Source: Sorangiineae bacterium NIC37A_2
GTDB taxonomy: Bacteria > Myxococcota_A > Polyangia > Polyangiales > Polyangiaceae
Assembly (NCBI GenBank): GCA_002085155.1
Contig: NASX01000002.1
Coordinates: 28,720-83,909 of the forward strand
Length of the DNA stretch: 55,190 nt
Direction of reading: 5' to 3'
Shown: positions 1 to 55,190 of the stretch, piece after piece
How the letters are laid out: every line of letters begins with the position of its first letter
How positions within the stretch are numbered: the stretch's first letter is position 1
Position numbers and translations under genes: made by a program
Notes under the pieces: model-generated
Database searches by the model: none
What the model saw: only the letters and a program-made list of their open reading frames with translations
What the model was told of the DNA's origin: nothing

Positions 1-1448
1 CTTCCGCTCGTGAGCGCGGGGCCGCTCGTGAAGGCAGCCTCGACGAAGGGCCCTGCGGCCACGCTGATGGCAGCGGTGTCGCTTTGGGCGGTGGTTCCGA
101 TGCCGCTACCGAGGGACCAATAGGCGACCTCGAGCTCTACGCCATTGCGCGTGAGGGGGGTGCTGAGGGAGCCGCTGGTGAGAAACCAGAGGTCGACGGG
201 GCCCGCTGCGCGCAGAACCGAAAAGCCGACTCCGCCTCCGAAGCGTGCTGACTCGGCGGAGCCGGTCCCCGCGAGGGCATGAGCCTCGAGGTAAATTTCG
301 CGCGGCCGGGCTGGGCGCCTGCGTTTGCGAGGAGGCGTCGGCGACGAACGGGTGGTGGGCACCGGGGTTTCTGGAGCGAGCCGGGGAGGCGACGCCTCTT
401 CAGGGGGCCTTGGAGCCGGGGCTAGGTCTTCTTGAGCCCAAGTTCCGAGGGCGAACCCGACGGCGCGATAGCGTTCGAGCTCGGGATCGGAGGCCTGAAA
501 AGAGACTGTGCGCCTGAGCGTCTGGCCGCTGCGTGTGAGTTGAATGGAAGCCGAGATCTGCTCCCCGTCCCACTCGACACTGGCGTCGGGTGTATCCGCA
601 GGGGAGGCCTCTACACAGGTTTTTTGCGCTAGCGCTGCGGTGCAGGCATCGAGCAGCGCGTCGAGGGCGGCGGGGTTCGGCTCCGGTGCCGTGACTGTGA
701 CGAAGAATGGCGGCAAGAGCGCCTTTGCGAAGAAGCTTCGGGTCCGAGCCTGGCGTCTCACCTGAGCCGTCGCACGCAGCACGAAATAGACGATTTTTGC
801 TGGATCGCGCACGCTATCGAAATGTGTGGTGCGATCTTCGGGATAGTGGACCGACACTGGCGTGTGTTCGATGCGCGCCCCGGCCCTTGCCGCGCGCAAG
901 AGGACGTCTGCTTCGAAAGCGAAGCCGGGTGCCCCTGAATCGAACTCGAAGGTCAGGGGCAACGGATAGCGGCGCAGACCACACTGTGTGTCGAGCAGCT
1001 TCGTTCCCGCGAAGGCCGAGATCACAAGATTGGAGAAGGCATTCGACGCGCGATTGGCGCGGGGGGCGCGAGCGGCCTTGAGGTCGCGCACGCCGATCAC
1101 GAATGTGTCTGGCGGAGCAGGGTGATCGAGGAGCGCAAGAGCATCCTTGGCTCGATGTTGTCCGTCCGCGTCTATTGTGACCGCGGAGCGAGCTCCCGAC
1201 GTCTGGGCGTGGGAGAGCCCGGTTCGGAGCGCCGCTCCCTTGCCACGATTCTGAGGATGGCGGAGCACCTGCGCTCCGAGCTCGCGAGCGCGCTCGGAGG
1301 TGCCGTCCGTCGATCCATCATCGACCACCACAACCTCGGGCAACGGCCCCTTCCGCTTGGAGAGCTCACGCTTGAGGTCAGAAAGGACGTCCGGCAGCGC
1401 TCGTGCGGCATTGTATGCCGGGATGATGATGAAGAGCGGCGCGTCCAC
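1..1448 (-). CDS. GT2 (DPM1-like) glycosyltransferase fused in frame to an unknown C-terminal region; 3' end outside window
   Basis: Read from a GTG at 1448, the minus strand is open without a stop to the window edge (at least 482 codons). Residues 1-235 are a family 2 glycosyltransferase of the polyprenyl-phosphate mannosyltransferase type: a FIIIPAYNAA start, VVVVDDGSTDGT, the catalytic TIDADGQH and DTQCGLRRYP. Such enzymes transfer a sugar from a nucleotide donor to a polyprenyl phosphate at the inner membrane. From about residue 260 the character changes: FFVTVTAPEPNP, a Cys pair, a Pro/Arg-rich linker around PRKRRRPARP, then short beta-rich segments resembling an outer-membrane or secreted protein. 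There is no signal peptide between the parts. The gene is either a real fusion or two genes joined by loss of a stop or by a sequence error. The GT2 call is firm; the C-terminal part is not recognised. Confidence 0.75.
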   Translation of the reverse strand, partial: MDAPLFIIIPAYNAARALPDVLSDLKRELSKRKGPLPEVVVVDDGSTDGTSERARELGAQVLRHPQNRGKGAALRTGLSHAQTSGARSAVTIDADGQHRAKDALALLDHPAPPDTFVIGVRDLKAARAPRANRASNAFSNLVISAFAGTKLLDTQCGLRRYPLPLTFEFDSGAPGFAFEADVLLRAARAGARIEHTPVSVHYPEDRTTHFDSVRDPAKIVYFVLRATAQVRRQARTRSFFAKALLPPFFVTVTAPEPNPAALDALLDACTAALAQKTCVEASPADTPDASVEWDGEQISASIQLTRSGQTLRRTVSFQASDPELERYRAVGFALGTWAQEDLAPAPRPPEEASPPRLAPETPVPTTRSSPTPPRKRRRPARPREIYLEAHALAGTGSAESARFGGGVGFSVLRAAGPVDLWFLTSGSLSTPLTRNGVELEVAYWSLGSGIGTTAQSDTAAISVAAGPFVEAAFTSGPALTSG

Positions 1449-1583
1449 GGGGCGAGTTATTCCATACCGAAAGATTGTCCTGAAGCGACCCGAAAGGTGC
1501 GGAGCGGCTAGGAGAGGTGAAAACTTGGCTTTAGCGTGAGTCTCTCGGAGCGGCCACGGATGCGCTATAGGCCCTCTTGTCAG

Positions 1584-2222
1584 ATGACCGACGAGACGAA
1601 CCAGGGGCGCCCCCTTCCGAGCGATCTCGAAGCTGAGTTTGCGCGGCGCGCGAAGAAGCAGATCCGTTCCCGAGCGAAGGCTGTGCGGCTCGGGCTTCCC
1701 GAGGCGGCCCGCCATGCCCGTTCCGAGCGCATTGTCGCGTCTCTCAGCGAACTGGACATCGTGCGGGCTGCTCGCGGTGTGGCCCTCTTCTGGCCGATGG
1801 TCGAGCGAGGCGAAGTCGACCTGCGACCGCTCCTTGGAATTTTGCGAGACCGCGACGTCGCGACCTTCTTCCCCTTCATGGAGCCCAAGGAGGGCGGATT
1901 CTCAACGGGCTTTCGTGAGGTCCGGCGAGAGAGCGATTTGGTCGAGCGCGGTCGGGGGTTCGTTGAGCCGACCGAAGGTCCCGCGGCGGCTCGCGGTCAA
2001 ATTGACGTAGTTATCGTGCCGGCACTGGCCGTCGATAGTCGCGGCTACCGGGTTGGTTACGGAGCTGGCTACTACGACGCGACGCTCGGCGACCTGTGTC
2101 CGCCGGCCGTGAGCGTAGTGGTTTGCTACGACTTCGAGCTCATGGCGGAGCTCCCTATTGAGAGGCATGACGTCCGCTGCGACCTTGTGGTCACCGACAA
2201 GAAGACGCTGCGTCCTGCCTGA
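1584..2222 (+). CDS. fau: 5-formyltetrahydrofolate cyclo-ligase
   Basis: A 212-residue cytoplasmic enzyme that uses ATP to convert 5-formyl-THF to 5,10-methenyl-THF, returning stored folate to one-carbon metabolism. The family signature GYRVGYGAGYYD (substrate and ATP-binding loop) is present near residue 155, and the N-terminal helix AKKQIRSRAKAVR matches the family pattern. The frame is open upstream to a GTG at 1536 and an ATG at 1560; the ATG at 1584 leaves a normal-length protein. It stands alone, divergent from the GT2 gene. Confidence 0.9.
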   Translation: MTDETNQGRPLPSDLEAEFARRAKKQIRSRAKAVRLGLPEAARHARSERIVASLSELDIVRAARGVALFWPMVERGEVDLRPLLGILRDRDVATFFPFMEPKEGGFSTGFREVRRESDLVERGRGFVEPTEGPAAARGQIDVVIVPALAVDSRGYRVGYGAGYYDATLGDLCPPAVSVVVCYDFELMAELPIERHDVRCDLVVTDKKTLRPA

Positions 2223-2248
2223 CCCCTTCAGGCGTTTTTTCGAGCCTT

Positions 2249-2776
2249 TCAGCGCTGCATGCGGCGCTTGCTGTCGGGGGATTTCACGCACTCGGCGCAG
2301 AGCCCGTAGAGCTCGTGCTTGTGATGGAGCAGGTGAAATCCATACTGACGGGCGATGCGCTCCTGGAGCTCTTCAATCAGGGGCTCTTCGAACTCGGTGA
2401 TTTTTCCGCAGTTCTCGCAGATGAGATGGTCGTGGTGGGAGCTTTCGTCCGCGAGCTCGTAGCGCGTGAGACCGTCGCCGAAATGGAGCTCATTGGCGAT
2501 GCCGCCTTCGCTCAACATGCGCATGGTCCGATAGACGGTCGCGTAACCGATCCGATGATCGATGGCGCGGACTCGCTCCAGTAGCTCATCGATCGTCAGG
2601 TGATCGGTCGTGTCGAAGAAGGTGGATACAATGATCCTCCGTTGCTCCGTGGTGCGGAGCCCCTTCTCGACCATGTAGTCGTCGAGGTTCTGACGAAGCC
2701 GTTCGAGGTTGGGCCCCTTGGGCCTCTCTCCAACAGGCAAGATCGGTTCGTCGTTCTCGGCCATGCCTTGATTCAT
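2249..2776 (-). CDS. fur: Fur-family metal-responsive transcriptional regulator
   Basis: 175 residues. The winged-helix DNA-recognition segment RIGYATVYRTMRML is followed by the HHDHLICENCGK metal motif and a second CxxC (CAEC) near the C-terminus, so the structural zinc site (two CxxC pairs) and the His-rich regulatory site are both intact. Fur proteins repress iron, zinc or peroxide genes when metal is bound; which metal applies here cannot be told from sequence. The ATG at 2776 has GGAAAG six bases upstream, and a second ATG lies at 2764. It is the last gene of the operon, 37 nt behind the degenerate P-type ATPase gene. Confidence 0.92.
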   Translation of the reverse strand: MNQGMAENDEPILPVGERPKGPNLERLRQNLDDYMVEKGLRTTEQRRIIVSTFFDTTDHLTIDELLERVRAIDHRIGYATVYRTMRMLSEGGIANELHFGDGLTRYELADESSHHDHLICENCGKITEFEEPLIEELQERIARQYGFHLLHHKHELYGLCAECVKSPDSKRRMQR

Positions 2777-2813
2777 GCCACACTTTCCGGGGGATCGATA
2801 CCCGGCGGGTTTG

Positions 2814-4967
2814 TTACGAATCCAGGGACGAAAGCGCCTTCGGAGCGCGTGCCATGAGACGTTTCGAAAGCAGGTAGCTGACCAGAGAAAGGCCTGGAAT
2901 CGTTGCGATCGGCACGACGGCAAGGGTCGCTGCCACTGTCGCGAAGGCGGCTGTCACGGAGTGCACGAGCAAGAGCTCGATACCAGACTGCCGGAGGTCG
3001 TGGGCGAGGAGAATCGCCTGGCCGCACGTGGGCAAATGGGAGCCGTAGACGCTCACTGAGCGACGCTCATCTCGAGGAGGGAAGGTCGATGAGAACGAGT
3101 TCAGGCCTCCGAACAGGATGGGCACGTCTGCGCCCGAGAGGGCGCGATCATCGGTTCCGAGTTGGCCGATGACGGCTACGGGAACGCCTGCCGTGCGCAA
3201 TCGTTCGACCTCCTCCTTCCGTTCGGTGCTTTCGCTCCGTACGTGGTCGATGCCGAGGCGTTTCGCGATGGCCTCGAGCGTATCTCGAGAGCCTCCGGAA
3301 AGCAGTGCCGGCTCGATGCCGCGCATGAGGAGGTTTTGCATCGTGGCGCGTGCTCCGGGGGAGAGCTCGTCGGAGAGGGCGATGACGCCGATGACATGTC
3401 CACCGAGGGCGACGATCAGGGCCGATTGCCCTTCTCCTTCGATGCCGCGGAGTTTCTCTTCGATCCAGGCGATGCTGATCTTGTGGCGAAGGAGGAATTC
3501 TCGCCCGCCCACGATCAACTCTTCGCCGTCACGAGTCAGACATCGCACGCTCGCACCTGTGCCCGCGGAGTGGCTGCGGCAGGTCTCGGGGGGCAGAGAC
3601 ATGCTCTCGAGGGCGACGATCGTGGCGCGGGCCGCGGGATGGTGAACGCTGCGGAGCGCTCCGGCCGCGAGCGAAATCACCCGTTCGCGCGAAGTGTCGC
3701 GGAATGCGTGGATTTCGGCGACGACGGGATCGCCCTTGAGCAGAGTGCCGCGGGTACAGAATACCGCGGTGCCGACGTGGCTTGAGGTTTCGAGCACCGA
3801 GGCGCGCGGGAACACGATGCCTCGCGCAGCGGCTTCGCCCAACACCCACCAAATCCGCTCTCGAAGCGCGCGGTGGAGGATGGGCGTTGACCAAGCAAGC
3901 CACGTCGCGGCGCCGACGAAGACCGCGCGCCACCAAGTGCTCGCCAAGTAGAGCGACACGATGGTGGAAAGGAGTGCGAGGATCGGGGCGATGCCCACCG
4001 CGAGCCAGCGCCCCACACGCACGATCGAATAGTCATCGATCAGCGAGCCTTTCCCCTCCTGAAGTACCAGCGAAAATGCCCGCTCGCGGCCGGTTCGATT
4101 GGCGGCGACGTGAAGCGGGCCGCCTTCGAGGACACAGCGCCCCGCCACGACCGCGCTCGCCTGGTGTACCTCGATCTCTGGGGCATCCGGCGTAAAGGGC
4201 TCGAGCTTTGCTGAGCCGCGGACAACCACCCCATCGACCGGGACGATCTCCCGCGCACGGACCTCTACCTCTTCGCCTGGCAGGAGATCCTGAGCCGCAA
4301 TCCAGAGCCTCCGCCCGCCGCGGATGGTGCGCCCCACGGCGGCCATGCGCTCCCTGAGCGGCGCTAAGCTCTCTGTCGCACGTCCACTGACCTCGGCCGC
4401 GAGTTGTCGCCCGAGGATAAGGAAGAGAGCCGAGAGGGCGACCGTAAGTACTAGATCGACGCTGGCCTCTCCTAGGTAGGCGGCCACTCCGAGGGGGACG
4501 ATCAGCAAGAAAAAGGGAAGCAGCTCGAGCGGGTCACTCAACCGGGCCGCTTCCCGGGCCCAGTCGAAAGCGGGCGGAGCAGGTTCGATGCCAGGTCGCG
4601 CCGCTACGGGCCAAAAGGTCTCGCTCTCCCGGTCCTCAGAAGAGAGTGGCCCGGTGGCAGGGTGCGGACGAGACTCGACGGGCGGTAAAGCTGCGAGTGG
4701 TTGGCCTCGGGACGAAATAGGAGCCGGGAAGGAGCCCGCTGTCGCCTCCCCCTCGACGCCGAGCGGTGCGTCTTGATCCGCTCCTTCGCTCAGAAGCCGC
4801 GTCTCAGGGGGCGCTTCATGACGAGCTTCGGCCTCGTAGCTCTCAGCATGAGCTACGGAGCAGAAGTAAACGACGCCCGATTCAAAAACTCGAACCTTGG
4901 GGGCGAACAGAGGATCGACGGGCGCGCCACAGGAGCCACAGCGAGCGGAGCTGAGATCGCGGTTCAC
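2814..4967 (-). CDS. Degenerate P1B-type ATPase-like protein (pseudo-ATPase) with N-terminal YHS/TRASH-like metal site
   Basis: 717 residues with the layout of a heavy-metal P1B-ATPase. An N-terminal YHS/TRASH-like module (C10, C13, then FCSVAH with C36 and H40) is followed by a Pro-rich linker, helices near 148-190, an actuator-like region, helices at about 320-360, P and N domains and a final helix pair near 665-700. The architecture is clear but the catalytic motifs are gone. DKTGT is replaced by CTRGT at 404-408 with no phosphorylatable Asp. TGES is TPDA near 259. The CPC membrane motif is STP at 360-362. TGD is SGG near 557. GDGxND is GQLGTD at 601-606. The nucleotide-domain HP (443-444) remains. 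The frame is intact over 2.1 kb, which argues for a maintained non-enzymatic role. The gene starts 9 nt after argF and precedes fur. A metal-sensing or scaffold role is only inference. Confidence 0.85.
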   Translation of the reverse strand: MNRDLSSARCGSCGAPVDPLFAPKVRVFESGVVYFCSVAHAESYEAEARHEAPPETRLLSEGADQDAPLGVEGEATAGSFPAPISSRGQPLAALPPVESRPHPATGPLSSEDRESETFWPVAARPGIEPAPPAFDWAREAARLSDPLELLPFFLLIVPLGVAAYLGEASVDLVLTVALSALFLILGRQLAAEVSGRATESLAPLRERMAAVGRTIRGGRRLWIAAQDLLPGEEVEVRAREIVPVDGVVVRGSAKLEPFTPDAPEIEVHQASAVVAGRCVLEGGPLHVAANRTGRERAFSLVLQEGKGSLIDDYSIVRVGRWLAVGIAPILALLSTIVSLYLASTWWRAVFVGAATWLAWSTPILHRALRERIWWVLGEAAARGIVFPRASVLETSSHVGTAVFCTRGTLLKGDPVVAEIHAFRDTSRERVISLAAGALRSVHHPAARATIVALESMSLPPETCRSHSAGTGASVRCLTRDGEELIVGGREFLLRHKISIAWIEEKLRGIEGEGQSALIVALGGHVIGVIALSDELSPGARATMQNLLMRGIEPALLSGGSRDTLEAIAKRLGIDHVRSESTERKEEVERLRTAGVPVAVIGQLGTDDRALSGADVPILFGGLNSFSSTFPPRDERRSVSVYGSHLPTCGQAILLAHDLRQSGIELLLVHSVTAAFATVAATLAVVPIATIPGLSLVSYLLSKRLMARAPKALSSLDS

Positions 4968-4976
4968 GCGCCCTCG

Positions 4977-5891
4977 TCAAAGGAGGCCGAAGGCCCAGAG
5001 CAAGAGCGCCTTGGAGGTGTGGAGGCGCGCTTCAGCTTCGTCCCAGACCAGACTCTGCGGACCTTCGATGACCTCTTCGGAGATTTCCTCGCCGCGGTGC
5101 GCGGGAAGACAATGAAGTACGATCGCCTTCGGATCCGCCTGCTTCAGGACAGCAGAGTTCAGCTGGTACCCGGCGAACGCCTGGAGGCGGGCTGCGGTCT
5201 CGCTCTCCTGGCCCATGCTCGTGAAGACGTCCGTCGAGAGCACATGGGCACCGCGAGCAGCCTCGAACGGGTCTTCATGGAGGACGACCTCGGCTCCCTG
5301 AGCGCGGGCTGCCTCTACGAGATCACGTTTCACCTCGAAGCCCTTGGGACAGGCGAGGTGCAGCGTGCCGCGCAAGATGCCCACGGCTTCCAGCCACGAA
5401 TTGGCCATATTGTTGCCGTCTCCGATCCAAGCGAACTTGAGCCCACTCAAGGTCCCAAAGTGACGGCGAGTGGTCTGAAGATCGGCACAGAGCTGCATCG
5501 GGTGACTCTGATCGGTGAGCGCGTTCAGGACCGGAACGTCCACGTACCGAATCATCTCTTCGAGTCGACTCTGATCATGAGTGCGGAAGGTGATGCCGTG
5601 GACCATCCGGCCGAGCACGCGCGCAGTGTCGCTGATCGGCTCACCTCGCCCCATTTGAGAGCCCGCCTGCGTGATGACAACAGGACTCCCCCCGAGCTCG
5701 TTCACGGCCACTTCGAGCGAGAGGCGAGTGCGCGTGGAGGCCTTCTCGAACACGAGAGCGATCTGTTTCCCTGCCAGAGGACGCTCGCTGATGCGACCAC
5801 GTTGTTCTTTCTGCCGATCGGCCTCGTCCAAGATGGAGAGGAGGCCCTGTGCGTCGCCGAGGTCAGCCAAGTTTCGGAAATGTCGAGTCAT
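4977..5891 (-). CDS. argF: Ornithine carbamoyltransferase
   Basis: 304 residues, full length. It forms citrulline from ornithine and carbamoyl phosphate in arginine biosynthesis. The carbamoyl-phosphate loop ASTRTR, the HPMQ motif, DVFTSMGQE and the ornithine-binding HCLPAHRGEE are all present. It lies 31 nt after argD and 9 nt before the pseudo-ATPase gene, so it is probably co-transcribed with both. I see no ARG-box-like operator in the short gaps. Confidence 0.95.
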   Translation of the reverse strand: MTRHFRNLADLGDAQGLLSILDEADRQKEQRGRISERPLAGKQIALVFEKASTRTRLSLEVAVNELGGSPVVITQAGSQMGRGEPISDTARVLGRMVHGITFRTHDQSRLEEMIRYVDVPVLNALTDQSHPMQLCADLQTTRRHFGTLSGLKFAWIGDGNNMANSWLEAVGILRGTLHLACPKGFEVKRDLVEAARAQGAEVVLHEDPFEAARGAHVLSTDVFTSMGQESETAARLQAFAGYQLNSAVLKQADPKAIVLHCLPAHRGEEISEEVIEGPQSLVWDEAEARLHTSKALLLWAFGLL

Positions 5892-5922
5892 GGTCGTCGC
5901 GTCAAAAGGAGGTCTCGGGAGT

Positions 5923-7143
5923 TTAGGACATCAGAGTCTCTTCGAGCAGGGTCAGACCCTCCTCAAACTCTTCATCGCTGATGGTGAGGGGAGGAGTGAA
6001 GCGGAGCGCGTTCGAGCCCGCCAACGTCACGAGCAGACCTCGGTCCCGCAACTGGCCCAGGAGCGCGCTGGCACTCTGTTCCGGGACGAGCTCAATGGCT
6101 TGCAGGAGACCGCGACCGGTCCTTCGGGTGATGAGGGGCGAGCGCGAGCGGAGCGTGTCGAGCCGGTCGGCCAGCCGAGCCCCCAGGGTCTGCACGCGGA
6201 CGAGGAGTGACTCCTTGTCCAGGGTGCGCAGGACGGCGAGGGCGGCTGCGCTCGCGAGAGGATTCCCTCCGAAGGTCGAGCCGTGGCTCCCTTTGGGAAG
6301 AGACGCGGCCAAATGTTCGCCGGTCAGGAGAGCGCCGATCGGTACACCTCCGCCCAATCCCTTCGCCAGAGTGAGCGCGTCCGGCCGGGCGTCTTCCGCC
6401 TCAATAGCCAAGAACGTGCCTGTGCGGCCGACGCCGGTCTGAATCTCGTCCACCAAGAGCAATGCTCCGGCCCGCGTGGCCAGCTCGCGCAGTGAGCGCA
6501 GGAACCCAGGGGGGGCTTCGATGGCTCCCGCCTCCCCGAGCACTGGCTCTACGATGATGCCGGCCGTGCGCGAGGAGAGGCGCGCTTCGACAGCGGAAAG
6601 ATCTCCGTAGGGCACGTGTGAAACGGGGCCGAGGGGTCCGAAGCCCTGCCGATACTTGGCTGTGCCCGTCGCCGCGAGCGAACCCAAGGTCCGCCCGTGG
6701 AACGCGTTTTCGAAGGCGATGATCTCGACGCGCTCCGACTCGCCACGCTCGAAGAAATGGCGCCGAGCCAGCTTGAGCATGGCCTCGTTGGCTTCGGTTC
6801 CTGAGTTGCAGAAAAATGCGCGAGAGAAGCCCGTCCGCCGTGTGAGGTCTTCGGCCAAGAGGACGTTGGGCTCGTTATGGTAATAGTTGGACGTGTGGAT
6901 CAGCTTCGCCGCCTGATCCTGAATGGCCTTGACGAGTTCAGGATGTCCATGGCCGAGCGCGCTGACGGCGACGCCTGCATAGAAGTCGATGTACCGTTTT
7001 CCATTTTGGTCCCAGAGCTTCGCACCTTCGCCTCGAACGAGGACGACACCAGGGCGCGCGTAGTTCGGATAGAGACAGCGCTCCGCCGTCTCGGCGAGGA
7101 GTTGAGTTTCCGAAGGGGGGTCGTCTTTGGGCAGGCTGTTCAT
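5923..7143 (-). CDS. argD: Acetylornithine aminotransferase
   Basis: 406 residues; a PLP-dependent class III aminotransferase that makes N-acetylornithine from the semialdehyde. It shows FCNSGTEANEAMLKLAR, AFHGRTLGSL, LLLVDEIQTGVGRTG and the PLP lysine in TLAKGLGGG. The frame extends upstream to 7308, but the ATG at 7143 overlaps the stop of the HAD gene as ATGA, which settles the start and implies translational coupling. Close relatives include succinylornithine and other omega-aminotransferases, but the adjacent argF supports ArgD. Confidence 0.93.
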   Translation of the reverse strand: MNSLPKDDPPSETQLLAETAERCLYPNYARPGVVLVRGEGAKLWDQNGKRYIDFYAGVAVSALGHGHPELVKAIQDQAAKLIHTSNYYHNEPNVLLAEDLTRRTGFSRAFFCNSGTEANEAMLKLARRHFFERGESERVEIIAFENAFHGRTLGSLAATGTAKYRQGFGPLGPVSHVPYGDLSAVEARLSSRTAGIIVEPVLGEAGAIEAPPGFLRSLRELATRAGALLLVDEIQTGVGRTGTFLAIEAEDARPDALTLAKGLGGGVPIGALLTGEHLAASLPKGSHGSTFGGNPLASAAALAVLRTLDKESLLVRVQTLGARLADRLDTLRSRSPLITRRTGRGLLQAIELVPEQSASALLGQLRDRGLLVTLAGSNALRFTPPLTISDEEFEEGLTLLEETLMS

Positions 7144-7943
7144 GACGGTGAAGAGGACGGTGAGATCACATTGCGAGCGGCGGAGATTCGTCTCGCCGCT
7201 TCCAAAAAGCCATGGCTTTGAGCCAGTTTTGTTTGAAAGCGCGGCAGGAGGTGGAAGCGCCCCCGGAGGTTCTGCACGCCGATGGTCGTGCGAAACGCGG
7301 CGAAGCATGGCGCATCGTTCTCGCTGTCGCCAATGAACGCAAAACGCCGCAAAATCTCCGTCGAATCGTGACCGCGCTCCGCGAGAAAGCGTACGGCTCC
7401 AGTGGCCTTGTCGAGCCGGTCCCAGGTCAGGTGCAGGTGAACGCTCGAGCGCGTCACCCTTGCTCCCGCCTCACGGGCGAGGCGTGTCGCTTGCGCGATG
7501 TCCTCTTCGCGCGCCCGCTCATGCTCTCCAATGTCGAAGGTGAAGTCGCTGATCCGCGCACCCGAGTCGTCCGCGGGGACGAGCCCTGGCACCGCGGTTC
7601 GAACGTGCGCAATGAGCTCCTGAAGACGCGCGCGTCGCTCGGCCCGTAGAAGGGGGCTGACGCTATCTCGCGCCACGATGCGCCGACCTTCACGAAAGAA
7701 CGCGACAGCTCCGTTCTCACCGATCGCGCCGCTCACGGGGAGAACATGAGCGAGCGTCTGTGCCCAGGCGATGGGCCTTCCGGTGAGCGCGATGAGCTCG
7801 AGGCCGGCTCCTTTGAGCAGCTCCAGTGCGGTCAGGGCCTCACAGGTAAGGAGGCCGTGCTCGAGGAACGTGTCGTCGAGATCGAAGAGGAGTCCGCGGA
7901 GGTCCAGTGCTTCTTCAGGTGTGAGTGCTTCGAGAGGCAACAT
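7140..7943 (-). CDS. HAD-superfamily (IIB-type) phosphatase
   Basis: 267 residues. HAD motif I is LLFDLDDTFLEHG, motif II ALTGRP, and motif IV FIGDSENDAPCF, with a type-IIB-like cap carrying IGENGAVAFF. This matches Cof or mannosyl-3-phosphoglycerate phosphatase relatives, which remove phosphate from sugar phosphates and similar small molecules; the substrate is unknown. It is the first gene of the argD-argF operon and overlaps argD by 4 nt. Confidence 0.82.
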   Translation of the reverse strand: MLPLEALTPEEALDLRGLLFDLDDTFLEHGLLTCEALTALELLKGAGLELIALTGRPIAWAQTLAHVLPVSGAIGENGAVAFFREGRRIVARDSVSPLLRAERRARLQELIAHVRTAVPGLVPADDSGARISDFTFDIGEHERAREEDIAQATRLAREAGARVTRSSVHLHLTWDRLDKATGAVRFLAERGHDSTEILRRFAFIGDSENDAPCFAAFRTTIGVQNLRGRFHLLPRFQTKLAQSHGFLEAARRISAARNVISPSSSPS

Positions 7944-8013
7944 CTCGCGAAATTCGCTGTTTTTGAGGTGTCTGAGAGAAGATCATCCGAGCGTGAGCCC
8001 GGGCAAAATGCCA

Positions 8014-8045
8014 AAGACCCCGGCGCGTGAAGCAGCCGGGGTCTT
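8014..8045 (-). terminator. Hairpin terminator after the HU-like gene
   Basis: An 11-bp perfect inverted repeat (AAGACCCCGGC at 8014-8024, GCCGGGGTCTT at 8035-8045) with a 10-nt loop lies 27 nt beyond the stop of the HU-like gene. The flanking bases on the minus strand include TTTGGCATTTT. It also separates HU from the HAD-arg operon. Confidence 0.75.
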
Positions 8046-8071
8046 CGCTATTCGAAGGTTGTCTGGTCGAC

Positions 8072-8380
8072 TCAGACGAGGTCCTTGAGGGCCTTGAGAG
8101 GAGTCGCGCGGACCTTCTTGGTCGCCGGCTTGGCGGGGATGAGCATGGGCTCCTTGGTGAAGGGATTGATGCCCTGACGCTCTTTGGTGGCTGCCTTCTT
8201 CACGACGCGCAGCTTCACGAGGCCGGGCACCACGAACTCGCCGGGGCCACGGCTTCCAAGGTTCTTCTTGATGAGCGCGAAGATCTCGTCGAACAGCTTG
8301 TTGACGGTCTTCTTGTCGAGATCGGTTGCGTTCGCCAGCTCGGTGATGATTTGTGCTTTGGTCAGTCGCTTGCCCGCCAT
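8072..8380 (-). CDS. HU/IHF-family nucleoid DNA-binding protein
   Basis: 102 residues, basic. The N-terminal helices KRLTKAQIITELANATDL and the beta-arm region with INPFTKEPMLIPAK match HU/IHF proteins, which bend DNA as dimers. The usual arm motif GRNPxTG is altered to GINPFTK, and the C-terminus is Lys-rich and hydrophobic. The ATG at 8380 has AGGAGA upstream, while longer frames to 8473 lack support. It has its own terminator downstream and a possible promoter at about 8477-8503. Confidence 0.92.
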   Translation of the reverse strand: MAGKRLTKAQIITELANATDLDKKTVNKLFDEIFALIKKNLGSRGPGEFVVPGLVKLRVVKKAATKERQGINPFTKEPMLIPAKPATKKVRATPLKALKDLV

Positions 8381-8476
8381 GAGTTTTCTCCTGAAAATTT
8401 CCTTAGTCGAATGCCTTCTCCCTCCTCGGACGGGTTCGCGGATTGCTTTCGCGCCGTCTCGAGAGGCTCGCAAACG

Positions 8477-8503
8477 ATTATCAAGCTAAATTCAGCCTTT
8501 CAA
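8477..8503 (-). promoter_or_regulatory. Possible promoter of the HU-like gene
   Basis: On the minus strand TTGAAA (8503-8498) is followed after 15 nt by GATAAT (8482-8477), a close match to sigma-70 -35 and -10 boxes but with a short spacer. It sits about 100 nt upstream of the HU start, in the most AT-rich part of the gap. Confidence 0.35.
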
Positions 8504-8604
8504 GAAGAATCGTTAGAAATCACCGCCCGAATGCGCTTTTTTGAACCTGATCCAGGCGCTCGTGCCGATTCCGAAGCCCGATCAGGAGGCGTTAGCGGTC
8601 CGAG

Positions 8605-8651
8605 TGATCCCCCCGAGCGGCTCATGACAAGGCTCGGATCATAGGCTTTTT
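8605..8651 (+). terminator. Inverted repeat with T-run, plus orientation
   Basis: TGATCC (8605-8610) and GAGC (8615-8618) pair with GCTC (8632-8635) and GGATCA (8636-8641), with a CCCC bulge, followed by TAGGCTTTTT. It has terminator shape on the plus strand, although no plus-strand gene lies upstream. Confidence 0.35.
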
Positions 8652-8827
8652 GAGCTTGATTTCTCACCGCACGCGTCTCCAAATTCGCGGGGAAGTTTGT
8701 GGAGTTAGAGTCACTCCCTTCGTGCGGATTCTGAAGGTTCGAGCAAGCGACGCGGGACGCGCGCGTCTCATCGGAGATGATCAACGATAAGAAGAAGAGG
8801 TCTCGCGCAGGGTGTCTTCGGCTTGGA

Positions 8828-9328
8828 TCAGGGCGCGAGGGGCGCCTTCCGCACGAGCTCTTTGGTCCGCTTCGTCATGACCTCCTTCTCGGCGGGGGTC
8901 GCGTGATCGTAGCCGACGAGATGTAGGATTCCGTGGGCAAGGAGGAAGCGCACCTCTTCACGGAGGGAGCGTCTGCGGGAGAGCGCGGCACGCTCTGCGG
9001 TGTCAATTGAGATGACGACATCACCGAGCACATCGAGACGGAAGCCACGCCTGGGGCGGAGCGGGGCCGAGAACTCACTCTGAGGAAAAGAGAGCACGTC
9101 GGTCGGCTTGTCCTTGCCGCGGTGGTCGCGGTTGATCTCGCGAATGAGACGATCGTTGGTGAGGAGGATACTCAGCTCCGACTCACCAAGCCCGAGCGCG
9201 TCTAACATACACGCCGCCAGTGAGCGCACCTCCGCCTTCGACAGGCGCGCCGAGCCGGGCGCCTGTCGCCGAACGAGGATCGAAGAGACCTGATGCGTGT
9301 CGGGCTCCTCGAGGGAGCGCGCTGTCAC
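8828..9328 (-). CDS. ybeY: Endoribonuclease YbeY (rRNA maturation factor)
   Basis: 166 residues from the GTG at 9328. The zinc-binding signature HGILHLVGYDH and the conserved RGKDKPTDVLSFP identify YbeY, a metal-dependent RNase of 16S rRNA 3'-end processing and ribosome quality control. A longer frame begins at ATG 9361 or TTG 9367 but would overlap the fsa stop by about 30 nt; the GTG start lies just after that stop and fits the family N-terminus. Confidence 0.9.
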   Translation of the reverse strand: MTARSLEEPDTHQVSSILVRRQAPGSARLSKAEVRSLAACMLDALGLGESELSILLTNDRLIREINRDHRGKDKPTDVLSFPQSEFSAPLRPRRGFRLDVLGDVVISIDTAERAALSRRRSLREEVRFLLAHGILHLVGYDHATPAEKEVMTKRTKELVRKAPLAP

Positions 9329-9335
9329 GGTGCTC

Positions 9336-9983
9336 TTAGGCGGTCGGGATCTTCTTGGCATCCGCAAGGAACTTGGCGAGGCCGTTGTCCGTCATCGGAT
9401 GCTGGACGAGCTGCTGGATGACCTTGAGCGGGATCGTGCAGACGTCGGCGCCAAGAAGAGCTGCCTCGGTGACGTGAATCGGGTGACGAACACTCGCAAC
9501 CAGAACCTCCGTATTGAACGAATAATTCTGGTAGATGGTCACGATCTTCTCGATCAGATCCATGCCGTTCTCCCCGTTGTCGTCGAGACGCCCGACGAAC
9601 GGCGAAATGAACGTCGCGCCGGCCTTTGCAGCGAGAAGCGCCTGGTTAGCAGAGAAGCACAAGGTGACGTTCGTCTTGATGCCATTTTCGGTGAACTCGC
9701 GGACGGCTTTCAGGCCATCCACGGTCAGCGGCACCTTCACCACGACGTTCTTATGGATCTTGGCGAGCTCTTTGCCTTCCTTGACGATCTCAGCGGCGGT
9801 GGTCGAGATCACCTCGGCCGAGATCGGCCCGTCGACGATTTCACAGATGGCGCGAATCGTCTTCTCGAGGGGCGCTCCCGCTTTCGCGAGGAGCGAGGGG
9901 TTCGTCGTCACGCCGTCGATCGCGCCCATTTCTGCGGCTTCGCGAATCTCACCCAAGTCAGCTGAATCGATAAAAATCTTCAC
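9336..9983 (-). CDS. fsa: Fructose-6-phosphate aldolase / small transaldolase
   Basis: 215 residues, the size of the MipB/TalC subfamily. [26 protein letters not shown]-type sequence at the N-terminus and the Schiff-base lysine in VVVKVPLT are present. These enzymes either transfer dihydroxyacetone units in the pentose-phosphate pathway or act as an F6P aldolase; sequence alone does not separate the two. The GTG at 9983 has GGAG six bases upstream, and homology begins directly with KIFIDSADL. It is followed by ybeY. Confidence 0.92.
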
Positions 9984-10427
9984 GTGCGTCTCCGATCGTC
10001 GCCAGAAAGCCTTCAAAGGCGAGGCTCAGGCAACACTTGCGCGCGGAGCCTAGCCGAGAGAAGTGGCAGCCGCTAGCGCTTTTCTACCGGATTTGTGGCG
10101 ACAAGTGCGGGGTTTTGCATGATTTTCCTTGGCAGCGCTGCCCATTTTGCCCCGCGCGCCCGGGTGAGGCGAAAGGTCGGAGTGTCTGGCTGCGTTGTCG
10201 CCTAGCTGGGCGACGCCGTGGGATGGGGAAGGAGTCGGCCGAACGGCGTGCTGCCCGCTCCCCGCCCGCTTCCCGCGCTGGGACGGTCGGTCACAGATCT
10301 CTCATTCCGCATGCTTCGTGTGAGCCTTTCGGAGCATCGGGGGGTACCAGAGCCCCGCACGGGCGAGGAGTAGACGTGAACGCTCCCCTCGCGGTAATGA
10401 GCGTCTGCTTTGGGCTTTTTATCTTCG
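9984..10427. other. 444-bp intergenic region, divergent promoters expected
   Basis: No convincing gene. It separates divergent fsa and the envelope-protein gene, so it should contain promoters for both, but I cannot pick out clear boxes. A long plus-strand frame through it lacks a ribosome site and homology. Confidence 0.5.
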
Positions 10428-11369
10428 ATGCGAAGCGAGTGGTTTCATTTACTGCTGGGTGCCACGAGCGCGCTTTCTTCTCTCGTTTGCGCCACGAGCC
10501 TCGCCAGAGCCGAGGACGTTCTTGGTCAACCTGCGCAAACGGAACCAGCCTCGAGACCGACGGGTGGCGCGCTCGTGGGGGTCGTCCCTGAGGGTTTCGC
10601 CCTGCGCATGGCGGGCGTCAGGGCGGGCCCTTTGCGTCCGGAGGACACTCGAGATGTGAGTGGATTCATTGCCGCGCAAGAGTACTCGGACGCCTTGGTC
10701 AGAATCGGGATGTGGAGCGCGCGTTATACGGATCATGCGTGGGTTGGCTACGACGGCCGTGATCTCACCTATGACTTTGCGCTGAGCGGTGCGCTTGGAG
10801 TCTTCTTGCCCTTCGGGGAGCATCACGGTCCGATTCTGCGCATCTCTGCCCGAGCTGAGGCGCTCCAGCTCGTCGGCCTAAATCTGACGCAGGTCGCGCT
10901 GCCAGGCGCCGAGCTCGGCTATTCCTATCTCGATGGACCGACTCAGCTCGAAATCGCGGCCACCGTCGCGCCTTCTCTGGTCGGGGAATTTCGGCGAGGC
11001 GAGGATCGTATTGCCCTTGAAGGACCTTTGTTCGGCGGTCTGATGACTGTTCGCTGGCAGGCCCTCAGTCTCACCGTAGACACTTCCTTCACGGATCTCT
11101 CCCAAGGACCAACGCTGATGCGCACAGCTGCGCACCTTTGTGGAGTGCTGACCGGTGGTAGGGGAAAGCGCGTGGAGGCGTCCTCCTGGGTTGCTCATAC
11201 GGCCCAGGAAGCGCGGAAATTTAGGCTCTCTATTTGCACGGACTTCTCCGGCGCTGAGCTGTTGAATAATCCAGTTCCTGGAGTGCCGCTCTCTTTCGCC
11301 TCCCTGGGGCTTTCCCTCCTCGTCGGCAATGTTTCATATCTTTACACGCCGTCTAAGGGTGTCCTATAA
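10428..11369 (+). CDS. Secreted/outer-membrane beta-rich protein, unknown function
   Basis: 313 residues. A clear signal peptide (MRSEWFHLLLGATSAL, cleavage near LARA/ED) is followed by alternating hydrophobic segments typical of a beta-barrel (RIGMWSARYTD, GPILRISARAEAL, LGLSLLVGNVSYLY at the end). I do not recognise a family. The ATG at 10428 gives a normal signal peptide. It is followed 47 nt later by the TRL lipoprotein gene, and both are probably envelope components. Confidence 0.7.
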   Translation: MRSEWFHLLLGATSALSSLVCATSLARAEDVLGQPAQTEPASRPTGGALVGVVPEGFALRMAGVRAGPLRPEDTRDVSGFIAAQEYSDALVRIGMWSARYTDHAWVGYDGRDLTYDFALSGALGVFLPFGEHHGPILRISARAEALQLVGLNLTQVALPGAELGYSYLDGPTQLEIAATVAPSLVGEFRRGEDRIALEGPLFGGLMTVRWQALSLTVDTSFTDLSQGPTLMRTAAHLCGVLTGGRGKRVEASSWVAHTAQEARKFRLSICTDFSGAELLNNPVPGVPLSFASLGLSLLVGNVSYLYTPSKGVL

Positions 11370-11416
11370 AGCCACAACTTGTCTATTTGGAGACAAGACA
11401 AAGGGGATCAAACCTT

Positions 11417-11731
11417 ATGATTCAGAAACTCAGTGCACTCGTCATCCTCGCAGCCTTTTCGACTGGCTGCGCTATGTCCATGAACATGCCTGTCACGGGC
11501 TCCATCTATCAGGGTACGAACGGCGCGACTGCGGCTACCTCGAACACCCTCGGTGGCAAGACGGGCAAGTCCTGCGCCTCATCGATCCTCGGTGTCGTCG
11601 GCCTCGGTGACGCGTCGATCGCTTCGGCCGCTAAGGCTGGTGGCATCACCAAGATCGCCGCAGTCGATAGCGAGAACTTCGGTGTCCTCGGTATCTACGC
11701 GACGAACTGCACCGTCGTGACCGGCGAGTGA
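11417..11731 (+). CDS. TRL-domain lipoprotein
   Basis: 104 residues. A lipoprotein-type signal (MIQKLSALVILAAF, then STGC) is followed by the TRL-family pattern: SSILGVVGLGDASI, AAKAGGITKIAAVD and VLGIYATNCTVV. TRL proteins are small envelope proteins of unknown role named after a tRNA-associated locus. AAGGGGA lies upstream of the ATG at 11417. Two extra cysteines (KSCASS and TNCTVV) could form a disulfide. Confidence 0.85.
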   Translation: MIQKLSALVILAAFSTGCAMSMNMPVTGSIYQGTNGATAATSNTLGGKTGKSCASSILGVVGLGDASIASAAKAGGITKIAAVDSENFGVLGIYATNCTVVTGE

Positions 11732-11801
11732 TTTCGCCTCGCTCGTCGGCTGTCGCGCTTTACGACGTCTTCGAGTTCGCCGAATAGGTCGGCATAGATC
11801 G

Positions 11802-11837
11802 CGGGCCACCGAAGGCGAAAAGCGCTTCGGTGGCCCG
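11802..11837 (+). terminator. Rho-independent terminator after the TRL gene
   Basis: A 13-bp perfect stem (CGGGCCACCGAAG at 11802-11814 with CTTCGGTGGCCCG at 11825-11837), a 10-nt loop, then TCTTATTT. Confidence 0.88.
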
Positions 11838-11960
11838 TCTTATTTGCGGGGAGGGAAAGACCCGGCGCGAGAGCTCTCGACTTCCAGCGGTAGCGAAATG
11901 GCCCTCGGCCAGCTAGCTTCTGCGGACGTGGCGAGACGTTCGCGACCCCCCGGTTTTGAT

Positions 11961-12497
11961 ATGACCTACCGGCCGACCGAAGAGTTCTTCGGCCCGCCTT
12001 GGTACCAAAGGGTTCCCTCGCTCATCCATCTCGTGGTGGCGCTCGGCGTCATCGCCCTCGTCATCGTTGTTCAGAATGGCCCTCGCAACACGGCGCTTTA
12101 CGCGTACATGTTCCAAGAGGCCCATCTGATTGATGCGCACGTCGTTGCAGGGCTCTTCTTTCTGAGCGCGGTCACTTCGGTTCTCCGGTCAGGGATGCGC
12201 GGGGTCCGGGTGCGCTCGGATTGGGTAGAGTATCGCGACCTGGTCAGCAGCCTGATTCCGAGGGTGCGTCGTATTCGTTGGGCGCAGATCGACCGCATCA
12301 TCCTCGGACAACAGCTCATCACCTTCGAGCTGTGGGACGGCACGCATGACACGTTGCCCAGCGTGAAAGATCATGCTGCCCTCTCCCGCGTGCTCGAGAG
12401 AGTCGCCGCCTTTCGGGCGATTCCGGTCAGTGGTGGCGCGGGACTCGACGACTGGGACGAGCTCTCGGGTGCGTCGGATGCCGAGGATGAAACATGA
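11961..12497 (+). CDS. Two-helix membrane protein with bacterial PH-like domain
   Basis: 178 residues from the ATG at 11961. Two hydrophobic helices (LIHLVVALGVIALVIVVQ and VVAGLFFLSAVTSVL) precede a domain with VRVRSDWVEYRD and RRIRWAQIDRIILGQQLI, which resembles the bPH_2/YcxB type. The C-terminus is acidic. The stop overlaps the start of the glutathione reductase gene as ATGA, so the two are translationally coupled. Function unknown. Confidence 0.7.
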   Translation: MTYRPTEEFFGPPWYQRVPSLIHLVVALGVIALVIVVQNGPRNTALYAYMFQEAHLIDAHVVAGLFFLSAVTSVLRSGMRGVRVRSDWVEYRDLVSSLIPRVRRIRWAQIDRIILGQQLITFELWDGTHDTLPSVKDHAALSRVLERVAAFRAIPVSGGAGLDDWDELSGASDAEDET

Positions 12498-13861
12498 GCT
12501 CTTTTGATTTCGTTGTGCTCGGAGGAGGAAGCGGAGGGATCGCCGCGGCGCGTCGGGCGGCACGTTACGGCGCAAAGGTCCTGTTGATCGAAGCAGGAGA
12601 CCTCGGCGGCACCTGCGTGAACCGGGGCTGCGTGCCGAAGAAGCACTTTTGGAACGCGGCTTACATCGCCGAGACGCTGCACTATGCGGGGGCTCACGGC
12701 TTCAAGGAGGTTTCTCCGACCTTCGAGTTCGACAGGTTCTCCGAGCTCGTCCGCGGCGAGGTGCGACGTTTGAACGGAATCTACGAGGCGAACCTCGAGC
12801 GGGAGGGCGTCACGCTCATCCGCGGCTGGGGCAGGCTCCTCGGGAGCGGCCGTGTGATGGTGGACGGTCAGGAGTATCACGGGAAACACGTTCTCCTCGC
12901 CTCAGGCGGGCGGCCCCGTCGGCCGAAGGGAATCATCGGCGAGGAGCTGGGGTTGACCTCCGATGACTTCTTCCTCTTGAAAGAGCAGCCGAAGCGGGTG
13001 CTCATCGTGGGCGCCGGGTACATCGCCGTCGAGTTTGCATCGGTGCTTCAGTCCTTGGGGAGTGAGGTCTCTCTGATGGTTCGTCGAGATCGGGTCCTCG
13101 GGGATTTCGACGACAGCCTCTCTCAAGGATTGACCGCTGAAATTGCAGAGAAGATGACCCTTCTCACACAGACGAACGCGACGAAGCTTGAGCGCCGCTC
13201 GGATGGGGTGTTCGTGAGCGTCGATGGAGCGCGTGGCCCAGGGGAGATCGGACCATTCGACGTTGTCTTCTGGGCGATCGGCCGCGATCCGAACACGGAT
13301 GGGCTCGGCCCGAGTGATGGTGGGCTCGAGTCCATCGGCGTGAAGCTCGATGGTGCGGGCGCGATTGTTACCGATCAGTACGAGAACACGACGCTGCCCG
13401 GCGTGTATGCGGTGGGGGACGTAACCGGAAAGGTGACACTTACTCCTGTCGCAATTGCCGCGGGGCGAAAGCTCGCCGACAGGCTCTTTGGGGGGCAGCC
13501 GGACGCGCATCTCGACTACTCGCTGGTACCGACCGTCATCTTCAGTCATCCCCCGATCGGCACGGTAGGCTTGAGTGAGGCAGCGGCGGTCGAACGGTTC
13601 CCCGGTCAGGTGAAAGTGTACTCGGCGCGCTTCACGGACAGCTACTATTCCTTCGCGAATCCGAAGCCAAAGACATCGATGAAGCTAGTATGCGTAGGAG
13701 AGGAAGAACGCATCGTTGGCCTTCATGTGCTCGGACGAAGTGCTGATGAAATGGTCCAAGGGTTCGCGGTAGCGCTCCGGATGGGCGCGACCAAAGCGGA
13801 CTTCGATCGGACCGTCGCCATCCACCCGACAGCATCCGAAGAGTTTGTGACGATGCGCTGA
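12494..13861 (+). CDS. gor: Glutathione-disulfide reductase (FAD/NAD(P)-dependent)
   Basis: 455 residues. It has the FAD-binding GGGSGGIAAARRAA near residue 10, the redox-active GTCVNRGCVPKK (C41 and C46), an NADPH-binding VGAGYIAVEF and the C-terminal HPTASEEF with the active-site His and Glu. It reduces glutathione disulfide at the expense of NADPH in the cytoplasm. The VNRGCVPKK form is typical of Gor rather than mercuric reductase or lipoamide dehydrogenase. Confidence 0.9.
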   Translation: MSSFDFVVLGGGSGGIAAARRAARYGAKVLLIEAGDLGGTCVNRGCVPKKHFWNAAYIAETLHYAGAHGFKEVSPTFEFDRFSELVRGEVRRLNGIYEANLEREGVTLIRGWGRLLGSGRVMVDGQEYHGKHVLLASGGRPRRPKGIIGEELGLTSDDFFLLKEQPKRVLIVGAGYIAVEFASVLQSLGSEVSLMVRRDRVLGDFDDSLSQGLTAEIAEKMTLLTQTNATKLERRSDGVFVSVDGARGPGEIGPFDVVFWAIGRDPNTDGLGPSDGGLESIGVKLDGAGAIVTDQYENTTLPGVYAVGDVTGKVTLTPVAIAAGRKLADRLFGGQPDAHLDYSLVPTVIFSHPPIGTVGLSEAAAVERFPGQVKVYSARFTDSYYSFANPKPKTSMKLVCVGEEERIVGLHVLGRSADEMVQGFAVALRMGATKADFDRTVAIHPTASEEFVTMR

Positions 13862-14027
13862 TGAACCCCCCCGGTGCCCACCCGGGGAGGGCAGTGGGCG
13901 GAGCTGATACGGCGAGAAGCTGATACGACCCCGGGTGCCCCCGGGAGCGGGTCGGCCGTGGGGCCTCGGGGTGATGGAGGCCCAGAAAGAGGTGCAGCTT
14001 GGACCAAGCCAGGCTAAGGTCCCGCCC

Positions 14028-14441
14028 ATGTCGGAAGGCGTCAGCCCCGAAGTGGCGCGAAAGTCCGCCTCGATCGCGAAGCAGACGATGAGTCCGTTTT
14101 GTCCCGGTCGGACACTGGCCGACTGCCCCTCGCCCAATGCGGCCGAGTGGCGTCGGGACATCGAGCTGATGGTCGCAGAAGGCCGGGACCCGTCGGAAAT
14201 CCAGGAAGTCTTGAGCCAGCGCGCCGCGCTCGATCTCTCCGGAAGTCCCCAGAAAGACGCGAGTTACGCGGTGCCCGTGGCGCTCTTGCTCGCCGCGCTC
14301 CTTCTCCTTGGGTTCATCTTTTTTCGCCTTCGCCGAGGGAAGGCTGAAAAGCCGCTCGGCGATGGGCCAGGAGTCCCGAAGGAGGACCCCGGTCCTGACC
14401 TCGACGATCGGCTCGCCGAAGAGCTCGATCGCGTGACCTGA
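14028..14441 (+). CDS. CcmH/NrfF-like cytochrome c biogenesis domain protein without signal peptide
   Basis: 137 residues. The segment SPFCPGRTLADCPSPNA followed by DIELMVAEGRDPSEIQEVL matches the CcmH apocytochrome-binding domain, and a C-terminal helix (AVPVALLLAALLLLGFIFF) is followed by a charged tail. CcmH normally has an N-terminal signal and a CxxC; here the cysteines are C-7-C and no signal peptide can be found from any in-frame start. A heme-ligation role is therefore uncertain. It lies downstream of gor with GC-rich hairpins between. Confidence 0.65.
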   Translation: MSEGVSPEVARKSASIAKQTMSPFCPGRTLADCPSPNAAEWRRDIELMVAEGRDPSEIQEVLSQRAALDLSGSPQKDASYAVPVALLLAALLLLGFIFFRLRRGKAEKPLGDGPGVPKEDPGPDLDDRLAEELDRVT

Positions 14442-14614
14442 GGAGTTCTCAGGTGGGCGCTCGAGCGCGCCATCAGAGGAAAAAGGTGCGTCGGGGTACG
14501 GTGCTCAGGTGCCGGTGTCGCACGTTTGCTCTCAAATTTGAGAGGTGTTTGCGCGCCTTTGAGAGGGGATCGTCCTTGCGTGCCCTTCTTTTCTGAGGCT
14601 TGATCGATGAGTCA

Positions 14615-16348
14615 ATGAGTCGTCGGTCGAGCCTTTTTCTCCGTGGTACCCTGCTGCGGTCCTCACCCGCCCTCTTGGTGATGGTGGCTCTGGCCTGCGG
14701 CGGAGAAGATTCGGGTCCGCTGCCGAGTGACGGCCAAGGCTCGGGTGGAAGCGCTATGGGCACAGGCGGCGGCGCGCCCGACGAGCAGCCTATCGCGCAG
14801 GCGGGTCGTGTGCGGCGCCTCCGCAAGAGCGAATGGACCCGGAGCGTCCGCGACCTGTTCTTCGCCGAGAGCCCTTTCGAATTGTCGAGCCCGTTGCCCG
14901 ACGATCCGAAGACCGAAGGATACATTTTTGACGGGCAAGCCGAACAACTGAATGTCGATCCTACCCTCTGGGCCGCCTACCAGCGCTCGGCCCAAGAGGT
15001 GGCGCGGCAAGTGACCGAGCGGCCGGAGCTGATCGAAGGGATCGCGCCTTATAAGGCGGGACAAGACGCCTCCGAAAGGGCCAAGGAGTTCCTCGTCAGT
15101 TGGCTTCCCCGTGCGTTCCGCCGCCCGATCAGTCGAGCGGAGTTGGAGAAGTACGCGAGGCTCTTTGAAACGGGTTCCGTCTCTTATCCGGAGGTGCCGC
15201 CTTTTGAAGGAGGACTGCGCCTCGTCATCGAAGCAGCGCTTCAATCTCCTCATTTTCTTTACCGGATCGAAGTCTCTACCGAGGTTGAGGAGGATGGGCT
15301 GATTCCGCTGGATGGATTCGAGCGAGCCACGCGCCTGTCTTATTTGCTTTGGGGTACGACCCCTGATGAAACGCTCCTTGCAGCGGCAGACGCCGGGAAG
15401 CTCGACGATGAGGAGGGAGTCCGCGCCGAGGCGGAACGGATGCTCGATGACCCGCGCGCGCAGGAATCGATCCAGTTCTTCTTCGAACGTGCCCTGGATA
15501 CCGAGCGCTACCTTCGCATCTCCCCGTCGCCGACTTTTTACCCCGACGTGTCCAAAGATCTCCCGACGATCGCCCTCGAAGAGACCCGACACTTCACCTT
15601 CGACATTGTGTTCCAGGCTGGTGGCGGGGTTTACGACTTGCTGACTTCGCGACGGACATTTGCCAACGCGAGCCTCGCCAAGATCTACGGTCTGTCCGGC
15701 GACTTCGCCGAAGATCGATTCAAACTTGTTGAGCTCGAGCCGGGCGAGCGCAGCGGCTTTTTGACTCAGGTTGGCTTCCTCGCCTCGCACGCGACGAGCG
15801 TAAACCCCGACCCGATCCATCGCGGCGTCTTTGTCGGCAAGCAGCTCTCCTGCCTCGATATCCAAGCGCCCCCGGCCAACGTGCCTCCGCTCCCAGACCC
15901 TGAGGGCAAGAGCAATCGCGAACTCGTGGCAGCCCACACCGAAGCGCCCGACACGATCTGTCGAGAGTGCCACGCGGAGCTGATCAACCCCTTCGGTTTC
16001 CCCTTCGAGAGTTACGACGCCGTAGGCGCCTACCGAACGATGGACGGGCCACACGAGGTCGACACAAAGGCTGCTCCCCTGATCGACGGTGTCCCGACGC
16101 CAGTGAGCGACGCCATCGAATTTGCCGAACGCCTTGCGGGGAGTCGTGACGTCCACCGCTGCATGGTCGGGCGCATCATCGAGTTCGCCCAAGGACGTAA
16201 GCTCCTCCCTGAAGACAAGGAGCTCGCAAGCCAGATCGGCGAAGCTTCTCTGAGTGAGGGGCTATCCTTCCGGGAGCTATTTGTGAAGATTGCTACCTCC
16301 CGCGCGTTCCTTTACCGGGCGCCTCTCGCGTCCAAGGAGTCGCCATGA
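14615..16348 (+). CDS. DUF1592-family lipoprotein (DUF1587/1592/1588/1585 type)
   Basis: 577 residues. A lipoprotein signal (LLVMVALACGG) and a short Gly/Ser linker are followed by RVRRLRKSEWTRSVRDLF, AFRRPISRAELEKY, a DUF1592 core, GFLTQVGFLASHA, the heme-like or metal-binding ICRECHAELINPFGFPFE and a C-terminal DUF1585-type segment. The family is abundant in Planctomycetes and Polyangia; function is unknown. ICRECH fits a single c-type heme motif. The stop overlaps the next gene as ATGA. Confidence 0.88.
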   Translation: MSRRSSLFLRGTLLRSSPALLVMVALACGGEDSGPLPSDGQGSGGSAMGTGGGAPDEQPIAQAGRVRRLRKSEWTRSVRDLFFAESPFELSSPLPDDPKTEGYIFDGQAEQLNVDPTLWAAYQRSAQEVARQVTERPELIEGIAPYKAGQDASERAKEFLVSWLPRAFRRPISRAELEKYARLFETGSVSYPEVPPFEGGLRLVIEAALQSPHFLYRIEVSTEVEEDGLIPLDGFERATRLSYLLWGTTPDETLLAAADAGKLDDEEGVRAEAERMLDDPRAQESIQFFFERALDTERYLRISPSPTFYPDVSKDLPTIALEETRHFTFDIVFQAGGGVYDLLTSRRTFANASLAKIYGLSGDFAEDRFKLVELEPGERSGFLTQVGFLASHATSVNPDPIHRGVFVGKQLSCLDIQAPPANVPPLPDPEGKSNRELVAAHTEAPDTICRECHAELINPFGFPFESYDAVGAYRTMDGPHEVDTKAAPLIDGVPTPVSDAIEFAERLAGSRDVHRCMVGRIIEFAQGRKLLPEDKELASQIGEASLSEGLSFRELFVKIATSRAFLYRAPLASKESP

Positions 16349-17781
16349 ACCGAACCTTCTTCGGTAAGCGTGTCCCCCGTCGCCTCTTCTTGCGCGGCGT
16401 TGGAGGTGTGACACTCGCCCTGCCTATCCTCGAGGGACTCAGGCCGCGTCGCGCTGATGCGCAGGCCGAGACGACCCCCTCTTATGCGATCTTCTTTCGC
16501 CAGGCCGACGGCGTCGCTTCGGCACAGGTGGCGCAAGAGCTCGGCCAAGAGCCCGAGCGCTTCTGGCCGCGCGAGCCAGGGGCTCTCGACGCCGCGAACG
16601 TGGAGGGCCGCGCCCTCGATGAGCTCACCGAGTTCTTGCCCAAGCTCCTCGTGGTGGGGAACGCCAACATGGAGGACTTCAACTTTGGGGACGGTCACGC
16701 CCGTGGCGCTCTCCAGCTCCTGACCGGCTGGGGCCCCCACGTAGCCGGCGCCGGAGGAGACTCGGAGGCCGGAGGCGAATCTCTCGATCACCGGATTGCC
16801 CGTGAGCTCAACCGGGACGGCATTGAAAGCCTGTACCTCTACGCGGGGGGGCGAGGCGGGTGGCTCGGCGGCCCCTGCATTTCTCACCGTGGGCGAAACT
16901 CACGGCGCACCGCGGAGCCAAGTCCCTTGGTTGCCTACCAGACGATGGTCGGTCTGAGCGGATCCCCCGACTCGGAGACCATCGCCATGATTCGCGCTCG
17001 GAACAAGAGCGTGAACGATCTGGTGCGCGAAGAGCTCCAAGATCTCCTCGCCATGAGCGATCTGAGTCAGGGGGATCGCCAGCGGCTCGATCTCCACCTT
17101 TCGAGTATTCGTGACTTGGAGGTGAACGCGGGATGCAGGACGACAGCCGAAATTGAGGCCGAGCTGGCTGATACAAAAACCTCCTCTACCGATGGGGACG
17201 TCGTCCAGAAGCTCGCCCGTCTTCACATGGACGTAGCGGCGCTCGCTGTTGCATGCGGCTACACCCGCTCCGTGGCCATTCAGGTGGGCGATGGGAACGA
17301 CGGCCAGACGCGGTACTGGGTCGATGGCAGCCTCCTCGAAAACTACCATTTCATTTCCCATCGCCGGCTCTCTCACGACGCGAGTGGCGCGATCATCGAA
17401 GGGTCCGATCTCTTGCATCACAAGATCGACCGACAGTTCGGGCAATCCTTCAAACATCTCTTGAGTCGCCTGAGCGCCTACGAGTTCGAGGACGGAACGC
17501 TGCTCGACAAGGGACTTTCGTGCTGGATGAACGACCTCGGCAATGGTCCGGGCCACTCTCCCTCGAATTGCCCCGTTGTCATCGCCGGAAGCGCCGGTGG
17601 AGTGCTGAAGAATGGAGAGTACGTTGTCCTGGAAGGCGGGCGCCGCGCCCGAACCCATGTGCGCGTCCTGAATACAATCGCGACCGCCGTCGGCTGTCGC
17701 ACCGGAGACCAGGACTATTGCGACGACGTGGGGGATACACGCTTCGAAGATCGCTCGCCTTTGCCTGAGCTCTTTGCCTGA
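16345..17781 (+). CDS. DUF1552-family Tat-exported protein
   Basis: 478 residues. A twin-arginine signal (PRRLFLRGVGGVTLALP) is present. The body shows the DUF1552 features VGNANMEDFNFGDGHARG, a central helical part and a C-terminal GLSCWMNDLGNGPGHSP. It is the usual partner of the preceding DUF1592 lipoprotein and overlaps it by 4 nt. The two probably act together outside the cytoplasmic membrane; the reaction is not known. Confidence 0.9.
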   Translation: MNRTFFGKRVPRRLFLRGVGGVTLALPILEGLRPRRADAQAETTPSYAIFFRQADGVASAQVAQELGQEPERFWPREPGALDAANVEGRALDELTEFLPKLLVVGNANMEDFNFGDGHARGALQLLTGWGPHVAGAGGDSEAGGESLDHRIARELNRDGIESLYLYAGGRGGWLGGPCISHRGRNSRRTAEPSPLVAYQTMVGLSGSPDSETIAMIRARNKSVNDLVREELQDLLAMSDLSQGDRQRLDLHLSSIRDLEVNAGCRTTAEIEAELADTKTSSTDGDVVQKLARLHMDVAALAVACGYTRSVAIQVGDGNDGQTRYWVDGSLLENYHFISHRRLSHDASGAIIEGSDLLHHKIDRQFGQSFKHLLSRLSAYEFEDGTLLDKGLSCWMNDLGNGPGHSPSNCPVVIAGSAGGVLKNGEYVVLEGGRRARTHVRVLNTIATAVGCRTGDQDYCDDVGDTRFEDRSPLPELFA

Positions 17782-17797
17782 CCGAAAGGGGTTCTCT

Positions 17798-17852
17798 GGC
17801 CCCGGTCCATCACATCCGCCTGAGCTCGGACGAGCCTTCGAGTGGGTCCACC
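17798..17852 (+). repeat. Dispersed 3'-flank repeat, copy A
   Basis: Starts GGCCCCGGTCCATCACATCC, 16 nt after the DUF1552 stop, and continues through CGGACGAGCCTTCGAGTG. The same two blocks occur at 48541-48596 (minus) and 53675-53724 (plus). A GGGG just upstream could pair with the opening GGCCCC. Confidence 0.8.
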
Positions 17853-18074
17853 GCCTCGTAAGGACGAGGGCAAATCCACCTTTTCGCCCATCTCAATGAA
17901 GGACGAGCGATCCCCAGAGTGTCGTAAGTGCCAAAAACTATAGGAGCTTTCGAACGGCGAGCGGCGGAGCGCGACGTCGTATGCGATTTTTTTCGAAGCG
18001 AGCGACGGAAAGTCGAGGGGGCCCCGTAGAAGCATGTAGAAAGGACAGCCCCGACGGCTGACACATCGAAGGCC

Positions 18075-18734
18075 ATGAAAAACAAGAAGATTCTCCTCGC
18101 GCTCCCCACCTCCCTGATCCTCATCTCCGGCATCGCGCTGGCCCAAGGCAAGGCCAACCTCTTTGAGCGCGCCGACCGGAACGGCGACGGCAAGGTCACC
18201 AAGGCAGAGGCGCTCGCTGTCGAAGACGCCCGCTTCACCGAGCTCGACACGAACAAGGACGGCTACCTGACCCACGACGAGATGCGCGCCGCTTTCGCCA
18301 AGCATCGCGGCGAGAAGGGCGACCCGAAGGCTCGTGGCGAGGCCCGCTTCGCGAAGCAGGACAAAAATGGCGACGGCAAGCTGACCCAGGACGAAGTGCC
18401 GCGCATGCCGAAGGAAGTCTTTGAAAAGATCGACGCCAACAAGGATGGCGCGCTGACCAAGACGGAGCTCGAGCAGGCTTTCCAGGCCAAGATGGCGGCG
18501 AGGAAGTCAGGTCAGGAAAAAGGCGCTGAGCGCCGCGGTCCCAAGGGACCGCACCGTGGTGACACCGACGGCGACGGGAAGATCTCCCGCGCTGAGTCCA
18601 AGGCGATGGCAGAGGCATTCTTCAACCGAATCGACCAGGACGGAAACGGCGTGATCACCAAGGAAGAGGCAGCAGCCGCTCGCAGCGCCCACGGAAAGGG
18701 TCGCCACCACCAGAAGCAGGGCAAGTCGTCCTAA
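18075..18734 (+). CDS. Secreted protein with six EF-hand calcium-binding loops
   Basis: 219 residues with a signal peptide (MKNKKILLALPTSLILISG, cleavage after ALAQ). Six canonical loops are visible: DRNGDGKVTKAE, DTNKDGYLTHDE, DKNGDGKLTQDE, DANKDGALTKTE, DTDGDGKISRAE and DQDGNGVITKEE. Linkers are Lys/Arg-rich and the C-terminus is basic (HGKGRHHQKQGKSS). This suggests a periplasmic or extracellular calcium-binding protein with no enzymatic domain. GAAGG lies very close to the ATG. Confidence 0.88.
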   Translation: MKNKKILLALPTSLILISGIALAQGKANLFERADRNGDGKVTKAEALAVEDARFTELDTNKDGYLTHDEMRAAFAKHRGEKGDPKARGEARFAKQDKNGDGKLTQDEVPRMPKEVFEKIDANKDGALTKTELEQAFQAKMAARKSGQEKGAERRGPKGPHRGDTDGDGKISRAESKAMAEAFFNRIDQDGNGVITKEEAAAARSAHGKGRHHQKQGKSS

Positions 18735-18769
18735 CAAATAAGAAACGAGGACCGCTTGTCTGACGAGAG

Positions 18770-18800
18770 AGCCCTCCCGCCGTAAGGCCGGGGGGCTTTT
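18770..18800 (+). terminator. Terminator-like hairpin after the EF-hand gene
   Basis: AGCCCTCCCGCC and GGCCGGGGGGCT form an imperfect stem around a GTAA loop, followed by TTTT. Confidence 0.6.
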
Positions 18801-18928
18801 CCCTTTCCATGGGAGAGAAAATCGCGGCCTCAAGCCGTCCGGTGAAGGCACTCGGGGGGCGGCCTTTCACTTTCTTTTCGGAGTTGCTGGCGAGAGGGGG
18901 GCGTAGGGCGTAAACTTTTCCGTGTCGG

Positions 18929-18998
18929 CGGCTCGTATCCGTCGACATTGAACCCCAAACGGGCACAGCGTTGGCCCAGCGGCTCGGGCGTATCCGTC
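18929..18998 (+). repeat. Direct repeat in the thrS leader
   Basis: CGGCTCGTATCCGTC near 18929-18943 recurs as CGGCTCGGGCGTATCCGTC at 18980-18998, so CGTATCCGTC appears twice 55 nt apart just upstream of thrS. It could be a paired regulatory site or chance. Confidence 0.4.
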
Positions 18999-19021
18999 CG
19001 CAAAAACGAAGGAAAATACTC

Positions 19022-21019
19022 ATGATTTCAGTGAAACTCCCGGACGGGAGCGTGCGCGAACTTGCCCCCGGCGCGACGGCTATGGATTTGGCAGAACAAA
19101 TTGGACCCGGGCTGGCTAAGGCTGCCGTTGCGGCGCGAGTGAACGACAAGTTGGTCGATCTCTCGCGGACGCTGAGCGATGGGGACGAAGTCGCGATTCT
19201 GACGAAGAAGGACGAGGATGCCCTGGACATCCTGCGTCACTCGGCGGCGCATCTCATGGCCGATGCGATCTTGCGCGTCTTTCCGAAGGCGGAGCTGACG
19301 ATTGGTCCGGTCGTCGAAGATGGATTTTATTACGACATCTATCTGCCCGAGGGGAAAATCACGCCCGAGGACTTTCCTGCGATCGAGAAAGAAATGGACC
19401 AGATCGCGAAGGAGGCAGCTCCGTTCAAGCGCTGCGTTTCCGACGGGCATGATGAGATTTTTGCTCGCTACAAAGCTATCGACGGCGGGAACAACAAGTT
19501 CAAATCTGAGCTGATCGCCGGCATCCAGGAGCGCGGCGAGGAGATGTCCTTCTACCGGCACGGTGACTTCATCGACTTGTGTCGTGGGCCCCACGTCCCC
19601 CACACGGGCTTTTTGAAGAACGTGAAGCTGACGAAGGTGTCGGGCTCGTACTGGCGCGGAAAGGCCGAAAATGACCAGCTCGTACGGGTGTATGGGACGG
19701 CATTTTTCACGAAAGAAGAGCTCAAAGATTACCTCCACATGATGGAGGAGGCGAAGAAGCGCGACCATCGAGTTCTGGGAGAGAAGCTCGATCTCTTCAC
19801 GTTTACGGAAGACGCGCCGGGCTTCCCGTTCTTTCATCCGAACGGCGCTCTGCTCTTCAACCTGCTCATGAGCTACATGCGGAGCCTCCTCTCGCGCAGG
19901 GGATACCAAGAGGTCAAGACGCCGCTCATCCTCTCGGAGGAGCTCTGGCACCGCTCGGGCCATTACGACAACTACCTCGAGAACATGTTCTTCACGAAGC
20001 TCAAGCTGCGCGACGAACAAGACAGGACGAAGGTTCGCGAAGATGCGCCTGAAGAGCGTCCGATGGCCGTTAAGCCGATGAACTGTCCTGGCCACTGCAT
20101 GCTCTACAAGAGCCATCAGCATAGCCATAATCAGTTCCCGCTTCGGTATGCGGAAATGGGCCTGGTGCACCGGCGCGAGCTCTCGGGCGTCAGGCACGGT
20201 CTGTTCCGAGTGCAGGCTTTCACGCAGGACGACGCGCATCATTTCTGCACGCCTGACCAGATCGAGTCGGAGATTTCGATGCTCATCGACTTCTTTACGG
20301 AGGTCTACTCGGCCTTCGATCTCAACGATGTGCGCATCGAGCTCTCGACGCGACCGGAGAAGAGCATCGGCTCGGACGAGATGTGGGAGAAGGCGGAGAG
20401 CGCCCTCAAGCGAGCCCTGGACAACAAGGGGATCAACTACGTCTTGAACGAAGGCGACGGCGCGTTCTACGGACCGAAAATCGATTTCCATATCCGCGAC
20501 GTGCTCAAGCGCTCCTGGCAATGCGGGACGATTCAGCTTGATTTCTCAATGCCGGAACGGTTCGGCCTGACGTACATCGGCGCGGACGGTCAGCGTCACA
20601 CGCCGGTCATGTTGCACCGAGCCTGTTACGGGAGCCTGGAGCGATTCCTCGGAATCATCATTGAGAACTATGCTGGAAGCTTCCCGCTTTGGCTTGCTCC
20701 GGTTCAGGTCGAGGTCATCCCGGTGAGCGAAAAATTTGCCGACTATGCGCGACGTGTCACGGAGCGACTGCTCGATGAAGGAGTTCGGGTCCATGTGAAC
20801 CTCTCGGACGACCGAGTCGGGTACAAGATCCGTGAGGCGAGCCTGAAGCGAATTCCCTATGCCATTGTGGTCGGCGAGAAGGAGCAATCGGCCGGCACGA
20901 TCAGCGTTCGAAGCCGTGATGGCCAGGAACAATCCGATCTCACCATTGAGGCCTTCTTGGGTCAAATTGACCTGAATCCACCTCGACGGAAGCCTGCGCC
21001 GATTGCCGCGGAAGAGTGA
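19022..21019 (+). CDS. thrS: Threonyl-tRNA synthetase
   Basis: 665 residues, complete. An N-terminal TGS domain (MISVKLPDGSVRELAPG) is followed by the editing domain with HSAAHLMADAI and the class II catalytic core (MAVKPMNCPGHCM, RYAEMGLVHRRE, GAFYGPKIDFHI, VMLHRACYGSLERF) and an anticodon-binding domain. It charges tRNA-Thr. The ATG at 19022 begins the TGS domain, and the upstream extension to 18971 is not conserved. The usual infC-rpmI-rplT genes do not follow. Confidence 0.97.
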   Translation: MISVKLPDGSVRELAPGATAMDLAEQIGPGLAKAAVAARVNDKLVDLSRTLSDGDEVAILTKKDEDALDILRHSAAHLMADAILRVFPKAELTIGPVVEDGFYYDIYLPEGKITPEDFPAIEKEMDQIAKEAAPFKRCVSDGHDEIFARYKAIDGGNNKFKSELIAGIQERGEEMSFYRHGDFIDLCRGPHVPHTGFLKNVKLTKVSGSYWRGKAENDQLVRVYGTAFFTKEELKDYLHMMEEAKKRDHRVLGEKLDLFTFTEDAPGFPFFHPNGALLFNLLMSYMRSLLSRRGYQEVKTPLILSEELWHRSGHYDNYLENMFFTKLKLRDEQDRTKVREDAPEERPMAVKPMNCPGHCMLYKSHQHSHNQFPLRYAEMGLVHRRELSGVRHGLFRVQAFTQDDAHHFCTPDQIESEISMLIDFFTEVYSAFDLNDVRIELSTRPEKSIGSDEMWEKAESALKRALDNKGINYVLNEGDGAFYGPKIDFHIRDVLKRSWQCGTIQLDFSMPERFGLTYIGADGQRHTPVMLHRACYGSLERFLGIIIENYAGSFPLWLAPVQVEVIPVSEKFADYARRVTERLLDEGVRVHVNLSDDRVGYKIREASLKRIPYAIVVGEKEQSAGTISVRSRDGQEQSDLTIEAFLGQIDLNPPRRKPAPIAAEE

Positions 21020-21163
21020 TCGCTCGCACAGAATGAGGTCAGAGCGCGCTCGTTTCGATGGGGTTTTCTCATCAAAGGGCGGGCGCGCTCGCAGCCGAGG
21101 GATCGGACGTTTTGCAGTCCCACTCAACTCACGAGGAGCGAAGCAGGTTCTTCGGATGCAGGG

Positions 21164-21238
21164 CCCACTCTATGAGCGATGAGAGATAGACGGGAGGTCG
21201 TCCCACTCTATGAGCGATGAGAGACAGACGGGAGGTCG
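21164..21238. repeat. Two tandem 37-bp repeats
   Basis: A 37-bp unit beginning CCCACTCTATGAGCGATGAG occurs at 21164-21200 and 21202-21238, separated by one T, with a single T/C difference (21186 against 21224). It lies between thrS and the desaturase gene. Confidence 0.9.
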
Positions 21239-21288
21239 CCCCGATTTCGTTTGCACGGTGCCAGACCGTTGTCTAAATACCGATCTCT

Positions 21289-22362
21289 ATGGTGCCGGAG
21301 GAAGTCGCTTGGCACGACGCCAGGCAATCTAGAATCAGGAGAGCGCACCCTGAGGTCAGAGACCTCTTCGGGCACGATCCCATCACTCAGCTCGCGTGCC
21401 TCGCCACAGTCGGAGCGCATTTTGCTGTGGCCGCGGCGCTCAGAGGGGCCTCGGTTCTCCCTTGGCTGGGCGCCACGTTGGTGATCGGCCCTACGCTTGC
21501 GCACGCCATCGGCGTGCTCATTCACGAGACCAGTCACAATCTGGTGGCGCGGAGCACGACTGCCAATAAGGCCTGGAGCATCTTTCTGAACCTGCCGCTC
21601 GGGGCTCCTGCAGCCATCGACTTTCGCGCCCAACACCTCTTGCACCACAGGCATCTCGGTGAAGGTGGTGCGGAGGAGAGTCGCGATACGCAGTCTCCGA
21701 CCGTCGAGGAGGATCGCTGGGTGGGCACTTCCTCTTGGCGGAAGGTCCTCTCCTTCACCTTGGGACGTTTCTATTGGAAGGGCAGGCCGGCCAACGCGGT
21801 GCCTTTCGACCGGTACCGCATCATCAATTGGGTGACGTCTTTCGGTGCGATCACGGCGGTGGGGGTCTTCTGGGGAGCGGGCCCCACGCTCTACTTGCTC
21901 TGTTCGTCCCTCCTCGCCTTTGGTCCACACACCTTTGGTGCACGGCGACTCTCGGAGCACCTTCCGGTGATGCCGGGGCAGCCGACGAACTCCTACTACG
22001 GGCCGCTCAACTGGGTCAGCTTCAACGTCGGGTACCATGTTGAGCATCACGATTTCCCGAACATTCCCTGGACGCGGGTCAAAAAGCTCCGGAGGCTCGC
22101 CCCTGAGGCGTACTCGGGTCTCTTTGCATTTCGTTCTTGGACTCGCCTGATCGTCGACTACTTCTTGGACCAGCGGTACCGCGTGAGCCATTACGTCGGG
22201 CTGGGGGGCGAGGCGCTGGGAGAGGCGGCTGTGCGATCGGGAAGGCTCGAGGGCAGGCCCGAGGTCTTCCCGGACTTCGAGCGGCGGCCGGGAGCTGTTC
22301 GGCCGGAAAGCGGGTTCTTCGAGGCCGAGAGCGAGCGGAAAAGCAGCTCCCGCGCGGCTTGA
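21289..22362 (+). CDS. DES1-like sphingolipid (dihydroceramide) desaturase homologue
   Basis: 357 residues. The N-terminus (WHDARQSRIRRAHPEVRDLFG) resembles the lipid-desaturase N-domain of eukaryotic DES1. The three His boxes follow the DES1 pattern: HETSHN (79-84), HLLHH (116-120) and HVEHHDFPNIP (250-260). The additional HTFGARRLSEH (214-224) also matches. Hydrophobic stretches around 36-77 and 180-212 indicate a membrane di-iron enzyme. DES1 introduces the delta-4 double bond in dihydroceramide using O2 and an electron donor. Family membership is strong; the actual substrate (ceramide, long-chain base or acyl lipid) is inferred. It is a single gene with no adjacent sphingolipid synthesis genes in the window. 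Confidence 0.85.
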   Translation: MVPEEVAWHDARQSRIRRAHPEVRDLFGHDPITQLACLATVGAHFAVAAALRGASVLPWLGATLVIGPTLAHAIGVLIHETSHNLVARSTTANKAWSIFLNLPLGAPAAIDFRAQHLLHHRHLGEGGAEESRDTQSPTVEEDRWVGTSSWRKVLSFTLGRFYWKGRPANAVPFDRYRIINWVTSFGAITAVGVFWGAGPTLYLLCSSLLAFGPHTFGARRLSEHLPVMPGQPTNSYYGPLNWVSFNVGYHVEHHDFPNIPWTRVKKLRRLAPEAYSGLFAFRSWTRLIVDYFLDQRYRVSHYVGLGGEALGEAAVRSGRLEGRPEVFPDFERRPGAVRPESGFFEAESERKSSSRAA

Positions 22363-22387
22363 GTTATCCTAAAGTCTCGGGAGGGAT

Positions 22388-22416
22388 TTCAGGCGCCCCG
22401 CAGGGGCGCGCCTGAA
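22388..22416 (+). terminator. Hairpin after the desaturase gene
   Basis: TTCAGGCGCCCC (22388-22399) pairs with GGGGCGCGCCTGAA (22403-22416) with a 2-nt bulge. There is no clear T-run. Confidence 0.5.
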
Positions 22417-22527
22417 GCGTTCCGGAAACATGCGCTGAGGGAGATTGTCGTGCGTATGGGCGACAGATGAACGAGGGTGCCCTACCATGGGGCCGAGGCT
22501 TCATCTGATCCGAGCCGCTGCCGAGCC

Positions 22528-23880
22528 ATGCAATTCTCTTCCATCGCGGACCTCAGAGCTTTTCTCGATGACGCGAAGATCCAGATCCACAAAGTTGCTG
22601 TCGTCGACATTGATGGTGTCCTTCGCGGCAAAACCGTCAGCCGCGAGAAGTTCCTCTCGATGCTCGAGGAGGGCTTTGGGTTCTGTGACGTGGTCGTCGG
22701 CTGGGATGTAGGCGACGTCCTGTATGACAACGGGACGCTCTCCGGTCCGTCCACTGGCTACCGGGATGCTCCAGTCACGCTCCGCACCGAATCGATACGG
22801 ATGGTGCCGGGAGCACCTCGGGCGGTCCTCGCGCTCGGCGAGTTTGGGGGCGCCTATGAAACAGGCTGCTCGCGACGACTGCTGGAGCGGGTGATCCATG
22901 CCGCCCGCGAGATGGGCTACCGTGCGCGCGGTGGGTTCGAATATGAGTTCTTTGTCTTCAAGGAGACTCCCCACTCGATCCGAGAGAAGGGGTATCGGAA
23001 CCTGACTCCCTTCACCCCAGGGATGTTCGGCTACTCCATGCTCAGGACCTCGGTGCACGCCGATCTCATGCGGGAATTCTGGGAGTGGTCAGAGACGCTC
23101 GGGACTCCGCTGGAGGGTTTGCACACTGAGACAGGTCCCGGTGTCCTCGAAGCCGCGCTCGCCCATGCTCCGCTGGGGGAGGCGGCAGAGCGGGCGGCGG
23201 TCTTTAAGACCTTCACCAAGGTCTTTTTCCAGAAGCGTGACCTGCTCGCGACCTTCATGGCCAAATGGAACACGAATCTCCCGGGCCAGAGCGGGCATTT
23301 GCACTTGTCTCTTGAGGACACGAGCGGAAAGAACCTCTTCTTCGACAAGGAGCGAGGCCAAGGAACGGACCTCCTCGAACATTTTGTCGCTGGCCAGGTG
23401 CAGCTGATGCCTGAGCTGCTCGCGATGGTGGCTCCCACCATCAACTCCTACCGTCGCTTGGTTCCGGGGTTTTGGGCGCCCACCTACGCGAACTTCGGGG
23501 AGGACAACCGGACTGCTGCGGTGAGGACCATCTTGGCTGGCCCGAAGGGAACGCGCGCCGAGTACCGGATTGGGGCGGCAGATGCGAACCCCTATCTCGT
23601 TGCGGCCGTGGCCTTGGCGAGTGGACTCTACGGAATTCGCCACAAGCTTCGCGCGACTCCGATTTCCGGAGATGGGGATCGAGATCCGGGCCCCGGAGCG
23701 GCCCGTCTTGCGCGGGACCTCCGGGAAGCGACGGAGCTTCTGGCCCGTTCTGAGGCGGCCCGGGAGCTTTTCGGAGATGCCTTTGTGGAGTTCTACGTGA
23801 AGACCCGGGAGTTCGAGGTGGTGAGGTTCGAGCGTCAGGTGACTGACTACGAGCTCGAACGCTACTTTGAGATCATCTGA
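22528..23880 (+). CDS. Glutamine synthetase-family enzyme (gamma-glutamylpolyamine synthetase type)
   Basis: 450 residues. It has a glutamine synthetase beta-grasp N-domain (VDIDGVLRGKTVSREKF) and catalytic core with FEYEFFVF, GPGVLEAALAH, GQSGHLHLSLED and RTAAVRTILAGPKGTRAEYR-type ATP and glutamate residues. Lack of the GlnA adenylylation region and the general form resemble PuuA/GlnT-type ligases that join glutamate to an amine such as putrescine. No polyamine genes are adjacent, so the substrate is open. ATG 22528 is chosen from the N-terminal homology. Confidence 0.85.
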   Translation: MQFSSIADLRAFLDDAKIQIHKVAVVDIDGVLRGKTVSREKFLSMLEEGFGFCDVVVGWDVGDVLYDNGTLSGPSTGYRDAPVTLRTESIRMVPGAPRAVLALGEFGGAYETGCSRRLLERVIHAAREMGYRARGGFEYEFFVFKETPHSIREKGYRNLTPFTPGMFGYSMLRTSVHADLMREFWEWSETLGTPLEGLHTETGPGVLEAALAHAPLGEAAERAAVFKTFTKVFFQKRDLLATFMAKWNTNLPGQSGHLHLSLEDTSGKNLFFDKERGQGTDLLEHFVAGQVQLMPELLAMVAPTINSYRRLVPGFWAPTYANFGEDNRTAAVRTILAGPKGTRAEYRIGAADANPYLVAAVALASGLYGIRHKLRATPISGDGDRDPGPGAARLARDLREATELLARSEAARELFGDAFVEFYVKTREFEVVRFERQVTDYELERYFEII

Positions 23881-23982
23881 GGAGCGAGCGAAGGACCGCT
23901 CTTGGGGCGCACCTCGCCCCGCCGTGCTCCGAAGCGGCCGCCGCTTGAGCTGAGGGAAAAAAGGCCTTATGCCGGGCCTCGC

Positions 23983-25482
23983 ATGGCTTTAGTGCTGCAC
24001 GATACGCTCGCCGCCAAGGAGGTCCCGTTTGTCCCGAGTGAGCCCGGTAAGGCGAGGATCTACGTATGCGGGCCGACGACCTACGATGACGCGCATATCG
24101 GTCACGCCCGCCCTTGTGTGACGTACGACGTATTGGTCCGGTTTCTCCGGAGCACCGGGGTCGAGGTGACCTACGTCCGGAACGTAACGGACATCGACGA
24201 CAAGATCATTCAGCGCGCAGCACAGAACGGCGAGAGCCCCAAGGAGCTCTCTGACCGCATGTTCCTCTCCTACACGGAAGACATGGACCGGCTCGGCAAC
24301 CTCCGTCCCGATCGTGAACCGAAGGTGAGCGAGACATTGCCGGAGATCATCGAACTCGTCGAAAAGCTCATCGCGCGAGGTCACGCTTACCAGGTCGGCT
24401 CCGACGTCTATTTTGAGGTCTCGAGTTTCCCGGAGTACGGCAAGCTCTCTCACCGAAATCTCGCAGAGATGGAGGCGGGGGCGAGCGAGCGCGTTGACGA
24501 CGCGGAGCAAGGCAAGAAGCGTCACCCGTTCGACTTTGCACTTTGGAAAGGGGCTAAAGAGGGCGAGCCTTCCTGGCCGAGTCCTTGGGGACCGGGGCGC
24601 CCCGGATGGCACATCGAGTGCAGCGCGATGAGCATGAAAGAGCTCGGACCGACCATTGACTTGCATGGCGGCGGCCTCGACCTCGTGTTCCCTCACCACG
24701 AGAACGAAATCGCGCAGAGTCAATGCGCGACCGGTACTTGTTACTCGCGGCATTGGATGCACAACGGTTTCGTTCAGGTGAACAAAGAGAAGATGTCGAA
24801 GAGCCTCGGCAACTTCTTCCGACTACGTGAAGCGTTTGCCAAGGTCGAGCCGGAGGCGATTCGTTATGCGCTTCTCTCCGTCCATTACCGAACGCCGTTC
24901 AATCTCGAGGTCGACTTGGACGACGAGGGGCACCTTCTGAGCTTTCCTCAGTTCAGGGAGGCGGAAAACCGCCTCGAATACCTCTACGAGACGAAGGCGC
25001 GTCTGCTCGAGCTCGATAGCGCGAAGATCGACGAGGCATCGAGCGAGCCCGCTCACGCCGAGATCGCTGAGTTTCAAGCAAGGCTTCGAAGTGCTCTCGA
25101 GTCCGATCTGAACACTGCTCTGGGGCTTTCGCACGTGGCTTTGCTTTTGAAGCGGATCAATGAGCTCCTCGATCGCACGAAGCAAAAGAAGACGAAGATC
25201 TCGCGGGTCGCGTGGACGGCGGCGCACGAAGCCTTCCGTCACCTGGCCGAGGTGCTCGGAATCGGTCAGGCCGAACCCCGCTTCTTCTTGGAGCGGGTGC
25301 GCGATCGACGGGCCAAAGAGCGAGGGATTGAGCGAAGCTGGGTTGAAGAGAAACTCGCCCTGCGCAATCAGGCCCGGGCTCAGAAGGACTTTGTCCAGGC
25401 TGACGCGGTTCGGGCTGAACTTTCTGCCCTGGGTGTCGAAATCCTGGATGGAACGGCGGGGACGACCTGGCGTCTTGTGTGA
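23983..25482 (+). CDS. cysS: Cysteinyl-tRNA synthetase
   Basis: 499 residues. It has YVCGPTTYDDAHIGHAR (HIGH motif and zinc-binding Cys), GWHIECSAMSM, HHENEIAQSQ and KEKMSKSLGNF (KMSKS), so it is a complete class I enzyme. The frame extends upstream to 23902 without conserved sequence. Downstream, a methyltransferase gene starts 22 nt later and may be co-transcribed. Confidence 0.96.
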   Translation: MALVLHDTLAAKEVPFVPSEPGKARIYVCGPTTYDDAHIGHARPCVTYDVLVRFLRSTGVEVTYVRNVTDIDDKIIQRAAQNGESPKELSDRMFLSYTEDMDRLGNLRPDREPKVSETLPEIIELVEKLIARGHAYQVGSDVYFEVSSFPEYGKLSHRNLAEMEAGASERVDDAEQGKKRHPFDFALWKGAKEGEPSWPSPWGPGRPGWHIECSAMSMKELGPTIDLHGGGLDLVFPHHENEIAQSQCATGTCYSRHWMHNGFVQVNKEKMSKSLGNFFRLREAFAKVEPEAIRYALLSVHYRTPFNLEVDLDDEGHLLSFPQFREAENRLEYLYETKARLLELDSAKIDEASSEPAHAEIAEFQARLRSALESDLNTALGLSHVALLLKRINELLDRTKQKKTKISRVAWTAAHEAFRHLAEVLGIGQAEPRFFLERVRDRRAKERGIERSWVEEKLALRNQARAQKDFVQADAVRAELSALGVEILDGTAGTTWRLV

Positions 25483-25504
25483 GATCGTTGAGGGGGGGCG
25501 TGTG

Positions 25505-26356
25505 ATGAGCGAGAGCAGCTGGGAGGGGGCGAGTGGAACAAAATGGGCCCGGAATCAGGCCCGTACGGACGCTCAGCTCGGACCCCTCTCGGACGGCGCG
25601 CTTCGCATGCTTGAGCTGCGTGAGGGAGACCGGGTGCTCGACGTGGGATGCGGCACTGGGCAGACCCTCATTCAGCTTCGTGAGCTCGTCGGGCAAACGG
25701 GGCGGGTCATCGGAGTCGACATCTCCCCGCCCATGCTGGAAGGCGCTCGAGCGCGTATCCGTGAGAAAGGGTACGATAACGTCGAGCTGCTCCTCGGAGA
25801 CGCAAGCATTGAGCGGCTGAGCGCCCCCGTCGACGCGATTTTCTCGCGGTTCGGCGTGATGTTCTTCGACGATCCGGTTGCCGCATTTCGGAACCTGCTC
25901 GGGGCGCTCCGGCCTTCTGGCCTCTTGAGTTTTGTTTGTTGGCAACCGCTCGAGAGGAATGCATGGGCGCTTGAGCCGATGCAGGCAGTGCGCGAGGTGG
26001 CTCCCGAAGCACCACTGCCCGTCCTCCTGCGAGAAGGTGAGCCGGGGCCGTTCCGCTTTGGCGACGATCTCTATGTGAAAGAGGTGCTCACTTCGGCGGG
26101 CTTCTCTGACGTGCAGATTGACCCTGAGCGGAAAGAGATGGTTCTGGGAGGAGCAAAGACGCTGGAGGAGGCTGTCGAGTTTGCTCTCGAGATCGGACCT
26201 GCCGCCCGCATGGTCGCTGAAGTTGATCCGGTACTGATTCCGGCTGTGCGACAAAACTTGGAGAGGGTTTTTGCACAGCGCCTCACGGAGCGCGGAGTGA
26301 TTTATGAGGCCGCGACCTACGTTGTAACGGCTCGGGCCCCCTCCGCGAGTAGGTGA
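25505..26356 (+). CDS. SAM-dependent class I methyltransferase
   Basis: 283 residues. The SAM-binding motif VLDVGCGTGQT near residue 43, acidic VIGVDIS and a DAIFSRFGVMFF motif are followed by a C-terminal part resembling UbiE/PhcB-like small-molecule methyltransferases. The substrate is unknown. GAGGGGGGG precedes the ATG at 25505. Confidence 0.85.
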   Translation: MSESSWEGASGTKWARNQARTDAQLGPLSDGALRMLELREGDRVLDVGCGTGQTLIQLRELVGQTGRVIGVDISPPMLEGARARIREKGYDNVELLLGDASIERLSAPVDAIFSRFGVMFFDDPVAAFRNLLGALRPSGLLSFVCWQPLERNAWALEPMQAVREVAPEAPLPVLLREGEPGPFRFGDDLYVKEVLTSAGFSDVQIDPERKEMVLGGAKTLEEAVEFALEIGPAARMVAEVDPVLIPAVRQNLERVFAQRLTERGVIYEAATYVVTARAPSASR

Positions 26357-26527
26357 GTGTGATCTGAGCCGGCGTTCGCCTGGCCCCGTTTCCGGGCGGC
26401 AGCGCGCGAAACTTGTTGCGGTGCTGTTCTGGGGGCAGAAAAACCGCGTACGGTTTCGGATTTCCGGTACTGCTCCTCGGCTGTTTGCTTTGCGCCCTGG
26501 TGCATTGCACGAGATAATCTCGGGGTT

Positions 26528-28762
26528 ATGCGTCTTCGGCTTGCTTCTTCTTGGGTCTCGCTTGGTTTCCTCGTGATGGGACTCTGTATGTGTGGGGCGC
26601 CGAAGACGGAGGGGCCTTCAGGAGGAACGGGAAGCGATCCGGGCACCGGCTCAGGAAGCACACCGGGAAACGGAGGTAACGATGGCGAAGACGACCTCAC
26701 AGTCGATCCCGACCCGCCCCCGGTGATGAACCCATGTGCGGCACCGGATGCGCCGGAAGACTGTATGTTGGTCGCGCCTCCCGCCTGCGGCGATGGCGAG
26801 ATCAATCTCGATCCTCCCGAGGCTTGTGACGACGGCAACACCTTGCCTGGTGATGGTTGTTCGGGCGCCTGTGTCGTAGAGCCCTATCACGTGTGCCCGA
26901 CCCCCGGTCAGCCCTGCGTTTCCACGATCGTCTGCGGCGACGGTGAAGTCGGTCCCGGCGAGGCCTGCGACGACGGCAACGTCGACTCGGGCGACGGATG
27001 CAGCGAAAACTGCAAGACCGTCGAACCGGGTTATCGCTGCAGAACGGCCGGAGAGCCCTGCGTTCGGGTCTACGTCTGCGGTGATGGAAACGTGGATCCG
27101 AATGAGGGTTGTGACGACGGAGGTGTCAAAGACGGCGACGGTTGTGACTCTCGCTGTCGCATCGAGCGGGGGCACAAGTGTGAAGGTTCTCCGAGCAAGT
27201 GTACGAAGACCGTTTGCGGTGACGGTAAAGTGGAGGGCGCCGAGAGCTGCGACGACGGCAACAAGGTCCCCTTTGATGGCTGCAACGATCGTTGCGAAGC
27301 AGAGCCGACTTGCGTGAGCGGACAGCCGTGCACTTCGACCTGCGGGGACGGCATCGTCCTCGGCGAAGACTGCGATGACGGGAACCTGCGAGACGGCGAT
27401 GGCTGTTCGAGCGACTGTAAGGTTGAGCCTGGGTTCCAGTGTGTGGATGGGGGCTCGGGGTCCTGTGAAAAAGTGGGCGAGGAATGTGTCGTGCGCATTC
27501 CGGCGCTCTTCCGCGACTTCAAAGAAGACACGGTGAACACAGATTTCCCCGGCTCAACCTGTAACCTGACGACCGGGCTCCTCGACAGTGAGCTGAACGA
27601 CCAAGCAAAGCCTGTATTCGTCGGCAACTCGTGCATCAAGTCCGCTGCTACCTTCTCTCAGTGGTACACGGACAACGATTTCAACAAGACGATGCCGGGC
27701 AACATCGTGCTCTTTCAGAGCGCGGACGGGAGCTTCGTGAATCGACTGGACGACGAGGGTCGACAGTTTATCGCCCCGAGCGCCCAGGCGACCGATACGA
27801 CACAGCCGTGCACCACAGACGAATGTTTGCCTTGCCGGTACGTGCCGACGCAGACCTGTGAGAAGCTCGTCATGGACGGCAACCCGATGTTCTTCCCCCT
27901 CGACGGGTTCGAAGGCGCCTGGCCGGATGCGCGCATCGAAGCTCAGGTTCCACAGCAGGTTTACGGCGCGGACGGATGGCCGCTCCAGTCAGCCTGGGAC
28001 TACTGGCCGGAGGGCTACGAGCTCGCTCCCCAGCACAACTTCCTGTTCTCGAGCGAGGTGCAGTATTGGTTCCGCTACGATGCGGCGGCCAACGCAACCC
28101 TCGAGTTTGTCGGGGACGATGACATGTGGGTGTTCGTCAACGGCCACTTGGCCGTGGACCTCGGCGGAGTGCATACGCCGGAGGCCGGTTCCGTCACCTT
28201 GAACGCGCAAAACGCCACGCGTTTTGGGCTCACGGACGGCCAGGTCTATCCGATCAAGATGTTCCATGCTGAGAGAAAGGCACCCGGGTCGAGCTTCCGC
28301 TTGACCCTCTCGGGGTTCTCGACGGGTCGCAGCGACTGCCGGACGAAGTGTGGGGATGGTGAAGTCGGACCGGGAGAGGAGTGTGATGATGGTCCGATGA
28401 ACCTCGGCGGCTACAATCAGTGTGCGGCGGATTGCACGTTCGGACCGCGGTGCGGAGATGGCATTCTTCAGGAGCAGGAGGCCTGTGACCTTGGAGAGGC
28501 GCTGAACACGGGCGAATATGGCGGCTGCGCTCCGAATTGCCAGCTCGGGCCCCATTGCGGCGACGGAATCACAACCGACACAGAGCAATGCGACGACGGT
28601 GAGAACAAGGGCGGGTACGGGGAGTGCGCGCGAGGCTGCGTGTTCGGTCCTCGTTGCGGCGACGGCATTCTCCACTTGGGCTACGAGGAGTGCGACGACG
28701 GCAACAACAAGGACAAGGACGGTTGCAGCGCGGCTTGTAAGCTCGAGGTGATCTTCTATTAG
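26528..28762 (+). CDS. Secreted multi-repeat DUF4215 protein with central fibro-slime (PA14-like) domain
   Basis: 744 residues. An N-terminal signal (RLASSWVSLGFLVMGLCMC, imperfect lipobox) and a Gly/Ser/Pro linker lead to five DUF4215 Cys repeats of the form CGDG...CDDGN...GDGC...C (about 90-310). Next comes a fibro-slime domain (about 320-600, with FVGDDDMWVFVNGHLAVDLG, VYPIKMFHAERK and SSFRLTLSGF), then four more CGDG repeats to the end. Such proteins are surface or extracellular in myxobacteria and are related to Dictyostelium fibro-slime and PA14 carbohydrate-binding folds. An adhesion or matrix role is inferred. Confidence 0.9.
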   Translation: MRLRLASSWVSLGFLVMGLCMCGAPKTEGPSGGTGSDPGTGSGSTPGNGGNDGEDDLTVDPDPPPVMNPCAAPDAPEDCMLVAPPACGDGEINLDPPEACDDGNTLPGDGCSGACVVEPYHVCPTPGQPCVSTIVCGDGEVGPGEACDDGNVDSGDGCSENCKTVEPGYRCRTAGEPCVRVYVCGDGNVDPNEGCDDGGVKDGDGCDSRCRIERGHKCEGSPSKCTKTVCGDGKVEGAESCDDGNKVPFDGCNDRCEAEPTCVSGQPCTSTCGDGIVLGEDCDDGNLRDGDGCSSDCKVEPGFQCVDGGSGSCEKVGEECVVRIPALFRDFKEDTVNTDFPGSTCNLTTGLLDSELNDQAKPVFVGNSCIKSAATFSQWYTDNDFNKTMPGNIVLFQSADGSFVNRLDDEGRQFIAPSAQATDTTQPCTTDECLPCRYVPTQTCEKLVMDGNPMFFPLDGFEGAWPDARIEAQVPQQVYGADGWPLQSAWDYWPEGYELAPQHNFLFSSEVQYWFRYDAAANATLEFVGDDDMWVFVNGHLAVDLGGVHTPEAGSVTLNAQNATRFGLTDGQVYPIKMFHAERKAPGSSFRLTLSGFSTGRSDCRTKCGDGEVGPGEECDDGPMNLGGYNQCAADCTFGPRCGDGILQEQEACDLGEALNTGEYGGCAPNCQLGPHCGDGITTDTEQCDDGENKGGYGECARGCVFGPRCGDGILHLGYEECDDGNNKDKDGCSAACKLEVIFY

Positions 28763-29802
28763 TCCGTTGCGTCGGGCAGAAGGACCAGTTTGCCGGTCGT
28801 TTTACCGCTTTCGAGATCGCGGTGTGCCTCCTGCACCGCGCTCAAGGGGTACTCTTGGATGGGGGGCTCGGGGAGCAGTCCCTTTTCAGCGAGCGCGAGG
28901 AGATCACCCATTGCCTCCGCGAGGCGCTCCTTTTCTTCGAACAAGTAGGAGAGGTTGAATGCCGAGACGGTCTTGTTCGCGTCGAGCATCTCCAGGGGAT
29001 TGTAGCGAGGGAGCCTGAGCCAACTCCAAGCGAGTCGCAGGGGGTTCGGGCGCCCAGCCCGTCGGGGGAACATCGTCCCCATGCCAAAGAGCACGAGCTT
29101 TCCCGTTGGACGAAGGAGAGCGTAGCTGTCACGGAGGGTCTCGACGCCGCTGGCTTCGCAGATGAGGTCGAAGCCAGACGGGACCTTGGTCCGGAGTTCC
29201 GCCACGTAGTCGCGGCCCTCGCGTACGACAGCTCCCTGCGCGCCGGCACTCAGAGCAACTTGGAGCTTTTCTTCGCTGCCCACGACTCCCCAAGCTTCGA
29301 GGCCAAATGCGCGGCAGAGGCTGAGCGCGGCCGTGCCAACGCCGCCGGCTGCCGTGTGGACAAGGATCTTCGAGCCAGGGCGCGGCCGTCCGAGGCCTGT
29401 CAGGGCGTAATAGGCGGTCAAGTGTACCGTGGGGAACGCCGCGGCGCGGCTCATGGAGAACCCGGAAGGAATCGGGAACAGCTGGTGCGCGGGCACGACG
29501 ATATGACTTTGGTAGGCGCCGAAGCGGGTTACGCCGAGCACCTGATCGCCGACCTTGTGGCGAGTGACCTGGACACCTGTGGCGATGACTTCTCCGGCGA
29601 AGTCGAAACCTGGAGTGATGGGCCAGCCGACGTATTTCCCTGCTGAAGAGTAGTAGCCCATTCGCACGATGCAGTCGGCGAAGTTGATCCCGATGCCTCG
29701 TGCGCGGACGAGGACTTCGTCGGGTCCTGGCGTAGGCTCTGCCTCGCTGACAAGCGTCAGGCGTTCATAACCGCCCGGTCGGTAGATGATGACACGCTGC
29801 AT
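28759..29802 (-). CDS. Zinc-independent MDR-family quinone oxidoreductase/dehydrogenase
   Basis: 347 residues, with a GroES-like N-domain (GIGINFADCIVRMGYY, TPGFDFAGEV) and a Rossmann NADPH site (VHTAAGGVGTAALSL). It resembles quinone oxidoreductases and VAT-1-like proteins. The catalytic-zinc ligands of alcohol dehydrogenases are absent. It is the last gene of the HD-GYP/cytochrome operon, 12 nt behind the four-helix gene, and its stop overlaps that of the convergent DUF4215 gene by 4 nt. Confidence 0.87.
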   Translation of the reverse strand: MQRVIIYRPGGYERLTLVSEAEPTPGPDEVLVRARGIGINFADCIVRMGYYSSAGKYVGWPITPGFDFAGEVIATGVQVTRHKVGDQVLGVTRFGAYQSHIVVPAHQLFPIPSGFSMSRAAAFPTVHLTAYYALTGLGRPRPGSKILVHTAAGGVGTAALSLCRAFGLEAWGVVGSEEKLQVALSAGAQGAVVREGRDYVAELRTKVPSGFDLICEASGVETLRDSYALLRPTGKLVLFGMGTMFPRRAGRPNPLRLAWSWLRLPRYNPLEMLDANKTVSAFNLSYLFEEKERLAEAMGDLLALAEKGLLPEPPIQEYPLSAVQEAHRDLESGKTTGKLVLLPDATD

Positions 29803-29814
29803 GAGGCCGTCCTT

Positions 29815-30306
29815 TTACAGCGCATCTTGGTGTTCGTCCGCTGCCCGTCCGGTCCACAGGTCCCAGAAGGTCAGGCCGAGCCCTACGAGGAGCAAAAACG
29901 CTCCGGCGGGCACGAGCGCGACCAAGAGGCCAGGGTCACCGGAGCGGGCGTCGAGCCCGCCGAGGAAAAAACCTGCAGGGATCAACAGCGTTCCTGCGGA
30001 GAGTGTGCCCGAGGCTACGCGGAGCCTGCGCCCTATGGTCGGGCTTTTCTTCTGGGTGAGGATGAAGGCGAATCCGAGCTGGAGGAGCGAGAGCAGGGTG
30101 CCGTGGGCGTGCGCGAGGCGAAAGAGCAGACGTCGCTCGCTGTTTTCGACGTCGACGAAGGCGGGGACTTTGTAGGCGAGGAGGAACTCGAGCGCGACGC
30201 CGAGCAGCGCGTAGAAGAAGAGCCCTGAGACCCCCCAGAGCAAGTGGGTCGAGACAAAGGAGCTCATAGAGGCTCGGGGACTAGAAGGCTTATTGTTCAT
30301 CTTCAC
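29815..30306 (-). CDS. Four-helix membrane protein, unknown function
   Basis: 163 residues with four hydrophobic helices (about 22-44, 66-86, 98-116, 127-149). His residues occur in STHLLWG and LAHAHGTLLSL, compatible with a heme-b or quinone-interacting protein, but no family is recognised. The start is GTG 30306 (GTGA overlap with the cytochrome stop) or ATG 30300. Its place between a multiheme cytochrome and an MDR oxidoreductase suggests an electron-transfer role. Confidence 0.7.
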   Translation of the reverse strand: MKMNNKPSSPRASMSSFVSTHLLWGVSGLFFYALLGVALEFLLAYKVPAFVDVENSERRLLFRLAHAHGTLLSLLQLGFAFILTQKKSPTIGRRLRVASGTLSAGTLLIPAGFFLGGLDARSGDPGLLVALVPAGAFLLLVGLGLTFWDLWTGRAADEHQDAL

Positions 30307-32144
30307 TCGCTCACAACTTGGTCCGTGTTGTCTCGCTCAGCTCGCCAGGCGCTGAGCTCCGCAGCCGAGGGCGGAGCTACGCGCAACTCTGGGGCTGAGC
30401 TCGCTTCGAGCTTGACGAGCGCAGAGGCGGTGATGCGCCGCACCACAGGGTAAGGATCGTCCGCGAGCGCGTCGAGCAGCGTCCGGGCATAGGCCTTGCC
30501 GGTCTGCGCGAGCGCGAAGGGCTCGACGAGAGCTCGGGCCATGATGGCGCGGGTGACGGCGCTCCCCGCGATGGAGAGGTATCCTCCGAGAGGCCGAGAT
30601 TCAGCTGGAGCTGGGAGAGGATCGGGGGGAGTAGCCTCGGGCGCGCTCAGCCGGTCCCAGCCCTTTTCGAGCCATTCCTTGCTCTCCGACGTGTGGCAGA
30701 GGACACAGGCGTTCGGAGGTTTTGTCGCTTGAGGCCGAGGGGAGGTGATGCGGTGCGAGCGGATTGCCTTCATGAGTGCGTAGGTTGTTTTCGGCATGTG
30801 ACAATCTACGCAGCCGATCTCTTGCGGGTGATGACTATGGGACTCAGGGGACCTTGCGAGTCCGGCGTGGCAGTCGACGCAGGCGCGCTCATAGTTGACT
30901 TTCAGTTGATCGACGGGGTCGGCATTGTGCATGGAGTGGCAGCTGAGGCAGCCGAGTTTTCTGTCACCTTCGCCGAGCTCATAACAAGCGCTCCGGATCA
31001 GACCATTATACTCTCGACCACCGACCAGCACCGTTCCGTCGTCCCAGAAAATCGTGCCAAGGTCGCGGCTGACCCCGAGAGACTGTGCGACCTCGGGCTG
31101 CTCCCAGGTGAGCAAGGTCCGCCCCGGCAACTCGGGCGGCGGGGGACCGGTGTCCTGACTCGCGCTCAGAAATCCGCTTTCCCACCACTTGTCCGGGTCT
31201 GACGGGACGAAGTACGAGTGACATTGACCGCAGAGGACGCTGCTGTCGGCAGCGGGAAGGCGAGCGGGGCTCTGGTACTCGCTTGGTGTATCCTGAGTAC
31301 GAGCGTGAAGCCTCGCGAGAGGTGAGCGATACTTCTCAGCGTGCTTTCGGCCTGGTCCATGGCAGGCCTCACAGCCGATTCCGAAGTCAGCGACCTTGGT
31401 GTCGAAGCGGCCATCTTGCTCGGCGGGCATGCCAGCCACGGTGTGGCACTGGATGCAGGCGCCGTTGAAGCGAGCCACGTGAGGTGGCGTGTGCGAAGGC
31501 ATGAGAAAGACCTCACGACGCGGAGCAAAGGCTTTCTCGGTAAGTAGATAGACGAAGGGGAGTTGGCGAAGTTCAACGCCGTCGCCGTCTTCCACCCAGA
31601 ACGCGAGGTAGTGGTGAGAGCCGGTGACGAGGGGAACGGAGCGCGTGACAACAGGCGCATGCTGAAAAGGGTTCGAACGGCTGTCTCTCTCCTCAGAGCT
31701 ATCGGCGAGGATCCTTCGGGCCACGTCATGCATCGAGGGGCCTGTGACGGTGGGGGCGGCGCCGGGAGCGGGCCTTGTCAGATCGAAGATTCGCCCTTCT
31801 GCTTCGATGCGGGCGGGCAGCTGTGGCGACGATTGCCCATCCCAGGCGAGCTCTGCCGCCTTTCGCGTCATGGTCCGGTGGTAGGTGCGGGCATGGGAGG
31901 CATACTCACTGGGATGACATTCGCGACAGCTGCCGCTGCCTATGTAGCCTCCCGAACGATGGACCTCGGGTGTGCCTTGGGGTGGGGGAGGAGAGGGGGA
32001 GCGGCTCAGAGCGGAGAGCGCGGCGACCGTCGTTGCGAAGAGAGCGAGCGCAGCCGCAGCCCGCGAGCGTTCTCGTGAGAAGAGCGCGAAGCCGGCGAGC
32101 CCCAGCGTCGCGACGAAGAGCAGGCCAGCGAGCAGGGAGGTCAC
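30303..32144 (-). CDS. Octaheme c-type cytochrome with C-terminal HEAT-like region
   Basis: 613 residues. Eight CxxCH motifs start at residues 73 (CRECH), 230 (CIQCH), 258 (CEACH), 305 (CGQCH), 399 (CLSCH), 422 (CVDCH), 445 (CVDCH) and 480 (CVLCH). Two N-terminal hydrophobic helices act as signal/anchor. After the hemes a region near 545-580 (LLDALADDPYPVVRRITASAL) resembles a HEAT repeat. It should be periplasmic and membrane-anchored and move electrons; the partner is unknown. The GTG start overlaps the HD-GYP stop as GTGA, so translation is coupled. Confidence 0.9.
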   Translation of the reverse strand: MTSLLAGLLFVATLGLAGFALFSRERSRAAAALALFATTVAALSALSRSPSPPPPQGTPEVHRSGGYIGSGSCRECHPSEYASHARTYHRTMTRKAAELAWDGQSSPQLPARIEAEGRIFDLTRPAPGAAPTVTGPSMHDVARRILADSSEERDSRSNPFQHAPVVTRSVPLVTGSHHYLAFWVEDGDGVELRQLPFVYLLTEKAFAPRREVFLMPSHTPPHVARFNGACIQCHTVAGMPAEQDGRFDTKVADFGIGCEACHGPGRKHAEKYRSPLARLHARTQDTPSEYQSPARLPAADSSVLCGQCHSYFVPSDPDKWWESGFLSASQDTGPPPPELPGRTLLTWEQPEVAQSLGVSRDLGTIFWDDGTVLVGGREYNGLIRSACYELGEGDRKLGCLSCHSMHNADPVDQLKVNYERACVDCHAGLARSPESHSHHPQEIGCVDCHMPKTTYALMKAIRSHRITSPRPQATKPPNACVLCHTSESKEWLEKGWDRLSAPEATPPDPLPAPAESRPLGGYLSIAGSAVTRAIMARALVEPFALAQTGKAYARTLLDALADDPYPVVRRITASALVKLEASSAPELRVAPPSAAELSAWRAERDNTDQVVSE

Positions 32145-33901
32145 TTCGGAGCGGCGCGGTTCGTCCGCGGAAAGCGGGCCTCGTACTCGGGCAAAAAGCG
32201 CGCCCGACGTTGATCGCGTTCGGCGCGGCTCGGGAGGTCGAGGGGAGGCGGCTTGATTGCGAGCAGCGCTTCCTCGTCGACTACATCTCGCAGGTCGGGT
32301 GCGAGGTACTTTTCAGCGTAACGGAGGTATGTCTTGCTCCGTACGAAGAGGTCGAAGAGCTCGGGATCGAGATGATGATCGCGTTTCATGGCGCCCATGA
32401 TGCGCATCGCCTCGGAGAGCTTCTTGGCTTTCTTGTAAGGCCGGTCGTCGGCGGTCAGCGCCTCGAATACGTCGGCAATGGCCATCATGCGCGCTGGGAT
32501 GGAAAGGTCGCCAGCGTAGAGGCCCTTGGGATAGCCTTTGCCGTCCATTCGCTCGTGATGGGCTCCGGCGTACTCTGGGACGCGCCGGAGGTGGCGCGGG
32601 AAGGGGAGCGCCTCGAGCATGCGAATGGTCTCGACCATGTGCCCGTTGATGGTGATGCGCTCCGCTTCAGTGAGCGTTCCTCGCGCTACCAGGAGATTCT
32701 CGAGATCGCGCTCATCGAGCAGTGGTCGTACGACGCCGCGTTCAGTGAACGTGCGGCGCGCGATCTGTTTCAGGCGCTCGGCGACCTCCGGCAAAAGGAA
32801 CTCGCCTCCAAGGTTGGCGCGCTCGATGACAGCGAGATCATCCTCGATCTCCCCCTTGGCCTTCTGGTAGCGGGCTTCGGCGATCTCTCGGGATTCGCCG
32901 GCCAAGATCGCCTCGAGCATCGAGGTATGCTCATCTCGGATCAGGATTTCGGCCCGTAAGCGGATCTCAGCGATCCTGTCGACGATCGCCTCGAGTTTCG
33001 TCGCCTTGTCCATGATGTGCACCGGTGTGGTGACTTTTCCTGCGTCATGGAGCCAGGCGGCGATCCGGAGCTCGTACCATTCCTCATCGCTCAGCTTGAA
33101 ATCGGCGAAGGGCCCGTCACTCGCCCCACAGGCGGCCTCAGCGAGCATCTCTACGAGTACGGGCACGCGTTCACAATGATTCCCCGTGTAGGGGCTCTTT
33201 GAATCGATGGCGGCTGCGATGAGGCGAATGAAGCTCTCTAAGAGCTCGCCTTGTGCTTCGAGCAGCATGCGGCTGTCGAGGGCGAGCGCCGCGTGGGCCG
33301 CGAGCGATTCGACGGTATCTTGGTCCGTTTCGCGGAAGGGGATGACTTCCCCGGTGTTCCGATCGGTGGCGTTGATGAGCTGAAGAACGCCGATCACCCG
33401 TCCGTCACTGCCCTCGAGCGGGATGGTGAGGAAACTCTTGGAGCGATAGCCGACTTGAGCGTCGAAGGCCTTGGTGCCCGAGAAGTCGAAGCCGCTCGCG
33501 TCGTAGGCATCCGGCACATGGACGCGGCGTCTCGCATGAGCGGCGAAAGTGGCGACATTTCTCTGATTGGGCGAGCCGTCGGGATGGTAAAGCGGAAGCG
33601 GGGGGAACTGGATCTCGTCTTCTTTGCCCCCGTGCCCGAGGTGGATGCCGAGAGAGACCGTTTGGACCAGAGCGAAGCGGAGCTGATCGTCTTCCGTTCG
33701 CAGATAAAGCGTTCCACCGTCAGCTCCGCAGAGCTCCCGCGCCTCGGTGAGGACCGTCTCGAGGATCTGCCCCCTGTTCCTTTCCCGGGCCAGCCGCAGC
33801 CCGACCCGCTCCAGCCACTCCAGGCGCGCAAGCCTCTCCTCGATCGGAAGCTCAGAAGAGGGCACTCGCTCGCTCTTTATCACCTCAATTTTCAGTATCA
33901 C
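32141..33901 (-). CDS. GAF plus HD-GYP domain phosphodiesterase-type protein
   Basis: 586 residues from the GTG at 33901 (GTG 33883 is also possible; the longer frame to 34168 would run into the divergent gene). A GAF domain (about 30-210, with SFLTIPLEGSDGRVIGVLQLIN) precedes an HD-GYP domain with HDAGK (285-289) and HHERMDGKGYP (448-458). HD-GYP enzymes hydrolyse cyclic di-GMP or related dinucleotides. About 110 residues are inserted between the HD half and the LTEAERITINGH segment, which is unusual. It is the first gene of the cytochrome operon. Confidence 0.88.
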   Translation of the reverse strand: MILKIEVIKSERVPSSELPIEERLARLEWLERVGLRLARERNRGQILETVLTEARELCGADGGTLYLRTEDDQLRFALVQTVSLGIHLGHGGKEDEIQFPPLPLYHPDGSPNQRNVATFAAHARRRVHVPDAYDASGFDFSGTKAFDAQVGYRSKSFLTIPLEGSDGRVIGVLQLINATDRNTGEVIPFRETDQDTVESLAAHAALALDSRMLLEAQGELLESFIRLIAAAIDSKSPYTGNHCERVPVLVEMLAEAACGASDGPFADFKLSDEEWYELRIAAWLHDAGKVTTPVHIMDKATKLEAIVDRIAEIRLRAEILIRDEHTSMLEAILAGESREIAEARYQKAKGEIEDDLAVIERANLGGEFLLPEVAERLKQIARRTFTERGVVRPLLDERDLENLLVARGTLTEAERITINGHMVETIRMLEALPFPRHLRRVPEYAGAHHERMDGKGYPKGLYAGDLSIPARMMAIADVFEALTADDRPYKKAKKLSEAMRIMGAMKRDHHLDPELFDLFVRSKTYLRYAEKYLAPDLRDVVDEEALLAIKPPPLDLPSRAERDQRRARFLPEYEARFPRTNRAAPK

Positions 33902-34119
33902 GGGCGCCGCACTTCTTGAAGTACAGGCGAGGCTGCGGACCGCGCTCGCCCGAGAAAAACGGCCAAAAAGAGCCCTCGGACGCTTTCCGTCGTGAACCGA
34001 ACAACGTGGGGGCGAAGGCAAATGGCAGCGGTGGGTTTGACAGGAGGGGCAGCTTTGGGTTGTCTTAGAGGCTGGAATATGCGCGCAGCTGCTCGTCTCA
34101 CGGCAGGGGAGGAATCGGG

Positions 34120-34935
34120 ATGTTAGCCGTCCGATTTTGGGGCGTCCGCGGCAGCATTGCTTGCCCATCGCCTGAACACGTTCGGTACGGTGGCAACACG
34201 AGCTGTGTGGAAGTCACCGCCGGCGACCACTCCATCATCTTGGATGCGGGCACGGGTATTCGTTTGCTCGGCCATAGCCTTCTGGAGCGTGACGTTCAGC
34301 GCGGGGCGATCCTGTTGACCCACGCTCACTGGGATCACATTAACGGCTTCCCGTTCTTTGCTCCGGGCTTCAAGAAGGGGCGTGAGTTCCGCGTCATGGC
34401 GGGGCACCTCGAAGGTGGCTCGATCCGCGAGGTGATGGCGGGGCAGATGATGCAGCCGACGTTCCCAGTACCTCTCGAGGCAATGAAGGCGAACCTCGAG
34501 TTCTGTGACTTCCAGGCTGGGGACTCTTTCGAGCTCTTCCCGGGTGTGGCGGTTCGTACTGCTCTTTTGAATCACCCGAATCGCGCTACGGCCTACCGCA
34601 TCGACTATGGGGGCAAGTCAGTCTGTTACGTTACGGACACCGAGCACGCGCCAGGCAAGCCGGACCAGAACGTCCTCGGGCTCATCGAGGGCGCGGACGT
34701 CGTGATCTACGACTCCACGTACACCGATGAGGAATTTGTGACCAAGGTGGGCTGGGGGCACTCGACGTGGCAGGAGGCGGTGCGCCTCTGTTCCGCGGCG
34801 AACGTCAAACAACTCTGCATTTTCCACCACGACCCTGAGCACACCGATGACGTGATGGATCGGATCGCCGCTGAAGCTCGGGACATGTGGGCGAACGCAA
34901 CGGTGGCGCGCGAAGGCGTCACCATTGAGCTCTAG
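34120..34935 (+). CDS. MBL-fold metallo-hydrolase (class II cyclic phosphodiesterase/PhnP-like)
   Basis: 271 residues. The metal motif THAHWDHINGFPFF near residue 67, VTDTEH for the bridging Asp and a C-terminal HHDPEHTDD are present, with VRYGGNTSCVEV near the N-terminus as in PhnP and related phosphodiesterases. A GGGGAGGA ribosome site precedes the ATG. It is divergent from the HD-GYP gene, so a shared promoter region and a nucleotide-related substrate are plausible but unproven. Confidence 0.85.
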   Translation: MLAVRFWGVRGSIACPSPEHVRYGGNTSCVEVTAGDHSIILDAGTGIRLLGHSLLERDVQRGAILLTHAHWDHINGFPFFAPGFKKGREFRVMAGHLEGGSIREVMAGQMMQPTFPVPLEAMKANLEFCDFQAGDSFELFPGVAVRTALLNHPNRATAYRIDYGGKSVCYVTDTEHAPGKPDQNVLGLIEGADVVIYDSTYTDEEFVTKVGWGHSTWQEAVRLCSAANVKQLCIFHHDPEHTDDVMDRIAAEARDMWANATVAREGVTIEL

Positions 34936-34995
34936 GGAACCGTGGCGGTTTGAGGCGCCCTCATCGAATCCTAGGACAGGGCCGCTGAGGCCAGT

Positions 34996-35029
34996 GAGGG
35001 GCCGGAGCGTGGCGCGCCGCGGGCCCCTC
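34996..35029. terminator. Bidirectional hairpin between convergent genes
   Basis: GAGGGGCC (34996-35003) pairs with GGCCCCTC (35022-35029); the loop is GC-rich. It lies between the MBL gene and the convergent DUF4388 gene. Confidence 0.55.
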
Positions 35030-35072
35030 TCATCATGGGGACGGAGGAGTGACGCGAGTCGCGGCAGGCGCT

Positions 35073-36026
35073 TCAGGTCCCGTAGGCGTCGCGGTTGGCC
35101 TCGTCGTTGCGCTGGCCGATGCGAAGGAGAACCGAACCGACGCTCACCTTGGGTCCCGGGCTGATCCCGAGATCGTCGGTGACGAGCTCGCCGGGGGTGA
35201 ACAAGAAGCGCCCGGAGCGGGCGTCAATGACGCGCGCCAGCGCGTCCACGGGCTCGCTCGGGACGCCATCGAAGAAGGCTTGACCGAGCTTGCCTTCCTC
35301 GAGCTCAAGCGTCAGCGCGCCGCTGGTGGTGCTCAGCGTGAGGCGGCCTGTGCGCTGTTCGAGCTCGAACATGCTGAGCAGGGTCGGGACCGAGAGGTCC
35401 GCCAGATTGCCACTGAAAGGATGGCCCAGGTCGGGCGCTACGCGGGACGCTGAAACGGGGGGACGCCGAGACGGAGTCTCGGGAGCGCGCGGCTCAGGGG
35501 GCAAAGACAACCGCTCGCGGCGGTCGTAGTCGAGGAAACGACGTTCGAGGCGCTCCAGGGCGCGCACGCAGCTCACGAGGACCTCCGTGTGGCGTTCGGC
35601 GAGCTCGGTCAGACGGTCGATACCGTCGGTCACGCGCCGAGAATTGATACGCTCATGAGCAGCGCTGACGTTGAGGCGCTGCGTCAGGCTATCGATCGCC
35701 GCCTCAACGGAGAGGAGTTGCTCCGAGAGAGCATCGAGTCGAACCCTTGCGCTCAGGGAGGGCCGCCTCACGTCGGCTTTTTCGGGCGCTTCAGACTCGG
35801 GGCCTTGAGCCGCCGCAACGGGCTCCGTGCTGACAGTCTCCCCCGCAGGCGCGGGAGCCTCTGGAGGATCTTCGCTTCGTGGCCCGTCAAAAGGAGGCTC
35901 TTCGATCGACTTCGGTTCGTCTTTCGGGGTGAGGTAGCTGATCAGCCAGCGATTCCAGATCGCGTGGCGCCAATCAGGTTGATTCGTTCGACCCCTCACC
36001 TCGTGTTTCGTCCGAGTTCCACCCAT
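35073..36026 (-). CDS. DUF4388 (PATAN) domain protein with coiled coil
   Basis: 317 residues. A Pro/Glu-rich N-terminal half and a central coiled coil (about 95-160, LDALSEQLLSVEAAIDSLTQRL) lead to a C-terminal DUF4388 domain (about 205-300, FSGNLADLSVPTLLSMFELEQRTGRL). DUF4388 proteins occur in regulatory and motility networks of myxobacteria, often fused to response-regulator parts; none is seen here. GGAGGTGAG precedes the ATG at 36026. Confidence 0.83.
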   Translation of the reverse strand: MGGTRTKHEVRGRTNQPDWRHAIWNRWLISYLTPKDEPKSIEEPPFDGPRSEDPPEAPAPAGETVSTEPVAAAQGPESEAPEKADVRRPSLSARVRLDALSEQLLSVEAAIDSLTQRLNVSAAHERINSRRVTDGIDRLTELAERHTEVLVSCVRALERLERRFLDYDRRERLSLPPEPRAPETPSRRPPVSASRVAPDLGHPFSGNLADLSVPTLLSMFELEQRTGRLTLSTTSGALTLELEEGKLGQAFFDGVPSEPVDALARVIDARSGRFLFTPGELVTDDLGISPGPKVSVGSVLLRIGQRNDEANRDAYGT

Positions 36027-36128
36027 GAGCTCACCTCCGAGTCCGAGCACCTCAGGGTCCCGGCCTCACGTCGAGCGAACGTATCAAAGGTAGCTAGGTT
36101 GATGGAACCGCATTCGCGGGGGCCCCTC

Positions 36129-37451
36129 TCATTTTGAGCGTTCTGCCCGGATGCGATCGCGGTACGCGAAGAACGAATCCTTGGGCGTGCGCGCACCTGT
36201 CCCGAAATCCACATACACCAGCCCAAAGCGGTGTTTGTAGCCGTGGTTCCATTCGAAATTGTCGAGGAAGGTCCAGTGGAAGTAGCCGAGGATGGGTACG
36301 CCTTCCGCCTGAGCTCGCTCGAGCTCTTGGAGGTGACGCTCGAGGAAGTCAACGCGGTCGGCGTCATGCACCCGGCCGTCGAGGGCGATCCAATCGCTCG
36401 CGGAGAGACCGTTTTCCGTGATGATGACGGGGAGTCCGTACCGCTGGTGGAGGAATTTCGGTCCGAAGTAGTGCGCTTCGGGCGTCACGGGCCAGTCGAA
36501 GCTGGTGCGAGGGCTCCCCACCCCGAAAGGAACGATTTCGGCAGCGCCCTCTGCGCCAGCCCGCACGCGCACAGCGTCGTATAGATTCACGCCCACGGCA
36601 TCGAGAGGTTGGCTGATCAGATCGACTTCCTCGGGACTCACCTTGGGCATGAGCGAGCCGAAGCGGGTCCACACCTCGTCCGGGTACCCGCGGCCGTAGA
36701 GCGGGTCGAGCCAGAAGGCGGAGACGCGCAGACGATCGGTCGGAAGGGAGAAGGTGAAGCGATAAGCTGCTTCGACGTCCTCGGGAGAAGGTGAAGCGGG
36801 CGTGGCCGCAAGCAACACGGGAGCGGCACTGACCCAACTTTGGCTCACATGCGCCCGAAGGACTTGCACGGCGAGGCCATGGGCCTTGAGTGTGTTGTGG
36901 GCGGCTAAGAGAACCTGGGAGAGGGGTAGCCTGTGGCCCGGTGCGTGGCGACCGTCGCGGAGGCCTCCTTCGATATAGGCGTGCGGTTCGTTGATCGTGA
37001 GAAAGCGACGGATCCGATCACCAAAGCGGCGCGCGACACGCTCCGCATAGCTCGCGAACCAGGCGGGACTCTCCGGACTCAGGAAACCACCCAGTCTTTC
37101 GAGCTCAACAGGCGCGTCCCAATGGAAGAGCGTCGCTACGGGCTCGATGCCGCGGGCGAGCAAACCATCCACGAGCCGCTCGTAGAAGGAAACGCCCCGC
37201 GGATCGTCTACTCTTGCTCCAAGCCTTGGCCAGGAGAAGCTGAACCGGTAGGCACTCACCCCGAGCGCGGCCAAGAGATCGAGGTCCTCCTCGAGACGGG
37301 CGACGTGGTGCGAGGCGAAGAGGGCGTCATGCCCGGCAAAGATGGCTCCTTTGCGCTCGGCAAACTTGTCCCAGTTGGCTTCGGCGCGTGACGCCCGGTC
37401 TCCTTCGATTTGATAGGAAGAGCTCGCGACGCCCCAGAGAAACTCACCCAT
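36129..37451 (-). CDS. bglA: Family 1 glycoside hydrolase (beta-glucosidase)
   Basis: 440 residues. N-terminal FLWGVASSSYQIEG, the acid/base Glu155 in TINEPH and the nucleophile Glu346 in ITENGLS identify GH1. No signal peptide, so it is cytoplasmic; it cleaves beta-glucosides or related disaccharides. The start overlaps the M1 peptidase stop as TGATG, so the two are co-translated. Confidence 0.93.
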   Translation of the reverse strand: MGEFLWGVASSSYQIEGDRASRAEANWDKFAERKGAIFAGHDALFASHHVARLEEDLDLLAALGVSAYRFSFSWPRLGARVDDPRGVSFYERLVDGLLARGIEPVATLFHWDAPVELERLGGFLSPESPAWFASYAERVARRFGDRIRRFLTINEPHAYIEGGLRDGRHAPGHRLPLSQVLLAAHNTLKAHGLAVQVLRAHVSQSWVSAAPVLLAATPASPSPEDVEAAYRFTFSLPTDRLRVSAFWLDPLYGRGYPDEVWTRFGSLMPKVSPEEVDLISQPLDAVGVNLYDAVRVRAGAEGAAEIVPFGVGSPRTSFDWPVTPEAHYFGPKFLHQRYGLPVIITENGLSASDWIALDGRVHDADRVDFLERHLQELERAQAEGVPILGYFHWTFLDNFEWNHGYKHRFGLVYVDFGTGARTPKDSFFAYRDRIRAERSK

Positions 37452-40060
37452 CAGCGCTCTCGCTTCTTCGCCTTCTTTTCTTTGTCCTTGGCGTCTTTGG
37501 CCTTCGTCTTCGGTATGCGCGCTTCGAGCTGACTCAGCTTGAGCTTGACCGTCCGGAGTTCGTTCTCGAGGTTGGTGATGTCTCGCTTCGCTTGATGGAG
37601 CCCAGCTCGTTTATCCGCGCCCAAACTAGCGAGAGCCTTCTTCGCGGGGCGGAGCACGCGGCCGTCCGTCTCACGCTCGAGGAGTCCCCGGATCGCCCCG
37701 CGGGCCTGCGTATCTCCCAGATCAGCGAGGGCCCGCAAGATGGCCGCGCGGATGTGGGGGTCTCTGTCCATGAGAAGTTTCTCTAGGTGCTCGCGGACCT
37801 TGCGCCCTTCTCCGACGCGACCGAGAGCCGCGATTGCCGTGCGCCGCGAGCGCAGCGGACGACCGTAGCGACTCTCGCTGATCAGGAACGGAGTCGCGAC
37901 CTCTCCGCCGAGGGAGGCGAGTCCCTCGAGGGCTCCGGCGCGTACGACGTCGGCCCAGGAGTCACGTTCGAGCAGCGGAACCAGAGCGTCTCGAGCGAGG
38001 TCGGGAGCGAGCTTACCGAGAGAGCGGGCGGCCGCAGCGGCGACGAGGTAACTGGCGTCTTGGGTCAGGTGGACAAGCAGGTCTTTGAAGGAAGGATCGG
38101 CCGTTTCGCCGAGAGCTGCCGCCACCGCGCGACGCACCTTCGGGTTCGGTGAAGAGGCGGCCCGCTCGAGCGCTTTCTTGGCGCGACCGCTCCGGAGGCC
38201 GCCGAGACCTTCGGCGGCTGTGGCGCGGACGAGGTACGATTCGTCTTCGTTTGCGAGCACCTCCTCAAAGGTCTCGAGGCTGCGGAGCGACTCCTTCTTG
38301 CCGAGCGCCTGAAGGGCCTGGCAGCGCCCATAGGCGGTCTCCGCATGTTTCGCCGTGTAGACGAATAGGTCCTCGGGCCCGCTCACCTTGATCGGGCAGA
38401 CGACCTTCAGGTTCGGGTTGATCACGACGCCCTGGGGTCGCACGAAAGTGCGCACGGAGAGGACGTCCTTTTTCGAGGCGATCCGCTTGTGATGGGTGGT
38501 CCAGGTGCCGCCGCTAGACAGCGAGACCTCGAGATCGATCTCAAAAACGGGGACGTCGTTGCCCGACTGTTTCTGCTCGACGGTGACCTCAAACATCCCG
38601 TCCGAGTAGCTCACGCTCACATCGAGGTCGGGGTGCCCCGGGCGGAAGACCCATTCGTCGAAGAATCGCTCGAGACCTTCACCGCTCGCCGCCTCGAACT
38701 CTGCGATCAGATCAGTAGTGGAGACGATGCCTTGGCGGTGCTTGTTGAGGTAGTTGTGCACTCCGCGCCAGAAGACCTCGTCCCCCAGTCGCCGCCGGAG
38801 CATGTGGAGGACGATGCCGCCTTTTTGGTAGAGGTGCCGATCGAAGAGGTCGATGGGCTCTTCGTAGTCGCGACACACGATCGGCCGTTGATAGTCACCG
38901 TGGGCTTCAGAGAGGTACCGCTCGAGGTCCGAAACGACCCAGGCGTCGAGCTCGTCGCGACCGAGTCGCTCTTCCCGCTCGATCATCTCGATGAACGTCG
39001 CGAACCCTTCGTTGAGCCAGGCGTGGGACCAATCGCGACAAGTGACGAGGTCGCCGAACCACTGGTGGGCGAGCTCATGAGCCACAAGATCGTGGGAATC
39101 GATGTCGATGGCTGCGCGCTCGTCCAAGAGGATGTGCTCGTACATCGTCGTGGCGGTTGTGTTCTCCATGCCGCCAAAGATGAAGTCGCTGACGACGACC
39201 TGTGTGTAGGAGCTCCAGGGGTATTCGATCCCTGTTTTTTCAGAGAGCAATCGGACCATCTGTCCCGTGTCGGCGAAGGCGCGGCGTCCCTCTTCAACGC
39301 GCCCCGGAGGCACCAAGTAGCGCAGGGTGACATTGCGCCCCGATGGGAGTTGAATCTCTTCGGACCATTCGTCGAAATGGCCCACGACGAGCGTCACCAG
39401 GTACGCAGGGTGTGGGGTCGAGAATTGGTAGTGGAAAACGCGCCGCTCTCGCTCATGGCCCGAGAAGACGAGCTCCCCGTTGGAAAGCGCGATCATGCCG
39501 TCCGGGACCCGAACGCGGAGCTCGGTCGTCATCTTGGCGTGGGGTTTGTCCTGGCAAGGGAACCAATGGCGCGCGTCTTCGTCTTGGCACTGGCTCCAAA
39601 CCTGGGTCGGCCGCTGAGGAACTTGTTCGTCCGGCTTCAAGAAGTACAGACCCGCTTTGGGAGCGGCGCGATAGCGGATGGTGACTTGACCCGCGTCCAT
39701 GGTGGCGTCGATCGGAATCGAGATCGTTTCACCGTCATAGGTGTAGCCTTCTCCCTCCTGGCGCGTCGACGGAGCCCAGCCTTCCGCGTTCACGAACACC
39801 TCCTCGATGGCGAAACCAATCGCGTCCAGGGTCAGCGAGGTCCCGGAGCGGGAGCGTCGCCCGAAATCGAGCTTCGCGATCCCCGACACTTCCTCTCGGT
39901 CCAGGTCGAGATCGAGGTCGAGGGCTAGATGGGTGACCGCGAAGGGGCGCGAGCGCTCGTACTTGCGCTCCGTCCCGGCAGACGCAAACGCGTGAGGGTC
40001 TTTGGGGGAGGCTCCCCGGCCGCAACATCCGTGGTGCCTAGCGAGAAGGCTCGAAATCAT
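37451..40060 (-). CDS. M1-family aminopeptidase with HEAT-repeat C-terminus
   Basis: 869 residues from the ATG at 40060. Zinc site HELAH (328-332) with Glu351 in LNEGFATF and the exopeptidase motif GGMEN (296-300, usually GAMEN) are intact. The C-terminal 270 residues carry HEAT-type repeats (for example LVAAAAARSLGKLAPDLA) and end in a Lys-rich coiled coil (KDKEKKAKKRER). It removes N-terminal residues from peptides. No clear signal peptide. It is upstream of GH1 and divergent from recD2. Confidence 0.92.
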   Translation of the reverse strand: MISSLLARHHGCCGRGASPKDPHAFASAGTERKYERSRPFAVTHLALDLDLDLDREEVSGIAKLDFGRRSRSGTSLTLDAIGFAIEEVFVNAEGWAPSTRQEGEGYTYDGETISIPIDATMDAGQVTIRYRAAPKAGLYFLKPDEQVPQRPTQVWSQCQDEDARHWFPCQDKPHAKMTTELRVRVPDGMIALSNGELVFSGHERERRVFHYQFSTPHPAYLVTLVVGHFDEWSEEIQLPSGRNVTLRYLVPPGRVEEGRRAFADTGQMVRLLSEKTGIEYPWSSYTQVVVSDFIFGGMENTTATTMYEHILLDERAAIDIDSHDLVAHELAHQWFGDLVTCRDWSHAWLNEGFATFIEMIEREERLGRDELDAWVVSDLERYLSEAHGDYQRPIVCRDYEEPIDLFDRHLYQKGGIVLHMLRRRLGDEVFWRGVHNYLNKHRQGIVSTTDLIAEFEAASGEGLERFFDEWVFRPGHPDLDVSVSYSDGMFEVTVEQKQSGNDVPVFEIDLEVSLSSGGTWTTHHKRIASKKDVLSVRTFVRPQGVVINPNLKVVCPIKVSGPEDLFVYTAKHAETAYGRCQALQALGKKESLRSLETFEEVLANEDESYLVRATAAEGLGGLRSGRAKKALERAASSPNPKVRRAVAAALGETADPSFKDLLVHLTQDASYLVAAAAARSLGKLAPDLARDALVPLLERDSWADVVRAGALEGLASLGGEVATPFLISESRYGRPLRSRRTAIAALGRVGEGRKVREHLEKLLMDRDPHIRAAILRALADLGDTQARGAIRGLLERETDGRVLRPAKKALASLGADKRAGLHQAKRDITNLENELRTVKLKLSQLEARIPKTKAKDAKDKEKKAKKRER

Positions 40061-40282
40061 GATGTGTGGAGCGCATCTCAAAAATGAGGTGTGCGCAAGG
40101 AGCTCGGGCTGATCCTTGAGCGATTCTCGCGAAAACAGGGGCAAATGGGGTGGCCGGGGCGCTAGCTCGCGCCCCTTTTTCTTCGACGAGCTTCGGGAAC
40201 TTTCGCGGTGAGACATTACGTGCCAAGGGGGGCTAGCTCGCGTGTTGCTCCGATGGAGCGCGCGGCGTAGGAACTTGCGAGC

Positions 40283-42475
40283 GTGATGGACAAGAGCCCC
40301 TCGTGCACCACGGTCAGGAGCATCCTGGGCGAAGTCTCACGCATCACCTACGAAAACGAGGAGACTGGCTTTCGGGTGGTGCGCCTCTCTCATGTGGCGG
40401 GGCTGGATCGCCAGAGAGCTGTTGTGGCGGTGGGGGTTCTCCCGCCAGTCGGTAAAGGGACCCGTCTGCGGCTCACGGGGCAGATCGAGACCCACGCCCA
40501 GCACGGCGAGCGCTTCAAGGTGACGAGCGCGATCGTTGTCTCCCCAGAGACCACCGAGGAAATCACGAACTACCTCGGCAGCGGGATCTTGCCCGGCGTG
40601 GGTCCCAAGATGGCCGAACGGATCGCGCGCACGTTCGGCGACAAGACGCTCGAGATTCTGGACGAGGACAGCTCGCGTTTGCGCGAAGTGAAGGGGCTGG
40701 GCGAGGCCCGGGTGCAGGCGATTCGCGATGCGTGGGCCGAGCACCGGGCGCACGCGAACCTCGCTCTCGTCTTGAACTCCTACGGGATCGGCGCGGGGCT
40801 CGTCGCGCAGATCATCCGTGTCTTTGGGGACAGCGCTTTCTCCGTCGTCCAGACGAACCCCTATCGCTTGATCCGCGCGGTGCCCGGAATTGGGTTCCGG
40901 ACCGCGGATGCCATCGCCAAAAAGCAGGGACTTCCCCCCGAGCATCCTGAGCGCATCTCTTCCGGTCTGCTCCATGCGCTCTCCCGAGAAGCGGAGGAGG
41001 GGCACACGGCGACGCCTCGACAAGACCTCATCACGCGAGCAGCCGAGCTACTCGAAGTGTCTCGCTCGGTCTGCGACGCTCAGGTGGACGCGCTAGCCCT
41101 GCGAGGTCTTGTCGTGGATGACAAGGGTGAGATTTTGCTCGAGACGCTCGCGCGCGCCGAGCGCACAGTGGCTCAGGAGATCCATCGTCTGCTTTCCGCG
41201 CCGCGTCACCCCGTTTCTGACGTCGCGCAGCGAATCGCGGAGTTCGAGGCTCGCGCCAAGATCGAGCTCGCCCCGGCCCAAAAGGAAGCTCTGCACCTGG
41301 TCGCGGACCAGAAGCTGCTCGTGGTGACCGGTGGACCAGGCGTGGGGAAAACAACATTGGTGCGCGCGATCTTGGCGGTGTTGGGGAAGAAGGAGCTCCG
41401 CGTGCAGCTGGCAGCGCCGACCGGACGCGCCGCGCGGCGGCTGCTCGAGGCCACAGGACGAGAGGCGAGCACCATCCACCGTTTGCTCGAGGTGGACCCC
41501 AAGACCGGCACCTTTCAGCGTGACGGGGAGACGCCCCTCGCGGTCGACCTTCTCATTGTCGATGAGTCTTCGATGATCGACGTGGAGCTCATGGCGAGTC
41601 TATTGACGGCGATCCCGTCGGCGGCGCGTGTGGTCTTTGTGGGCGACCGGGACCAGCTTCCTTCGGTGGGGCCGGGGGCAGTGCTCGGCGACCTGATCGA
41701 AAGCGGGAGCGTGCCCGTGGCTCGGCTTGACACGATTTTTCGCCAAAGTGAAACCAGCCAAATTGTCGTCAACTCGCACCGCATCTTGAGCGGAGAGGCG
41801 CCGGGGGGCTCGGGCGGACCAGAGGGAGAGTTCTTCGTCATCCGGGCCCGGGACCCGGCCCACGCAGCCAGTCTCGTCACAGAGCTCGTCACTGAGCGCA
41901 TCCCGGCGCGCTTTGGATTCGATCGATTGCGAGAGATTCAAGTGCTCACGCCGATGCACAAGGGCGACGCCGGCACGATCGCTCTCAATCAGCGTTTGCA
42001 AGCTGAAATGAACCCGAGCCGCCTGGCGGTGCGCGGCATCGACGTTGAATTTCGCTTGGGAGACAAGGTCCTGCAGGCGAAAAATGATCTCGAGCGCGGG
42101 GTGGTCAATGGTGACATTGGCGAGATCATCGCCGTTTCTCCCGAGGAAAATACGCTCACGGTCCAGTTTGACGACGCTGACGGGACGCGGAAGGTCACCT
42201 ACGAAAAGGAGCAACTCAAGGAGCTACGGCTCGCCTACGCGACGAGCATCCACAAGAGTCAGGGCAGCGAGTATCCCGCGGTCGTCGTCGTGCTGCTCTC
42301 GCAGCACTTTGTGATGCTCTCGAGGAACCTGCTTTATACGGCGGTGACGCGCGCGAAGAAGCTCTGCGTCCTTGTGACGGACCAGCGGGCGCTCCGGGTT
42401 GCCTTGGCCGAAACGCGCCGCGAACAGCGCCGGACTCGGCTGGTCGCCCGCCTGAAAGAAGCAGCCCGGGGCTAG
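40283..42475 (+). CDS. recD2: RecD2-type ATP-dependent DNA helicase
   Basis: 730 residues, beginning at GTG 40283 or ATG 40286. An N-terminal OB-like and helix-hairpin-helix region (LPGVGPKMAERIA, VPGIGFRTADAIAKK) is followed by the SF1B helicase core with Walker A GGPGVGKTT (350-358), Walker B LLIVDESSM and the C-terminal YATSIHKSQGSEYP. RecD2 is a 5'-3' helicase found without RecBC and acts in repair and replication-fork maintenance. Confidence 0.95.
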   Translation: MMDKSPSCTTVRSILGEVSRITYENEETGFRVVRLSHVAGLDRQRAVVAVGVLPPVGKGTRLRLTGQIETHAQHGERFKVTSAIVVSPETTEEITNYLGSGILPGVGPKMAERIARTFGDKTLEILDEDSSRLREVKGLGEARVQAIRDAWAEHRAHANLALVLNSYGIGAGLVAQIIRVFGDSAFSVVQTNPYRLIRAVPGIGFRTADAIAKKQGLPPEHPERISSGLLHALSREAEEGHTATPRQDLITRAAELLEVSRSVCDAQVDALALRGLVVDDKGEILLETLARAERTVAQEIHRLLSAPRHPVSDVAQRIAEFEARAKIELAPAQKEALHLVADQKLLVVTGGPGVGKTTLVRAILAVLGKKELRVQLAAPTGRAARRLLEATGREASTIHRLLEVDPKTGTFQRDGETPLAVDLLIVDESSMIDVELMASLLTAIPSAARVVFVGDRDQLPSVGPGAVLGDLIESGSVPVARLDTIFRQSETSQIVVNSHRILSGEAPGGSGGPEGEFFVIRARDPAHAASLVTELVTERIPARFGFDRLREIQVLTPMHKGDAGTIALNQRLQAEMNPSRLAVRGIDVEFRLGDKVLQAKNDLERGVVNGDIGEIIAVSPEENTLTVQFDDADGTRKVTYEKEQLKELRLAYATSIHKSQGSEYPAVVVVLLSQHFVMLSRNLLYTAVTRAKKLCVLVTDQRALRVALAETRREQRRTRLVARLKEAARG

Positions 42476-42518
42476 AGGGGCACCCTCGGCCCTTTTTCGT
42501 GATCGACGGGGGCGATCC

Positions 42519-43904
42519 GTGCATCATAGGGAGATGGGTCCATCGGCGGCTTTTTGCGCACCGGAGGAGAGCAAGCGAGCCTTTCGGCGCGGGCCACCTC
42601 AGCGCCGCTGGGGTGTGGCTTCGCTGCTCGTTGGCTCCTGGCTCGGGGCCTGGGGCTGCTCGGAAGGGCAACCAGGAGACGCGCCTTCGAATCCCGCTTC
42701 GGGAGGGGCTGCGAGCGTTTCGGGGGGCGCCGCGTCTGGGGGGCAGCCGAACCCCTCAAGCGGCGGCGCGGCCTCGAGCGGAGGAGCCTTGGGCTCAGGC
42801 GGGGGACCGAGCAGCGGGGGGGCCCCGGCGGCGGCGGGAGGCGCTCTGGGCTCGGGGGGAGCCTCGAGCGGTGGCGCGGCGGCGGGCAGTGGAGGCGACG
42901 CTGCGGGCGGAGCTTCGGGGGGTGCGGCGGCGGGCGGCACAGGCGGACAGGCCAGCGACGACTTGTGTGACAGTGGGGTCTTCGATGGAGAGGTGCCAGC
43001 CCCGCTGGCGCTGAGCGGCGAGACCCTCGCTCACGATCCGACCATGATCCGGGTCGGCGACACCTACTACCGATTCTGGACCGGGGACTATATCCCCTCG
43101 GCGACGTCGAAGGACCTGAAAAACTGGTCGAGGGGGCCGAATGTTTACTCGGCGTATCCAGACTGGTCGAAGACTTGGCTCGCAGGGATCTCGGGCCAGA
43201 CCTTCAACTTCCCCTGGGCACCGGATGTCGTCAGCTTCGGCGGTAAGGTCCATCTCTACTCGAGCTTTTCTGCCAAGTTCGGCGCAAACATCTCCTGCAT
43301 CACACACCTGAGCACCAGCGACATCGGCGCGGGGAACTGGACTGATCATGGACCTGTCATCTGCACGAACGGGAGCGAGAAGTACAACGCCATCGACGCT
43401 GACGTCGGGTTCGACGCGGAAGGGCGCGGATATCTCGCCTTCGGGAGCTTCTGGGACGGGATCTTCGCCTTTGAGCTGAATGAAGACGGTTCTCGGAGAG
43501 GGAACGACCTGGTCCGATTGGCGCATGCAAGTCAGATCGAGGCTCCTGTTTTATTCCGGCGCTGCGGATACCATTATCTGTTTGTGACCTGGGGCCTCTG
43601 TTGTCCCGGGGAGGGCAGGAGTGTGAACCAGCTCAGCTACCGCGTGGCCGTTGGGCGTTCGGAGAACATCCTCGGGCCCTACCTCGACAAGACAGGCAAG
43701 CCTCTTCTCGAGGGAGGAGGAACCCTTGTGGTGGAGGGGGACAAGGTCAACTGGGCCGCTGCCGGACACAGCGATGTGCTCGTCGTGGGCGACACGATTT
43801 ACCACACGTACCACGCCTACCGTCGGTCGAACGGGGCAGCGGTCCTCCGCATCACGCCCCTCGTTTTCGACGAGGATGGTTGGCCTCTCCCGCACGCTCC
43901 TTGA
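42519..43904 (+). CDS. GH43-like lipoprotein (arabinanase type) with Gly/Ser/Ala linker
   Basis: 461 residues. A lipoprotein signal with lipobox LGAWGC is followed by about 90 residues almost entirely of Gly, Ala and Ser, then a five-bladed beta-propeller glycosidase: HDPTMIRVGDTYYRFWTG carries the catalytic Asp, NFPWAPDVVSF and NAIDADVGFDAEGRGYLAFG follow, and QIEAPVLFRRCGYHYLF has the catalytic Glu. It probably cleaves alpha-1,5-arabinan or related polysaccharides at the cell surface. Confidence 0.88.
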   Translation: MHHREMGPSAAFCAPEESKRAFRRGPPQRRWGVASLLVGSWLGAWGCSEGQPGDAPSNPASGGAASVSGGAASGGQPNPSSGGAASSGGALGSGGGPSSGGAPAAAGGALGSGGASSGGAAAGSGGDAAGGASGGAAAGGTGGQASDDLCDSGVFDGEVPAPLALSGETLAHDPTMIRVGDTYYRFWTGDYIPSATSKDLKNWSRGPNVYSAYPDWSKTWLAGISGQTFNFPWAPDVVSFGGKVHLYSSFSAKFGANISCITHLSTSDIGAGNWTDHGPVICTNGSEKYNAIDADVGFDAEGRGYLAFGSFWDGIFAFELNEDGSRRGNDLVRLAHASQIEAPVLFRRCGYHYLFVTWGLCCPGEGRSVNQLSYRVAVGRSENILGPYLDKTGKPLLEGGGTLVVEGDKVNWAAAGHSDVLVVGDTIYHTYHAYRRSNGAAVLRITPLVFDEDGWPLPHAP

Positions 43905-44010
43905 TTGATGGCGGCTCGCGTCCGCCAGGGAGGCTGATCCGCGCGAGCGGCGAGACAGATGCCTCGGGGAGACTCGACGGAACCTGCTTCCGCGGATAGA
44001 CCCCGGGCGC

Positions 44011-45303
44011 GTGACGACGCTCGGATCGAAAGCAACTGAAGAAGAGTCCGGCCCCCTCCGCGCCGAGGTGCTCCTCAAAGAGGCGCGCGGGCTGTCACAG
44101 GCGCTGCACCAGGAGGGAAACCGCGAGCGCTACCGGGCCCTGCTCGCGGAGGTGATCGAAGCAGCTCTGGTGGAGCTTCCATCGGAGGATGTGCTCACGA
44201 ATCGCGTGCGCTGGGCGCTGCTCGAGGCTCACGCTGCCCGGGCCGAGTCGGCTAGATACGGCGCCGGTCAGCTCGCGCGCGGGTCGCAGCGCGCCCCCAC
44301 GGAGGAGGACTGTGAAGACGGCTGGGCGAGGGTCGAGTCCATCATCTTGGAGGCGGAGGACTCGGCGCGGATGGCCGCCATCCTCGCTGAACAACTGAAA
44401 GCGCCGAAGGCGTCGCGGTTTGCGCAGGCCGCGCACCTCGCGGCGGAAAAGGCGCGCGAGCTCACCCGCGAAAGGAACCGGTCTTATACGTTCCACACGG
44501 ACCCAGGCTTCTCCTTCGGCGAAGGCTGGTACCTGGCGGCGGCGAGTCTCCTCGCTGGAGTCGAGATTCAGCTCGAGGAGGGCCCCCTCGCAGAGACGGC
44601 GGAGCTCTTCTTGCGAGAAGCAGGACTTTCGGACCGGCTTCGACCTTTTCGAGCTCGTCCCCGCGCCAACAAGGCCCTGCCCGAGATCGTGGCGCGCGCC
44701 TTTCGGAGTGATGCGCCGAGCGCTCAGGCGAAGCTTCGGGCGGCGTTCCTAGGTCGAGAACCGGTGCCCATTGAGATCCGCCGTTTCGCCGAACAAAGAC
44801 TCGCGGGGGCGGCTCAGACTGGAGCCAAGGTGCTGCTTTGGGTGCGGAAAGGAGTACACCAAAAGAACCGCAACACCGACTTCGACGAGCTTTCAGTGTT
44901 CTGTCAGCGGACACTTTCGCTTGGTCTGACGCCCGTCCTGATCGGCGACGGTCTCGATGGCTGGGAGATGCCCGAGGGAGCGGTAAGTCTCGCCCTATTC
45001 TGGAAGGAGGAGCTTTTCCGCCGAGGAAACATGAGACGTTCTCAGTTGCAGCTCTTTGAGGTCCTCAAGGAGGAGCATGGAGTGGTGGGGCAGATGGGGG
45101 TGACCACGGCGGGAATGGACGGCCCCGCGCTCCTCGGGATGCCGACGATGTACATCACAGAAGAGCCAAACGTGCGCCTAGGTCGGTGGGTCGGGGCGGT
45201 TCCTGGTTATGAGGAGATTGTGCGTAGGCCAGGCTACCTCGAGCGCATCTCGTTTCGCCTTGCGGCTTGGTCGAAGGCGTCCGAGCCGCGTCTCACTCGC
45301 TAA
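44011..45303 (+). CDS. Conserved-looking protein of unknown function, glycosyltransferase-like C-terminus
   Basis: 430 residues from a GTG. The N-terminal 200 residues are helical and Ala/Glu-rich, with no known domain. The C-terminal 170 residues (KVLLWVRKGVHQKNRNTDF, LGLTPVLIGDGLDGW, GVTTAGMDGPALLGMPTMYI) resemble the donor-binding half of a GT-B glycosyltransferase. No signal peptide or membrane helix. It ends 4 nt into the convergent epimerase gene. Codon pattern and clean frame support a real gene; function unknown. Confidence 0.65.
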   Translation: MTTLGSKATEEESGPLRAEVLLKEARGLSQALHQEGNRERYRALLAEVIEAALVELPSEDVLTNRVRWALLEAHAARAESARYGAGQLARGSQRAPTEEDCEDGWARVESIILEAEDSARMAAILAEQLKAPKASRFAQAAHLAAEKARELTRERNRSYTFHTDPGFSFGEGWYLAAASLLAGVEIQLEEGPLAETAELFLREAGLSDRLRPFRARPRANKALPEIVARAFRSDAPSAQAKLRAAFLGREPVPIEIRRFAEQRLAGAAQTGAKVLLWVRKGVHQKNRNTDFDELSVFCQRTLSLGLTPVLIGDGLDGWEMPEGAVSLALFWKEELFRRGNMRRSQLQLFEVLKEEHGVVGQMGVTTAGMDGPALLGMPTMYITEEPNVRLGRWVGAVPGYEEIVRRPGYLERISFRLAAWSKASEPRLTR

Positions 45304-46322
45304 GGGTCTGGCGGGGCCCAGGAAGGCGGCAGATTGTGCGGAATCTCGAGAGGGCGCGGTCTTTGCGTCGGGCGCGGGCCGACCTTCCGAACCCACTCCG
45401 CCATCTCGCGAAGGCCAGTCTCCAGGGCCACCTGAGGCCGATAGCCCAACATCTTCCGTGCCTTCTTGTGGGAGGCCTCGTTGTGTCTCGCTTCGGGGCG
45501 CGCAGGGAGATGTTCGACGCGCAAAGGGACGCCCATCGCCTGACTCACTCGCTCGGCGAGCTCGAGAATCGAAAAGCTCTCGTCTGCGCCCAAGTTGAAG
45601 ACTTGCCCTACGGCTTCTTGAGAAAAGAGGGCATCGACGAGCACGGGAGCGACGTCCGAAACATGGGTAAAGGCCCGCGTCTGGGTCCCATCGCCGAACA
45701 CGGTGAGCGGCCTTTCCTTGAGGATCTGGTTCATGAAGATGCCGACCACGTTGCGGTAACGGTCGCTGAAATTCTGGCGAACGCCGTAGACGTTGTGGGG
45801 GCGGAAGATCACGTAGGGCAGCCCAAAAAGCCGATGGGAAATCTCGAGCTCTCGCTCCACGGCCCATTTGGCGATCCCGTAGGGATCATGGGGCAGTGGC
45901 CGCATGTCCTCGTGGAGAGGAGGCGTGAGGTCGCCGTAGACGGCGACCGACGAAGTGAAGATAAAGCGATGGACGCTCGCGTTCACGGAGGCGTTGATCA
46001 GGTTCACGCTTCCGATCAAGTTGCTCTCATAGTTGAAGCGCTTGACGTAATGGCTCAGTCCTTCAGCCGCATAGGCGGCCAGGTGAATCACCGCGTCGAT
46101 CTCGAAGTCGCGGAAGAGACGCTCGAGGAGAGGAACATCGAGGGTCGAGCCCTCGACGAAGTGCGCGAGGGGATGGACGTTCTCCCGGTATCCCCCTGAG
46201 AGGTCGTCGAGGGCGACCACGAGGAGGCCTCGCGCGATGAGTTCGTCTGTGACGTGGGAGCCGATGAAACCCGCCGCGCCCGTCACGAGCACGGTCCGGG
46301 GAGCACGCGTGGGGGAGTTCAT
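45300..46322 (-). CDS. NAD-dependent nucleotide-sugar epimerase/dehydratase (extended SDR)
   Basis: 340 residues. The Rossmann motif VTGAAGFIGSH, the catalytic SSVAVYG with YGIAK, and RPHNVYGVRQNF match UDP-glucose 4-epimerase and related enzymes of surface-sugar synthesis. A neighbouring GT39-type gene fits a role in glycan assembly. Substrate not determined. Confidence 0.9.
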   Translation of the reverse strand: MNSPTRAPRTVLVTGAAGFIGSHVTDELIARGLLVVALDDLSGGYRENVHPLAHFVEGSTLDVPLLERLFRDFEIDAVIHLAAYAAEGLSHYVKRFNYESNLIGSVNLINASVNASVHRFIFTSSVAVYGDLTPPLHEDMRPLPHDPYGIAKWAVERELEISHRLFGLPYVIFRPHNVYGVRQNFSDRYRNVVGIFMNQILKERPLTVFGDGTQTRAFTHVSDVAPVLVDALFSQEAVGQVFNLGADESFSILELAERVSQAMGVPLRVEHLPARPEARHNEASHKKARKMLGYRPQVALETGLREMAEWVRKVGPRPTQRPRPLEIPHNLPPSWAPPDP

Positions 46323-46461
46323 GGCGCCGGGGCCATACCATGAACCTCGGGAGATTCTCGTCCTAAGGGCTCGCTCGGGACCCTAGGCTAGCCGCAGCCG
46401 TTTCTTCCGGGGTCGCTCTTTCGCTGAGCCTGCGGCAGACTCCGCCACCTCTCAGGGAACA

Positions 46462-48084
46462 ATGACTTCTCAAGCAACGCGGTGCTTCTATCCCTTCTGT
46501 GTCTTCCTGACCTTCGCGTTGGTGCTCGCGCTGCGCATTGGGGGCATGCCATTCGGCGAACCCTTTGTGATCGACGCCGACGAGCCACATTTCGTGCGCA
46601 GGGCAGTGAACATCTTGGCCACCGGGGATCCGAACCCCCATTGGTTCGGGCACCCGGGGACGCTTACGATCTACAACCTGGTCGCGCTCTACGCACTCAA
46701 GGCCTGGGCCGCGGGCGTGCCATTCGATCAGCTCCTTGTTCAGTACCAAGACGATCCGGCTCCGTTCCACGCGCTCGGCAAGCACTTGATGATCTTCTGG
46801 TCGCTCTTGGGTCATTTTGGACTCTGGCTCCTCACTCTCCAGTTCTCGACCCGCTGGGTAGCGCTCCTTGCTGTGCTCCTGATGGCCGTCGCGGGGATCG
46901 ACATCAGGATCGCGAGCCTGATCCGGACGGACACGCAGCAATCAGCGCTGCTGATATTTCTCTTCTTGTGTCTGATTCAAGGGATTCGGACGCGGAAGGA
47001 CCGATGGTTCCTGGGGGCTGGTCTGCTCCTAGGGCTTTCCACGGCAACGAAATGGCCGTCCGCTGTTGTGAGCTTGGTGATCCTCCTCACGGTTTTTGTG
47101 GCGTCGCCTGGCGCGAGCATGACTTTTGAGTGGAGCCTCAGGAGATTTCGTATTGCGGTCATCGCAGGAGTACTGAGCCTTGCGGCGCTCTTTCTGGTCG
47201 CCCCGCATATCTTCCTCGACTTCGGTACAGTGCTCCACGACTTACGGGCCGAGGCGCCGGAGAACTACCCTCTCGTGAAGGCGCGGAGTACGGGGTTCTT
47301 CCCAACGCTCGGATACTACTTCGCGGCCCTTGATTCGAGCCTATCGACCTTGGGCCTGGGACTGGCTGCCGTGGGGATGATCTCGGGGATGCGTGGCGAA
47401 ATGCGGCGCCTGACCCTGATCCCGTTATCGTTCTTCTGGATCTACCTTGTCTTCATTTCCTCCTTGGTATTGAAATGGGAACGCTGGCTCGTTCCTTTGA
47501 TTCCTCCCTTATGTCTGTTTGGAGCGCTGGGGACGAAAGCGATTTACGACCTGGCGCTGGCTCGGAACGGAAAGACGGTCGGGGCCTTCCTTGTAGGGCC
47601 GCTTCTCAGCGCAGCGCTCACGCTCGGCCACGTGCCGCGGGTCGTTCAGATTGTCCAAAATCAAGCTCGGCCGACCCGAAACGTGACTGTGAGTCGGTGG
47701 ATCACGTCGAACCTCCCGCCTGGCTCGAGGATTCTGAGCGAGTCGTATGGGCCGTATCTACCTCGTGGGCCGTTTGAGCTCCACCAGGTGGACGTCCAAA
47801 GTGGGAAGATGGTTCGCGTCGCCCCGACTTCCCGGTACGTCGAAGCGCGTGGGAATCTCGGGGGATTGAAGGACGTTCCATCGGCCTTGGCGAACGTAGA
47901 TTACGTGATTGTAACGAGTTACAAACAGAAGTTCAGGAAGGACACCCCCGCTGGGCGCAAAGCCTTGCGCGTCTATGATCACCTGAAACGAGAAACGGAG
48001 CTGGTGGAGAGGTTCGGCACGCTCCAGGTGAGAAAGGTTCGGAGAAAGGATGGGAGGAGGGACGAGGGTGGGGAAGGAAGGTGA
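46462..48084 (+). CDS. GT39/PMT-like membrane glycosyltransferase
   Basis: 540 residues with about ten hydrophobic helices. The first loop holds DADEPHFVRRA, matching the acidic catalytic loop of ArnT/PMT-type GT-C enzymes, which transfer sugar from polyprenyl phosphate to lipid or protein. The C-terminal 130 residues are soluble (YVIVTSYKQKFR). ATG 46462 begins just before the first helix. A broken tandem paralogue follows immediately. Confidence 0.82.
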   Translation: MTSQATRCFYPFCVFLTFALVLALRIGGMPFGEPFVIDADEPHFVRRAVNILATGDPNPHWFGHPGTLTIYNLVALYALKAWAAGVPFDQLLVQYQDDPAPFHALGKHLMIFWSLLGHFGLWLLTLQFSTRWVALLAVLLMAVAGIDIRIASLIRTDTQQSALLIFLFLCLIQGIRTRKDRWFLGAGLLLGLSTATKWPSAVVSLVILLTVFVASPGASMTFEWSLRRFRIAVIAGVLSLAALFLVAPHIFLDFGTVLHDLRAEAPENYPLVKARSTGFFPTLGYYFAALDSSLSTLGLGLAAVGMISGMRGEMRRLTLIPLSFFWIYLVFISSLVLKWERWLVPLIPPLCLFGALGTKAIYDLALARNGKTVGAFLVGPLLSAALTLGHVPRVVQIVQNQARPTRNVTVSRWITSNLPPGSRILSESYGPYLPRGPFELHQVDVQSGKMVRVAPTSRYVEARGNLGGLKDVPSALANVDYVIVTSYKQKFRKDTPAGRKALRVYDHLKRETELVERFGTLQVRKVRRKDGRRDEGGEGR

Positions 48085-48531
48085 CGTTGAGGCAGGGACG
48101 CCTGAGAGGCGCTCGTGGGGGAGCTACCCTTTTCTTGTGTTCCTTACATTTGCGTTGGGGTATGCGCTCCGGGTCTCTGGGATCCCTTTTGGGGAGCCGT
48201 TCTTGGTTCATGTTGACGAGCCCTCTTTCGTTCGAAGAGCTCTGCGGGTGTGTTTCGCGCTGATCGAAGTTCGGGTCGACTTGTGAGGATCGAGTCCAGG
48301 GGTCGCTATATCGAAAGTAGGAATTCCATCGGATTTCTGAGAGCTCCTCGAGCAAAAATCCGGACGCTCGATTACGTTCTCGTGAGCTCTTACCATAAGC
48401 GACTTCGTGCGGAGGCGAGCCGCTACGGCGACCAGATCGAGGCATACGATCAGGTCTTCCGTGAAACTCGGTTGATCAAGAAGTTTGGCTCTCTTCAGAT
48501 CAGGCAGGTCCGAAAAGAAGCCCCCGAGTGA
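48068..48531 (+). pseudogene. Internally deleted paralogue of the GT39-like gene
   Basis: The first part (to about 48240) encodes YPFLVFLTFALGYALRV and IPFGEPFLVHVDEPSFVRRA, equivalent to residues 10-49 of the intact neighbour. The second part (about 48250-48531), in a different frame, encodes RADRSSGRLVRIESRGRYIE through LDYVLVSSYHKRLR to LIKKFGSLQIRQVRK, equivalent to residues about 442-528. Roughly 390 codons (about 1.2 kb) of membrane core are missing and the halves are out of frame, so no functional enzyme can be made. Confidence 0.88.
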
Positions 48532-48540
48532 TCCCGGGCA

Positions 48541-48596
48541 GGCGGGCTCACTCGAAGGCTCGTCCGAGTGTGAGTCGAATGTGATGGACCGGGGCC
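48541..48596 (-). repeat. Dispersed 3'-flank repeat, copy B
   Basis: Read on the minus strand it begins GGCCCCGGTCCATCACAT, then after a short variable stretch CTCGGACGAGCCTTCGAGTG. It starts 38 nt beyond the stop of the GYF gene, in that gene's sense direction. Its opening bases are the 3' arm of the hairpin at 48591-48626. Confidence 0.82.
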
Positions 48597-48626
48597 CGAA
48601 GCAGGTCTGAAGACCTCCGGGGCCCC
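48591..48626 (-). terminator. Strong hairpin after the GYF/zinc-ribbon gene
   Basis: An outer stem GGGGCC/GGCCCC (48591-48596, 48621-48626) encloses an inner perfect stem AGGTCT/AGACCT (48603-48608, 48611-48616). Confidence 0.7.
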
Positions 48627-48633
48627 TCTCGTC

Positions 48634-50139
48634 TCAGTTGATCTTGAAGGCTTTGGTGACGGTTTGGGGTGCGCCGTCGAAGGCCGGGACGCGGGCGCGC
48701 TTGAACGTCGACGAGACACAACCGCCGACCGCCGTGCCGCCGAAGGGACCTTCGATGACGGTGGCGGTGGTGACGCGGCCGCTCGGTGCGAAGGTGAGCT
48801 GGACCTTACCAGGGCCGGTCGGGCCCCCGGGCTGGCCACAGGCCGCCGCGTTTGCGGCGGCTGCGCTGAGGGCAGCCTTAGCGGCGGCGACGTCGAAGGC
48901 CTTGCCACCGCCGCTGCTCGAGGAGGACGTCGAAGCTGAGGCGGTCGTGCTGGTCTTGGCCGGCGCAGATGAAGTGGTCGTGGTCCTGGTCGGGGCAGCA
49001 GGTTCTTTCGTCGCCCCGGCCGCGGGAGCGGCAGCTTCGGCTGCGGCAGCAGCTTGAGCTTCTTTGACCTTTTTCTCGGCAGCGCTCGGGTCTTCGCCCT
49101 TGGCGGTCGCTTCGGCGCGGGCCTTGGCGAGAGCTTCCTCAAGTTCCTTCTTTTGAGCTTCGGCCTCACGCGCCTTGGCCTCAGCTTCCGCAGCTTTGGC
49201 CTGGGCTTCGCGCGCCTTTTGCTCCGCTTCCGAGGCTTGTTCGCCAGCGTCGCCGAGCTTGTCCTTGAAGGCGAAATAGCCGCCACCGAGCGCGAGAGCC
49301 GCCACTGCGATGAGCCCGAACATCAAGCCACCTCCGCGCTTGCCAGCCACGGCTTCACCTCGACGAGAGGCGGGCGCCGGCGGGGGCTCGAGGGCCGGGG
49401 CCGTGAGGAGGTCGACGTTCGCCGTGAGGAGTCCGCCGCCGGGCATCGTACCCATCGCGAAGAGATCGTCAGGCGAGCTCTTCTTGGCGGGCGCAGCCGG
49501 TTTCTCAGCGGTTCCTTTCAGTGCGTCGAGAGAGAACAAGACGGAGTTCTCATTGCGCGCGCCGGTCGGCTTCTTTCCTTCGTCCGTTCCCGCACCGAAG
49601 GGCGTCTCCTTGCCCCAGCTTCCAAACAGATCGCCCGCGGGCGCGTCCGCCTTGGCAGGCGAGGCGAGGGGAGTGGTCTGCAAACCCGCTTGAGGTGACG
49701 TCTTCGTCGCGAGGGGCAAAGCGGGACCGGCGCTCACGGCGGCCGTCTTCGGGCTCAGCGTACCCGTCGCCAGGAGCTTCACCTTGAGCTCCGCTACCTC
49801 GAGGATCGGCTTCCAGGCCGTCATGCCGTCGCGCCAGACGTAGGCGTCTTCCGTAACGATGCCCGCTTTCCAACCCTCCACGATCTCTTCGGAGGTCATG
49901 TCCCGCGAGTCTTCATCCGTGAGGTTCACGGTCCACTGATTGGCCGCGGCGGGATGATCCGAATCTGCGTTTCCGATGTCTCCTGCGTCTCCGCCATCGG
50001 AGCTCCCCTCTTCGAGAGCGGTCCCATCGACGAGGATGTTCGCCTTGCAGTTCTTGCAGCGAACCTTCACCTTCCTGCCGCGAACCTTGTCGTCAGCGAT
50101 CGAGTACTTCGAGCCACATGCGTCGCAGGTAATTTTCAT
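48634..50139 (-). CDS. Zinc-ribbon/GYF-domain membrane protein with AgmX/PglI-like C-terminus
   Basis: 501 residues. An N-terminal MJ0042-type zinc ribbon (C5, C8, C28, C31) is followed by a GYF_2-type domain (about 68-125, EIVEGWKAGIVTEDAYVWRD), a Pro/Ala linker and one transmembrane helix near 270-292. Next come an Ala/Glu/Lys coiled coil, a Thr/Ser-rich stretch and a C-terminal domain (GKVQLTFAPSGRVTTATV, VGGCVSSTFKRARVPAF) of the type found in AgmX/PglI. The same order of parts occurs in GltJ/AgmX of the Myxococcus gliding machinery. A trans-envelope link between a cytoplasmic regulator and the outer cell wall is a reasonable inference, not shown. ATG 50139 opens the zinc ribbon. Confidence 0.82.
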   Translation of the reverse strand: MKITCDACGSKYSIADDKVRGRKVKVRCKNCKANILVDGTALEEGSSDGGDAGDIGNADSDHPAAANQWTVNLTDEDSRDMTSEEIVEGWKAGIVTEDAYVWRDGMTAWKPILEVAELKVKLLATGTLSPKTAAVSAGPALPLATKTSPQAGLQTTPLASPAKADAPAGDLFGSWGKETPFGAGTDEGKKPTGARNENSVLFSLDALKGTAEKPAAPAKKSSPDDLFAMGTMPGGGLLTANVDLLTAPALEPPPAPASRRGEAVAGKRGGGLMFGLIAVAALALGGGYFAFKDKLGDAGEQASEAEQKAREAQAKAAEAEAKAREAEAQKKELEEALAKARAEATAKGEDPSAAEKKVKEAQAAAAAEAAAPAAGATKEPAAPTRTTTTSSAPAKTSTTASASTSSSSSGGGKAFDVAAAKAALSAAAANAAACGQPGGPTGPGKVQLTFAPSGRVTTATVIEGPFGGTAVGGCVSSTFKRARVPAFDGAPQTVTKAFKIN

Positions 50140-50325
50140 AATCTTCGCGTTTGTCTTGTCGATTCGGGCAGAGCGGACGATCGAGAGCATCTCTCGAGCC
50201 GCGCATGCGACACCGTTACGGCATCAGCTTATCAAAAAGCAGCTTCTCCTCACCTACCCATTGAATGCAAGAGAGGTTTTTCCTCCCGAGGCCTCGCTCG
50301 GCGCAGACGAGAGCAGGATTCTGAG

Positions 50326-51645
50326 TCAGTTCTCCCGAACGAGTCGAGCGCCGTCTTTTCCACAAAAAACGCTCTCGAGGGGATAGCGCTCTCCACAGAC
50401 GGGGCAGAGGCGCCCTTTGGGCCGAACGGTCGGAGGGTGTGGGCGAGGCGCTCCCTCTGCGGGCGTAGGCTCGGCAGTGGGAGGTTTCTCCGAAGGCTTT
50501 TCCGCTGGGGGAGCGGAGGGCGCGCTGCGCTCGGGCCTCCTCCGGAACCAATACAAGATCCCGCCGCAGGTCAAAAGTGCCGCGAAAAGTGTCGCGAGCA
50601 GGGCAGCGTTGCCCGCGTCCTTCTCATCGGCAGCGTCGGTGGAAGTGCGAGCTTCTGTGCGCGCGGGGTCGAGTGCCTCTGCGGGGTCGAGCTCCGGGGC
50701 GTCACCTAAGAGGTTCTGGAGCTCACGATTCGAGACGACGAGGACCGTTTGCGTCGTTTCGAGGGCCCCGGCGCGGGCACGGAGAACAACACGTCCGCTG
50801 CCTGCATCAGCTCGGACGCGGAAGGCGGAAGAATCGCCTTCTTCGAGCAGATCGCGCCCTTCGATAAACTCGACGTGCGCCTTCTCTTTGACAGGGCAGC
50901 CCCGCGCGCCGCGCACGGAAAGGTCAAATTCGAGCAGATCTCCGCTGCGGAGCACGGAGGCCCGTGGGGTGAGCGTGAGGGTGCTCGGCTTCTCGTCGCC
51001 GGTGCAGGAAGAGGGTGTCGTGGGAGCTTTCTGATCAGCCGCCACGGGAGCATCAGAAGCAGCCTGTTCGGATTTTTCCGGGGAGGCGGTGGGAGCGGGG
51101 GCGGCGCGAGAGAGAAGCCGTGTGCGGCGAGCGCTCGCGGTGCAGGGGCCGTCCTTGCTGACGAACTGATATTGGGCAGCTTCGTCGAAGTAGATTTTGT
51201 CGCCTCGGAGCGCCCAGGTCGTCACCAGCTTCGCTTGGCGCGGGTCCCCTTTCGGCATCTCGCAGGTCGTTTGAATTGTAGTGGCGCTTGCGGAATGACT
51301 CCTCACCTGGAGTCCGGGCATCTGCTCCCAGCAGCTTGTTGATGAGTAGGAGCGTCCGAGTCCCGACCAGGTGAAATCGCTTGCTGAAGCGGTCAGCGTG
51401 ACGACTCCTCCACCGTCGCCCCCTCCGCCAGGCTTGGCTCCACAGCTCTCTCCCCAGGAGCCAATCGCCCAGCTCACCTGGAGCGGGCTCGCGTCCCACC
51501 GACCGCTCACGGACGATGACTGGGCACCGCTCACAGCGCTGATGAGGAAACCCGCAAACGCCGCGAGTCCGAGGCGCCTCTTCGCGACTGCCGCGGATTT
51601 GACAGGAATTTCGCGATGCTGATACGGTCCGTAAGGGAACGTCAC
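50326..51645 (-). CDS. Signal-anchored envelope protein with C-terminal cytoplasmic zinc ribbon
   Basis: About 439 residues. An N-terminal signal (AKRRLGLAAFAGFLISAV, GAQ) leads to an extracytoplasmic part with several Cys and Ig-like beta segments. A transmembrane helix near 350 (LLATLFAALLTCGGILYWF) is followed by a Pro-rich tail and a zinc ribbon (CPVCGERYPLESVFCGKDG; the fourth ligand is not obvious). The start is TTG 51657 or GTG 51645; GTG 51645 is given because it sits next to the divergent OmpA start. No family recognised. Confidence 0.7.
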   Translation of the reverse strand: MTFPYGPYQHREIPVKSAAVAKRRLGLAAFAGFLISAVSGAQSSSVSGRWDASPLQVSWAIGSWGESCGAKPGGGGDGGGVVTLTASASDFTWSGLGRSYSSTSCWEQMPGLQVRSHSASATTIQTTCEMPKGDPRQAKLVTTWALRGDKIYFDEAAQYQFVSKDGPCTASARRTRLLSRAAPAPTASPEKSEQAASDAPVAADQKAPTTPSSCTGDEKPSTLTLTPRASVLRSGDLLEFDLSVRGARGCPVKEKAHVEFIEGRDLLEEGDSSAFRVRADAGSGRVVLRARAGALETTQTVLVVSNRELQNLLGDAPELDPAEALDPARTEARTSTDAADEKDAGNAALLATLFAALLTCGGILYWFRRRPERSAPSAPPAEKPSEKPPTAEPTPAEGAPRPHPPTVRPKGRLCPVCGERYPLESVFCGKDGARLVREN

Positions 51646-51646
51646 T

Positions 51647-53572
51647 GTGATTCGCAAGCTCCTCGCTCCTGCCTTTGCCGGTATTGTCGCTGTCCTCGCT
51701 GCGCCCGGCGTAGCGAGCGCACAGTCAGGTCCTCATGTCCCCGAATCGAACGGTTCGGGCATGGACACGCACTTATACCGTCCCGCGGTTGACTCCAAGG
51801 GATTTTTCTTTGTCAACGGTACCGACATCCTGCCGTCCGGGCACATCAGCTTCGGCATGATGCTCGACTGGGGCTACAAGTTGATGCGCTCCAATGAGGC
51901 GGTCACCGGGACCGACAAACTCATCGAGCACTCCTTCCAGGGCTCTGTGACCGGAACCTACGGCCTCACGAACTTCATGGTCGTCGGTTTGAGTATTCCG
52001 GTGAACATCATGTTCGGTCCGGGAGGCACGAACCTCGGACCTGCTGGCTCGACCTACGACGCAGGCCAGCTCTCGTCTCAAAAAATCCAGACGATCATCC
52101 CGCACTTGAAGATTCGTCTGCTGCGCCCGACCGAGTTCCTCGGTGTTTCCGTCGTGATGCAGGCGGGCGGGCCGCTGCTCGGAGCGGAGCGCGATATGGG
52201 CGCGGATCCGGGCTTTTGGTACTGGCCGCGCCTCGTCTTGGAGCGTCGCTTCGACGAGAGCCGCTTCAAGATTGGTGTCGACGTCGGTTACCGTGGACAT
52301 ACCGGGAGTAACCCGACCTTTGCTGAAGGGCAGCTGGTCGAGGGTGCGCTGACCCTTGGGGATCGGCTGACCTACGGGATTGGTTTCTCTTATCGTGCGC
52401 TGCCGCGCCTCGATCTCGTCGCCGAGAACTACGGGACCTATTTGATGGCGGATGCTGCCTCGGACCAGAAGCTCTCCGCCGAGTTTCTCGGCGGCGCCAA
52501 GATCTTCATCGAAGAGAACAGCTACCTGATGGCCTCGGCCGGCGGACGCGCTTTCTTCACGGGCTTCGAGGCGGCGGATGCCCGCGTCATGCTCGGCTTC
52601 GTTTATGAGCCGACTGTGGGCGATCGGGACGGTGACGGTTATCGCGACGACCGCGACCAGTGTCCCGATGAGCCGGAAGATTTCGACAACTGGGAAGATT
52701 CGGACGGCTGTCCCGATCCTGACAACGACAATGACGGCATCCTCGACAAGGATGATCGGTGTCCGAACATCCCCGAGGACTTCGACGGCATCGAAGATCA
52801 CGACGGTTGTCCCGAGGGGGAGAAGCGCGGCGATCGTGACGGCGACGGCATCTACGATGACGTCGATAAGTGCCCCGACGATCCGGAAGATCGCGACGGC
52901 TTTGAAGATGAGGACGGCTGCCCAGAGCCGGACAACGACAAGGACGGCATTCTCGACAAGGTCGATCAATGCCCGAACGACAAGGAAGACTTCGATAACT
53001 GGGAAGACGACGATGGTTGTCCGGATCCGGATAACGACCTCGATCGAATCCCGGACATCGTCGACAAGTGCCCGAACGAGCCCGAAGTTTATAACGGCTT
53101 CGAGGACGAGGACGGTTGCCCCGACAAGGGCAAGGTCATCATCGACGGCTCGAACATCGTGATCCTCGAGAAGATCCAGTTCGCGACGGGCTCGGACGTC
53201 ATCCTGCCGCAGTCGCAGTCGATCGTGGAGGCGGTGATCGGGACGCTCAAGGGCCACCCCGAGTTCCTCGTGGTCGAGATCGCCGGCCACGCGGACGAGC
53301 GCGGTGCCGATGAGTACAACCTCGACCTAACGAAACGCCGGGCAGCCGCCGTGCGTCGCGCCCTCATCGCGGGCGGGATCAAAGACTCGCGCCTCGTCTC
53401 CCAAGGGTACGGCGAGTATTGCCCCCTCGAACGGGCGAGCAATCCGGCGGCCTGGGAGAAGAACCGGCGAGTAGAGTTCAAGGTCGTCAAAACCGAGGAC
53501 GGCCCGACCAATGTGAAGCGTGGTTGTGAAGAAGCGCGCGACGCGGGCATCTTCCCGCCCGTCGTCCGGTAA
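51647..53572 (+). CDS. OmpA-family protein with thrombospondin type-3 repeats
   Basis: 641 residues from a GTG with AAGGGA upstream. A signal peptide (MIRKLLAPAFAGIVAVLAA, ASAQ) and an N-terminal beta-barrel (about 40-320) precede a calcium-binding TSP3 region (about 325-490) with many DxDxDG repeats such as DNDNDGILDKDDRC. A C-terminal OmpA/MotB domain follows (IQFATGSDVILPQS, IAGHADERGADEYNLDLTKRR). It should anchor the outer membrane to peptidoglycan. Confidence 0.93.
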   Translation: MIRKLLAPAFAGIVAVLAAPGVASAQSGPHVPESNGSGMDTHLYRPAVDSKGFFFVNGTDILPSGHISFGMMLDWGYKLMRSNEAVTGTDKLIEHSFQGSVTGTYGLTNFMVVGLSIPVNIMFGPGGTNLGPAGSTYDAGQLSSQKIQTIIPHLKIRLLRPTEFLGVSVVMQAGGPLLGAERDMGADPGFWYWPRLVLERRFDESRFKIGVDVGYRGHTGSNPTFAEGQLVEGALTLGDRLTYGIGFSYRALPRLDLVAENYGTYLMADAASDQKLSAEFLGGAKIFIEENSYLMASAGGRAFFTGFEAADARVMLGFVYEPTVGDRDGDGYRDDRDQCPDEPEDFDNWEDSDGCPDPDNDNDGILDKDDRCPNIPEDFDGIEDHDGCPEGEKRGDRDGDGIYDDVDKCPDDPEDRDGFEDEDGCPEPDNDKDGILDKVDQCPNDKEDFDNWEDDDGCPDPDNDLDRIPDIVDKCPNEPEVYNGFEDEDGCPDKGKVIIDGSNIVILEKIQFATGSDVILPQSQSIVEAVIGTLKGHPEFLVVEIAGHADERGADEYNLDLTKRRAAAVRRALIAGGIKDSRLVSQGYGEYCPLERASNPAAWEKNRRVEFKVVKTEDGPTNVKRGCEEARDAGIFPPVVR

Positions 53573-53645
53573 AGACAGAGACGTATCAGAGGACGGGCCT
53601 CCTCGAAGGACGCGGAGGCTCAGGCGTCACTGACCGCTACCAAAG

Positions 53646-53674
53646 AGCCACCTTGTTTTGGGGTGGCTTTTTTT
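53646..53674 (+). terminator. Rho-independent terminator after the OmpA gene
   Basis: AGCCACC (53646-53652) pairs with GGTGGCT (53662-53668), followed by a run of T to 53674. Confidence 0.9.
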
Positions 53675-53724
53675 GGCCCCGGCCCATCACATCCGCCGAA
53701 CCCGACCGAGCCTTCGTCAGAGTC
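53675..53724 (+). repeat. Dispersed 3'-flank repeat, copy C
   Basis: GGCCCCGGCCCATCACATCC, then GACCGAGCCTTCG, directly after the OmpA terminator. It is the most diverged of the three copies. Confidence 0.75.
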
Positions 53725-53738
53725 CAGCTCCTCACCGT

Positions 53739-53765
53739 GCGCCGGCGCCCGCGCTTCGCGCGGGC
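53739..53765. repeat. 27-bp GC-rich hairpin repeat, copy 1
   Basis: Identical 27-mer to 53811-53837. It contains GCCCGCGC-TTC-GCGCGGGC, an 8-bp perfect stem. It lies 3' of the DUF4380-like gene on the minus strand, where it could help terminate transcription. Confidence 0.85.
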
Positions 53766-53810
53766 TCCGCCAGAGTCATGTCGCCCGCAGCCGGAGCCCC
53801 CCGCGCTATC

Positions 53811-53837
53811 GCGCCGGCGCCCGCGCTTCGCGCGGGC
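53811..53837. repeat. 27-bp GC-rich hairpin repeat, copy 2
   Basis: Second identical copy, 72 nt after the first, 14 nt beyond the stop of the minus-strand lipoprotein gene. Confidence 0.85.
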
Positions 53838-53851
53838 GCCCGGACTTTCGT

Positions 53852-55069
53852 TTAGAGTCCCGCTTCGCTCAACTCCGCCCGCACAAAGGAAGCGAGGGAG
53901 GCGTCACCGGCGGCGACGGTCACGTCCTCGGGAGTCTCACGAAGCAGCCAGCGGACCTCGTAGGTGAGCGAAGCGCCCGCCGCGAGATCCTTGTAGGCTC
54001 CTTGGTTTTCGACCTCGACGTAGGTCCCGTCCTTCGCTGAGTAAATCTCGACCTCACCTTCCGTGGGGGCGGCTTGGCCGCTTTGGAGGTCGGCGAAGGA
54101 CTTGATGAGCGTGACAGTAGGCGTCGCGTGGGCGAGCCAGCCTTCTTTGCCGTCAGCGTGGATCTTCCTGTCTTCTTCGACCGCCATGCCCGGATGCTGG
54201 AACCAGGTGATGCCGCCCGCGTTCGTGACAGGGAGCATGCCCATGCCTTCCGGAGTGCTCGCACTCTCGCCAGTAGGGAAGAAGGTCAGCCCGCTCTTGG
54301 GCACACGCGTGATTTCCCAAGGGGCAAACGAAGCGCTCCCCGCGCCGACATTTTCAATCGTGTAGACGATCGTGATGACGTCTTTCGCCGTGTCGACGCT
54401 GAAGGCTTTCTTGATCCGAACGTCCTTGCCCTCCGCGACGGTTGCGTTCGACGAGGTGAACGTGGCGGTCCCGTCGTCCACTGTCACGGTATAAGCGGCG
54501 CTGTCGATAGCCACGATCGGCGGCCAGCCCCAAGCGGACTGAGGGGAGGTCCAGAAAGTCGAACCGTACTTAAAGAGATCATCACCGCTCGGACTCGCCG
54601 AGGGAGCCTGGGAGAGGAATTCGTTCCCTCCGGCCTTGAGGGAGACGACGCGGGCGCCGCGCGTTCCATCGACGACGAGGGTTCGCTCGGGCCAGGTGAA
54701 GGTGACGACGCCGCTGTTGTTGGCGATCGCTGCTGGCTCAGCGGGGCTGCCACCGGTTCCTTCGCCGCCGGTGCCGCTTCCGCCCGCGCTCTCACCGCCC
54801 GTGCCGTTCGGCGCGCCGCCGCTGGGGCTTCCCCCGCTCGCGTCGCCTCCTCCCCCCGTCGAAGCTCCGCCGCTCTCGCTGAGTCCACCTGCCGCGGCTC
54901 CGCCGTCTCCGACGGGCGCTCCGCCCGAGCTGGTCCCCCCTACGGCGGCTCCGCCGCTCGCCATGCTCCCGCCGCTTCCGGTCCCGGGATCATTCGACGT
55001 CCCGCAAGCCCCGAGGCCGAGACCGATCAGACCCAGGGACGAGACGACAACCCACGACAACCGGCGCAT
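53852..55069 (-). CDS. DUF4380-like lipoprotein with Gly/Ser/Ala linker
   Basis: 405 residues. Signal with lipobox LGLGACG, then about 95 residues rich in Gly, Ser and Ala, then a beta-sandwich/epimerase-like domain with TFWTSPQSAWGWPP, ENVGAGSASFAPWEITRV and FFPTGES, matching DUF4380 (aldose-epimerase-like fold). Probably cell-surface and carbohydrate-binding; activity unknown. ATG 55069 directly precedes RRLSWVVVSSLG. Confidence 0.78.
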   Translation of the reverse strand: MRRLSWVVVSSLGLIGLGLGACGTSNDPGTGSGGSMASGGAAVGGTSSGGAPVGDGGAAAGGLSESGGASTGGGGDASGGSPSGGAPNGTGGESAGGSGTGGEGTGGSPAEPAAIANNSGVVTFTWPERTLVVDGTRGARVVSLKAGGNEFLSQAPSASPSGDDLFKYGSTFWTSPQSAWGWPPIVAIDSAAYTVTVDDGTATFTSSNATVAEGKDVRIKKAFSVDTAKDVITIVYTIENVGAGSASFAPWEITRVPKSGLTFFPTGESASTPEGMGMLPVTNAGGITWFQHPGMAVEEDRKIHADGKEGWLAHATPTVTLIKSFADLQSGQAAPTEGEVEIYSAKDGTYVEVENQGAYKDLAAGASLTYEVRWLLRETPEDVTVAAGDASLASFVRAELSEAGL

Positions 55070-55152
55070 ACTAGCCACCCGCGAACGGTACTCCTGCTTG
55101 CGCCCCGGTTCCACACCCTGAGCCGAGCCCTCGTCCGCCTCCTCTTTTTCCC

Positions 55153-55190
55153 ATGTCCGCCGTCGTCTCAGGCATCGCCAAGCTCCTCGA
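55153..55190 (+). CDS. Possible start of a plus-strand gene cut by the window edge
   Basis: An ATG at 55153 opens MSAVVSGIAKLL and runs off the window. No ribosome site or family can be assessed in 12 codons. Confidence 0.25.
   Translation, partial: MSAVVSGIAKLL

Follow-up and report, generated by a model that had tools for sequence, protein, structure and literature searches.

A putative pseudoenzyme family derived from P1B-type ATPases and kept in most sampled genomes of a myxobacterial order

The window analysed here, a 55,190-nucleotide stretch of DNA, carries one member of a family of P1B-ATPase relatives that keep the cytosolic domains of the pumps and have had most of the catalytic and transport motifs replaced. 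Judged from its sequence, the family protein is almost certainly not a pump. It very probably acts as some form of sensor or scaffold, a reuse made probable by the loss of the pump parts from a gene that is nevertheless kept in most genomes of the order; this class of roles, put forward in the first-pass annotation as a metal sensor, chaperone or assembly scaffold, remains the likeliest one. Our preferred reading, which we hold tentatively and as slightly short of probable, is that of a pseudoenzyme derived from a P1B heavy-metal ATPase, which would serve as a membrane-tethered sensor or scaffold with a ligand- and metal-dependent head and a probable partner in arginine biosynthesis. Taken by itself, the tie to arginine metabolism is possible though doubtful.

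The pseudo-P1B-ATPase gene (2814..4967, minus strand) was delineated from the ORF listing, Pfam and the family comparisons. As first described, it is an intact frame of 717 residues, with a GTG start and no internal stop. Its GC content by codon position (0.71/0.53/0.72, against 0.69/0.44/0.73 for argF and 0.69/0.49/0.76 for argD) is of the coding type. Pfam matched the protein to PF00122 (E1-E2 ATPase) and PF00702 (HAD hydrolase), both over the cut-off, and a sequence search of the PDB returned CopA (3j08, E 1.4e-32) as the top solved relative. The gene is part of an operon-like same-strand run, argD-argF-pseudo-ATPase-fur (2249-7308). This run comprises an argD-type class-III aminotransferase (whole ORF 5923..7308, minus strand, Pfam Aminotran_3; the true start is probably near 7143), an argF-type carbamoyltransferase (4977..5891, minus strand, Pfam OTCace and OTCace_N), whose stop is separated by 9 nt from the start of the pseudo-ATPase gene, and fur (2249..2776, minus strand, PF01475, start at 2776 or 2764). 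The 37-nt gap between the pseudo-ATPase gene and the downstream fur is as reported earlier. A 5-formyltetrahydrofolate cyclo-ligase gene (1584-2222, plus strand) faces the run, and several relatives, L021 and L055 among them, show a similar gene order.

The motif register of the window protein was read by alignment with ordinary pumps. The phosphorylation motif DKTGT is replaced by a degenerate C404-T-R-G-T408 (3744..3758, minus strand), TGE is absent, the TGD site reads S-G-G559, and the GDGxND site reads G601-Q-L-G-T-D606, with the last Asp alone kept. The catalytic Lys position is occupied by R583, while the CPC site corresponds approximately to S-T-P (360-362), two alignments disagreeing there by about one residue. 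The first-pass annotation had called the protein catalytically dead on the loss of DKTGT, the TGE Glu, CPC, the TGD Asp and the first GDGxND Asp, and on the sequence we agree on every one of these losses.

Comparisons across the family used a 79-row alignment, which excludes 14 duplicate loci and L115; a 73-row set, from which L038 (from the genus of the window), L102, L106, L110, L112 and L113 were further removed as short or split; and a second set of 29 family members from other taxonomic families of the order. The 29-row set is kept apart from the 79-row set by taxonomic family and not by a sequence comparison of the genomes, and start codons of the relatives were chosen by rule. The phospho-Asp is absent from every member that has a letter at position 404 (78/78 and 29/29, 107 in all; L112 has none), and Cys takes its place in 76 of them. 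DKTGT is intact, on the other hand, in 24/24 ordinary P-type paralogues, those retrieved from a larger number of paralogue matches. The TGE Glu column, which holds Glu in 23/23 pumps, contains Ala in 58 of the 73 family rows, Ser in 10, Gly in 3, Asp in 1 and a gap in 1. The first Asp of GDGxND is lost in the family and the last, D606, is kept in 76/77 rows and in 29/29 of the second set. The replacement residues are themselves consistent: Arg stands at the catalytic Lys position (R583) in 74/77 rows and 26/29 of the second set, and Arg is found at 464, 489, 540 and 583 in 73-77 of 77 rows. R406 is present in 73/78 rows, falling to 16/29 in the second set.

None of the triplets CPC, SPC, CPH or TPC was found in helix 4 of the window protein, of 71 of the 72 other rows or of the 29 members of the second set. 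The exception is L050, a deep-branching member from order family f6, whose helix 4 carries TPC although Cys occupies the phospho-Asp position; this triplet could be left over from the metal site. In the second set, 28/29 members keep a proline without the cysteines at this site, the exact register being unsure, and these prolines together with the TPC of L050 may be remnants from a loss that went step by step. The first-pass annotation would have read DKTGT and CPC in relatives as the mark of a decaying transporter; among the 107 members we found neither an Asp at the phosphorylation site nor a helix-4 CPC. By alignment, the motif losses are family-wide and not an oddity of one genome. The three proteins scanned scored 161-216 bits against the NCBIfam model TIGR01525 (cut-off 346), below the curated P1B cut-offs, and the general TIGR01494 cut-off was passed by two of them and failed by the window protein.

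The predicted structure of the window protein (mean pLDDT 81.8, pTM 0.74) has a folded finger at the N-terminus, then a floppy linker (52-129), and A, P and N domains further on; its helices are consistent with six membrane spans. It matched CopA (7r0g_A; Z 25.0, 571 residues, rmsd 8.2) and KdpB (6hra_B; Z 21.8, 558 residues, rmsd 4.4). The actuator domain without TGE (aa 201-305; 4053..4367, minus strand) was assigned from PF00122 and a match to the A domain of A. fulgidus CopA (2hc8, Z 17.1). It is followed by membrane helices 3-4 with the replaced CPC site (aa 314-381; 3825..4028, minus strand; alignments and model), the nucleotide-binding domain (aa 421-526; 3390..3707, minus strand; alignment and structure match) and the second half of the P domain, which holds R583 and D606 (aa 527-625; 3093..3389, minus strand; alignments). 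When hydrophobic segments preceding the A domain were counted by a hydropathy scan of the 73 rows, 64 rows had four, 6 had three and 3 had two. The window copy is among these last three, with two segments by both model and scan. The earlier claim that the whole P1B layout is kept stands for the A/P/N/membrane fold and fails for the helix pair before the A domain. Since 64/73 rows have four such segments and the window two, the eight-span layout is probably ancestral and the window copy probably lost the extra N-terminal pair.

The N-terminus is predicted to form a TRASH/L24e-like treble-clef finger (aa 6-45; 4833..4952, minus strand), assigned from Cys conservation, Pfam in relatives, the model and Foldseek. 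Its pattern in the window is C10-x2-C13-x22-C36-x3-H40, and most relatives have Cys at position 40. C10 and C13 are conserved in 71/71 rows, C36 in 70/72 and Cys or His at position 40 in 71/72, the remaining rows lacking the region; all four Cys are present in 29/29 of the second set. Pfam matched the finger of 47 members to DUF7576 (22/47), TRASH (8/47) and zf-FCS (2/47), and gave no finger domain on the window protein itself. Folded alone, the finger reached pLDDT 82.9. Foldseek placed archaeal large-subunit ribosomal proteins on top (best E 0.057, prob 0.99), which, going by the name on one match row, we take to be of the L24e type, and the TRASH domain of ZMYM5 at rank 28 (E 0.82). None of these matches reached E 0.001, so they are weak, though in line with the DUF7576, TRASH and FCS matches from Pfam. 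A mostly disordered linker (aa 47-145; 4533..4829, minus strand; pLDDT <50 at 52-129), which has the lowest mean identity in the family, joins the finger to the pump-like part. In L032, on a contig shared with L093, the linker is made up of a long stretch of Asp-Ala and Asp-Ser repeats.

The family occurs as one match per genome in 60 of 76 genomes sampled from the order to which the window belongs (54/64 of those of good quality). It is absent from the other 16, ten of the 64 good-quality genomes and both sampled members of one genus (g12) in the window's own family among them, so that it is not essential everywhere. A search of 39 genomes, the window's own included, gave some match in 37, and the family model separated 31 orthologue loci (421-960 bits) from two ordinary pumps (222-264). 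No family member was found in 117 genomes of the phylum outside the order, 78 of which were counted without individual listing; none scored above 317 bits. All 19 scores of at least 561 bits in this phylum-wide draw (n=140) fell among the order's 23 genomes. A scan of the genome_contigs collection yielded 62 loci, 61 of them in Polyangiaceae, Myxococcales, Myxococcota, Deltaproteobacteria and one Proteobacteria record, with patterns fitted to the Polyangiaceae branch that would miss far branches. L115 (Ancylobacter), the remaining locus and from outside the order, was dropped as an ordinary pump with DKTGT. Among the matches listed in a plasmid search with a Sorangium member there were only ordinary P-type ATPases, none covering 80% of the query. 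In a tree built without the motif columns by a quick method, the family forms one clade apart from ordinary pumps (SH-aLRT 99). Within it, a 64-row branch holding the argD-linked loci has a support of 96 and an 8-row branch with the argH-linked loci of that set a support of 98. The window copy sits on a long, fast branch (1.47).

Gene neighbours were identified by tblastn, with Pfam used once each for argH (L034) and for the fur of L173. Of the 69 loci with enough flank, 56 have a same-strand argD no more than 1.1 kb upstream, either directly adjacent or separated by argF, and 21 have argF upstream. In 24 loci of other branches argH stands beside the gene instead: it follows in 6/72 first-set and 16/29 second-set loci and is divergent in L037 and L163, one from each set. 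Often argH is followed by a gene that, from its sequence, we take to be of the lysA type. In order family f6 (nine second-set rows and L050) no arg gene adjoins the family gene and the neighbours vary by genome; Pfam identified a ribosome recycling factor by L171, a protein kinase by L169 and YkuD near L050. An L,D-transpeptidase-like gene lies about 130 nt or less upstream of the pseudo-ATPase in L034, L040, L152, L153, L154, L161 and L164, called by similarity to the L034 gene, with Pfam YkuD on the L050 homologue only. At 24 ordinary P-type loci we found no arg, fur or lysA match, a weak control because the flank was about 1.5 kb or less in 22 of them. Since arg genes flank the family gene on one side in some branches and on the other side in others, they point to an old arg cluster around it or to a functional tie. 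The linkage may be an inherited position, and synteny cannot separate the two.

Working from data on fold, motif loss, selection in relatives, distribution and neighbours, we infer a ligand, a metal, a partner and a signal as follows. The membrane helices would act mainly as an anchor, while the Cys4 finger (Cys3His in the window), on its flexible tether, would bind zinc or another soft metal, although it may be structural only. The A/P/N head would keep binding nucleotide or another phosphorylated ligand through its N domain. The P-domain pocket would have lost its Mg2+/phosphoryl Asp residues and gained Cys and Arg (C404, R406, R583 and often H/R602), a change that we propose lets a ligand be bound without hydrolysis. 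P-type ATPase chemistry needs the Asp residues of the Mg2+/phosphoryl site for phosphorylation and transport; with these mostly gone and Arg and Cys in their place, both steps are impossible by that chemistry. The head would change shape with ligand and metal, and a partner would then read that shape, in the manner of a sensor or scaffold, and arginine biosynthesis is the likeliest candidate because argD/argF or argH adjoin the gene. A narrower version, in which a stand-alone pseudo-pump senses a phosphorylated metabolite in its basic Cys/Arg pocket and regulates or scaffolds arginine biosynthesis throughout the order, we regard as rather unlikely.

A ligand pocket is favoured because the HP and GxG motifs of the N domain are retained and the new arginines are near-invariant. 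The His of HP is present in 56/78 rows and each Gly of GxG in 76/77; the window keeps H443 and G471 and has Ser for the second Gly. These motifs would be needless in a scaffold or chaperone with a purely structural task, keeping a membrane complex together without binding a signal, its head and finger being protein-binding surfaces only. The absence of catalytic motifs, the conservation of P, N and finger, and the flexible tether would all suit such a protein, and the window copy has after all lost a GxG glycine; we consider this alternative unlikely, but the strongest of the rivals.

The finger, being nearly invariant, also invites a reading in which it senses metal and tunes Fur or iron/zinc homeostasis. 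Across the family, fur lies within 300 nt in 30/73 loci, downstream on the same strand in 24 and convergent in 6, and L173 (f8) has fur just downstream with no argD found in 4.6 kb upstream. However, 43/73 loci lack fur inside 300 nt, only 1/29 of the second set has it, and none of the 24 argH-adjacent loci gave a fur match in the flank covered. A constant adjacency of fur, which the first-pass annotation had proposed to check, is contradicted by these counts, arg genes being commoner neighbours, and the fur operon of the window is not supported as general evidence for metal sensing. Synteny fails to support a Fur partnership as the general role, and the idea is kept as an improbable rival to the arginine-linked sensor or scaffold.

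A new chemistry was considered as well, in which Cys404, set in the HAD-fold pocket along with the conserved arginines, would serve as nucleophile or redox group. Cys stands where the nucleophile would be in 61 of 78 rows, in a P domain under strong selection. A second Cys at family position 564 (TCEAI), past the SGD motif, accompanies Cys404 in 49/79 rows, and the two could form a Cys pair in the pocket. Position 404 is nevertheless not Cys in 17/78 rows (S 7, N 2, L 2, A 2, V 2, F 1, M 1; D or E in none) and in 14/29 of the second set (C 15, S 6, L 6, A 2), and C564 is missing from the window, which has Leu, and from all nine printed deep rows. Because Cys404 varies in this way, we rate an enzymatic role as very unlikely.

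We then compared substitution patterns in eight pairs of relatives by the Nei-Gojobori method. Whole-gene dN/dS was 0.08-0.37, with three pairs sharing L068 and a high GC content that may distort dS. It was 0.02-0.15 for the P domain in 8/8 pairs and 0-0.12 for the N domain in 7/8, the remaining pair (L096/L099) giving 0.30; the purifying selection that the first-pass annotation had proposed to look for is thus seen in both domains. A membrane segment was below P or N in five pairs (L068/L073, L077/L078, L077/L114, L054/L055 and L048/L052). Mean pairwise identity in the family was 60.1% for P, 50.9% for N, 47.0% for the finger, 40.6% for A, 38.2% for TM5-6, 30.0% for TM3-4 and 28.6% for TM1-2. 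In 23 ordinary pumps (C_L118 being excluded from the pairwise means) it was 57-62% for TM, 58.0% for P, 54.8% for A and 41.2% for N, the value in the finger columns being meaningless. By this measure, P is equally conserved in family and pumps, N more so in the family, and the transport path much less.

These values, the order-wide single-copy retention, the consistent replacement residues and the coding GC pattern argue strongly that the gene is selected and not decaying, at least in the relatives. A decaying transporter gene, open by chance, would fit the fast-evolving window copy without its helix pair, the 16 genomes of the order without the gene and the two loci from MAGs with a split frame (L106 and L113, each in two open pieces, which may be assembly errors). 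Such splits affect 2 of 61 loci, several others being cut only by contig ends, far from the frameshifts in most orthologues that decay had been expected to leave. We therefore rejected decay for the relatives on frames, dN/dS and retention, in agreement with the first-pass annotation, and not fully for the window copy, where the case is less certain. That copy keeps 35 of 44 columns conserved at 95% or more, against 67 of 227 columns conserved at 40-70%, and so still looks constrained; decay as an account of the family is highly improbable. A still-active transporter of unusual chemistry, for which the A/P/N/membrane layout and the helix-4 TPC of L050 could be cited, was rejected on its motifs, which lack a phosphorylatable Asp, the dephosphorylation Glu and CPC, and on the lost conservation of its helices, and we give it next to no credence.

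Among the matches listed in a search of the open-licence literature, none described a conserved bacterial family of P-type-ATPase pseudoenzymes, and the accessible part of one further source mentions no inactive P-type ATPase family (PMC10654040). This suggests that a pseudoenzyme family derived from P1B ATPases is apparently undescribed, although motif-altered P-type relatives are already known. Going by the NCBIfam scores, public annotation may call the family genes P-type or cation ATPases, and tallies of myxobacterial metal transporters would then be misleading. Members in Sorangium cellulosum, Polyangium and Minicystis rosea make the function testable.

Of the known systems, the P1B ATPases (CopA, ZntA, CadA; TIGR01525/01511/01512) share the A/P/N/membrane fold and sequence ancestry with the family, CopA being the best match by sequence and in the realigned fold list. 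The family differs from them in lacking the phospho-Asp, TGE, CPC and the first GDGxND Asp, and in its poorly conserved helices. KdpB, the active phosphorylating subunit of a complex that pumps K+, has the same domain arrangement as the model. The finger shares its Cys pattern, probably its fold and, in some members, weak Pfam matches with the TRASH, zf-FCS and L24e treble clefs, and differs from these in being attached to an inactive pump through a long linker. P1B pumps are described, in the accessible part of the source, as having four hydrophobic segments before the A domain (PMC3896382), a feature shared by 64/73 family rows. A degenerate P4-ATPase domain that has lost most signatures is reported, in the available text, from the signalling protein GC-beta of Plasmodium (PMC6592433); that precedent is eukaryotic, of the P4 class and within a guanylate cyclase protein. 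According to the accessible text of a survey, 99.77% of identified P-type ATPases contain DKTGT, and 22 of 9,634 sequences lack an intact motif through single point changes, possibly as errors, non-functional proteins or specialised ones (PMC3896382). Those entries and the present family are both P-type relatives with an altered motif, whereas here a whole clade has most of its motifs replaced. A clade without the phospho-Asp but with a selected cytosolic head suggests that the P-type machine can be retained for a use other than pumping.
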